Source of the DNA: a bacterium
Lineage (GTDB): Bacteria > Patescibacteriota > Minisyncoccia > UBA6257 > GWB1-50-10
Reading direction: 5' to 3'
Assembly: GCA_021815205.1 (NCBI GenBank)
Contig: JAKAHD010000006.1
Location: forward strand, 1 to 41,999
DNA: 41,999 nucleotides
The notes under the pieces were generated by a model that had not been told where the DNA came from, searched no databases, and saw only the letters and a program-made list of their open reading frames with translations. Within the stretch, counting starts at the first letter, position 1. Each line of letters starts with the position of its first letter. Shown here one piece after another: positions 1-41,999 of the stretch. The translations under genes were made by a program, and so were the position numbers.

Positions 1-184
1 GCCCGCTAAAGATAAAATTTCCATCATTTGTTTTCTGCAGACAGGCCCCATAGTCGTTGTTATCACCGAAGGTAACGCTGAATATCGTATCGGCGTTTGC
101 TTTCACCCGAGGGGTTGATTGCCCGAAAGCAATCACTCCCGCACAAGTAACCAACATAACAAGAGTTGCAATCATTGCTTTCAT
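1..184 (-). CDS. Secreted protein with signal peptide, 5' part only (runs off left edge); possible delta-60/beta-propeller-like repeat
   Basis: Reverse strand reads MKAMIATLVMLVTCAGVIAFGQSTPRVKANADTIFSVTFGDNNDYGACLQKTNDGNFIFSG from ATG at 184, preceded by an AAAGAAAGGA RBS-like stretch; 'DNNDYGACLQKTNDGNFIFSG' resembles DDYGYSVQQTSDGGYIIAG-type repeats. Confidence 0.6.
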   Translation of the reverse strand, partial: MKAMIATLVMLVTCAGVIAFGQSTPRVKANADTIFSVTFGDNNDYGACLQKTNDGNFIFSG

Positions 185-281
185 AGCAGCCATCCTTTCT
201 TTATTAATAAAATTGTTAAATTTTTATACCGTTCCTATTATACCACTCTATACGGAAAAAATCAATCGCCGCGCGCGCCGA

Positions 282-317
282 AGGATATCCAACCTCCTCG
301 AGGAGGTTGGATATCCT
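282..317. repeat. Perfect 36-bp palindrome, family A (AGGATATCCAACCTCCTC/GAGGAGGTTGGATATCCT)
   Basis: Read directly; shares the CCAACCTCCT/AGGAGGTTGG core with other family A copies. Confidence 0.9.
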
Positions 318-325
318 CAATGTGG

Positions 326-331
326 TATAAT
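326..331 (+). promoter_or_regulatory. -10 box TATAAT, 6 nt before ATG 338 (leaderless-type)
   Basis: TATAAT-agatgt-ATG. Confidence 0.6.
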
Positions 332-337
332 AGATGT

Positions 338-1720
338 ATGAAGAGAAAATATCGCGTACTCGTTATTTTTCTAGTACTTGTCGCGGTAGTGACAGTAGCC
401 GACTTCCTCAAGAATACGCTCTTCGGCAATCCCCGGATGCCGGTGAGTCCCGTTGCGGAGGTGAGCTTGGCGTACTACAAAAACGCGAACGGCTACAAGT
501 GGGCGATTCCCACCGGAGAAGACAAGTTCACCGTTGCGTCAAAGGAGGTCTATCCGAGGTTTGTGCTTGGAGATATCAATCCCGTGAAAGTTGCCCCCGG
601 TGATACGCAGAAAATGCAGCTTATCGTGCGCGACAACGTGCCCTTAAAGCGCGTGTGGGCGGAGATAGAAAACGATAAGAGCAAGGATACCGTGGATCTC
701 ACGCTCGGCGCCTCGACGACGGTCTCGTATGCAACGCTCCAAAATCAGAAGTACCTCGTAAGCAACGAAGGAAAACTTGTAATCAACGACGGCTCTCGCA
801 AAGATAGCGCGCTTGCGAGCATCATTCAGTCACTTTTTAAGAAGGCGAGTGCGGAGAACGCGGTTGATTATGTATATTCTGGTTCATGGGTGGTGCACGA
901 TACGCGCACTATTACGTATCACACGACATTTTATGCGGAAGATGTGTCTGGAAGAACCGCGAAACTGGTGCTTGCATGGTCTGATCCGTGCTTCACTACT
1001 TTAAGCGGTGGGAATTATCTCCTTTCCGGTACCGGTTGTTCTCTTGCCGGAGAGGTGTGGGGAATGGATAATTATACCCTCAGTTTAAACGGAAAAACAT
1101 TAGGATTGAGTGGTGGGGCCCAACTGGTGTTTAATCCAGGTAAATCACTTGATTTTACTCCAGCGAATTCTGCGGTTACTATCGCGAGCGGCACCTCGAT
1201 CAATAAAAAATATCTTTTCTATGCCGATTCTGATGTTGACGGATATACTCCGGCTACCACTATGTACGCTTTTTCTGGATCGAGCCAGAGCGGGTATGTG
1301 CGCGTCTCATCGGTTGCCGGCACGAAGGGAGGATTAGACAATCAGACGCCCCAACAGTTGGATTGCCTCGATACGAACGCGAACGTGAATCCCGCGGACA
1401 CGGCATGGTGGGCGGGGAACGCGCAGAGCGGCGACTACAACTGCGATAGCACCGTCGAAAAATATTGGGTGGGGTACAATGCAACGTATCAGACCTCCGG
1501 GTATCCCAAAGACCCGACGCAGAATCAGCCGGTACAGCCACACTCCAATCTTAACGGGACGGTTTGCTGGACGGGAAGCAGTGATGTGATACTCTACGCC
1601 GCGAGCCATCTCTGCGGTGACGGAGGAGGATTCACCGGGAGTTATTATACCTATGTCGGCGGCGCGTGCACCTCAGGAAGTCAGTTCTTTTACGGCTCAA
1701 TGTTTCTCGCATGCAGGTAA
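338..1720 (+). CDS. Exported hypothetical protein with N-terminal TM/signal anchor
   Basis: ORF 119..1720; best start MKRKYRVLVIFLVLVAVVTVADFL at 338; DSDVDGYTP segment. Confidence 0.75.
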   Translation: MKRKYRVLVIFLVLVAVVTVADFLKNTLFGNPRMPVSPVAEVSLAYYKNANGYKWAIPTGEDKFTVASKEVYPRFVLGDINPVKVAPGDTQKMQLIVRDNVPLKRVWAEIENDKSKDTVDLTLGASTTVSYATLQNQKYLVSNEGKLVINDGSRKDSALASIIQSLFKKASAENAVDYVYSGSWVVHDTRTITYHTTFYAEDVSGRTAKLVLAWSDPCFTTLSGGNYLLSGTGCSLAGEVWGMDNYTLSLNGKTLGLSGGAQLVFNPGKSLDFTPANSAVTIASGTSINKKYLFYADSDVDGYTPATTMYAFSGSSQSGYVRVSSVAGTKGGLDNQTPQQLDCLDTNANVNPADTAWWAGNAQSGDYNCDSTVEKYWVGYNATYQTSGYPKDPTQNQPVQPHSNLNGTVCWTGSSDVILYAASHLCGDGGGFTGSYYTYVGGACTSGSQFFYGSMFLACR

Positions 1721-4260
1721 CCTTCCGCGCGCGACTTAGAAAGGCCGCCCCCTTTCTCCTTTTTGGGATTTTCTACCTCGCTGCGCTCGCGTATCAGTTT
1801 TTCCCTCTGGTATCTACAAACGAACTTCTGCCGGGAAACGACACGCTCGGGCATTTTTGGGCGCTCACGGATTTCATCCGCAACCTCTCCGCAGGGCATT
1901 TCTTTCAGTACACGACCTCGTGGCTCGGCGGAATGCCGATCTTCCAATTTTACGCCCCGTTCAGTTTTCTCGTGATGGCGGGCGCCTCCTTCGCATTCGG
2001 AAAATGGATTTCGCTCTTTTTGATCTACCGCTGGTTTATTTTTCTCACCCTCGCGGTTTTTCCGGTCAGTTTCTATTTTTTTACGCGGGAGTTTTTAGGG
2101 AAGAAGGCGGCCTACGCCGCGCTGTGGTTTTCGCCGTTCCTTCTCTTTCTCCCCAAGGCGCAGGGCGCGCTCGGGTTCGGCGCGGCGGGCGCGATTCAGG
2201 TCGGCCTCTTCGACCAGATGCTCGCCGCAAGTTTTCTCCTGTGGTATCTCGTGATGGTGAAGCGGCTCGCCGAGGAAGACCGGTGGCGTTTTCGGACCAT
2301 CGTCTGCGGCGCGGTTGCGCTCGCGCTCGTATTCCTCACCCACACGCTCACGAGCATTATGGCGGGGTTTTTAACGCTCGTCGTTGCGCTCTACTACGCG
2401 CGCCGGTGGTTTTCGCGGGGCTATCTCCCGCGCCTCGCCTCGACCGTGGGACTCGGCATTTCGCTCGCCGCGTTTTGGCTCCTGCCGTTTGCGGCGCGCC
2501 TTCCCTTCACCTCCGCGGAGCGGGTTGATGTCGGCCCATGGATACCGAGCGTGCTGAACCTCTTTCTCAATTTTGACCTCACCGACTTCCTGCGGGGTGA
2601 CGCACGTTTCTTCTACTATGCACTTTTTTTCACAGCACTTCTTTTCTTTGTTGGTTTGTGGAAGCTTCACCGCGAGCGAAACACGCTCATGCTCTGGATA
2701 TTCGGCGCGGTTTTTTTTGCCTTCGGCCTCGAGTATTTCAACACCGTGCTCTTCCCCACGCTCCCGCTCCACTACTATCGGCTCTTCGCGTTTGATATCA
2801 TCTTTTTCCTCGCCATCGCAAGCTATGGATTCATCACCTCCTTCGCGTGGCTCTCGGCGCGAAAAAAGATTTTTGGCTACGCGCTCGTCGCGCTCTTCGG
2901 CCTTGCCCTCGCGCACCACATTTTTCTTTTCTCCCTCTCGGGAGGGGCGTTTCAGTTCAACAATAAGCCGCGCCTCACGGGCGTTCAGGATCGCCCGTAC
3001 CATTTTCGCATCGCCGATTACCCCTGGTTTCGCGCGGCGAACGACACGTTGAAGTTTCTCCGCTCCCCCGGCCTCTCCGCGCCTCCCGAACGGGTGCTCG
3101 CCGACATGAATCCGCCCGAGATGATTGATAATCTCGGCTCAATCCACTTTTTCAACATGGCGCTTCCCTTTGTGAACCGTGAGGCATCGCTCCTCGGGCT
3201 CTATGTCGAGTCCTCGTGGCAGCTGCCCTTCCTTTTCCCGACGACAAACGCCGTAACAGGCAATAATATGTTCTGGGGGCGGGTGCGGGACCTTGCCTAC
3301 AGCAGTTATTTCAGAACGCAGGGGCTCGATGACATGATTCGCCGGCTCCAGCTTTTTGGAACAAACTATTTTATCACCGCTTCCGAGTATTTTGATAAGC
3401 AAGCGCAGAAGGTGAAAGACGCGAAACTACTCACCACCATCGGGTCCTTCAAGGTCTACTACCTTCGAGGCGCGAAGCCGCTTGTCTATTCTGCGCCGCG
3501 CGCGCCGGGGCTTTTCATTCAGGATGGCGGGGCGGATTTTCGGCAGTTCTCGCTCGGATGGTATTCCAACCCCGCGCTTTTGGATTTTCCTGTAGCGGCA
3601 TGGGATCAGGGTCTCGCCGCGCTCACCCCCGCTCGCCTCGCGCCGTTTCAGTTTCTTGTGGTCAGTACGCCGCGCACGATTGATTCACGGATGATAGAAG
3701 CGCTCGCGCGTCTCGGGAAGCCCGTGCTTGTGGTGCACGACGGGCCGCCGACCATGGGGAGTATTGCGGACACTCCCGCGCGCGTCGAGGAGATCGCCGA
3801 TTTCAGGCCCGTTGCGGGCTACTACAACTCTCCCATTTTTGAAGATGCGAACGGAGAGGCGATAAGGAAAATGGGGGAGTTTATTTTACAGAACGCCGGG
3901 CCAGAGGCATCATCCTCCGCACCGCTCGCCATGCGCGAGTTTGGCGATTTCAGAATCCGATTTCGCGGCACAGGGCCGACGATCATTAATCTCGGTTACT
4001 TCCCGTACTGGCAATGCACAGAAGGGTGCGACCGCGTGTATCCGCTCACCCCGGGACAAATGCTCGTCTTTGCAAACGGTTCGACCAAACTCGAATATTT
4101 GCCGGGAGCGGATGCGGTCGCGGGGAAATGGATATCCATTGTGGCGGCTGGGGGCATACTCCTCTTCGCGTTCGCGCGCGCCATACGCACCCGAAAACGA
4201 TTCTCCACTACTGTCCGAGGTTCAACCTCGGACACCTCGCACGGGGAGAACTTGGGATAA
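1711..4260 (+). CDS. Large polytopic membrane protein (YfhO/6-pyruvoyl-tetrahydropterin synthase-related membrane type)
   Basis: Many hydrophobic segments; likely start MQVTFRARLRKAAPFLLFGIFYLAALAYQFFPL at 1711, overlapping the preceding CDS. Confidence 0.7.
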   Translation: MQVTFRARLRKAAPFLLFGIFYLAALAYQFFPLVSTNELLPGNDTLGHFWALTDFIRNLSAGHFFQYTTSWLGGMPIFQFYAPFSFLVMAGASFAFGKWISLFLIYRWFIFLTLAVFPVSFYFFTREFLGKKAAYAALWFSPFLLFLPKAQGALGFGAAGAIQVGLFDQMLAASFLLWYLVMVKRLAEEDRWRFRTIVCGAVALALVFLTHTLTSIMAGFLTLVVALYYARRWFSRGYLPRLASTVGLGISLAAFWLLPFAARLPFTSAERVDVGPWIPSVLNLFLNFDLTDFLRGDARFFYYALFFTALLFFVGLWKLHRERNTLMLWIFGAVFFAFGLEYFNTVLFPTLPLHYYRLFAFDIIFFLAIASYGFITSFAWLSARKKIFGYALVALFGLALAHHIFLFSLSGGAFQFNNKPRLTGVQDRPYHFRIADYPWFRAANDTLKFLRSPGLSAPPERVLADMNPPEMIDNLGSIHFFNMALPFVNREASLLGLYVESSWQLPFLFPTTNAVTGNNMFWGRVRDLAYSSYFRTQGLDDMIRRLQLFGTNYFITASEYFDKQAQKVKDAKLLTTIGSFKVYYLRGAKPLVYSAPRAPGLFIQDGGADFRQFSLGWYSNPALLDFPVAAWDQGLAALTPARLAPFQFLVVSTPRTIDSRMIEALARLGKPVLVVHDGPPTMGSIADTPARVEEIADFRPVAGYYNSPIFEDANGEAIRKMGEFILQNAGPEASSSAPLAMREFGDFRIRFRGTGPTIINLGYFPYWQCTEGCDRVYPLTPGQMLVFANGSTKLEYLPGADAVAGKWISIVAAGGILLFAFARAIRTRKRFSTTVRGSTSDTSHGENLG
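4212..4234. repeat. Palindrome TGTCCGAGGTT-C-AACCTCGGACA (family A-like), inside the 3' end of the CDS
   Basis: Perfect 11-bp arms. Confidence 0.8.
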
Positions 4261-4339
4261 TTTTGGTTCCCGCATTCTTATAACGTGATACTAAAGAGAG
4301 CAGACATCCCTCTTACTCCCCAAAACGCTGGTTTTGGGG

Positions 4340-4345
4340 TACAAT
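4340..4345 (+). promoter_or_regulatory. -10 box TACAAT, 6 nt before ATG 4352
   Basis: TACAAT-aagaat-ATG. Confidence 0.5.
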
Positions 4346-4351
4346 AAGAAT

Positions 4352-4546
4352 ATGCATAATTGGGATTACCCGAAAACTAAAAAAGCATGGGGAGAAGAAA
4401 CCCGCCGTCTGGAGCGGCTCCTGAACTTCGGTCTCGCGGGAGAAAAAATTGATCGGCGGGTCCTTGAGAAGTATTTGGATAAAATCAAGATGCCGGAAGA
4501 TACGCGGGCATTTTTAGAATTGCTGTTATGGGACAAGGCATTTTAA
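4352..4546 (+). CDS. Small charged protein, putative partner/antitoxin of AbiEii-like toxin
   Basis: MHNWDYPKTKKAWGEETRRLERLLNFGLAGEKIDRRVLEKYLDKIK...; overlaps the downstream nucleotidyltransferase. Confidence 0.65.
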   Translation: MHNWDYPKTKKAWGEETRRLERLLNFGLAGEKIDRRVLEKYLDKIKMPEDTRAFLELLLWDKAF

Positions 4547-5190
4547 CGCCGGATCAGAAAAAGATCATCACTCTCGTTGCCAAAAATAAGCGGATCGGCA
4601 AGATGTTCTACCTCTCGGGCGGCACCGCGTTGGCAGAGTTCTATTGCCGCCACCGCTATTCGGATGATCTTGATTTTTTTACCGGCGATCAGCCATTTCC
4701 TCAACTCGACATCGAGGCGGCAGTTGCCGGATTCAAGGCCGGCATGCATGCCGGATCGGTTGTGTATCGCAAGCTCTACGACCGAAGAATTTTTTTCCTG
4801 AGAAAGGGCCGCGAGGAGTTGAAACTGGAGTTTACTTACTTTCCGTTTACACAGATTAGACCAGCGAAAAAGCGTGGCGGCATTCTTGTGGATTCATTGG
4901 AAGATATCGCCGCTAACAAGTTCATGGCGCTCATTGACCGCATTGAGGCAAAAGATTTTGTTGATTTGTATTTCATTATTTCCGAGGGCGGCCTGCCCCT
5001 CAAAAAGATAGCGGCTCTTGCCGCAAAGAAGTTCAGTATTAAGATGGACGCGCTTGCGTTAGGCAGCGAATTAAGCAAGGTCCGCGCACTGACCGTTTTG
5101 CCTAAGATGATTAAAAAAATAAGTTTGCACGAATTGAAGGATTTTTTCAGCAATGAAGCGAAGCAATTGAAGCGCGCTGTTCTTAGATGA
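4528..5190 (+). CDS. Nucleotidyltransferase AbiEii/AbiGii toxin family protein
   Basis: NTase motif LSGGTALAEFYCRHRYSDDLDFF; AbiEii-like C-terminal region. Confidence 0.85.
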   Translation: MGQGILTPDQKKIITLVAKNKRIGKMFYLSGGTALAEFYCRHRYSDDLDFFTGDQPFPQLDIEAAVAGFKAGMHAGSVVYRKLYDRRIFFLRKGREELKLEFTYFPFTQIRPAKKRGGILVDSLEDIAANKFMALIDRIEAKDFVDLYFIISEGGLPLKKIAALAAKKFSIKMDALALGSELSKVRALTVLPKMIKKISLHELKDFFSNEAKQLKRAVLR

Positions 5191-5207
5191 ATTTTATTTA
5201 CAAACAT

Positions 5208-5244
5208 ATCGTGGTTGCGCCACGATAATTTTGCGGATAACTTT
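5208..5244. repeat. Hairpin element ATCGTGG..CCACGAT followed by AATTTTGCGGATAAC; diverged relative of the RAYT-flanking repeat
   Basis: Shares GATAATTTTG(G/C)GGATAACTTT with the repeat at 6004. Confidence 0.7.
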
Positions 5245-5253
5245 CAGAAGTGA

Positions 5254-5928
5254 ATGAGAAAGGTGTACATTGGATTGGGAGCCGCCGCGTGCTTCGCGCT
5301 CGCGCTCTTTCTTTTTCCCCGCCTGCCCGGTGATTTTATGCGTCTTGCGGGACGCACTTTCTTTCCGCACGAAGAAGTGGTCGCGGAAATTCCGCTTGGC
5401 ATCGGTAAGGTACCGCAAAGCGAAACCCGACTTCCAATGGGAGTCGGAATTCGTTCGGAGGAAAATAGCGATGTCGCCGCACATTTGAAATTATTTATCA
5501 GCGAAGTGATGGCCGGAACTTCCGCGAATTCACAGAACGAGTTTGTAGAGCTCTACAACCCGAACGATGCGGCTGTTTCCCTTACCAATTGGAGCATCAA
5601 GCGCCGGAGCGCCGCCGGAAGAGAATCGTCGTTCGTGTCCGCCTCGCGTCTCAAAGGCAAAATAATCCCGCCATTCCGCTATTTCTTGATCGCGCGCGAT
5701 GGGGGATATGGCAGTGCGGGGGTTCCTCCCGATGCGGTGTGGCCGAAATCATACTCGTTGAACTCCGGATTTGGCGCGCTTGTGCTGTATAATCCTACTG
5801 GAGCGGTTTCCGACACATTGTTATGGAACTCGATTCCGAAGGATCAGAGCGTTGTGAGGGCGTCGTGGAATGCCTCCTCCGCGCTTGTTACGCTTCCTAT
5901 CCCCACGCCCCAAAACTCCCGCCAATAG
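5254..5928 (+). CDS. Secreted lamin-tail-domain (LTD) protein
   Basis: LFISEVMAGTSANSQNEFVELYNPNDAAVSLTNWSIKRR is LTD-like. Confidence 0.8.
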   Translation: MRKVYIGLGAAACFALALFLFPRLPGDFMRLAGRTFFPHEEVVAEIPLGIGKVPQSETRLPMGVGIRSEENSDVAAHLKLFISEVMAGTSANSQNEFVELYNPNDAAVSLTNWSIKRRSAAGRESSFVSASRLKGKIIPPFRYFLIARDGGYGSAGVPPDAVWPKSYSLNSGFGALVLYNPTGAVSDTLLWNSIPKDQSVVRASWNASSALVTLPIPTPQNSRQ

Positions 5929-5932
5929 TCCC

Positions 5933-5982
5933 ATTAAGGGTGTCCAACCTCCTTAATTTTAAGGAGGTTGGACACCCTTAAT
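5933..5982. repeat. Palindrome family A, 24-bp arms, 2-nt loop
   Basis: ATTAAGGGTGTCCAACCTCCTTAA-TT-TTAAGGAGGTTGGACACCCTTAAT. Confidence 0.9.
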
Positions 5983-6003
5983 ATACCTTTAATGGGAGAA
6001 AGA

Positions 6004-6038
6004 TTATCAGAGCACGGCTCTGATAATTTTGGGGATAA
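6004..6038. repeat. 35-bp direct repeat (left copy) with hairpin, flanking the tandem RAYT genes
   Basis: TTATCAGAGCACGGCTCTGATAATTTTGGGGATAA, identical to 7666-7700. Confidence 0.95.
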
Positions 6039-6085
6039 CTTTTTCGGAGCATCGAAATGCGTAATGTTACACTAGAAACATACCG

Positions 6086-6856
6086 ATGAAACGTCCCAGA
6101 TTTGCCGAGAACGGAATATATCACGTTTATAATCAAGGCATTGAAAACAAGGTTCTGTTCAAAACTGAGCAAGATTATTTGAGGTTTATTCACGATCTCT
6201 TCGAGTTTAATGATACACACCACTCCTCAAACTTCTCTTATCGATTCAGAAAGGATCCCACAAGGGTGATGGGCATAAACGCCCCGTATTTTGTTCGGGA
6301 GTTGCGGCACACAAACGAGCCGCGTGAACTCTTAGTGGATATTCTTGGGTTCGTGCTGATGCCGAACCATTTTCATCTCCTCTTGCGGGAGAAGAAGAGG
6401 GGAGGCATCACGAAGTTTATGCATCGGCTCGGTACGGGATACGCGCTTCACTTCAATCAAAGCCACAAACACGAAGGAAGCATTTTTCACCGAAGATTTG
6501 CATCGGTCCGCCTCGAAGGAGGCGAGTCTCTCCACCATCTTCTCTGTTATATCCATGCAGACCCACTCACTCTGAATGCGGCGCCCTCCGATCCGGTAAG
6601 TTTTTTGAACTCGTATCGTTGGAGCAGCCACCTCGACTACTGCGGATGGAACAATTTTCCTTCCGTGACCCAGCGCGATCTCATCCTCGATTTTTTCGGC
6701 GGGGAGGAACAATATAAAAAATCGATCAGCGAATGGGTGCAAGAAAAGGAAAAACATACGGGAAAGATACGCGATGTGCTTCTCGAGAAAGTCATAGCAC
6801 TATTCTTATTCGTAATGGTAGAACTTGAATGGGCGTTTGATCTCATTCTTTCATGA
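6086..6856 (+). CDS. REP-associated tyrosine transposase (RAYT; Y1/IS200-like HUH transposase)
   Basis: MKRPRFAENGIYHVYNQGIENKVLF; HUH motif LMPNHFHLLLRE; RRFASVRLEGGESLHHLLCYIHADPL. Confidence 0.9.
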   Translation: MKRPRFAENGIYHVYNQGIENKVLFKTEQDYLRFIHDLFEFNDTHHSSNFSYRFRKDPTRVMGINAPYFVRELRHTNEPRELLVDILGFVLMPNHFHLLLREKKRGGITKFMHRLGTGYALHFNQSHKHEGSIFHRRFASVRLEGGESLHHLLCYIHADPLTLNAAPSDPVSFLNSYRWSSHLDYCGWNNFPSVTQRDLILDFFGGEEQYKKSISEWVQEKEKHTGKIRDVLLEKVIALFLFVMVELEWAFDLILS

Positions 6857-7566
6857 AAAAACCAGCATTCGTACAGAACGGTATTTACCACGTCTATAAT
6901 CGCGGCGTGGAAAAAAGAAATATTTTTCTTGACACTGCCGATCGGTACAGATTTGTGCAAAGCCTGATCGAATTTAATAGTGATATGCCAGCGGATAATT
7001 TGTATTATCACTTTTCTCGCAAAGAGCAGAAAATCGAACCCCGCCGCTTGAGAGGGGAAAGAGAGTTGGGAAAACCACTCGTCAATATTTTTGCATTTTG
7101 TTTAATGTTGAATCATTTCCATCTTATGGTGCAGCAGGTAAGTGAGAATGGTGTAGTAGCATTCATGCAGAAATTGGGAACCGGATACACGAAGTATTTT
7201 AATACGAAGCACGAAAGAGTCGGGCACCTCTTTCAGGGGAGGTTTAAGGCAACGCATGTAGCTACGCATGCTCATCTTTTGCATCTCCCCCTCTATATTC
7301 ATTGCAACCCGTTAGATTCAGAATTCCCAGAATGGCGAGATTATCAAAACCTCGCTTCGCTCGACTGGGAAAAGGCGATGGAATTTTTGGAAAAGTATCG
7401 GTGGAGCAGTTATTTGGATTACATGGGGAAAGAGAATTTTCCGGAAGTGATTCATAAGGAGTTTCTCACAGAACTTTTCGGCGATGCCGCACATTATAAG
7501 AAGGAAATGGGAAAATGGCTTAAGGGAGGGAGAAACGCGATGAGTTTGCTTGAAGAATTCACTTGA
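6853..7566 (+). CDS. Second REP-associated tyrosine transposase paralog (Y1/HUH)
   Basis: MKKPAFVQNGIYHVYNRGVEKRNIF; CLMLNHFHLMVQQ; YTKYFNTKHERVGHLFQGRFKATHV; ATGA overlap with upstream paralog. Confidence 0.9.
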   Translation: MKKPAFVQNGIYHVYNRGVEKRNIFLDTADRYRFVQSLIEFNSDMPADNLYYHFSRKEQKIEPRRLRGERELGKPLVNIFAFCLMLNHFHLMVQQVSENGVVAFMQKLGTGYTKYFNTKHERVGHLFQGRFKATHVATHAHLLHLPLYIHCNPLDSEFPEWRDYQNLASLDWEKAMEFLEKYRWSSYLDYMGKENFPEVIHKEFLTELFGDAAHYKKEMGKWLKGGRNAMSLLEEFT

Positions 7567-7599
7567 TCGTGAGGCGATGAGGCACCGAACCATGGTTCT

Positions 7600-7647
7600 C
7601 TATCGAAGTTCAACTTCACTATTCCTAGTGAAGTTGAACTTCGATAG
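7600..7647. repeat. Palindrome, 21-bp arms (family A-like CGAAGTTCAACTTCACT/AGTGAAGTTGAACTTCG)
   Basis: CTATCGAAGTTCAACTTCACT-ATTCCT-AGTGAAGTTGAACTTCGATAG. Confidence 0.9.
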
Positions 7648-7665
7648 AGGGGTAATCAGACATTT

Positions 7666-7700
7666 TTATCAGAGCACGGCTCTGATAATTTTGGGGATAA
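7666..7700. repeat. 35-bp direct repeat (right copy) flanking tandem RAYT genes
   Basis: Identical to 6004-6038. Confidence 0.95.
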
Positions 7701-7840
7701 AAAGGATTGAAGAATTGTGCTCGAGTTCTAGAATAGAAGTAGTTTTCGAGGACAAGGAGCAGCTGTATAAAGATGCAAAATCCGGTATAACAAAAAGCAG
7801 ATTTTTTGTTATGCTGGTTTTGTCTCTTCTTAATTTTGAA

Positions 7841-8419
7841 ATGGATATTGTGCAAAATACCCCTCCCGTTCAAGCTCCCGAGGGGGGCGGAACGAAAGGG
7901 AAGAAAAAATTCTGGAAGTTCTTTATCCCGTTTCTCGCGCTTGTGGTCATTGTGGCCGCAGGTTCTTTCGCGTGGGTGAATTATTTAAGCCCCGAGGCGA
8001 AGCGGGCACAGGAAACGAAAGCGAATCTCGAGAAGTTCAATGCGGGGATGCAGGCATACGAAGACGCGATGCGCGCCGATACCTACGGCGGGAAGACGCC
8101 CGAGGAGACGCTTCGGATGTTTATTGATGCGCTGAAGAAAAACGACGTTGAGCTCGCGAGCAAGTATTTTATGCTCGATACGAATTCGCAAAGTCCTGAT
8201 TATTTGACGAGAAGAAAATGGGAGAATGCTTTAACCGAAGTACAAACGCAAGGAAAGTTGGTTAGTACGATTGAACTGTTGGAAAAAGCAAAACCCGCTG
8301 GGTCGGTTATGAAAAATTATTTTGGCTTTGAGATCAGAGACGACTTAGGAAATTTATTGTCAGACATAGGATTCGAACTTAATAAGTATTCCAATGTCTG
8401 GAAAATAGAAAGTTTGTAA
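7841..8419 (+). CDS. Membrane-anchored hypothetical protein
   Basis: MDIVQNTPPVQAPEGGGTKGKKKFWKFFIPFLALVVIVAAGSFAWV: single TM then soluble domain; the track's 7550 start is too long. Confidence 0.65.
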   Translation: MDIVQNTPPVQAPEGGGTKGKKKFWKFFIPFLALVVIVAAGSFAWVNYLSPEAKRAQETKANLEKFNAGMQAYEDAMRADTYGGKTPEETLRMFIDALKKNDVELASKYFMLDTNSQSPDYLTRRKWENALTEVQTQGKLVSTIELLEKAKPAGSVMKNYFGFEIRDDLGNLLSDIGFELNKYSNVWKIESL

Positions 8420-8429
8420 CCTATGAATC

Positions 8430-8607
8430 TTTATCCCCACACCTTCCAGAATACCCTGCGGTTTTGCCTCCACACCTTTCGAGGTGTGGTGGCTTGCCGC
8501 CGGGATGAACCCCCACACCTATGCCGTAGGTGTGGAGGTGAATGGCGGTTAAACCTATTCTTCCCGCAAGGTCTCATACCCTGCGGCGAAGGTGTGGGGA
8601 TTTATTA
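8430..8607. repeat. Family B cruciform-like element (outer stem TCCCCACACCTTC/GAAGGTGTGGGGA plus internal hairpins)
   Basis: Internal hairpins CCACACCT-TTCG-AGGTGTGG and CCACACCTA-TGCCG-TAGGTGTGG; similar to the reverse complement of 21898-22073. Confidence 0.85.
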
Positions 8608-8612
8608 CCCCA

Positions 8613-11600
8613 ATGCACTTACGAACATTATGTGCGGCGCTCGTCGCGGGCGTTGCGTTTTTTCTCGCCGCTCCCTTCGCCAACGCGTACGAGGTGGAGA
8701 CGCACGCCTATCTGACGCATGAAATTATCGCGCTCCATAACGCCTCCGCGGTTAGCGGAAAAATAGACGCGGCGCTCCTGCCGTATCTCCTTGACGGCGC
8801 GCGGCACGAAGACACCGCGCCGCGGTGGATGAATCATTTCTACGACCCCGTACACCAGGTCGGGTTTCACGATCCCGCGTTGGGAACATGGGAAATCTCA
8901 AGGGACTGGGCGAACGATTCGGGGAATCAGAACAGCTTGACATATAAAGTCCCCTCGACGATTGCGTCAGTTCTCTCCGCGATAGAGAAGCGAAAGATCT
9001 CGGAGATATCAACCGATACCGATTTCACATGGGGAGCGGCGATCAATCACTACGCGAAGGGCGAGAAGGAAGCGGCGATGTATGCCTTGGGGCATATCCT
9101 GCATCTTTTGGAAGATACAAGCGTCCCCGACCACACGCGGAACGACCCGCATCCGGGCGACAGTCCCTACGAAAACTGGACGGCGCAGTTTACGCTCTCG
9201 CATCCGGACCCGAACCTTGTAAGCCGAGTAAAAGGAGCGGGCAGTATTAAGAGCGCCAAGCTTGGCGATGCATTTAACGGACTTGCGAAATACTCGAATA
9301 ATAATTTTTACAGTAAGGATACAATAGGGATTCAAAGTGGATTCGGCTCTCCGGAGCCGGATTATTTTGCTACATGTGGGGATTATACCTGTGGAATTAG
9401 AAATGACGGTAATGGGGATTATAAAGTATTAGTAAAAAGTAAGATCGGATTTTTGAATACCATAGCTGACAGTAGAGCAGCGATTTTTCTAGATAAGTCT
9501 GGTGGTGATTTAATCGTAAAAGATTACTGGTCCCGGCTTTCCACAAAAGCGGTGCAGTATGGGGTGGGAGTTGTGGATTTGTTTTTCAAGGAAGCGGAGG
9601 CGGCGGCAAAAAACCCACAACCGGCAGTACAAAGTAAATCGTTTTTCGGAAATGTCGGCGACGCGATTGGCGGATTTGCCGGATCGATTGCGGGCACGGT
9701 AAACAGCTTCTTTGGTCAGTCCGATAGGACTGATAAGATCAATCAGACAAATGGGACTGATCAAACTAATAGGACCATTCGGCCCCGTCAGATGGATACG
9801 GCCAATCAGCCCAGTCAGTCCAAGCCAGTGCTTTATGCGGATAAACAGATTGTGCGGCCGGGAGAGGCGGTGCGGGTGAACGGGAAAGATTTTCCCGCGG
9901 GAGAAGCGCTTATGATATTGTTTACCGCGCAGGATGCGGAGCGCAAGAACGAAGCGCTCCCTCCCATAGGAGGCAATGCGACAAGCGGCGGCGCGGGAAA
10001 TTTTTCGGTGTCGTTTTTAATCCCGAGTGATGCCGCGGCAAGGAACTACTCGATTATCGCGGTTAATGCAAAAGGAACACAAGTTGGAAACGCTGTTCTT
10101 ATTTCGGTAATGAAGAATGCGGTTGCGGAGTCGGATACGCCGGATCAGAACAATAAGCCAGATAAGACCGATAGGACTGATGAGGCAAATAAGACCAATA
10201 GGGCTAATCAAACTAATCAGCTCAACGCGACATCAACCTCCGCGACATCAACTTCACCCCATCCTCCGCTCACGATGCAGGCAACAAACACCGCGCATCC
10301 GCCGCAATGCTCTTTTGCAACTTCCGCCGCACCCTCACATACGCAAGTGATTTTGAACGAGATCGCGTGGATGGGAAGTGAGACCAACGCGAATGCGGAG
10401 TGGATTGAGCTCAAGAATATTACGAACGCGCCAGTGGATATTTCCGGGTGGCAGATTATTGATAAAGATACACAAATCAACGCACGTATTTCGCGGGGCA
10501 CGATACTTCCCGCGAACGGATTCTACCTTTTGGAGCGTACGAATGATAATGCGGTGCCGAACGAGCAAGCCCACCTCATCTATTCCGGCGCACTCTCAAA
10601 CAGCGATGAGGGACTGCGACTCTTCAACGCGCAGTGCGGTCTGGTTGATGAAGCGCTCGCGAGTCCAAGTTGGCCCGCAGGTGATAATGCGACGCGCCGC
10701 ACGATGGAACGCGAGGTAAATCTTTTGTGGCACACGTTCGGAGGCGGTGCGGTGAATGGGATATTCGGAACTCCGCGGCGCGAGAACGGCACGGCGAGCT
10801 ACGTTCCGCCTTTGGTTGGCGGTGGCGGCGGCGGAGGCGGAGGCAGTAACGTGGGAGGCGGCGGCGGGACGTCATATTCTCCTCCCAAGCCCACAGTGGA
10901 AACTCCCGCGCCGCTTCCTCGTCTCCGCATCAATGAGATTATGTACAATCCTTCGGGGACTGATACGGGGCATGAGTGGATTGAAATTTTGAACGAGGGA
11001 ACTTCGACCGTAACACTTTCCGACATAAAATTTTTGGAAGGCGGATCGCATCATGCGCTCGCGTATGCGCGGGGAGCATCATCCCTTGCGCCGACGCATT
11101 ACGCGGTTATTGTCGATGACACAGACCTATTTCTCGCCGATCATACGGGATATTCGGGGACCGTATTCAAAAGTTCATTCTCCTTAAACAATGAAGGAGA
11201 ATCGATTGCGCTTACGCGGGGAGAAGAGGTGATTGATTCGATCACGTACGCGTCTTCGACGGGCGCCTACGGTGACGGCGACTCACTCCAATATTTTGCG
11301 AGCGGATGGGAGGCGGCGCTTCCTACGCCTGGCGCGGCGAACGTGAGAGGGACACACCCTTCACCTTCCGCAGACAATGCCGCCACTTCGACCGCTACCT
11401 CGACCGCGACATCAACTCCGGACGCCGCGACTTCAACCGCAACCTCTTCCCTCGCAAGCCATCTTGTGATCAGCGAGGTGCTTTTTGACGCGGAAGGAAC
11501 CGATGCGGGAAAGGAGTTTATAGAATTGTACAATCCGGGAGATGCGGCGCGCGATCTCGCGGGGTGGTCGCTTCGGTATACAAGGGGCGACGCGACTTCA

Positions 11601-13583
11601 AGTACGCTTCTCGCCTCGTTCGGGGGCGCGGGCCATGAGAATGATACGACCGTGATCCCGGCGCACGGGTTTCTGCTTGTGGGGCTCCAGAATTATCTCA
11701 CGGCGTCGTTCGGTGTTTCGGCGGATATCGTACGCGCGGCATCGCTCCCAAATGGAGGCGCGGCATTTGACGATTCCGTGCGTCTTGCGCTTCGAGATGA
11801 AGGAGGAAATGAGATTGATGCCGTGCGCTATAACGCGGATTCCATTCATACCGCCGGGCAGAGCATCGAGCGGCGCGCCTGGAAGAACGGAGGGTGCGTT
11901 GCGGCGCAGGATGACGGCGAATTTTTGGGGAACGGATGCGCGGCGGGAGAGGCGAGCGATTTTGCCATCCGCGGCGCCCCAAAACCCCAGAATGCTTCAC
12001 GCATGATCGAGCCGAGAAACGCTCCCGCATTCGCGACCTCGAGCGTGGCGTTTGATTTTCCGACGATGCAGATACGCTTCGCGTGGGAAGAGGCGCGCGA
12101 TGCGGAGGGCGCGACCTCGTCTGTTTCATATGAAGTGCGCCGCACCGATGCGGCGGCGCTCCTTTCCTCTGCGACGGGTACCGCGGCGTTTGCGACCACA
12201 ACCGATGTCGTGAACGCCGATTTCTCGTTTTCGATTGCGGCGCGCGATCGCGACGGGCTCGCCTCGGCGCCGATTCCGCTCTCGCTGCATGTGCCGAATT
12301 TCTTGAGCGCCGTACATTTCTATAACGATCCGCGGCTGGGAAGCTCCGCGCCGGTATTCGAGACGTCATACGCGCAATACCCCTTCATCCCCGACGTGTA
12401 TTGGAATCACACGAATACAAGCTGGAAGGCGATGGTGGTGTATCTTAATGCTGACGCTAAAAAAATAGATGAGTTATCCATGGACCAGAACTTCGACCCT
12501 GGCGCGGGCTCGGGCGCGCTTTCACTCTCCTACGATCGCTGTGCGCACTATACGAGCGCGAGTCGCAGCGTGATTTTTCCCGATACGGGGAATCAGTGCA
12601 GTTATTTTGGCGGCGGGCTGTACCCGATCGCGTTTTCGGGCCCCGAAGACAAACATTTTATTCTTCCGATTGATGCCGCATCGCTTCCTGGGCGCGCACT
12701 CTCCCCCGATGATTATGTGACGGTCGCATTTTATAGTTTTTACGATTCGGGCCCCGCGACGCGGTTCAGGTTCGTCGCGGCCGATCCTGTGCGGCACTAT
12801 TTTGAGAATACTCCTCCCGCGACGCTTCCGCCGAACCCGCCGAGCGGTATTACGCCGCAGTTTGATGCGCTTCATGTGACGTTGCCGATTCAGATCGGCG
12901 CGGCGACGGATCCCGATACGCTGGATCGTATGCTGGCGTATGAATACCGCTATGCGACCTCAAGCGAACTGCTCGCATCGAGCTCGTGGAGTGCGGCAAA
13001 CACCGACCGAAAAGGGACGATTCCGCTTGTGTATGGCAACACCTATCTTATCGAGGCGCGCGCGAAGGATGATATGGGGAATGTCTCCGGCGCCGCGGCG
13101 CTTTCATGGCAATTTCCGCAAAATTTCGTTTCGCTTCCCATGCAGGGAGATCACTCGATTGTGTTGGGGGGCGCCGGCGCCGCGGCAGAGCGAATCCGCA
13201 TTCCGCAGGATGTAACGATTGATCAGATTGCGATGTGGTTCGGGGCAGGGGAAGGGCCCTACTGCTGTTCAAGAAGCAGGCTTGTGATTTATGCGGATAA
13301 CGGGGGGACGCAAAGCACCCAGGAGATCGCGGTGAGCGAACCCATCTCCATAAGCGCGGTGGGATATGACAACGCGCTCAATGCGCAGTTCGAGGTGCTG
13401 TTCAACTTCGCGCCGGCGGTGCAACTTCACGCGGACACGTATTACTGGCTTACGCCAATCGGAGACACCACTCCTTTGAATCCGGTGCGGATCTACGGGA
13501 GCGCGACGGATACGTCTCCCGACGCGGAATGGTTCAGCAATCCGAGCCAAGATGCCTACTTCTTCCTGCGGCAAGTATTGTAG
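8613..13583 (+). CDS. Giant secreted multidomain protein: zinc-dependent phospholipase C/S1-P1-like N-terminus, three lamin-tail domains, Gly-rich and Thr/Ser-rich linkers
   Basis: Signal peptide MHLRTLCAALVAGVAFFLAAPFANA; HAYLTHEIIALHN...LGHILHLLEDTSVPDHTRNDPHPGDSPYENW; LTDs VILNEIAWMGSETNANAEWIELKN, LRINEIMYNPSGTDTGHEWIEILN, LVISEVLFDAEGTDAGKEFIELYNPG. Confidence 0.8.
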   Translation: MHLRTLCAALVAGVAFFLAAPFANAYEVETHAYLTHEIIALHNASAVSGKIDAALLPYLLDGARHEDTAPRWMNHFYDPVHQVGFHDPALGTWEISRDWANDSGNQNSLTYKVPSTIASVLSAIEKRKISEISTDTDFTWGAAINHYAKGEKEAAMYALGHILHLLEDTSVPDHTRNDPHPGDSPYENWTAQFTLSHPDPNLVSRVKGAGSIKSAKLGDAFNGLAKYSNNNFYSKDTIGIQSGFGSPEPDYFATCGDYTCGIRNDGNGDYKVLVKSKIGFLNTIADSRAAIFLDKSGGDLIVKDYWSRLSTKAVQYGVGVVDLFFKEAEAAAKNPQPAVQSKSFFGNVGDAIGGFAGSIAGTVNSFFGQSDRTDKINQTNGTDQTNRTIRPRQMDTANQPSQSKPVLYADKQIVRPGEAVRVNGKDFPAGEALMILFTAQDAERKNEALPPIGGNATSGGAGNFSVSFLIPSDAAARNYSIIAVNAKGTQVGNAVLISVMKNAVAESDTPDQNNKPDKTDRTDEANKTNRANQTNQLNATSTSATSTSPHPPLTMQATNTAHPPQCSFATSAAPSHTQVILNEIAWMGSETNANAEWIELKNITNAPVDISGWQIIDKDTQINARISRGTILPANGFYLLERTNDNAVPNEQAHLIYSGALSNSDEGLRLFNAQCGLVDEALASPSWPAGDNATRRTMEREVNLLWHTFGGGAVNGIFGTPRRENGTASYVPPLVGGGGGGGGGSNVGGGGGTSYSPPKPTVETPAPLPRLRINEIMYNPSGTDTGHEWIEILNEGTSTVTLSDIKFLEGGSHHALAYARGASSLAPTHYAVIVDDTDLFLADHTGYSGTVFKSSFSLNNEGESIALTRGEEVIDSITYASSTGAYGDGDSLQYFASGWEAALPTPGAANVRGTHPSPSADNAATSTATSTATSTPDAATSTATSSLASHLVISEVLFDAEGTDAGKEFIELYNPGDAARDLAGWSLRYTRGDATSSTLLASFGGAGHENDTTVIPAHGFLLVGLQNYLTASFGVSADIVRAASLPNGGAAFDDSVRLALRDEGGNEIDAVRYNADSIHTAGQSIERRAWKNGGCVAAQDDGEFLGNGCAAGEASDFAIRGAPKPQNASRMIEPRNAPAFATSSVAFDFPTMQIRFAWEEARDAEGATSSVSYEVRRTDAAALLSSATGTAAFATTTDVVNADFSFSIAARDRDGLASAPIPLSLHVPNFLSAVHFYNDPRLGSSAPVFETSYAQYPFIPDVYWNHTNTSWKAMVVYLNADAKKIDELSMDQNFDPGAGSGALSLSYDRCAHYTSASRSVIFPDTGNQCSYFGGGLYPIAFSGPEDKHFILPIDAASLPGRALSPDDYVTVAFYSFYDSGPATRFRFVAADPVRHYFENTPPATLPPNPPSGITPQFDALHVTLPIQIGAATDPDTLDRMLAYEYRYATSSELLASSSWSAANTDRKGTIPLVYGNTYLIEARAKDDMGNVSGAAALSWQFPQNFVSLPMQGDHSIVLGGAGAAAERIRIPQDVTIDQIAMWFGAGEGPYCCSRSRLVIYADNGGTQSTQEIAVSEPISISAVGYDNALNAQFEVLFNFAPAVQLHADTYYWLTPIGDTTPLNPVRIYGSATDTSPDAEWFSNPSQDAYFFLRQVL

Positions 13584-13590
13584 GGTGTCG

Positions 13591-13624
13591 CCACGGGTGC
13601 TATGAGGCATCATAGCACCCGTGG
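13591..13624. repeat. Palindrome family G, copy 1 (CCACGGGTGCTATGA-GGCA-TCATAGCACCCGTGG)
   Basis: Perfect 15-bp arms just after the CDS stop. Confidence 0.9.
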
Positions 13625-13674
13625 TATGAGTTAAAAGTCGGAAATGATTTTTTTATAAGCTACATAACGTACAT

Positions 13675-14127
13675 ATGACGCATAACGACGCGACGAGAAA
13701 AATAAAAGGAAGAGAAATATATATTCCTCCCGTCTCTCATTATTCCACGCATAAAGAATGGGAGCGCGCCGCGTGGGAGATACTCACACAATCGCCACAT
13801 ATTCTCGATGCACTTATGAGTCCGTACGAACGCCGCATTTTGGTAATGCGCGCAGCGATCGTTCATAGGGTTCACTTAGGAAAGAGTTATCGCGAAATAG
13901 GGGACGAATTATGGTGTGCTCCGCAAACCGTGAGCAGTATAAAGAAGTCGCTCAAGGAGAGGCAGTATCGCAGTTATTGGCAACGGGGAAAAACAGAACG
14001 GAGAAGATACCCCTCGTTTTCGAGAGCACCGGGTTCAGAGCCACACACCAGAATTGTCAATATGTCCTTCAAGGACACGGGTGCTATGAGGCATCATAGC
14101 ACCCGTGGCATGACCAAAAGGAGGTAA
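13675..14127 (+). CDS. TrpR/YerC-like helix-turn-helix protein
   Basis: LMSPYERRILVMRAAIVHRVHLGKSYREIGDELWCAPQTVSSIKKSLKER is TrpR-like HTH. Confidence 0.7.
   Translation: MTHNDATRKIKGREIYIPPVSHYSTHKEWERAAWEILTQSPHILDALMSPYERRILVMRAAIVHRVHLGKSYREIGDELWCAPQTVSSIKKSLKERQYRSYWQRGKTERRRYPSFSRAPGSEPHTRIVNMSFKDTGAMRHHSTRGMTKRR
14076..14107. repeat. Palindrome family G, copy 2, within the 3' end of the HTH CDS
   Basis: CACGGGTGCTATGAGGCATCATAGCACCCGTG, same core as 13591-13624. Confidence 0.9.
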
Positions 14128-14241
14128 GAAATGAGATTTTACATCTCATTACTAGTTGCAAAAAAATTGACGCGTGGTGCCAAAAGTGGTACTTCTAGTA
14201 GGGTAACTTACAATAATAATCAATAAACATGGAAGGAATGA

Positions 14242-14931
14242 ATGATGGAAAAAGAAGACGTTCTCGCGATTCTGGAGAGGAACCAAGCCGTTATTAGGGA
14301 TAGCCATGTCGTGTATACCTCCGGTAAGCACGGCTCGGCATATGTGAACAAAGACGGTCTATATCCGCATTCGGCGGATACCTCAAAAATATGCAAAGCT
14401 ATCGCCGAAGAGTTTATGGAGGACGACGTAGAGGTGGTGATCGCTCCCGCAGTGGGCGGCGTCATCTTATCTCAATGGGTTTCGTTTCATCTCTCGGCGC
14501 TTACCGGATACGAGGTGCTCGGAGTATATGCCGAACACGAAGAGCAACTTGTTCGAAGCACCAGGATTCCGCTTTTAGAGGGAGAGAAACTAATCGTAAG
14601 GAAAACCACCTTTATAACGAATCGTGGTTATGTGAATCTCATCCCCGGCAAGCGCGTGTTGGTGGTGGAGGATATTCTCACCACGGGTGGTTCCGCAAAA
14701 GCCGTCATAGAAGCAACACGCATAGTGGGAGGCGAAGTAATTGGCCTTGGCGTGATCTGCAACCGTGGCGGGGTGAAACCGGAAGATGTGGGAAATGTGC
14801 CGAAACTTTTCTCGCTTATTGATGTACGGCTCGAAGCGTATGCAGAAAGTGAATGCCCTTTATGCAAAGCGGGTGTTCCTATCAATATAGAAGTGGGAAA
14901 GGGGAAGGAATACCTTAGCTCACACCTGTAG
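14242..14931 (+). CDS. pyrE: Orotate phosphoribosyltransferase
   Basis: PRPP motif VLVVEDILTTGGSAKAVIEATR; YTSGKHGSAYVNKDGLYP. Confidence 0.9.
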   Translation: MMEKEDVLAILERNQAVIRDSHVVYTSGKHGSAYVNKDGLYPHSADTSKICKAIAEEFMEDDVEVVIAPAVGGVILSQWVSFHLSALTGYEVLGVYAEHEEQLVRSTRIPLLEGEKLIVRKTTFITNRGYVNLIPGKRVLVVEDILTTGGSAKAVIEATRIVGGEVIGLGVICNRGGVKPEDVGNVPKLFSLIDVRLEAYAESECPLCKAGVPINIEVGKGKEYLSSHL

Positions 14932-15020
14932 CGTTCTGGTGTGGGGGTAAATATACAAAGATACGATAAAGAATACGATAAAGAAAAAGAAAGATAAAAG
15001 AGGAGGAAGGAGGGTGACAG

Positions 15021-15458
15021 ATGTCATTCAGCATGTATATTATCAAGCCCGAGGGAATGGGATATCGGAAAGAGATTCGGGATATCCTGGAACGAGGTGG
15101 ACTTCAGATCATCGATGCCACAGAGATTATTCTCACGAACGAGATCTTGGACGGACTCTATGACAATCTTCAAGGGAACGTTCGGAGAGAGCTTCATAGA
15201 TTTTTCGAGGATCAGTCGGTGGAAATAGGAATTGTCAAAGGGCACAATGCGCTTTCAAGGTTGGTGCGGATTACTGGAAAAGATACTAATCCTGCGAAGT
15301 GCGAAGAGGGGACGATCCGCAAGATGTTCGGCTGGAGCGAGCCCTTGCTCCTGCACGGCAGGTACTACTATTTCGGGAACGTGATTCATCGTCCCAAGAA
15401 TATAAGAGAATTGGAACACGATCTCGCAATCGCAAAGCGGTACCTTATCAAATGTTAA
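15021..15458 (+). CDS. Nucleoside diphosphate kinase-like protein (divergent active-site loop)
   Basis: MYIIKPEG, GTIRKMFG, NVIHRPKN (canonical NxxHGSD altered); GGAGG-type SD upstream. Confidence 0.75.
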   Translation: MSFSMYIIKPEGMGYRKEIRDILERGGLQIIDATEIILTNEILDGLYDNLQGNVRRELHRFFEDQSVEIGIVKGHNALSRLVRITGKDTNPAKCEEGTIRKMFGWSEPLLLHGRYYYFGNVIHRPKNIRELEHDLAIAKRYLIKC

Positions 15459-15497
15459 GATCTCTCGCGTGGGTTTTCATGCGGGAGATTTTGTTTT

Positions 15498-15539
15498 CTG
15501 TGCGAGGTTGAACCTCCACGGAGGTTCAACCTCGCACAG
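15498..15539. repeat. Palindrome CTGTGCGAGGTTGAACCTCC-AC-GGAGGTTCAACCTCGCACAG (family A-like)
   Basis: 20-bp perfect arms. Confidence 0.9.
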
Positions 15540-15633
15540 GCTCGTACGAGGGAATTTTCGTTGCAAATCATATGATGTTGTGGCATAGTATATACAAGCA
15601 AATTGTCATTTTAAACAATATAAGGAGGTATAT

Positions 15634-15837
15634 ATGCTTTACTGTAAATGCTTGAAGTGTGAGCTTTCTTTTACTCTGCCGGAGGATATTTTAGAGAAAG
15701 AGAGTGACATGCTTCCGGGGTGTCCTTCCTGTAAAAACTCCGAGTTTCAGATCTGTGATAATGAAGACTCCGACGACGTAACGACGGAGGGTCTCTTAGA
15801 TTACATTGATCTCTTCGGGGGGTTATTTTATGAATGA
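15634..15837 (+). CDS. Small zinc-ribbon-like protein
   Basis: CKCLKCEL...GCPSCKN; strong SD AAGGAGG before ATG. Confidence 0.65.
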   Translation: MLYCKCLKCELSFTLPEDILEKESDMLPGCPSCKNSEFQICDNEDSDDVTTEGLLDYIDLFGGLFYE

Positions 15838-16162
15838 GAAGAAAAAAAGATTTATTGAAGAGATGAGAGCAACCGCCGCACTGCCTAGGTTGCGGTGCAG
15901 ATTTTGCGGGGAGCGTCCCGTAGAGTTCTTCCTTCTCGTGGATAAAAAGAGAGGAATGCTCTTATCAAAGGACCTCACCTGCTGTGAAGACCCGTTATGC
16001 AAAAGAGAGCTGGAACGAGAGGCAACACTCGACCACCCGCTTGTCGGTAAGAAGCTTCTTCCGTTTGCCGAAGATTCGCTTCGGAAGATTCCGGTGGTGG
16101 AGATACGCAAAGCCGCGAAATTGTGGCATGACGTCTCCGAAGAGAACCTCTTTTCGGTATAA
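15830..16162 (+). CDS. Small Cys-containing hypothetical protein
   Basis: MNEKKKRFIEEMRATAALPRLRCRFCGERPVEFFLL...CCEDPLC; overlaps preceding stop. Confidence 0.6.
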   Translation: MNEKKKRFIEEMRATAALPRLRCRFCGERPVEFFLLVDKKRGMLLSKDLTCCEDPLCKRELEREATLDHPLVGKKLLPFAEDSLRKIPVVEIRKAAKLWHDVSEENLFSV

Positions 16163-16174
16163 CTCCTCCTTTTT

Positions 16175-16215
16175 CTAAGGGTGTCCAACCTCCTAAGGAG
16201 GTTGGACACCCTTAG
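16175..16215. repeat. Palindrome family A, 20-bp arms
   Basis: CTAAGGGTGTCCAACCTCCT-A-AGGAGGTTGGACACCCTTAG. Confidence 0.95.
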
Positions 16216-16268
16216 AGGGCTATTAGAAATTCCCGACCAAGCTTTGCGGTTTGGTCGGTTTCTTTTGT

Positions 16269-16274
16269 TACAAT
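16269..16274 (+). promoter_or_regulatory. -10 box TACAAT, 6 nt before ATG 16281
   Basis: TACAAT-gtgttt-ATG. Confidence 0.5.
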
Positions 16275-16280
16275 GTGTTT

Positions 16281-16817
16281 ATGAGAGAGATCGCGGTGGC
16301 GTTGCACAACATACGGAGTTTGCATAACGTCGGGTCGATATTCAGGACCGCCGACGGGGCGGGGGTCTCCAAGATATATCTGTGTGGTATTACTCCAACG
16401 CCGCTTGATCGGTTCGGAAAAATGCGCCCAGAACTTGCGAAAGTTGCTTTAGGCGCGGAACGGAACGTGCCGTGGGAACATTCCGCTTCGACGGCGCGGC
16501 TTCTCAGAAGACTTAAAAAGGAAGGGTATTGCATCTACGCCCTCGAGCAAACGGAACATTCCGTACCGTACGACGCGCCGAAACTTGCGCGCGGCGCAAA
16601 GAAGATCGCGCTTGTTTTGGGTGACGAGGTGCGGGGGATTCCGCTTTCGATTTTGAAGATATCCGACGCAATTCTTGAAATTCCCATGTATGGGAAGAAG
16701 GAGTCATTGAACGTGAGTGTGGCGTTCGGGATCGCGGTGTTCTCATTAATAAATCGCGCCCCACACCGTACTCTTCCTCGCTCGGGCGCTCCGGCGCTCC
16801 GTCATGGGTCACGGTAA
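16281..16817 (+). CDS. SpoU/TrmH-family RNA methyltransferase
   Basis: VALHNIRSLHNVGSIFRTADGAGVSKIYLCG; LVLGDEVRGIP; IPMYGKKESLNVSVAFGIAVF. Confidence 0.9.
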   Translation: MREIAVALHNIRSLHNVGSIFRTADGAGVSKIYLCGITPTPLDRFGKMRPELAKVALGAERNVPWEHSASTARLLRRLKKEGYCIYALEQTEHSVPYDAPKLARGAKKIALVLGDEVRGIPLSILKISDAILEIPMYGKKESLNVSVAFGIAVFSLINRAPHRTLPRSGAPALRHGSR

Positions 16818-16853
16818 GGGTGTCCAACCTCCTAAGGAGGTTGGACACCCTTA
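16815..16853. repeat. Palindrome family A, 19-bp arms; supplies the TAA stop of the methyltransferase
   Basis: TAAGGGTGTCCAACCTCCT-A-AGGAGGTTGGACACCCTTA. Confidence 0.95.
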
Positions 16854-16867
16854 GAGATAATGAAGAT

Positions 16868-17392
16868 ATGAAGAAGTTTATTTTAGTCGCGGTGTCTCTT
16901 CTTGTAATCGTATCCGGGGGATTGTATTGGTGGTTCGGAGTGTTTTACATTACGCCCACCATTTCGAAGATCGATTTGCTAAAAAACCAAGCGATTGTAG
17001 GCGCACATAATCAGACAATTATCGCCGAGGTTGTGAGAACAAACGCGGATCGGACGCGGGGACTCGGAGGGAGAGCGGGCATCGGCATAAACGACGGGAT
17101 GCTTTTTCTTTTCGAGAGGCAGGGGGATTACGGATTTTGGATGAAGGACATGCACTTCCCAATTGATATCGTGTGGATCGCATCGAGCAGGGTTGTGAGG
17201 GTTGATACGAACGTACCCGCGCCCTCGAATGTGAATGTGCCGGATGATTCGCTTCCCGTGTATCATCCTCCCGCGCCGGTTGATATGGTACTTGAACTTC
17301 ACGCGGGACGGGCGGCAATACTTGGGCTTAAGACAGGAGATGCGCTTTCCATAAAGCCGCTTTTGCCGCACTCTCGAATCTTGAGCCGATAG
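16868..17392 (+). CDS. DUF192-family exported protein
   Basis: MKKFILVAVSLLVIVSGGLYWWFG anchor; RTRGLGGRAGIGINDGMLFLFERQGDYGFWMKDMHFPIDIVWI. Confidence 0.85.
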   Translation: MKKFILVAVSLLVIVSGGLYWWFGVFYITPTISKIDLLKNQAIVGAHNQTIIAEVVRTNADRTRGLGGRAGIGINDGMLFLFERQGDYGFWMKDMHFPIDIVWIASSRVVRVDTNVPAPSNVNVPDDSLPVYHPPAPVDMVLELHAGRAAILGLKTGDALSIKPLLPHSRILSR

Positions 17393-17466
17393 AAGCAGAT
17401 CACGCTGATATACACAGATATACACAGATATACGCTGATGTTAAGCTGATTGCCGCTGATACGCGT
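17391..17466. repeat. Family E dispersed repeat (CGCTGAT / ACAGATATACGCTGATG units)
   Basis: AGAAGCAGATCACGCTGATATACACAGATATACACAGATATACGCTGATG... Confidence 0.75.
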
Positions 17467-17491
17467 TAGTTGTGAGTTGCATGTGGTGCGT

Positions 17492-17497
17492 TATAAT
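17492..17497 (+). promoter_or_regulatory. -10 box TATAAT, 6 nt before gap ATG 17504; TTGTGA -35 candidate 16 nt upstream
   Basis: TTGTGA-N16-TATAAT-aaaggt-ATG. Confidence 0.65.
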
Positions 17498-17503
17498 AAA
17501 GGT

Positions 17504-18526
17504 ATGGCAAAAATAGCAATCAACGGATTCGGTCGTATCGGACGGCTGTTTCTCCGGCAGGCGTTCGAGTTGCCCGATCTTGAGATGGTCGCGATCAATG
17601 ATCTTGGTGATGTGGAAAACCTCGCGTACCTCTTAAGATATGATTCCGTGTATGGAAGGTTCGGGCATGAGGTGCGTGTCGAGGGAGATCATCTCGTGAT
17701 AGACGGGAAGTCCATCGCATTTTTGCAGGTAAAGGACCCCACCCAGCTTCCGTGGGGAGCGCTCGGCGTCGATGTGGCAGTTGAGGCAACTGGATTATTC
17801 GATTTGTACGAGAGGGCGAAAGCGCATCTCGCCTCGGGTGCAAAGCGCGTCGTGATTACCGCCCCCGCGAAGGATGAAGATGGCGCCGAGGGGCAGACGG
17901 TCTTGATGGGCGTGAATGAAGAGAAGATAAAAACATGCACGATCACCTCGAACGGGTCGTGCACGACGAACTCCGCATCGCCCGTGATCCGGGTGCTTTC
18001 CGAAGCGCTCGGGATCCAAAAAGCAATGCTCTCAACGGTGCACGCGTATACTTCGTCGCAGGCGCTTGTGGATAGTCCCGTGCGCAGCGGCCATGATTTT
18101 AGAAAAGGACGAGCGGCGGCGCAGAATATCGTTCCAGAAACAACCGGCGCGGCAATCTCCGTCGCGCGCGCCATTCCCGAGGTGAAAGGAAAGTTCGACG
18201 GCGTCTCGTTCCGCGTGCCGAACATCACCGGGTCTCTCTCGAGTATCACGGTGCTTACGAAGCGGGCAACAACCGTCGAGGAAATTCAAAAAATTCTTTC
18301 CGATGCCGCCGCGTTGCCGCGCTGGCAGGGAATACTCAAAGTAACAACCGATCAGCTTGTCTCCTCTGATATCGTGGGCGAGCCGTACGGCGCGATCGTT
18401 CCGCTTGATCTCATTAAAGTTGTGGACGGCGATCTCGTGAACGTGCTCTCGTGGTATGACAACGAAGCGGGATATGTTTCGACGTTGGTAAGACATGTTC
18501 AAAAGGCGGCGGCATTCATTAAGTAA
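17504..18526 (+). CDS. gap: Glyceraldehyde-3-phosphate dehydrogenase, type I
   Basis: MAKIAINGFGRIGRLFLRQAF; SNGSCTTNSASPVIRVL (ASCTTN variant); WYDNEAGYVSTLVRHV. Confidence 0.95.
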   Translation: MAKIAINGFGRIGRLFLRQAFELPDLEMVAINDLGDVENLAYLLRYDSVYGRFGHEVRVEGDHLVIDGKSIAFLQVKDPTQLPWGALGVDVAVEATGLFDLYERAKAHLASGAKRVVITAPAKDEDGAEGQTVLMGVNEEKIKTCTITSNGSCTTNSASPVIRVLSEALGIQKAMLSTVHAYTSSQALVDSPVRSGHDFRKGRAAAQNIVPETTGAAISVARAIPEVKGKFDGVSFRVPNITGSLSSITVLTKRATTVEEIQKILSDAAALPRWQGILKVTTDQLVSSDIVGEPYGAIVPLDLIKVVDGDLVNVLSWYDNEAGYVSTLVRHVQKAAAFIK

Positions 18527-18632
18527 ATCCGAAATCCGAAACAAATTCGAATGACCAAAATCCTAAATTACAAAACACGTGTTTCGGTCATTGTGATTTC
18601 GTATTTTGATCATTGTTTCGGATTTATGTCCC
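18526..18632. repeat. Family D dispersed imperfect palindrome (AAATCCGAAACAAATTCGAA...GTTTCGGATTT)
   Basis: Inverted ends; related to an insertion in 16S at 31749-31874. Confidence 0.75.
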
Positions 18633-18717
18633 TTCGGTCATCCCTGCGGGAGATGTCCCGTAGGGAAAGACGTCTCCCGTAGGGAGAGAAATTAGGATTT
18701 AGGATTTCGTAAAAACT

Positions 18718-19257
18718 ATGTTGCTCTACATCGGTGCCGATCATAACGGGTTTGCTTTGAAGGAACACCTGAAAACGTTCCTTAAGGAGAGCGGCTATAC
18801 CGTCACGGATGTTCGAGATGCTACGCTTGATCAGAATGACGATTATCCCGATATTGCCGCCGAGGTCGGGCGGCGCGTAAGCCGGGAAATTGAAACCGCG
18901 CGCGGCATCGTGATCTGCAAGTCCGGCGTCGGCGTGGATGTGGTCACAAACAAATTTCCGAGAATACGCACGGTGCTTGCGATGACGCCGGACCAGGCGT
19001 TCGACGCGAGGAATGACGACGACGTGAACGTACTCGCGCTGGGCGCGGGGTATCTTGATCTTCAGATTGCGAAGAAGATTCTCATTACGTGGCTTGAGAC
19101 GCCGTTTTCGAATGAGCCGCGATTCAGGCGCCGCATCGAAAAAATTTCGAGGATTGAGCAGTATATTCTGCACACACCGTATTCCGAAGCCGAAGAAGAA
19201 CGGAAAGACGATGCTCTGGGACCGCACAACTCCCCCTCTCAAGGATTACGTTGGTAA
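18718..19257 (+). CDS. rpiB: Ribose-5-phosphate isomerase B
   Basis: MLLYIGADHNGFALKEHLKTFL; CKSGVGVDVVTNKFPRIRTVLA. Confidence 0.9.
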   Translation: MLLYIGADHNGFALKEHLKTFLKESGYTVTDVRDATLDQNDDYPDIAAEVGRRVSREIETARGIVICKSGVGVDVVTNKFPRIRTVLAMTPDQAFDARNDDDVNVLALGAGYLDLQIAKKILITWLETPFSNEPRFRRRIEKISRIEQYILHTPYSEAEEERKDDALGPHNSPSQGLRW

Positions 19258-19266
19258 TCCCCGCCT

Positions 19267-19926
19267 ATGGAAATAGTCCCCGTCATAAATTGTTTGGATA
19301 GGATTTGCATACGGGAACGCTGGGAAGGACTTCGAAAACTCGACGCGCACGCCGTGCATTTCGATGTGGCGGACGGTGTGTTTGCGCCCGTCGTGTCTCC
19401 TCTCACCCCGCAGTTGTTACGCGAGCTTCTCAGAGAAGATCCCGATGTGCACATTGAGATCCACCTCATGGTCCGCGATCCGGAGGTGGTGATCGAGGCG
19501 TGGCTTGAAGCGGGCGCGAAGCGAATCATCGCGCATATCGAAGCGGCGCATGACATCCCGTACCTTATGCGCATGGCGGAGGAGTACGGGGCGCTACCGG
19601 TTTTGGGGGTGATGCAGAAAACGGAGATAAAAAAGATCGCCGGTGTTCTTGAAGCGCACGGCATTCGCGATGCTCACCTTTTGGAGGTTGCTCCCGGTTT
19701 TTCGGGACAGGAGATGAATCCGAAAGCTTCGGAAAGGATACGTACACTGCGTTCCGAGATTCCCGATGTGCGGATCACGATCGACGGCGGTGTGGATGCC
19801 CTAACTGTGGTCGCAATCCGCGATGCGGGAGCCGTGCGCGCCGTCTCCTCGTCGTTTATTTGGGAGAGCGAACACCCGAGAGAGGCATATGAGAGTTTGA
19901 AGAAAATCGGGGAGGAGAAAATGTAA
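19267..19926 (+). CDS. rpe: Ribulose-phosphate 3-epimerase-like protein
   Basis: AHAVHFDVADGVFAPVVS; IEIHLMVRDPE; EVAPGFSGQEMNPKA; RITIDGGV. Confidence 0.85.
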   Translation: MEIVPVINCLDRICIRERWEGLRKLDAHAVHFDVADGVFAPVVSPLTPQLLRELLREDPDVHIEIHLMVRDPEVVIEAWLEAGAKRIIAHIEAAHDIPYLMRMAEEYGALPVLGVMQKTEIKKIAGVLEAHGIRDAHLLEVAPGFSGQEMNPKASERIRTLRSEIPDVRITIDGGVDALTVVAIRDAGAVRAVSSSFIWESEHPREAYESLKKIGEEKM

Positions 19927-19992
19927 TGCGAAATTACGGAAGAACGTTCTTCTGCATGATTCGCATAGGGTATTAGCATGTTTCGCATTATT
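19924..19992. repeat. Family F dispersed palindrome (AATGCGAAA...TTTCGCATT)
   Basis: Inverted ends; similar to 22154-22240 and 31100-31190. Confidence 0.75.
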
Positions 19993-20098
19993 CTCCTTCG
20001 CCCGAATACCTCTGTCGCGTGCGATGAGGATGGAGGGCGAGGAGCACCCTTCCGTAGTCCGCTCGAGGCGGACGAAGGAGGGTTAGATCCAGGACGAA

Positions 20099-20127
20099 TT
20101 CCGATACCGCACCGCAAGCGATGCGGT
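20099..20127. terminator. Hairpin downstream of pyrG (GATACCGCA..TGCGGTATC), terminator-like without clear U-tract
   Basis: Inverted repeat abutting the pyrG 3' end. Confidence 0.45.
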
Positions 20128-20131
20128 ATCT

Positions 20132-21757
20132 TCATTTCTTTAGGGAGGCCTTGATAAAACTTATAAAAAGAGGGTGAGGACGGAGCGGACGGGATTTTAA
20201 TTCCGGGTGGAACTGCGTGCCGAGGAAGAAGGGATGTATTTTCCTTGGTAATTCGAATATCTCCATGAGGTGTTTGTCGGGGGACGTGCCGGAAAACACG
20301 CCTCCTTTCTTCTCTATTCTTTCGATGTAGTCCGGATTTACCTCGTAGCGGTGGCGGTGGCGTTCTGATATCTTTCGTTTCCCGTATGCGTGCGCCGCAA
20401 TGGAGCCCGAGGCGAGGAGCGCGGGGTAGGCGCCAAGCCGCATCGTGCCGCCGTAGTCCTTCTTCATGAGCCTTTCTTTTTGTTCGGGAAGGATATCAAT
20501 CACGGGGTGCGAAGTCGTGGAATTAATCTCCGTCGTATGCGCATCCTTGAGGTGCAGTACGTCGCGCGCGAACTCCACCACGGCGAGTTGCATGCCGTAG
20601 CAGAGCCCGAAGTAGGGGATGCGATGCGTACGCGCGTACTGGATCGCCTTAATCTTTCCCTCGACGCCGCGTTTCCCGAATCCTCCCGGGATAATGATGC
20701 CGTCGTATTCAGAGAGGTTTTTTAGGTGTTCGGGATGTCGTTCAAACTCCTCGCTGTCAATCCACTCGATAACCGGATGGCGATGACAAACATATGCGGC
20801 ATGTTTAATCGCTTCGAGCACGGAGATATACGCGTCGGTAAGAATAAAATTTCCTGTTCCAAAATATTTTCCCACGATTCCTATCTTCACATCGCCCTTC
20901 AGTCTTTTGAGAGTTCGGTTCAGCCGTTTCCACTCTTTGAGGTCGCGTTTTTTGGGGCGAAGCTCCAATTTTTTCATGATCATTTCACTGATGTGATCCT
21001 TCTCAAAGTTCAGGGGTATCTCGTAGATAGTATTCACATCCGGCGCGGAGATGATGCTCCCTTTTTCCATGCCGCACATATACTCGAGCTTTTCCTTCCG
21101 CTTGCCGTCGATCGGTACCGCGGCGCGCGCGACTACAAGATCGGGATGAAGTCCCGCGGTGTTCAAGTTGCGGATCGCGTGCTGGGTCGGTTTCGTTTTG
21201 AGTTCGTTTCCCCCGACGCCCAGCGCGGGGATGTAACTCACGAGTGCGAGAATAACATCCTTCGGATTTTTTTGCTTCATAAGGCGCACCGCTTCGAGGA
21301 AGAGGAGATTCTGATAATCACCGATCGTGCCCCCGACTTCAATGATGACGATATCCGCCTTTGCTTTTATTCCGGCACGCTTGATCCGGCGTATCACCTC
21401 GAGCGGAATGTCGGGGATCACATGCACGCAATTTCCCTTGAACTCGAGGTTTCGTTCTTTCTTTATCACGTTCAGGTAAACGCTGCCCGTCGTCATGTAG
21501 TTCGCGCCTGAGAGGTCGATGTTCAGGAAACGTTCGTAGTTTCCCATATCCTGATCGCACTCCATTCCATCGTCCAGTACGAAGACCTCCCCGTGTTCGG
21601 TGGGGTTCATGGTACCGGCATCAACATTTACATAAGGATCAATCTTAATCGCGGTGACTTTAAATCCCTTTCCCTGGAGAATTGCCCCTATCGAGGCGGC
21701 CGCCACTCCTTTTCCTACGCTCGACATAACCCCTCCTGTTACGAAAATATATTTCAT
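20132..21757 (-). CDS. pyrG: CTP synthase
   Basis: MKYIFVTGGVMSSVGKGVAAASIGAILQGKGFKVTAIKIDPYVNVDAGTMNPTEHGEVFVLDDG; GLCYGMQ glutaminase nucleophile. Confidence 0.97.
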   Translation of the reverse strand: MKYIFVTGGVMSSVGKGVAAASIGAILQGKGFKVTAIKIDPYVNVDAGTMNPTEHGEVFVLDDGMECDQDMGNYERFLNIDLSGANYMTTGSVYLNVIKKERNLEFKGNCVHVIPDIPLEVIRRIKRAGIKAKADIVIIEVGGTIGDYQNLLFLEAVRLMKQKNPKDVILALVSYIPALGVGGNELKTKPTQHAIRNLNTAGLHPDLVVARAAVPIDGKRKEKLEYMCGMEKGSIISAPDVNTIYEIPLNFEKDHISEMIMKKLELRPKKRDLKEWKRLNRTLKRLKGDVKIGIVGKYFGTGNFILTDAYISVLEAIKHAAYVCHRHPVIEWIDSEEFERHPEHLKNLSEYDGIIIPGGFGKRGVEGKIKAIQYARTHRIPYFGLCYGMQLAVVEFARDVLHLKDAHTTEINSTTSHPVIDILPEQKERLMKKDYGGTMRLGAYPALLASGSIAAHAYGKRKISERHRHRYEVNPDYIERIEKKGGVFSGTSPDKHLMEIFELPRKIHPFFLGTQFHPELKSRPLRPHPLFISFIKASLKK

Positions 21758-21877
21758 CCCGTTAGAAATAGATCGCGATCATGCGATCTAATATTAAATT
21801 TGATACCTCGACTTATTATCATAGAAATTTATCTTTCATCCCATTTCGAAACGCGATCGCGATTTCTAACGGGATTC
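21757..21877. repeat. Imperfect palindromic element, ATCCCGTTAGAAAT/ATTTCTAACGGGAT ends, abutting the pyrG start
   Basis: 14-bp terminal inverted arms plus inner GATCGCG arms. Confidence 0.8.
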
Positions 21878-21897
21878 ATGTTTTTGTTGTTTAAAAA

Positions 21898-22073
21898 ATA
21901 AATCCCCACACCTTCCTGCGAGGTATTAAACCCCGCAGGAAGGACTTCTCCGCCGCCCATTCACCCTCACACCTATGCCGTAGGTGAGGGTTCATCCCCG
22001 AAGCCAAGCCCCCACCATCCCAAAAGGTATTGGGGCAAGCTACGGGGTATTCTGGGAAGGTGTAAGGATAAAG
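21898..22073. repeat. Family B cruciform-like element, copy 2
   Basis: ATCCCCACACCTTCC...GGAAGGTGTAAGGAT ends; internal hairpin CCTTCCTGCG..CGCAGGAAGG. Confidence 0.85.
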
Positions 22074-22153
22074 TCCCGACTTTCTAGGGGGTGCCTTTCA
22101 TCATTGTACCTGCCGCTCTTCCTTTTGCATTGTGGATAAAAAATAAAGATGTA

Positions 22154-22240
22154 ATGCGAAACCACGAGTACACTATGCGAATCCGGCGGAAAACGTTTTT
22201 CGCATAATTCGCATAGAGCATGAGCATGTTTCGCATTCTG
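22154..22240. repeat. Family F dispersed palindrome, copy 2
   Basis: AATGCGAAACCACGAGTACACTATGCGAATC...CATGTTTCGCATT. Confidence 0.75.
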
Positions 22241-22264
22241 CGCCCCCCATTTCCCGTTTTTTGC

Positions 22265-22270
22265 TATAAT
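22265..22270 (+). promoter_or_regulatory. -10 box TATAAT, 7 nt before ATG 22278
   Basis: TATAAT-gaggtac-ATG. Confidence 0.55.
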
Positions 22271-22277
22271 GAGGTAC

Positions 22278-23138
22278 ATGACTCCTTTGCACGAAGGGAA
22301 ATTGAAGTATCTCGAGGAACTTGCGAATAGAATCCGCGAGGACGTGATCGAAATGCTCCTCGAGGCGGGTTCGGGACATTCCGCGGGCCCCTTGGGGATG
22401 GCGGATATCTTCACCGTGCTCTACTTCCATGTTTTGAAACATGATCCGAAGTATCCGGAGTGGCCCGATCGGGATCGTCTGGTGCTTTCAAATGGCCATA
22501 TCTGTCCCGTGCTCTATGCCGCGATGGCGCATGCGGGATACTTTCCCCTTGAAGAATTGAAGACACTAAGAAAAATAAACTCCCGCCTGCAGGGGCACCC
22601 GCACCGCACGGCGCTTCCCGGACTCGAGACGACGTCGGGCCCTTTAGGGTCCGGCCTCTCGCAGGCAATCGGTATTGCGCTTGCGGCACGGCTCGATAAC
22701 AAAAAGTACCGCACCTACTGTCTCGGTTCGGATGGAGAGTTAAATGAGGGGAATACGTGGGAAGCGATACTCTTCGCCGCGAAAAACAGGATTTCGAATC
22801 TCACGCTCGTCATCGATCGGAATAACATTCAGATTGACGGCTATACCGAATCAATCATGCCGCTTGAGCCACTGAAGGAAAAATTTGAGGCGTTCAACTG
22901 GCACGTCTTGGAAATCAACGGCCACGATATGGAGGAGTTCGTTTCCGCAGTAAGCGAGGCCGAGGCAATTTTTGAGAAACCGACTGTTATCATCGCGCAT
23001 ACGATTCCCGGAAAGGGGGTGAGTTTCATGGAGCGCGATTATCACTGGCATGGGAAGCCGCCGGATAAGCGGGAGGCGAAAGAAGCGATGGAAGAGCTCC
23101 GCACGCTCGGGGGAAGGATACGGAGCGAACATGAGTAA
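22278..23138 (+). CDS. Transketolase, N-terminal subunit
   Basis: TPP-binding GSDGELNEGNTWEAILFAAKNRISNLTLVIDRNNIQIDG; GHSAGPLGMADIFTVLYF. Confidence 0.93.
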   Translation: MTPLHEGKLKYLEELANRIREDVIEMLLEAGSGHSAGPLGMADIFTVLYFHVLKHDPKYPEWPDRDRLVLSNGHICPVLYAAMAHAGYFPLEELKTLRKINSRLQGHPHRTALPGLETTSGPLGSGLSQAIGIALAARLDNKKYRTYCLGSDGELNEGNTWEAILFAAKNRISNLTLVIDRNNIQIDGYTESIMPLEPLKEKFEAFNWHVLEINGHDMEEFVSAVSEAEAIFEKPTVIIAHTIPGKGVSFMERDYHWHGKPPDKREAKEAMEELRTLGGRIRSEHE

Positions 23139-23140
23139 CG

Positions 23141-23228
23141 AATTTTAAATTCTTAATTTTTAAATTTTAATTGAATGCATAAGTTTTAAAATTGATTTAA
23201 AATTTAGAACTTGAAATTTAAAATTGTC
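23141..23228. repeat. Family C AT-rich dispersed repeat, copy 1
   Basis: Near reverse complement of 24222-24305. Confidence 0.8.
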
Positions 23229-23231
23229 TGT

Positions 23232-24221
23232 ATGTTAACCGATAAACTCAAACTCAATCCCAAGCTCTTCGATAAAGATATCGAGATGAGGCCTACCCGC
23301 GATGGGTACGGCGAGGGGCTTGTGCTTGCGGCGCGGGAACACCAGAACGTGGTGGCGCTCACCGCCGACCTTACCGAATCAACGAGAACCGAGGCGTTTG
23401 CCAATGAATTTCCAGAGCGGTTTTTCGAGGTGGGTGTTGCGGAACAGAATATGGCGACAATTGCGGCGGGCTTGGGCATTACGGGGAAGATCCCTTTTAT
23501 CGCTTCGTATGCGACATTCTCTCCCGGAAGGAATTACGAGCAAATCAGGACGACGATCGCCTACAACAATTCGAACGTAAAAATCGCGGGGCATCATGCT
23601 GGGATTTCCGTGGGACCCGACGGCGCGACCCATCAGGCGACTGAGGATATCGCGATCATGCGGGCGATGCCGAACACAAAAGTATTCGTACCCTGCGACG
23701 CGATCGAGGCGCGGAAAGCGACGCTCGCCGCCGCAAAAATCTGGGGCCCCGTATACCTTCGTTTCGGCAGGGAAAAGAGTCCCGTAATTACCACGGAGAC
23801 GACACCCTTTACGCCCGGGAAGGCGGAGGTGTTCTGGAGATCGAGGAAACCGAAAGTGGCGATTATCGCCTGCGGCATACTTGTATATCGCGCGCTCCTT
23901 GCGGCGCGGGAACTCGAGAAGCGTAAGATTGGCGCCGTTGTCGTAAACAATCACTCAATAAAACCGATTGATGAGAAGACCATACTTGAGGTTGCGAAAC
24001 AGACGGGCGCGGTCGTGACCACGGAGGAGCATCAAGTAAACGGAGGGCTCGGCGGTGCGGTTGTGGAAGTCCTCGCGAAACATTACCCCGTTCCGATGGA
24101 GTTTGTGGGACTTCACGATACCTTCGGAGAATCAGGCAAGCCGGAGGAACTCATTGAGAAGTACGGGATGGGAGTGAAGGATATCGTAGCCGCGGTGAAG
24201 AAAGTGATGGGGAGAAAATAA
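23232..24221 (+). CDS. Transketolase, C-terminal subunit
   Basis: MRPTRDGYGEGLVLAAREHQNVVALTADLTEST; FFEVGVAEQNMATIAAGLGITGKIPFIASYATF. Confidence 0.93.
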   Translation: MLTDKLKLNPKLFDKDIEMRPTRDGYGEGLVLAAREHQNVVALTADLTESTRTEAFANEFPERFFEVGVAEQNMATIAAGLGITGKIPFIASYATFSPGRNYEQIRTTIAYNNSNVKIAGHHAGISVGPDGATHQATEDIAIMRAMPNTKVFVPCDAIEARKATLAAAKIWGPVYLRFGREKSPVITTETTPFTPGKAEVFWRSRKPKVAIIACGILVYRALLAARELEKRKIGAVVVNNHSIKPIDEKTILEVAKQTGAVVTTEEHQVNGGLGGAVVEVLAKHYPVPMEFVGLHDTFGESGKPEELIEKYGMGVKDIVAAVKKVMGRK

Positions 24222-24305
24222 TTTTAAATTTCAAGTTCTAGATTTTAAATCAATTTTAAAACTTATACATTCGATTAAAATTTAAAATTAAGAATTTAAA
24301 ATTGC
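24222..24305. repeat. Family C AT-rich dispersed repeat, copy 2 (inverted relative to copy 1)
   Basis: AATTTTAAATTTCAAGTTCTAGATTTTAAATCAATTTTAAAACTTATACATTCGATTAAAATTTAAAATTAAGAATTTAAAATTG. Confidence 0.8.
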
Positions 24306-24309
24306 GTAT

Positions 24310-25335
24310 ATGTTTGACGTTGTTTCCATCGGTTCAATCACGCGCGACGCATTCTTCGATGCGTCTTCGTTTCCTCTCGTTTCAGATCCGAACACTCCCT
24401 CCCGCGAAGGGTTCTTACTGCCCCTCGGCGACAAGCTCGATATCGCGGACGTGTATTTCACGATCGGGGGAAATGCCGCAAATGCGAGCGTGACGTTCTC
24501 GCGACAGAAATGGTATGCCGCGTGCGTCGGGAAAATAGGGAATGATGTCGCGGGAGAAGAAGTGGTCCGCCGTCTCAAGAAGGAAAGAGTCGCAACGAAA
24601 TTTCTTCCCGTTTCGGAGACGCTTCCTACGGCGTACTCCGTCTTGCTTATGAGGAACGGCGAACGTACGATTTTGGGATATCACGGCGCTTCGAATGAGT
24701 TTTCGATGAACGATCTCCGCCTTAAAAAACTCCGGGCGAAATGGTGGTATGTCTCGCTCTCCGGCGAGTCGGAGAAGATGTATAAGCCGCTTATCGCCTA
24801 CGCGAAAAAAGAGGAAATCGCCGTCGCGGTAAACCCGAGCGGGTACCAGCTTATGCATCGGCGCAACGAGATTCTGAAGTCGCTTAAGGACATCTCATTG
24901 CTTGTTTTAAATGAAGAGGAGGCCGCGCTCCTTACCGGCATCCCATTCTCGCGCGAGCGGGAGGTATTTCAGAAACTCGACGCGCTCACTTCGCCCGGCA
25001 TTCTTGCGGTTACGAACGGAGCGAAAGGAGTAACGGTCTCCGATGGGCATCGTGTGTATCGTGCGGGTACCTTCAGGGAGAAGAAGCTCGTTGATCGAAC
25101 CGGCGCGGGAGACGCATTTGGGAGCGGATTTGTCGCGGGGTTGCTCCGTGCGAAGATTACCAAGAAGAACATCCGTACCGCTTCCGAGGCGCATATCAAC
25201 GAAGCAATTCGGCTTGCGAGCGCGAATGCTACCTCGGTCGTGGAGCATAGAGGAGCGACGGAAGGGATACTCACCCGAAAAGAGGCCGATGCGCCGCGGT
25301 TCCGGCGCCTCACGGTTGCCGTTCAAGCCGTCTAA
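24310..25335 (+). CDS. PfkB-family carbohydrate kinase
   Basis: TIGGNAANASVTFSRQ; DRTGAGDAFGSGFVAGLL. Confidence 0.9.
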   Translation: MFDVVSIGSITRDAFFDASSFPLVSDPNTPSREGFLLPLGDKLDIADVYFTIGGNAANASVTFSRQKWYAACVGKIGNDVAGEEVVRRLKKERVATKFLPVSETLPTAYSVLLMRNGERTILGYHGASNEFSMNDLRLKKLRAKWWYVSLSGESEKMYKPLIAYAKKEEIAVAVNPSGYQLMHRRNEILKSLKDISLLVLNEEEAALLTGIPFSREREVFQKLDALTSPGILAVTNGAKGVTVSDGHRVYRAGTFREKKLVDRTGAGDAFGSGFVAGLLRAKITKKNIRTASEAHINEAIRLASANATSVVEHRGATEGILTRKEADAPRFRRLTVAVQAV

Positions 25336-25339
25336 TCTC

Positions 25340-26575
25340 ATGGATCACTTCGAGTACGTGGGGAAAATTCTCGGGGTTGATGCGATGTCGCTCATGAACC
25401 TCGATGCCGCGATGGAAGCGCGTACGGGGAAGAAAAATGTGTTGCGGAATATTGCGGAGCGCAACGCGGAGATGATAGAGGTCACCCTCGCTACCTTGAA
25501 TAGCGCGAACCACTCCGCGCCTCATATAAGGAGCGTGCTTCGTCAAACCATCTTAAACCACGAGAAACACCTCATGGGGTTCCTGGATAAAGTCGAAGGG
25601 GAGACCGAGTTCGAAAAAGCCGCGAAGCTGGCGCGGAAGATCGCGACGTGCGGAAAAGGCTTTTTCTTGAAGAAAGAGCTTGCAAAAGAGATATTGGAAA
25701 AGAGGAAGCCGGAGAGGCTGCTGACATACCTTCAAGTGAAGACCGTAGATGAGGCGCTCCAAAGGCACGACGTCACGGAACTTTTTAGCGCGCTTCGGTT
25801 TATCGAGTCCGACGAATGGATGCATGAAACGTTCGATATCGCGTATGGGGATTTCACGGCGCGCGACTTCGAGGAGCGAGATATCGAAATTTCCGTCTTG
25901 GGGCCGGAATGGAAGACGGTCTCTGAGACGTTTGTAAAAAAGAAGCATCACAACGTGAGCCATCTGAAGGAGTTCGGGGTGATCTTCGTGAACCCGATCA
26001 AGGAGAATATTCCGGGAAAATTTCTCCGGGATTTCGCGTTGCTTCTGCATTACTTCCACGAGATCGATTTTTATTCAAGACTTTTCAGGAGGTATTCCTC
26101 CGCACCCGATTTCGCGGCGAACTTCAAGAAACTCTTAAGAGGCGATGTCCCCGAAATATACAAAACGAATGCAGGCGAGTGGCTTGTGGTGCCGCGTTAC
26201 TTGTGGAAGATCAATCCCGAAGATCCGCGGCTATATCTCCCGCGCGTGAATCCAGAGTCCCTACATTGGGCGCGGGGCGAGCGGGATCTCACGTCCTTTG
26301 CGGCGCCCGAAGCGCATCTTGATCTCAAGATCTGGCATAACCTCGACTGGGTGGGCGGTAGCTTCGCCGATGGGGGAGAAGAGATCGTAAGTTTTGATCT
26401 TGAAGACAACGCGATGTCGCTCGTGTCCTTTATGGAAGGGAAAGATGAGTCGTTCAATTATCACCAGCGCGAGAGCATGTGGACGAAGCTCTTCGAGGAG
26501 TACGCAGGCGGGGAAGAGAAAATGGAGAAACTCCTTATAGGACATTTTAATGAAGGAATCATTGCATCTTCGTAG
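25340..26575 (+). CDS. Conserved-looking hypothetical protein inside the carbon-metabolism cluster
   Basis: ORF from MDHFEYVGKILGVDAMSLMNLDAAMEARTGKKNVLRNIAERN, closely downstream of PfkB; no family recognised. Confidence 0.75.
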   Translation: MDHFEYVGKILGVDAMSLMNLDAAMEARTGKKNVLRNIAERNAEMIEVTLATLNSANHSAPHIRSVLRQTILNHEKHLMGFLDKVEGETEFEKAAKLARKIATCGKGFFLKKELAKEILEKRKPERLLTYLQVKTVDEALQRHDVTELFSALRFIESDEWMHETFDIAYGDFTARDFEERDIEISVLGPEWKTVSETFVKKKHHNVSHLKEFGVIFVNPIKENIPGKFLRDFALLLHYFHEIDFYSRLFRRYSSAPDFAANFKKLLRGDVPEIYKTNAGEWLVVPRYLWKINPEDPRLYLPRVNPESLHWARGERDLTSFAAPEAHLDLKIWHNLDWVGGSFADGGEEIVSFDLEDNAMSLVSFMEGKDESFNYHQRESMWTKLFEEYAGGEEKMEKLLIGHFNEGIIASS

Positions 26576-26610
26576 GGTGTCCAACCTCCTAAGGAGGTTG
26601 GACACCCTAC
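26572..26610. repeat. Palindrome family A, 19-bp arms; overlaps the stop codon of the preceding CDS
   Basis: GTAGGGTGTCCAACCTCCT-A-AGGAGGTTGGACACCCTAC. Confidence 0.95.
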
Positions 26611-26632
26611 TTGTTATACTAAGTATAAGTAT

Positions 26633-27523
26633 ATGAGAACATTATCCGATGCCCTGAAATGGGCCGAAGAGAAAAAAATCGCGCTCGGCCACTTCAATAT
26701 CGCGGGGTTCGAGCAGTTTCAGGCGATTGTCAATGTGGCGCGGAAACTTGACCTTCCCGTCTTGATCGGCGTTTCGGAGGGAGAGCGGGAATATTTGGGC
26801 GTGCGGCGGGTGCGCGACCTTGCGGACAGCGTGAACCGCGAATTTGGGAACCCGGATGCCGAATGGGGCTTCTGGCTCTTTGTGAACGCGGACCATACCC
26901 ATTCGATTGAAAAAGCGAAAGAGGCCGCCGCAGCCGGATTCGATGAGGTGCTTTTTGATGGAGGGAAGCTGTCGCTTGAAGAGAACATCAAAAAAACACA
27001 GGAAGCGATCCGCCTTGCGCGCGCCGCACATCCCGACGTGGTGATTGAGGGGGAGCTTGGATATATAGGAACTTCATCCGAGATCCGCACGGCGATTCCC
27101 GAAGGCGCGGCGATCAAGCCGGAAGATCTTACGAAACCGGAAGAGGCGCTCCGGTTTGTCGAAGTGACAGGCGTGGACATGCTCGCGCCCGCCGTTGGAA
27201 ACATTCATGGAATGTTTGCCAACATGCCGGATCCGGGGCTCGATCTCCAAAGGATCAGGACGATAAAAGATGCCGTAAAAATCCCCCTTGTCTTGCATGG
27301 CGGATCGGGGAATACCGACGCTGATTTTCTGGCGGCAATCAATGCAGGGATCAATATCATTCACATCTCGACCGAGCTTCGTCTCGCGTGGCGGAAGAGT
27401 TTGGAGCGGGCACTCAAGGAGAATCCGAGCGAGATCGCGCCCTATAAACTCATGCCGGGCGTGATCGCCGCGGCAGAAGAAGTGGTAGAGAGAAGATTGA
27501 GATTATTTTCTAAAATCTCTTGA
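26633..27523 (+). CDS. fba: Class II fructose-bisphosphate aldolase
   Basis: ALGHFNIAGFEQFQAIV; VNADHTHSIEKAKEAAAAGFDEVLFDGGKLSLEENIKKT; VIEGELGYIG; LVLHGGSGN. Confidence 0.92.
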   Translation: MRTLSDALKWAEEKKIALGHFNIAGFEQFQAIVNVARKLDLPVLIGVSEGEREYLGVRRVRDLADSVNREFGNPDAEWGFWLFVNADHTHSIEKAKEAAAAGFDEVLFDGGKLSLEENIKKTQEAIRLARAAHPDVVIEGELGYIGTSSEIRTAIPEGAAIKPEDLTKPEEALRFVEVTGVDMLAPAVGNIHGMFANMPDPGLDLQRIRTIKDAVKIPLVLHGGSGNTDADFLAAINAGINIIHISTELRLAWRKSLERALKENPSEIAPYKLMPGVIAAAEEVVERRLRLFSKIS

Positions 27524-27596
27524 GGTAGAAGCAGATAACGCAGAAACGAACGCAGATGTACGCTGATGTTTTGCGTCTATCCGCGTGCTCGCGGCG
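27524..27596. repeat. Family E dispersed repeat copy
   Basis: TAGAAGCAGATAACGCAGAAACGAACGCAGATGTACGCTGATGTT... Confidence 0.7.
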
Positions 27597-27619
27597 TGAT
27601 CTATTCTTGGGTTTAATAC

Positions 27620-27674
27620 CCTTTATTCCCCACATCTTCCTAGAATACCCCGCAGGAAGGTGTGAAGATTTATT
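27620..27674. repeat. Short (minimal) family B element
   Basis: CACATCTTCC tagaataccccgca GGAAGGTGTG. Confidence 0.75.
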
Positions 27675-27709
27675 GCCCAACACATTTCTTTCTGATATAA
27701 CTAACCCAT

Positions 27710-28450
27710 ATGGAAACACAGGAGGTGAAGAAAATAATTCTTGAGGCGCGCGCGGGGACCGGAGGAGACGAAGCGGCGATTTTTGCGGGGGATCTCGTGC
27801 GCATGTATCAGCGCTATGCCGCGAAACGCGGATGGAAGTTTGGCGTACTCGATGCGTCGGAGAGCGGGACGCGCGGCTATAAAACACTCGTTGCCGAAAT
27901 CCAAGGCGACGGCGCCTATGAAGCGTTCCGGCATGAGTCGGGCGTACATCGCGTGCAGCGCGTGCCGGAGACGGAGCGGCAGGGAAGGGTGCATACTTCA
28001 ACGGCCTCGGTTGCGGTATTGCCGATCGTAGAAGCGAAAGAAGTGCGAATCAAGGATAGCGACCTCGAGGTAACCTTCTCGCGCGCGGGAGGGCCTGGAG
28101 GACAGAATGTGAACAAAGTGGAAACGGCAGTGCGCATTCTTCATAGGCCCACGGGGATCGTCGTCTCAATGCGCGAAGAACGATCACAGCATGCGAACCG
28201 CGAGAAGGCGATGGAGGTACTTCGCTCGAAACTCTATGAAATCCAGCGCGAGCAGGCGGTGGGATCGGTTGATCAGATAAGAAAAGAGCAGATCGGCTCG
28301 GCGGAACGCTCGGAGAAGATTCGAACTTATAATTTCCCCGAAGATCGCATTACCGACCACCGGATCGGGAAAAAGTGGCACAACATCGAGAAGATTCTCG
28401 AGGGAAATTTTGATCCGATTGTGGAGGCGTTTTCTCGAGAGGAAAGATAA
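27710..28450 (+). CDS. prfA: Peptide chain release factor 1-type protein lacking N-terminal domain 1
   Basis: [52 protein letters not shown] (PxT motif = PET); [33 protein letters not shown]. Confidence 0.88.
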
Positions 28451-28451
28451 T

Positions 28452-28548
28452 TCTAAATTTAAAATTTTAAGTTTTAAATCAATTTTAATTTGATCGAATT
28501 TTAAAATTCGTTCATTCAGTTAAAATTTAGAAATTAAAATTCTAATTT
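28452..28548. repeat. Family C AT-rich dispersed repeat
   Basis: TCTAAATTTAAAATTTTAAGTTTTAAATCAATTTTAATTTGATCGAATTTTAAAATTC... Confidence 0.75.
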
Positions 28549-29978
28549 GCGTTTAAGGTATTGATATCCTGCTGGAACTGGTTCGCGCGATTCACCACCG
28601 GCTGGCCGTACCAGAAGCGGTATGTGTACCATCTGCTTCCTGCGTAATATTGCGCGGCGGCGCAGCGTTCGAGCAGTGTTTGATAAGGGGCAATGTTTTG
28701 ATTTGCCGAGGCATAACTCTTGCAGCTCGAAGAATTCAAGAGATCCGAGATATAGATGCCGGTTGCGACGAAGGCGTCCGAGTTGTTCCACGGGTTCGGA
28801 GGATTATTGCCCGTAACCTTTGAAATTGCCGCGGAGTAAAGGTTCCACGTGGATGGTATAAACTGCGCGGGCCCCATTGCGCCGCCGTAGGCGCCGTCGG
28901 AATTGGGGCATGACACATAGGCGGCCTGTGAATTTGGGTCGATGCCGAGTTTTTGGAGCAGCGGAAGAAAGAGCGGCACGTCCCGCGTCGGATTCATTGC
29001 GGTTTTATAGGAACATTTCCCGACGTTTTTTCCGAGCGCCGATTCACGGTCCAAGATCGCGAGGATGAGCGCCGCGCGGACACCTGTCGCTCCTTCGGCG
29101 AGTTTTGCGTAATCATACGCCTTTTGGAACGTAAGTTCGCCGCCCCCCAGAAGCTCGAATATCCTGTTCCGGATTTGCGCCGCGGTCGCCCTGTTCTTTA
29201 TGAGCAGCTTCTGATACACGGCTTCCTGCCCCCTTGTTTGCGCAAGGATGGTCGATTTTTGACTTTGCACCGCTTTCAGATTCCATTGCTGTGCCTGCTG
29301 GATCGCCATGAAGTTCTCCGTATCGCTTTTCTCGTTCGAGAGCTGCTGCTTCTGTTCGAGAAGCTGCCCGCGAAGCTTCACGATCTCGTCGAGTGCGATG
29401 CGGACATTGCTTTGTACGAGTGTGACATCATTCAAGTTCCCAAAAAAATCGGAGAGGCGATTATTTGCGAGAAGAATCTCAAGCGTACTCTCCTTATCCG
29501 CTTCGTAGAGCGCTTGTAGTGCAACCGCGAGCGCGGTTTTGTGGTCATTGATCTGGCTCTCCGTCTGGTTGATCTGCCCCTGCGTCGTACCGATCTGATC
29601 ATTCAGTTGCCGCAACTGGAGGTTGACTGCCTTGATTTGGAGATTTAATTTATTAATTCTGGCGTTCAAGGTCGCAATTTCGTTGCCGAGCGTGTTGCCC
29701 TGCTTTTGATACTGATTGATCTTCTGCTGATTCTCCTCAATCTGACGCTCAAGGGCGGCAAGCTGTTGCTCCAGCGCCGAACGTTCCGCCGCGGTATTCT
29801 GCGGTGTGGAAGACGCGGTGCGTACCGTGGAAGATGCGGAGGATGATGCAAATGTCGCTTCCGCATGCACACCCGTGCCTGGAGAGAAGATGAAGAAAAA
29901 CGCCGCGGCGACGAACACTACCGTTCCGCATCGCACGGCTTTTCTTGGGGGAGGTGTGTGCATTTTTACCTGTATCAT
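28542..29978 (-). CDS. Coiled-coil peptidoglycan-hydrolase-like protein with lytic transglycosylase-like C-terminal domain
   Basis: Signal peptide; long Q/N-rich coiled coil; ALILAILDRESALGKNVGKC...GAYGGAMGPAQFIPSTWNLY. Confidence 0.85.
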   Translation of the reverse strand: MIQVKMHTPPPRKAVRCGTVVFVAAAFFFIFSPGTGVHAEATFASSSASSTVRTASSTPQNTAAERSALEQQLAALERQIEENQQKINQYQKQGNTLGNEIATLNARINKLNLQIKAVNLQLRQLNDQIGTTQGQINQTESQINDHKTALAVALQALYEADKESTLEILLANNRLSDFFGNLNDVTLVQSNVRIALDEIVKLRGQLLEQKQQLSNEKSDTENFMAIQQAQQWNLKAVQSQKSTILAQTRGQEAVYQKLLIKNRATAAQIRNRIFELLGGGELTFQKAYDYAKLAEGATGVRAALILAILDRESALGKNVGKCSYKTAMNPTRDVPLFLPLLQKLGIDPNSQAAYVSCPNSDGAYGGAMGPAQFIPSTWNLYSAAISKVTGNNPPNPWNNSDAFVATGIYISDLLNSSSCKSYASANQNIAPYQTLLERCAAAQYYAGSRWYTYRFWYGQPVVNRANQFQQDINTLNAN

Positions 29979-30070
29979 ACCACATAAGAAGAAACGCTTC
30001 GAACAGCGTTGCGTTACGCGTTACAACAACAAACCGCCCCAGACGGATCGGGGCGGTTTGTTGGTGTGTA

Positions 30071-30715
30071 CTATTTTTTTATTTCCTCCTCTTTGTCATT
30101 TGGCGGCTGTGTCGCCTCAACGGTTTCCACAGCAGGCGTCGTGATTGGCGTCTCCTCCTTCTCTTTTGCCGGTTCCGTGACCGTAACGATAATGCTCTCG
30201 AGGGGGGTTATTGCTTTCACCTGCTCCGATATCGTGAGATCGCGCAGTGCGATGCTCTGGCTCGCATCGGAGAGATTTGAGAGATCAACCTCGAACCGAT
30301 GAGGAATGTGTTCGGGAAGCGCTTCTATTTCTATCTCGTCGGTCACCTTAACGAGCAGAAGGCCATGTTTTACCGCGGGCGCTTCGCCCACGAATTCAAT
30401 GGGAACCTTCGCTCTGATTTTCTCACCCTTCTTCACGCTGTGGAAATCGATGGTACATATCGAGCCTGAAAGATGATCCCGCATGACATCGGCGATAAGC
30501 GCCTGGAATTTTTCACCCTTCTCGTTTATGAGCGTGATCACAGTATTTTCTCCCGCTTCCTTGAATACTTTGAGGAAATCTTTCGATGTAACGGTGAGAT
30601 GTTTATTCTCAATGCCGTGGCCAAAAAGTTCCGCAGGGATGAGCCCTTCTGCACGGAGGTGTTTTGTCTTCTTTCCCAATATCATTCGCTCTTTTACGGT
30701 AAGTTCAATGGGCAT
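30071..30715 (-). CDS. rplY: 50S ribosomal protein L25 (Ctc-like)
   Basis: LTVKERMILGKKTKHLRAEGLIPAELFGHGIENKHLTVTSKDFLKVFKEAGENTVITL. Confidence 0.9.
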   Translation of the reverse strand: MPIELTVKERMILGKKTKHLRAEGLIPAELFGHGIENKHLTVTSKDFLKVFKEAGENTVITLINEKGEKFQALIADVMRDHLSGSICTIDFHSVKKGEKIRAKVPIEFVGEAPAVKHGLLLVKVTDEIEIEALPEHIPHRFEVDLSNLSDASQSIALRDLTISEQVKAITPLESIIVTVTEPAKEKEETPITTPAVETVEATQPPNDKEEEIKK

Positions 30716-30719
30716 GATT

Positions 30720-30822
30720 TATTTCAATTTTAAATTCAGAATTTTAAATTTTAATTCAATTTCTCAATTTTAAAATTTGATGGAATTAAAATTGATTTAG
30801 AATTTAGAACTTAAAATTTCTT
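30720..30822. repeat. Family C AT-rich dispersed repeat
   Basis: Imperfect inverted AATTTTAAATTC.../...AATTTAGAACTTAAAATTTC. Confidence 0.7.
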
Positions 30823-31090
30823 ATTTTTCTTTGGAGCGGCCCCCTGCCATTTCCTTCTTCGTCCGCACCTTTTTGGGCGCTTTCGGCTGTGCTTTTGCTC
30901 TCCTTGCTTTGAACTTCTCGACGCGTCCCGCGGTATCGATAAGCTGTTCGCGTCCCGTATAGAACGGATGGCACTTGCTGCAGATTTCAACCTTGAGTTC
31001 CTGCTTTGTAGACCCCACCGTAAACGTGTTGCCGCACGCGCAGCGCACGTTCGCTTTGGGGTAGTATTCCGGATGGATATCTTGTTTCAT
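30821..31090 (-). CDS. rpmE: 50S ribosomal protein L31
   Basis: [60 protein letters not shown]. Confidence 0.95.
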
Positions 31091-31099
31091 TGTGTATTC

Positions 31100-31190
31100 A
31101 ATGCAAAATTACGAACACCCCATGCGAATCATGCGAAAGACGTTTTTCGCGGTATTCGCATAATGCATTCGCGCGTTTCGCATTATATGC
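31100..31190. repeat. Family F dispersed palindrome, copy 3
   Basis: AATGCAAAATTACGAACACCCCATGCGAATC...GCGCGTTTCGCATT. Confidence 0.75.
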
Positions 31191-31370
31191 TTTCTCTTTT
31201 GTAGCTCTAGGATAGCACCTACTTCTTTACTTGACAAGCGTGTGTTTATCCCTATACTAAGAACCTGCAAGATATACAGAAGAGGATGGGAAGGAACGTC
31301 CCTTAAAATACTTGAAGCAGCAAATAGCAAACGTTGAGAGTTTTTTTAGTTGTCCCTTTCCAAAATACTG

Positions 31371-31453
31371 ATTTACGCCGATGTATCGCTGATGACCGCT
31401 GATGCCGTAAGACGTATCCGCGGAAATCTGTTTTTAATCTGTGTTAATCAGCG
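31371..31453. repeat. Family E dispersed repeat just upstream of 16S
   Basis: TTTACGCCGATGTATCGCTGATGACCGCTGATG...TCTGTGTTAATCAGCG. Confidence 0.75.
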
Positions 31454-31539
31454 TTTTGTTTAGAGGATTTGATCCTGGTCCAGGATGAACGCTGGCGGCG
31501 TGGATAAGGCATGCAAGTCGAACGTGTCAGTGTTTCACA

Positions 31540-31635
31540 CTGACCGCAGAAGGTCGCGGAAAAGACGCAGAAGGTCGCGGAAACGAAACGTTTCCGCGTA
31601 ATTCAGCGTAAAGTCTGCGTGTGTCCGCGGCCAAT
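31540..31635. repeat. Palindromic insertion at the helix 6 (V1) tip of 16S
   Basis: h6 stem CAGTGTTTCACA/TGTGAAACATTG encloses GACCGCAGAAGGTCGCGG...TCCGCGG. Confidence 0.7.
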
Positions 31636-31748
31636 GTGAAACATTGGCAAGTGGCGAACGAGTTAGTAATACCTTGGTACGTACCTCGAAGTCGGGCATA
31701 ACGAGCCGAAAGGTTCGCTAATTCCCGATGGCACCAGTGCATTGCATT

Positions 31749-31874
31749 GGAAATTCGAAATGCGAATAGCGAAGCTCGAAACAAATTCGAAATCCAAAAT
31801 CCGAATGTTTTAAACATTTTGATTTCGGTCATTCTCATTTGTTTCGGATTTCGTGCTTCGGATTTCGTGCTTCC
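31749..31874. repeat. Family D palindromic repeat inserted in the V2 region of 16S
   Basis: GGAAATTCGAAATGCG...CGAAACAAATTCGAAATCC...TTTCGGTCATT...TTTCGGATTTCGTGCTTCC; enclosed by a long rRNA stem. Confidence 0.75.
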
Positions 31875-32166
31875 ACTGCAGTGCATTGGTTAAAGGCGCA
31901 AGCCGCTTCGAGATCGGCCTGGGTCCTATCAGCTTGTTGGTGAGGTAACGGCTCACCAAGGCTATGACGGGTAGGGGGGCTGAGAGGCTGATCCCCAACG
32001 ACGAGACTGAGACACGGCTCGTACACCTACGGGTGGCAGCAGTCGAGAATATTCGACAATGGGCGAAAGCCTGATCGAGCGACGCCGCGTGCAGGATGAA
32101 GCACCTCGGTGTGTAAACTGCTTTTCCACGGGAAAAAGGCGCATCTCACTAAGGCGAGATGCGAAT

Positions 32167-32240
32167 GAGTAAATTTGAAATTTGAAATTTTTATTCAATT
32201 TTAAATTGATTAAAAATTAAGAATTAAAAATTAAAAATTC
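32167..32240. repeat. Family C AT-rich repeat inserted in the V3 (h17) region of 16S
   Basis: AAATTTGAAATTTGAAATTTTTATTCAATTTTAAATTGATTAAAAATTAAGAATTAAAAATTAAAAATTC, close to 40253-40369. Confidence 0.8.
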
Positions 32241-32303
32241 GCACCGAACTTTAGCGAGGTGCGTGTTGATGGTACCGTGGGAATAAGTGGCTGCAAACTT
32301 CGT

Positions 32304-32659
32304 GCCAGCCCCGTCACCTTTCGAGGTGCGAGGGCTGATAATCTGGCGCGACCTTATGGAGCAATCCATATTGAATAACTCTGCTTATATGCTGGGACAT
32401 TTTGATAGCGGCGATCAGCCCTCGGGTTGGTTTTATCAAAACAATCAGCAGGGAACCCAACACCTTTTGCGCAGTGATTTGTGCATCTGGTGTTGGAGGC
32501 AGCGCCCTCTGTGCAATTGAGCACAAAAGGCGCTGGACCCTCAGAGACTTGACCTGAAAGATGGTCGGAGTCATCGGGAAACGATGGCTAACATGCAGAG
32601 CCCCCGGTGAAAACCTGGGTGGTGATATAGTCCACACTCTACACCTTGAAAGGTGCGGG
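32304..32659 (+). mobile_element. Group I-like self-splicing intron at S516 of 16S (~356 nt, no ORF)
   Basis: 5' exon ends ..CGU(516), 3' exon resumes GCCAGCAGCCGCGG; intron ends in G; CAGAGACTTGACC and GATATAGTCC resemble group I P7 core strands. Confidence 0.75.
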
Positions 32660-33463
32660 GCCAGCAGCCGCGGTAATACGAAGGCCACAAGCGTTATCCG
32701 GATTTATTGGGCGTAAAGGGCGCGTAGGGGGCTTGATGTGTTTCTGGTAAAATACCGGGGCTTAACTCCGGAACCGCCGGGAAAACTATCAGGCTAGAGG
32801 ATGTGAGAGGTGAGTGGAACGCACGGTGTAGGGGTGAAATCCGTTGATATCGTGCGGAACACCAAAGGCGAAGGCAGCTCACTGGGACATTCCTGACCCT
32901 GAGGCGCGAAAGCGTGGGCAGAAAAAAGGATTAGATACCCTTGTATTCCACGCCCTAAACGATGCTGACTAGTCGTCTCGAGTATCGACCCTCGGGGTGG
33001 CGTAGCTTACGCGTTAAGTCAGCCGCCTGGGAAGTACGAGCGCAAGCTTAAAACTCAAAGGAATAGACGGGGACTCGCACAAGCGGTGGAACATGTGGTT
33101 TAATTCGACGGTAAGCGAGGAACCTCACCAGGGCTAGACATCTTCACGACGATCTTCCGAAAGGGAGATCTTCCCACAAGGACGTGAGGACAGGTGCTGC
33201 ATGGTTGCCGTCAGCATGTGCCGTGAGGCGCTCCCTTCAATGGGGTAACATGCGCAACCCTCATCTCGTGTTACACGCAGTCACGAGAGACTGCCGTCCT
33301 ATAGACGGAGGAAGGTGAGGATGACGTCAAATCAGCATGGCCCTTTGATGCCCTGGGCTACACACATGTTACAATGGCCGGAACAGCGGGTTGCCAAGCC
33401 GTAAGGCGGAGCCAATCCCTATAAAAACGGCCTCAGTTCAGATTGAGGGCTGCAACTCGCCCT

Positions 33464-33497
<34 letters not shown>

Positions 33498-33535
33498 AAC
33501 GCCGCGGTGAATACGTTCTCGAGTCCTGTACTCAC

Positions 33536-34518
33536 ATGAAAAAGCGCTTGGCAGGTAAGAAAGCCAAAAAGTGCAAATCTTTTCCTTCCGTAACGTCTAC
33601 GGAAGCGTAGCCGAAGGATAGGTCTGACGCCGCGAGGCGCTGACTGGAGGATCCGGAAGCAAACAATAGTCCGAACGAATCCGCATACACGCGGAAAGGC
33701 TGATCGAGCTACGGAATGGCGGTGAGCGTAGTGAAGATCAAATGACAACGCCTTGTTCGGAATGTAAGAAAAGGTTTTCTTACTGACCCAAGGAGATCTG
33801 ACGTTGTTATCATAAACGCTCAATATGATATAATGTATCTGACGCAGCGTCAGAAGTCAGCTGGAGCGTAGTACCCCGAGTGTATCGAGGGGGAAGGTCT
33901 CCTCTTAATGTAAATGTTCACACCAGAATATATAACTGGTTTAGTTGATGGGGAAGGAAGTTTTACTGTTCACGTGAGAAATCCGAAGACGGGAGGTAAC
34001 GTGAAACGAAGAGCAAAAGCCGAACCGAGATTTTATGTCAAATTAGTGGAGAAAGATAAAGCAATTCTTCATCATTTGAAACGATATTTCGGTTGCGGAA
34101 ATGTTTACTTCCAGAAAGATAAGCGTCCCCGTCATCAGAATTGCTATCGTTATGAAGTAGCGGGAAGAGATGACTTGGAAAAAACAATAATCCCGTTTTT
34201 TCGAGAGCATCCTCTTCAATTTCCTTCAAAACAGAAGGACTTCAAAGTCTTTTGTGGTTTAATGGATATGATTCATGCCGGAGCGCATCTGACAGATGAA
34301 GGACTACTCAAAATGATAGTACTGAAAGAACAAATGCATTAAGCTCGCCGTATACGGGAAATCCGTCCGTACGGCCCCACTTCACTCTTCGAGTTTCGAG
34401 GGGCAAGTGGGGGCTTTCGCGGAAGTTTTAGGTAAGGCAAGTCCGCTCACTTAGTGGGCCTGCCCGACGAAGTTTCAGCGAAGTCGGGAACATCAACTCT
34501 TAGTACAAAGAGGATAAT
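33536..34518 (+). mobile_element. Second 16S intron (~0.98 kb, near positions 1395-1400) carrying a LAGLIDADG homing endonuclease ORF; boundaries approximate
   Basis: 5' exon ..GAATACGTTCTCGAGTCCTGTACTCAC; 3' exon CGCCCGTCACACCAAGGGAG. Confidence 0.75.
33914..34342 (+). CDS. LAGLIDADG homing endonuclease (single motif)
   Basis: MFTPEYITGLVDGEGSFTVHVRNPKTGG...RPRHQNCYRYEVAGRDDLEKTIIPFFREHPLQFPSKQKDFKVF. Confidence 0.93.
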   Translation: MFTPEYITGLVDGEGSFTVHVRNPKTGGNVKRRAKAEPRFYVKLVEKDKAILHHLKRYFGCGNVYFQKDKRPRHQNCYRYEVAGRDDLEKTIIPFFREHPLQFPSKQKDFKVFCGLMDMIHAGAHLTDEGLLKMIVLKEQMH

Positions 34519-34649
34519 CGCCCGTCACACCAAGGGAGCCGGGAGTGCCTAAAGTTCGCTTCGGTGGATTAGGGTAAACTCGGTGACACGGGTGAAGTCG
34601 TAACAAGGCACGCGTAGCGGAAGCTGTGCGTGGATTAATTACATTTAGT

Positions 34650-34735
34650 CGTACTGATCTCCGCTGATTGCGAGCTGATGACCGCTGATATGTATCAGCG
34701 AAAATCAGCAAAATATCAGCGAAAATCAGTGGTTG
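34650..34735. repeat. Family E dispersed palindrome just downstream of 16S
   Basis: CTGATCTCCGCTGATTGCGAGCTGATGACCGCTGATATGTATCAGCGAAAATCAGC... Confidence 0.8.
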
Positions 34736-34802
34736 CCCTCCGGGCAACAGGAAGGTGTTGGCCGATCAACCTAAAGTCTCGGCTTGTCTTGTCTCGGACA
34801 AG

Positions 34803-34895
34803 ACTACGGATTGCCGCTGATTTTTGAGCAGATTGCCGCTGATTACAGTTTTCGTATCAGCGTAGATCAGCCTCTATCAGCGAGTATCAGTGGTC
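34803..34895. repeat. Family E dispersed palindrome, second downstream copy
   Basis: GATTGCCGCTGATTTTTGAGCAGATTGCCGCTGATTAC...GTATCAGCGTAGATCAGCC. Confidence 0.8.
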
Positions 34896-34951
34896 TCGCC
34901 CGGGGCGAGACAGAGGGACAACTAAAAAAGTTCTCAACTCTCGAAGGGGGG

Positions 34952-35100
34952 CGGATTTCCGATAATTTGCTCTCGAAAACACGCGTCACCCCGCCCCAGC
35001 CGGCGGGGTGCGCTCGCTCTCGGTTTCGCTCTTCCGCCTTCGGCGGAAACCGTGCCCGCTCAACCTGCGAGACGGTTTTCTCGAGAAACATCGGAAATCC
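34952..35100. repeat. Large structured palindromic element (GGATTTCCGAT...ATCGGAAATCC)
   Basis: 11-bp outer arms plus inner GC-rich hairpins. Confidence 0.7.
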
Positions 35101-35164
35101 TTGTGATAAAAATGGGACGGCTCCTTAGTTTGGTAGCTCGCTTTGATTTAAGAGGAGAAATTGC

Positions 35165-35170
35165 TATAAT
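35165..35170 (+). promoter_or_regulatory. -10 box TATAAT, 7 nt before ATG 35178
   Basis: TATAAT-tcgagaa-ATG. Confidence 0.55.
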
Positions 35171-35177
35171 TCGAGAA

Positions 35178-35570
35178 ATGCCGGAAACGCAACCAAAGAA
35201 GATATTACTCGTGGAAGATGAGCCGATGCTCTCGAGCTTGTTGCAGCAGCGGCTCGTGAAGGAGGGGTATGATGTGCCGCTTGCGAGAGACGGAGTGGAG
35301 GCCGTGAAGTTTTTGCGCCAAGATAAGCCCGATCTTATACTCCTCGATATTATTCTCCCCAAGATGTCAGGATTCGAGGTGATGGAAACCATGAAGAACG
35401 ACCCAACCGTCTTTCCCGCGCCCGTCGTGATTATCTCGAACTTGGGCCAAGAAAGCGATATTGAGAGAGGAAGAGCGCTCGGGGCGGTCGGGTATTTTAT
35501 TAAGGCACAACTCTCAATAGAGGACCTGGTATCGAAGATAGGGGAGTTTTTCGCCTCCAAGAAAACATAG
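35178..35570 (+). CDS. Response regulator, receiver domain only
   Basis: KKILLVEDEPMLSSLLQQRL; PDLILLDIILPKMSGFEVM; VVIISNLGQESD; YFIKAQLS. Confidence 0.93.
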   Translation: MPETQPKKILLVEDEPMLSSLLQQRLVKEGYDVPLARDGVEAVKFLRQDKPDLILLDIILPKMSGFEVMETMKNDPTVFPAPVVIISNLGQESDIERGRALGAVGYFIKAQLSIEDLVSKIGEFFASKKT

Positions 35571-35676
35571 ACAGATAGGGAGTTATGCACATATACCCCT
35601 TACGGTTTTATGCTATACTCTTATTCAAGAGTTCCGCAGAGGGGGAGTTGAAGGTCAGAATTATTTGATTCTCTAC

Positions 35677-36264
35677 ATGAGCATACAACAGCAATCGAAA
35701 CGCGGGTTTACCCTTATCGAACTTTTGGTTGTGATCGCAATCCTTGCAATTTTGGCAGTTGCGGTGGTCTTGGTATTGAATCCGGCGGAGCTTCTGAAGC
35801 AAGGAAGGGATACAACGAGAATCTCCGATCTTGCGGCAGTGAATAGCGCAATCGCACTCTTTGTGGCCGACGTAAGAACTTATACGTGGTCAACGGTTGC
35901 TACGCCGAACTGTACGGGAGCAACTCCGTTTACGGGCGGCGGCGGAAGCATTACGTGTACCGTAGTAAGTTCTACGGTCGTGACAGGGGCCGGCTGGGTG
36001 CCGGTGAACTTCTCCGCAATCTCGAGCGGCGCGCCGCTCTCGCGGTTGCCGCTCGATCCCGTGAACTCGGGAGTAAATGAGTATCTCTATGCCGCCTCTT
36101 CGACGGCGGGATATTTCGAGCTCGTCGCGAATATGGAGAGTGTGAAATACGCGACTAACGGGACAGCTGATGTGGAGTCGAATACGAAAGATGGCGGAAG
36201 CGGTACGAACAGTAATAATGTGTATCAGGTAGGAAGCGAGCTTGATCTCATCTCCGCGTTCTAG
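35677..36264 (+). CDS. Type IV pilin-like protein 1
   Basis: KRGFTLIELLVVIAILAILAVAVVLVLNPAELLKQGRD. Confidence 0.93.
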   Translation: MSIQQQSKRGFTLIELLVVIAILAILAVAVVLVLNPAELLKQGRDTTRISDLAAVNSAIALFVADVRTYTWSTVATPNCTGATPFTGGGGSITCTVVSSTVVTGAGWVPVNFSAISSGAPLSRLPLDPVNSGVNEYLYAASSTAGYFELVANMESVKYATNGTADVESNTKDGGSGTNSNNVYQVGSELDLISAF

Positions 36265-36271
36265 CGTAACT

Positions 36272-36432
36272 GAAATAAATCCCCACACCCTCCTGTGAGG
36301 TATTAAACCCCGCGGGAAGGACTTCTCCGCCGCCCATTCACCCCCACCTGATTTCGTAGGTGGGAGATTCATCTCCGAAGCCAAGCCCCCACCGCACGGC
36401 TTTTAGTCGTGCGATGCCCTTTTGTGGGTGTG
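36272..36432. repeat. Family B cruciform-like element, copy 4
   Basis: AATAAATCCCCACACCCTCCTGTGAGGTATTAAACCCCGCGGGAAGGACTTCTCCGCCGCCCATTCACCCCCAC... close to 21898-22073. Confidence 0.85.
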
Positions 36433-36446
36433 GTATACTATACTAC

Positions 36447-37025
36447 ATGAGAGAAGGAAAGGGATTCATGGGACAGCAGTGGAAAGGCAACGGCTTCACC
36501 CTTATTGAGCTTCTGGTCGTTATTGCGATCTTGTCGATCCTCGCGGTTGCGGTTATTTTGGTTTTAAATCCCGCAGAACTTCTGAAACAAAGCAGGGACG
36601 CGACGAGAATCTCCGATCTTGCGGCGCTCAATGCCTCAATCGCGCATTATGTGGCCGATGTAAGAAGTCCCACGTGGACGACTGGTACGTACTGCACCGC
36701 TTCGACAACGCCTCCGGGTGGGGCGGGAGCATGTACGCAGAGTTCTTCAACCGTTGTTACGGGAACCGGCTGGGTGCCGGTGAACTTCTCCGCAATCTCG
36801 AGCGGCGCGCCGCTCGCGCGTCTTCCGATCGATCCCGTAAACAGTGGCGCCTACTACTATATGTACTCGGCAAGCACTACCATAGGCTACTTCGAACTTA
36901 ATGCGAAGATGGAGAGCGCGAAGTTCGGTACCGGAGGGACCGCTGATGTGCAATCGAACTCGAAGGACGGGGGCGACAACAATAACGTGTACGAAACGGG
37001 AAGCGAGCTTGATCTTGTACATTGA
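36447..37025 (+). CDS. Type IV pilin-like protein 2
   Basis: GNGFTLIELLVVIAILSILAVAVILVLNPAELLKQSRDATRISDL; near-identical WVPVNFSAISSGAPLARLPIDPVNSG block shared with pilin 1. Confidence 0.93.
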   Translation: MREGKGFMGQQWKGNGFTLIELLVVIAILSILAVAVILVLNPAELLKQSRDATRISDLAALNASIAHYVADVRSPTWTTGTYCTASTTPPGGAGACTQSSSTVVTGTGWVPVNFSAISSGAPLARLPIDPVNSGAYYYMYSASTTIGYFELNAKMESAKFGTGGTADVQSNSKDGGDNNNVYETGSELDLVH

Positions 37026-37026
37026 A

Positions 37027-37177
37027 CCGCCCCGCACAGATATTCCCGCACCGGGCGTCGCGGTACTCCTGCGGTACCGCGCGCCCTACGCTCTCGGCTC
37101 GCAACCCGCCTCGTCGGCAGGGCCAAGCTTGCTCGCCTCCGAGAGTTGCGGTCATATCTGTGCGGGGCAGTTCTTAT
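37027..37177. repeat. Structured palindromic element (CCCCGCACAGATAT...ATATCTGTGCGGGG)
   Basis: 14-bp outer arms with inner CGCGGTAC..GTACCGCG and CTCTCGG..CCGAGAG hairpins. Confidence 0.85.
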
Positions 37178-37227
37178 CGGGACGCCCGTTTCTGTGTTCA
37201 AGGGAGAAAGGGTATAATAATAAGGAA

Positions 37228-38940
37228 ATGATTGCGTTGCCTCCGGAAAAATTGAAGGAGATTCTCACGAAGTCGGGAGTGCTCGATAGGGAGATGTTTG
37301 ATGCGCTCCAAGACGAGGCCGAGCACAAACGCCAGGACGTGGGGGAGATTATCATCTCCCGCGGTCTTATCAACAGGGATTATTTTTATCTCCTTATTTC
37401 GAAAGCGCTTGGCGTCGAGCGGGTGAATCTGGGAGCGGTGGGAATCAATGAAGATGTTCTGCACCGTGTTCCCGAAGATGTCGCGCGGCAGAGGAATGTG
37501 ATTGTATTCGCGAGAGATCAGAATGGTACGTATGAAGTCGCAATGGAGAACCCGACCGACCTTGAAACGATCGATTTTTTGACGCTCCGGCTCGGCGCGC
37601 CCGTGAAACCCTACCTTGCGACCGAGGATGATCTGAACCGCGGCTTCCTTCTGTACCAGCAGCAGCTTACGCAGGATTTCCAGAAGATCATTGAAGACAA
37701 TATTCGGCAGTCGCTTCGACTTAAGGCGAAAGGGAATCTTGAGGAAGCGGCGGCGGACCTCCCCATTGTCGCGATCGTTGATAATCTTCTTTCGTACGCG
37801 ATCTCCTCGCGAGCCTCGGATGTGCACTTTGAGGTGTTGGATGACGCGGTGCTCGTCCGGTTCAGGATTGACGGTATTCTTCACGAGATCGTGCGCATGC
37901 CGAAGGAGATCCACCCCGCGATCGTCGCGCGCATCAAGATCCTCTCCGAGCTCCGCGTTGATGAGCACACGCATCCCCAGGATGGACGGTTCCGCTATAA
38001 GGTGGGAGGAGATACGATTGATATCCGCGTTTCGATCATCCCCACGTTCTACGGTGAGAAAGTCGAGATGAGGCTTCTCACGGCCGCACAAAAACCTCTT
38101 TCGTTCGGTGAGCTTGGCATGTTCGATGATACGATAAAGCTTATCACCGATGCGACTTCCAAGAGCTACGGCATGCTCCTCGTGTGCGGCCCTACCGGCG
38201 CCGGAAAAACAACCACGCTCTATTCCGTTATGAATATTTTAAATAAGCCCTCCGTGAACATCGTGACCGTCGAGGACCCGATCGAATACGATATGCGTTT
38301 TGTGAACCAGATGCAGGTGAATAACGCCGCCGGCATCACGTTCGCCTCGGGGCTCCGTTCGATCCTCCGGCAGGATCCGAACATCATTATGGTTGGCGAA
38401 ATCCGCGATGCGGAGACGGCGAACATCTCCGTACAGTCGGCGTTAACGGGCCATCTCGTACTTTCGAGTTTGCACACGAATGATTCGCCGACCGCCATTC
38501 CGCGCCTAATGGACATGGGAATTCCTCCTTTCCTCGTCTCGGCGGTACTGAACGCCGTGTCCTCCCAGCGTCTTACAAGGAAGATCCATATGGATTGCAT
38601 CGAGTCATACACGCCCAGCAAGGATTTGCTTTTGAATATTGAAAAGCAGATCCGCGAATTGAATTTGCCGGAGGAGGTACGCGCACCGAAGACGTTCTAT
38701 CGCGGAAAAGGGTGCGATGCGTGCAACCATACGGGGTATCTCGGCCGTATCGGTATTTTCGAGGTGTTGAACATCTCCGAAGAAATCAGGAAGCTTATCA
38801 TAAGCCCCACATTCGACCTCGATGTAATCCGTAAAAAAGCGAGGGAAGAGGGGATGATCACCATGTTCGAGGACGGTCTCCGGAAAGTCGAGCTTGGGAT
38901 GACCACGATCGAGGAGGTGTTCAGGGTAATGAGGGAATAA
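37228..38940 (+). CDS. pilB: Type IV pilus assembly ATPase PilB (GspE family)
   Basis: Walker A LLVCGPTGAGKTTTLYSVMNIL; VEDPIEYDMRFVNQMQVN; Walker B/AspBox IMVGEIRDAETA; zinc motif GKGCDACNHTGYLGRIGIFEVL. Confidence 0.96.
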   Translation: MIALPPEKLKEILTKSGVLDREMFDALQDEAEHKRQDVGEIIISRGLINRDYFYLLISKALGVERVNLGAVGINEDVLHRVPEDVARQRNVIVFARDQNGTYEVAMENPTDLETIDFLTLRLGAPVKPYLATEDDLNRGFLLYQQQLTQDFQKIIEDNIRQSLRLKAKGNLEEAAADLPIVAIVDNLLSYAISSRASDVHFEVLDDAVLVRFRIDGILHEIVRMPKEIHPAIVARIKILSELRVDEHTHPQDGRFRYKVGGDTIDIRVSIIPTFYGEKVEMRLLTAAQKPLSFGELGMFDDTIKLITDATSKSYGMLLVCGPTGAGKTTTLYSVMNILNKPSVNIVTVEDPIEYDMRFVNQMQVNNAAGITFASGLRSILRQDPNIIMVGEIRDAETANISVQSALTGHLVLSSLHTNDSPTAIPRLMDMGIPPFLVSAVLNAVSSQRLTRKIHMDCIESYTPSKDLLLNIEKQIRELNLPEEVRAPKTFYRGKGCDACNHTGYLGRIGIFEVLNISEEIRKLIISPTFDLDVIRKKAREEGMITMFEDGLRKVELGMTTIEEVFRVMRE

Positions 38941-38946
38941 TACCCA

Positions 38947-39042
38947 TGCTACGAAATACGAATTTTGTACGAATATACGATATACAATAGACATCACGCC
39001 GGTTTTTTCGTATAGTAGTAAGTAATTCGTATTTCGTAGAGA
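38947..39042. repeat. Imperfect palindrome CTACGAAATACGAATT...AATTCGTATTTCGTAG between pilB and pilC
   Basis: 16-bp terminal inverted arms. Confidence 0.85.
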
Positions 39043-39047
39043 AATTC

Positions 39048-40256
39048 ATGCAGTTTCATTATCTCGCGTCACAGGAAGACGGACGGATCGTAGAGGATCA
39101 GATCGAGGCCAAAGACGTTTCCGAGGTCCTGCAATTTCTCGTTACGAGAAAATTGAAGCCGGTAAGCATCAAGCCGGTCTCCGAAGGGGGAGCAAAGACC
39201 ATTAATCTCTTCGGCGGGAAGATCACCCTCACCGACCAGGTGTTCCTTTCGAAATACCTCGCCCTAATGCTCAAGATTGGCACCGGGCTGCTCCAGGCGA
39301 TCAATATCCTGATCGAGGACTTTGACAAGCCCGCCATGAAATCATTCCTTCTTGAAGTGAAGGCAAACCTCGAGCGGGGCCAGACATTTTTCTCGACCTT
39401 TACCAAATATCCGAGAGTATTCAGTCAGGTATATATCAATCTGATCCGCGCGGGAGAGGCCTCCGGGAGTCTCGATACGGTCTTCGAGAACCTTACGAGA
39501 TCACTCACCAAGGAAAAAGAAATGCGTGATCAGGTGCGGAGCGCACTTATCTATCCAATCCTCCTTCTCTCCGCGTCCGTTCTCATTCTTATCTTCCTCG
39601 TCATGTTCGCCCTCCCGAAGATCGCGAGCGTATTCTCACAATCGGGATTCCAGCCGCCGCTTTTCTCGCGGGTTGTCTTCGCTGTGGGGCTTTTCTTCGG
39701 CCAGTACGGGGTTCTTATCCTTCTTTTCCTTATTGGGTGTTGTGTGGCATTTATTGTTTCCTACAAGACCTCCCTTGTGTTTAAGCGGTTGGTGACCAGT
39801 ATCGTGAGTGAAATTCCGGTCGTGAGGGATGTGGTGAAGAAGATTGCACTGCAGCGCTTCGCCGCGACATTTTCTTCGCTCATTAAGGCCGGTATTCCCC
39901 TGACTGACGCCTTGGAGATAACGGCGCAAGCGGTCGGGAATGTGAATCTCCGCGAATCCTTAGTGCGCATCTCGCGCGAAGGTCTTGCAAAGGGACTCAC
40001 GGTAGGGGAGGCGTTTAAGCGGGAACCGTATTTTCCGAAGACGGTAGTGAACCTGATTGCGATCTCCGAGAAAGCGGGGCACATCGAGGAGGTTTTAGAG
40101 ACGCTTTCCGGATTCTATACGAGTGAGATCGATAGTTCCTTGAAAACGCTCGTGTCGGTTTTGGAACCCGCCATGCTTCTCGTGATTGGGTTTGTGATCG
40201 GCCTCATCGCGCTCTCGATTATCGTCCCGATTTATCAGCTCACCACGCAGTTCTAA
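39048..40256 (+). CDS. pilC: Type IV pilus inner membrane platform protein PilC (GspF family)
   Basis: FLSKYLALMLKIGTGLLQAINIL; IRAGEASGSLDTVFENL; SLIKAGIPLTDALEI; SEKAGHIEEVLETL. Confidence 0.95.
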   Translation: MQFHYLASQEDGRIVEDQIEAKDVSEVLQFLVTRKLKPVSIKPVSEGGAKTINLFGGKITLTDQVFLSKYLALMLKIGTGLLQAINILIEDFDKPAMKSFLLEVKANLERGQTFFSTFTKYPRVFSQVYINLIRAGEASGSLDTVFENLTRSLTKEKEMRDQVRSALIYPILLLSASVLILIFLVMFALPKIASVFSQSGFQPPLFSRVVFAVGLFFGQYGVLILLFLIGCCVAFIVSYKTSLVFKRLVTSIVSEIPVVRDVVKKIALQRFAATFSSLIKAGIPLTDALEITAQAVGNVNLRESLVRISREGLAKGLTVGEAFKREPYFPKTVVNLIAISEKAGHIEEVLETLSGFYTSEIDSSLKTLVSVLEPAMLLVIGFVIGLIALSIIVPIYQLTTQF

Positions 40257-40369
40257 ATTTGAAATTTGAAGTTTGAAATTTTTAATCAAATCGTAATGTA
40301 GTAATTTACGAATTTTAAAATTAGAAGCATTAAAAATTGACTAAAAATTTGAAATTAAAAATTAAAAAT
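40253..40369. repeat. Family C AT-rich dispersed repeat overlapping the start of the next CDS
   Basis: AAATTTGAAATTTGAAGTTTGAAATTTTTAATCAA...TTGACTAAAAATTTGAAATTAAAAATTAAAAATTC. Confidence 0.8.
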
Positions 40370-41452
40370 TCCCGTAACGGCTTCACCCTCATTGAGCTTC
40401 TCATCACGCTCGCGATTGGTGCGATTCTCGCGGTAGGCGCCATCACGTTCTTAGGAAACTATAACGCGGGCAGGAATCTGCAATCGGAAGGTGGGCAGTT
40501 TGTAGCCGCGCTTCAGCAGGCGCAGGAGAATTCGAAGGCGCAGCAGAACGGCGCGCGGTGGGGCATCCATACGTCGAATAATGCAAGCGCCCAAAACTAC
40601 ATCCTTTTCAGCGGGCTTTCGTACGCCTCGGGAACGGTTGCAAGCACCTATTCGTTCCGAAACGGCATCCAGTTCGGAAACCCTTCGACATCGAGTACAA
40701 TCGACGCCATCTTCAATCCGATTACCGGATATCTTCCTTCACCGCAAGTGTTTACCTTGAACGACGGAAAAGGGGACGGGCTTATGTATGATGTTGCGAT
40801 CGATGCGCTTGGGAGGATATCCGCTAAGTATGATACGGGGCTTGTGGGGTACTGGCATTTCGATGAAAATACAAGCTCGACTGCCTACGACGCATCCGGA
40901 ATTGGAAATAATGGAACGCTTTATGGCGGTCCGACGTGGGCATCCGGTTCAAGTTGCGAGGCGGGGAGTTGCCTCACCTTGAACGGAACTCATTACATCG
41001 AGTCGCAGAATCCGCAGGGTTTCAGCTTCGGTTCGGGGAGCGCTTCGATCGTGGTATGGTTCAAAACCACAGCTTCATCGGGAGCGCTTGTAACCAAGCG
41101 AACGAATACCGGATTCCAGGTATATGTGCTTGCCACTAAGTTCTATGCCGACGGCGCCGGCACCGCGGGAGTGAGCTCAAACACGGCCGTAAATGACGGA
41201 CTATGGCATCAAGGCGTCGCGGTGTATGATAGAAACGGCGGCCTGCTTCGGTTATATGTGGATGGTCAGCCGGACACTACCACTACCCTTGGATCAACTA
41301 CGCTTACCGATAGTGCAAGCCTTGAGATCGGAAGAGCGCTTTTAGGGGGGACGCCGAAGGATTATTTTACCGGCTCGATTGACGAGGTCCGCATCTACAA
41401 CCGGGTACTCACGGCGCAGGAGATATTGGATCAATACAATAATCTACAGTAG
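40337..41452 (+). CDS. Type IV pilin-like N-terminus fused to LamG/concanavalin A-like domain (putative pilus adhesin)
   Basis: RNGFTLIELLITLAIGAILAVGAITFL; GLVGYWHFDENTSSTAYDASGIGNNGTLYGG...GSIDEVRIYNRVLTAQEILDQYNN; TTG start lies in the repeat. Confidence 0.88.
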   Translation: MTKNLKLKIKNSRNGFTLIELLITLAIGAILAVGAITFLGNYNAGRNLQSEGGQFVAALQQAQENSKAQQNGARWGIHTSNNASAQNYILFSGLSYASGTVASTYSFRNGIQFGNPSTSSTIDAIFNPITGYLPSPQVFTLNDGKGDGLMYDVAIDALGRISAKYDTGLVGYWHFDENTSSTAYDASGIGNNGTLYGGPTWASGSSCEAGSCLTLNGTHYIESQNPQGFSFGSGSASIVVWFKTTASSGALVTKRTNTGFQVYVLATKFYADGAGTAGVSSNTAVNDGLWHQGVAVYDRNGGLLRLYVDGQPDTTTTLGSTTLTDSASLEIGRALLGGTPKDYFTGSIDEVRIYNRVLTAQEILDQYNNLQ

Positions 41453-41547
41453 ACGAATAACTAATTTCTAATTAATCTAAATTGACCTAATGAGTCGTTA
41501 GTCGTTGGTTAGAAATTAGGAGTTAGACATTAGAAATTTTCGTCTGC
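41452..41547. repeat. Imperfect palindromic intergenic repeat AGACGAATAACTAATTTCTAAT...ATTAGAAATTTTCGTCT
   Basis: Inverted ends read directly. Confidence 0.75.
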
Positions 41548-41624
41548 TATACTGTCTTAGTTGCCATCCTAGCTCCCTCCTTCGCTCAAGCGCAGCTGAG
41601 CTTCGGAAGGGCAAACAGCGGTTG

Positions 41625-41699
41625 GCCACCTTAGCTCAGCGGTAGAGCAACACTTTTGTAAAGTGAAGGTCCTCGGTTCAAATCCGAGAGGTGGCTCCA
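41625..41699 (+). tRNA. tRNA-Thr (UGU), CCA encoded
   Basis: GCCACCT...AGGTGGC acceptor; anticodon loop TTTGTAA; TTCAAATCC T-loop; discriminator T then CCA. Confidence 0.93.
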
Positions 41700-41711
41700 A
41701 GATTAAGGTTT

Positions 41712-41834
41712 TCAGTCTTTTTTCCTTGTTTTCTCTTTTACAATTCGAGCGGCCGCTTCTGCTTTTTGAGGACTATCTTCAAAAACCATAAGGCGGGAAA
41801 ATTGCCCAACCTCTTGGTGGACTTGTTCTTTCAT
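41712..41834 (-). CDS. Small hypothetical protein (40 aa)
   Basis: MKEQVHQEVGQFSRLMVFEDSPQKAEAAARIVKEKTRKKD with GGAG upstream; not in ORF track. Confidence 0.4.
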   Translation of the reverse strand: MKEQVHQEVGQFSRLMVFEDSPQKAEAAARIVKEKTRKKD

Positions 41835-41885
41835 GTAATCTACTCCTTCATACTATAAGAGCACATCTTTCCTGTATAGTGAACA

Positions 41886-41999
41886 TCAAGGGGTGACAGT
41901 GGATAAGTACTGATCGGCCTTTTCTCTTGGAGTGATCCCATTCAACGAGAGATGAATCCGTTCCTCGTTGTACCAGCGGAGCCATTCGGCAAGGGTGTG
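41886..41999 (-). CDS. C-terminal fragment of DDE integrase-type transposase (IS3/IS481-like), runs off right edge
   Basis: HTLAEWLRWYNEERIHLSLNGITPREKADQYLSTVTP: WYNxxRxHxSLN-xxTP signature. Confidence 0.8.
   Translation of the reverse strand, partial: HTLAEWLRWYNEERIHLSLNGITPREKADQYLSTVTP

Follow-up and report, generated by a model that had tools for sequence, protein, structure and literature searches.

The locus described here consists of two genes for single-stranded-DNA "REP" transposases and a gene for a membrane-anchored partner, set among small DNA hairpins in the tiny genome of a member of the Patescibacteria. It is a REPtron-like variant of a known housekeeping-transposase system and not an ordinary jumping gene, and we treat it as a variant with the workings of a REPtron, without claiming for it membership of the curated RAYT family. 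We think it quite probable that these are RAYT (TnpA-REP type) genes lying among their own REP hairpins, the binding and cleavage of the hairpins, the role of a conserved foot and the active enzyme being putative parts of this reading. It is supported by the predicted fold, the motifs, the dispersal of the REPs, the covariation of their stems, their presence and absence at orthologous sites, the bracketing by hairpins and the linkage to the LTD gene. Against it stand the absence of a GT[AG]G foot, the direct orientation of the flanking REPs, NCBIfam scores below the cut-off and the presence of only five units in its own genome.

Organization of the locus

The features of the window, that is, the whole stretch of 41,999 nucleotides that was analysed, are collected in Table 1. 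The 35-mer TTATCAGAGC-ACG-GCTCTGATAATTTTGGGGATAA occurs in identical copies at 6004–6038 and 7666–7700, the chance expectation for one such pair in 42 kb being about 1e-12. A third, diverged copy at about 5206–5243 (66% identity) possesses another hairpin and exactly the same tail. All three had been described in the initial annotation and are confirmed. All three are built as TATC-stem-GATA and continue with ATTTTG[GC]GGATAA; allowing up to three mismatches, the window contains three matches to the tail where 0.46 would be expected, and none of 100 shuffles reached this number. The two Y1/HUH genes lie between the identical repeats, and the short LTD gene between the diverged and the first identical repeat; the earlier description of RAYT-type transposases bracketed by hairpin repeats is borne out, and the repeats occur elsewhere too. 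Located 27–29 bp past the REP tail and upstream of RAYT1, the −10-like sequence TGTTACACT is kept in this genome (G000) and in G023 and G024, and is presumably part of a promoter.

Table 1. Features of the REP/RAYT locus, in window coordinates
Feature	Position	Strand	Remarks
REP unit, diverged hairpin TATCGTGG-TTGCG-CCACGATA and tail ATTTTGCGGATAACTT	5207–5243	+	10 bp upstream of the LTD start codon; tail exact
LTD protein, 224 aa	5254–5928	+	PF00932, 4.5e-16
F2 perfect palindrome, 24-bp arms	5933–5982		G000-specific dispersed family; 21 bp before REP
REP unit, hairpin TTATCAGAGC-ACG-GCTCTGATAA and tail ATTTTGGGGATAACTT	6004–6041	+	covariation supports the stem
−10-like element TGTTACACT, putative promoter	6065–6073	+	read by eye
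RAYT1, Y1/HUH transposase of the LTD-linked clade	6086–6856	+	C-terminal hydrophobic helix; HUH and Tyr kept
RAYT2, Y1/HUH transposase of another lineage	6853–7566	+	3 of 65 conserved residues changed; without hydrophobic tail
F1 perfect palindrome, 24-bp arms	7598–7649		G000-specific dispersed family; 16 bp before REP
Neighbour gene	7607–8419	+	marks the syntenic place of the locus
REP unit, 35 bp identical to 6004–6038	7666–7700	+	sequence identity
Giant LTD protein, 1663 aa	8592–13583	+	syntenic neighbour downstream

The part of the neighbour gene (7607–8419) that is conserved in relatives comprises roughly residues 83–270 of this reading, so that its true start probably lies further downstream. 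Just upstream of the locus is a gene for an AbiEii-like nucleotidyltransferase (4528–5190; PF08843, 4.6e-18), preceded by a 70-aa ORF without an NCBIfam match.

Two longer perfect palindromes (5933–5982 and 7598–7649) also bracket the RAYT pair, both from further dispersed families. The 442 kb of G000 that were read contain about 100 perfect palindromes with arms of at least 11 bp. Many belong to families, with 3 to 13 members each, such as GGTGCTATGCTATAGCATAGCACC, GGTGTTATGACGCGTCATAACACC and ACTAACTTATGTGACGATCGTCACATAAGTTAGT; none of the families checked occurs in the 402 kb of G023 that were read. Several sit in mosaics and some directly after stop codons. The window holds others at 16174–16216, 16815–16853, 26572–26610, 13591–13624, 14076–14107 and 15498–15539.

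Dispersal and turnover of the REP units

The repeats of the window are REP elements. A genome-wide pattern search for hairpin plus tail, the check proposed in the initial annotation, returned 5 units in G000, 4 in G022, 7 in G023 and 18 in G024, and none in the reversed control. Those of G000 (735 kb) are the three at the locus and two dispersed ones, C3:23715 and C8:3846–3878; the F2-REP pairing of the window recurs at C3 (about 23653–23747). Same-genus relatives have a commoner hairpin, TATCGAGGC..GCCTCGATA, with about 19, 30 and 61 copies in G022, G023 and G024, and among these four genomes the window hairpin TATCAGAGC is present only in G000. Since the hairpin of the relatives differs and the tail is partly the same (some of their dispersed hairpins carry the window's tail), the lower stem and the tail are retained and the upper stem varies by species. 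In 17 aligned units three base pairs have changed on both sides and 99.3% of cells are paired, a value matched in none of 500 shuffles.

The genomes compared are probably all metagenome assemblies, and the script-based counts sampled about 60% of G000, half of G023 and a quarter of G024, with ORFs called by script. On this basis 40 of 42 sampled hairpins in G024 lie outside ORFs, though 88.5% of the DNA was called coding; the figure for G023, where spurious antisense frames are among the called ORFs, is 19 of 30. Hairpins close to one another form hairpin-tail-hairpin pairs, spaced in nearly all cases by 37–38 nt. The 37-nt dimers of the sister species, of which the window has none, are flanked on the outside by CAATC/GATTG, and because the stems are near-symmetric their internal orientation rests on these flanks. 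At two orthologous sites G024 has a hairpin where G023 has none, and one of these sites shows a clean gap of about 100 bp.

One might ask whether these hairpins are ordinary transcription signals, parts of terminators or promoters, repeated by chance. Their intergenic position, the TTTT after the hairpin and the −10-like element after the tail at RAYT1 would fit, but stems that are species-specific and covary, dimers of fixed 37-nt spacing, a tail continuing as GGGGATAACTT, orthologous sites both filled and empty, and clustering around RAYT genes make this very improbable.

Bracketing by hairpins is not peculiar to this locus. Among 89 patescibacterial and related RAYT loci, those with enough flank, 31 have the same hairpin on both sides, as against 1 of 236 control ORFs; in the bracketed relatives the hairpins are in the same orientation in 19 cases and inverted in 9. 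The tail motif was found at only 12 of 79 other RAYT loci and is thus not general. Hairpins with 9-bp stems numbered 128 within 300 bp of a RAYT and 131 in much larger far regions. The centres of those near a RAYT favour RGTYSRACY (31/128 versus 13/131, p 0.003); the tail motif accompanies 14/128 of them and 7/131 of the other hairpins, which is no significant difference (p 0.11). In Yanofskybacteria (L122, L123) the RAYT-flanking hairpins contain CTGTGGATAA / TTATCCACAG inside the stem. On the bottom strand the foot, TTATCC[AC]CA, is similar to a DnaA box. Since no clustering of DnaA-like boxes was seen near dnaA in G000 or G023, and the tail motif is not significantly enriched near RAYTs, a link to DnaA was set aside and the likeness is noted only as such.

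The two transposases

Two related Y1/HUH transposases with an ATGA overlap had been proposed from the sequence, and indeed both ORFs are open and both products match Pfam Y1_Tnp. They are tandem and homologous, as stated, but not near-duplicates, sharing 36% identity and belonging to separate lineages. RAYT1 possesses the HUH motif (N94, H95, H97) and the catalytic Y155, and the same residues stand at the aligned positions of RAYT2. Folds were compared because no solved structure was matched at the sequence level. Foldseek was run with the AF2 model of RAYT1 only (pLDDT 85.6), and its best match was 4er8, the E. coli TnpA-REP with a REP hairpin (E 1.4e-7, TM by target 0.64), followed by the IS608 and ISDra2 transposases. 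The best NCBIfam model is REP_Tyr_transpos (NF047646), which the two proteins match at 42.1 and 31.7 bits, below its cut-off of 80.

A tree of 60 proteins groups RAYT1 with other LTD-linked proteins in a clade of ten members (support 100/97) that does not include RAYT2. A recent duplication as the origin of the pair finds no support in this tree, the two being placed in different lineages. Among the genomes seen the pair occurs only in G000, and the two-transposase unit suggested in the initial annotation is not upheld. At 65 conserved positions RAYT1 shows 14 changes, including the FQGRFK stretch and the asparagine of YIHxNP, RAYT2 three and the G023 ortholog two; the next worst after RAYT1 has seven. 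In the RAYT1 clade the proteins run on past the usual LE terminus into a hydrophobic helix, which only the G023 and G024 members lack. To judge from these sequences, RAYT1 was likely the resident enzyme; a RAYT from a different lineage would have joined it on the downstream side, and RAYT1 would have drifted afterwards.

The divergence of RAYT1 raises the matter of a relic locus, in which one or both transposases would be inactive in this species and the five REPs leftovers, a view compatible with the REPtron-like reading. Five units against 19–61 hairpins in the sister species would agree with such decay, as would the 14 of 65 aberrant columns where the next worst has seven. Both frames are open, though, HUH and Tyr are kept, RAYT2 has only 3 of 65 changes, and the identity of the 35-mers on either side of the pair speaks for copying or exchange in the recent past. 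We give a relic some, if small, probability.

For the REPtron-like locus the following mechanism is envisaged. What the Y1/HUH enzymes bind would most likely be the bottom strand in its folded form, with 5'-GTTATCCCCAAAAT ahead of the hairpin; acting in trans, they would most likely cut single-stranded DNA and rejoin it. The conserved TTATCC[AC]C presumably stands in for the GT[AG]G foot that is usual in REPs. In this way REP monomers and hairpin-tail-hairpin dimers would spread into intergenic DNA and the transposase gene would stay put. RAYT1 would represent the resident LTD-linked enzyme, losing conserved residues, and RAYT2, the later addition, would probably supply the present activity.

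The LTD partner and its association with PolX

The LTD protein is composed of an N-terminal hydrophobic helix, a disordered linker and one lamin-tail domain (AF2 pLDDT 81.6). A short LTD gene adjoins a RAYT of the RAYT1 clade in G000, G023, G025, G026, G027, G028, G034, G035 and G030, the last counted for this linkage and absent from the tree; in G024 it is on a separate contig from the RAYT, and that contig ends at a REP. None of the non-clade RAYTs in the first genome set has an adjacent short LTD gene, and in G218, from another family, an LTD gene lies next to a RAYT closer to RAYT2. The order is LTD then RAYT in G000, G023 and G034, and in G035 the genes face each other. In genus g16 a PolX-LTD pair faces the RAYT, the PolX gene overlapping the LTD gene (L206–L211); the additional protein has polymerase-beta thumb, HhH and PHP domains and corresponds to DNA polymerase X. 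This three-gene set was found at more than one chromosomal place. The idea that LTD genes are solely RAYT neighbours was discarded, longer LTD proteins (about 280–590 aa) occurring without a RAYT in many genomes.

The species' own hairpins bracket the set in G000, G034 and G035. In G027 PolX-LTD-RAYT lies between 70-bp inverted repeats (95.7% identical) and in G025 the module lies between 43-bp direct repeats (97.7% identical). REPs precede both LTD and RAYT in G023, and two G024 contigs are alike, with a further hairpin after the RAYT; in G026, G028 and G030 the motif is on one side or absent. The motif G[GT]GGATAA / TTATCC[AC]C was found near the RAYT or LTD gene in nine of ten clade genomes, with unrelated hairpins in three genera. 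These arrangements suggest that the partner LTD gene belongs to the unit and support its being a long-term passenger. With regard to the initial suggestion that LTD is cargo, it is a lasting associate, linked in ten RAYT1-clade genomes; the autonomous mobility of the whole unit is conjectural, the locus occupying the same place in several genera.

Synteny and mobility

In G000, G034 and G027 the locus lies between one and the same pair of neighbours, and in G025 and G028 it adjoins the downstream neighbour; G041 and G218 have other RAYTs there. The downstream pair (the 7607–8419 protein and the giant LTD protein; L213, L311, L369) is conserved in the family and repeatedly stands beside RAYTs of differing lineages. 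Occupation of the same place in several genera points to long residence, as published for RAYTs: RAYTs and REPtrons have been reported as stable in place (PMC2817692, PMC6006769), and REPtrons as not transposing as a unit (PMC6006769). A two-transposase transposon that became mobile only recently is unlikely, since synteny extends over much of the locus from genus to genus. In G026 and G030 (genus g16) PolX-LTD-RAYT is found elsewhere and the neighbour pair stands without the module; relocated yet intact, the set was evidently kept together through at least some relocation, which keeps unit mobility open as a candidate reading.

Such mobility would be that of a composite single-strand transposon, in which RAYT and LTD (plus PolX in g16) would be moved as one by the transposase between terminal hairpins, LTD being the cargo. 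The LTD gene does lie among or between the RAYT's own hairpins in G000, G023, G024, G034, G035, G025 and G027, and the long repeats around the module in G027 and G025 might be taken as its ends. While its position in G026 and G030, away from the neighbour locus used in G025, G027 and G028, and the differing gene orientation within genus g19 are in accord with movement, the shared location in G000, G034, G027, G025 and G028 (with another RAYT in G041 and G218) is not. Furthermore there is usually one copy per genome, the two of G025 possibly reflecting contamination, and unit transposition is contrary to the descriptions of REPtrons (PMC6006769). The search for empty sites, also proposed at the outset, gave the two REP sites filled in G024 and empty in G023 but, in the genomes compared, no empty site with joined flanks for the unit. 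We therefore consider the composite transposon quite unlikely. Similarly doubtful is a REPtron whose partner genes share the hairpin bracket, so that a transposase with a hydrophobic helix and a membrane-anchored LTD protein (with PolX in one genus) would move or be exchanged as a unit and act on single-stranded DNA at the membrane, for example on incoming DNA.

Comparison with known systems

The IS200/IS605 elements share with this locus the HUH-Y chemistry and hairpins at both ends in the same orientation, as in IS608. Unlike them, the proteins here are larger (237–256 aa), match Y1_Tnp only partially and are of low copy number, and the locus shows stable synteny and dispersed stand-alone hairpins.

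The likeness is closer to the REPtrons and REPINs of RAYT/TnpA-REP systems (PMC2817692 [Nunvar 2010], PMC3116915 [Bertels 2011], PMC6006769, PMC8266576): a Y1/HUH enzyme with the 4er8 fold, a gene stable in place and bracketed by species-specific palindromes, and, chiefly in the sister species, palindromes dispersed between genes as singles and dimers. It differs in that GT[AG]G is absent from the stem foot on either strand of the locus REPs, the element found instead being TTATCC[AC]C, some 5 nt away from the stem, and in that the flanking REPs (6004, 7666) are direct and not inverted as reported by Nunvar et al. (PMC2817692). The tandem RAYTs of two lineages, the LTD (and PolX) partner, the hydrophobic C-terminal helix and the patescibacterial host are further differences.

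TnpA-Y1 subclass 2.6, or RAYT group 5, of the Bacteroidetes (PMC6006769) resembles the present proteins in NH-x-H with YIH-x-NP, SS residues downstream and atypical secondary structures lacking GT[AG]G; ours come from another phylum, are longer and have a conserved element beside the hairpin.

In the literature searched there was no paper on REP/RAYT systems in Patescibacteria, the published work found treating other bacteria. In these reduced genomes RAYTs often stand between perfect hairpins peculiar to the locus. The hairpins change quickly from one sister species to the next, the foot is not GT[AG]G, and a partner gene is conserved. Such a partner has a direct bearing on a question still open, namely why genomes retain RAYT genes.
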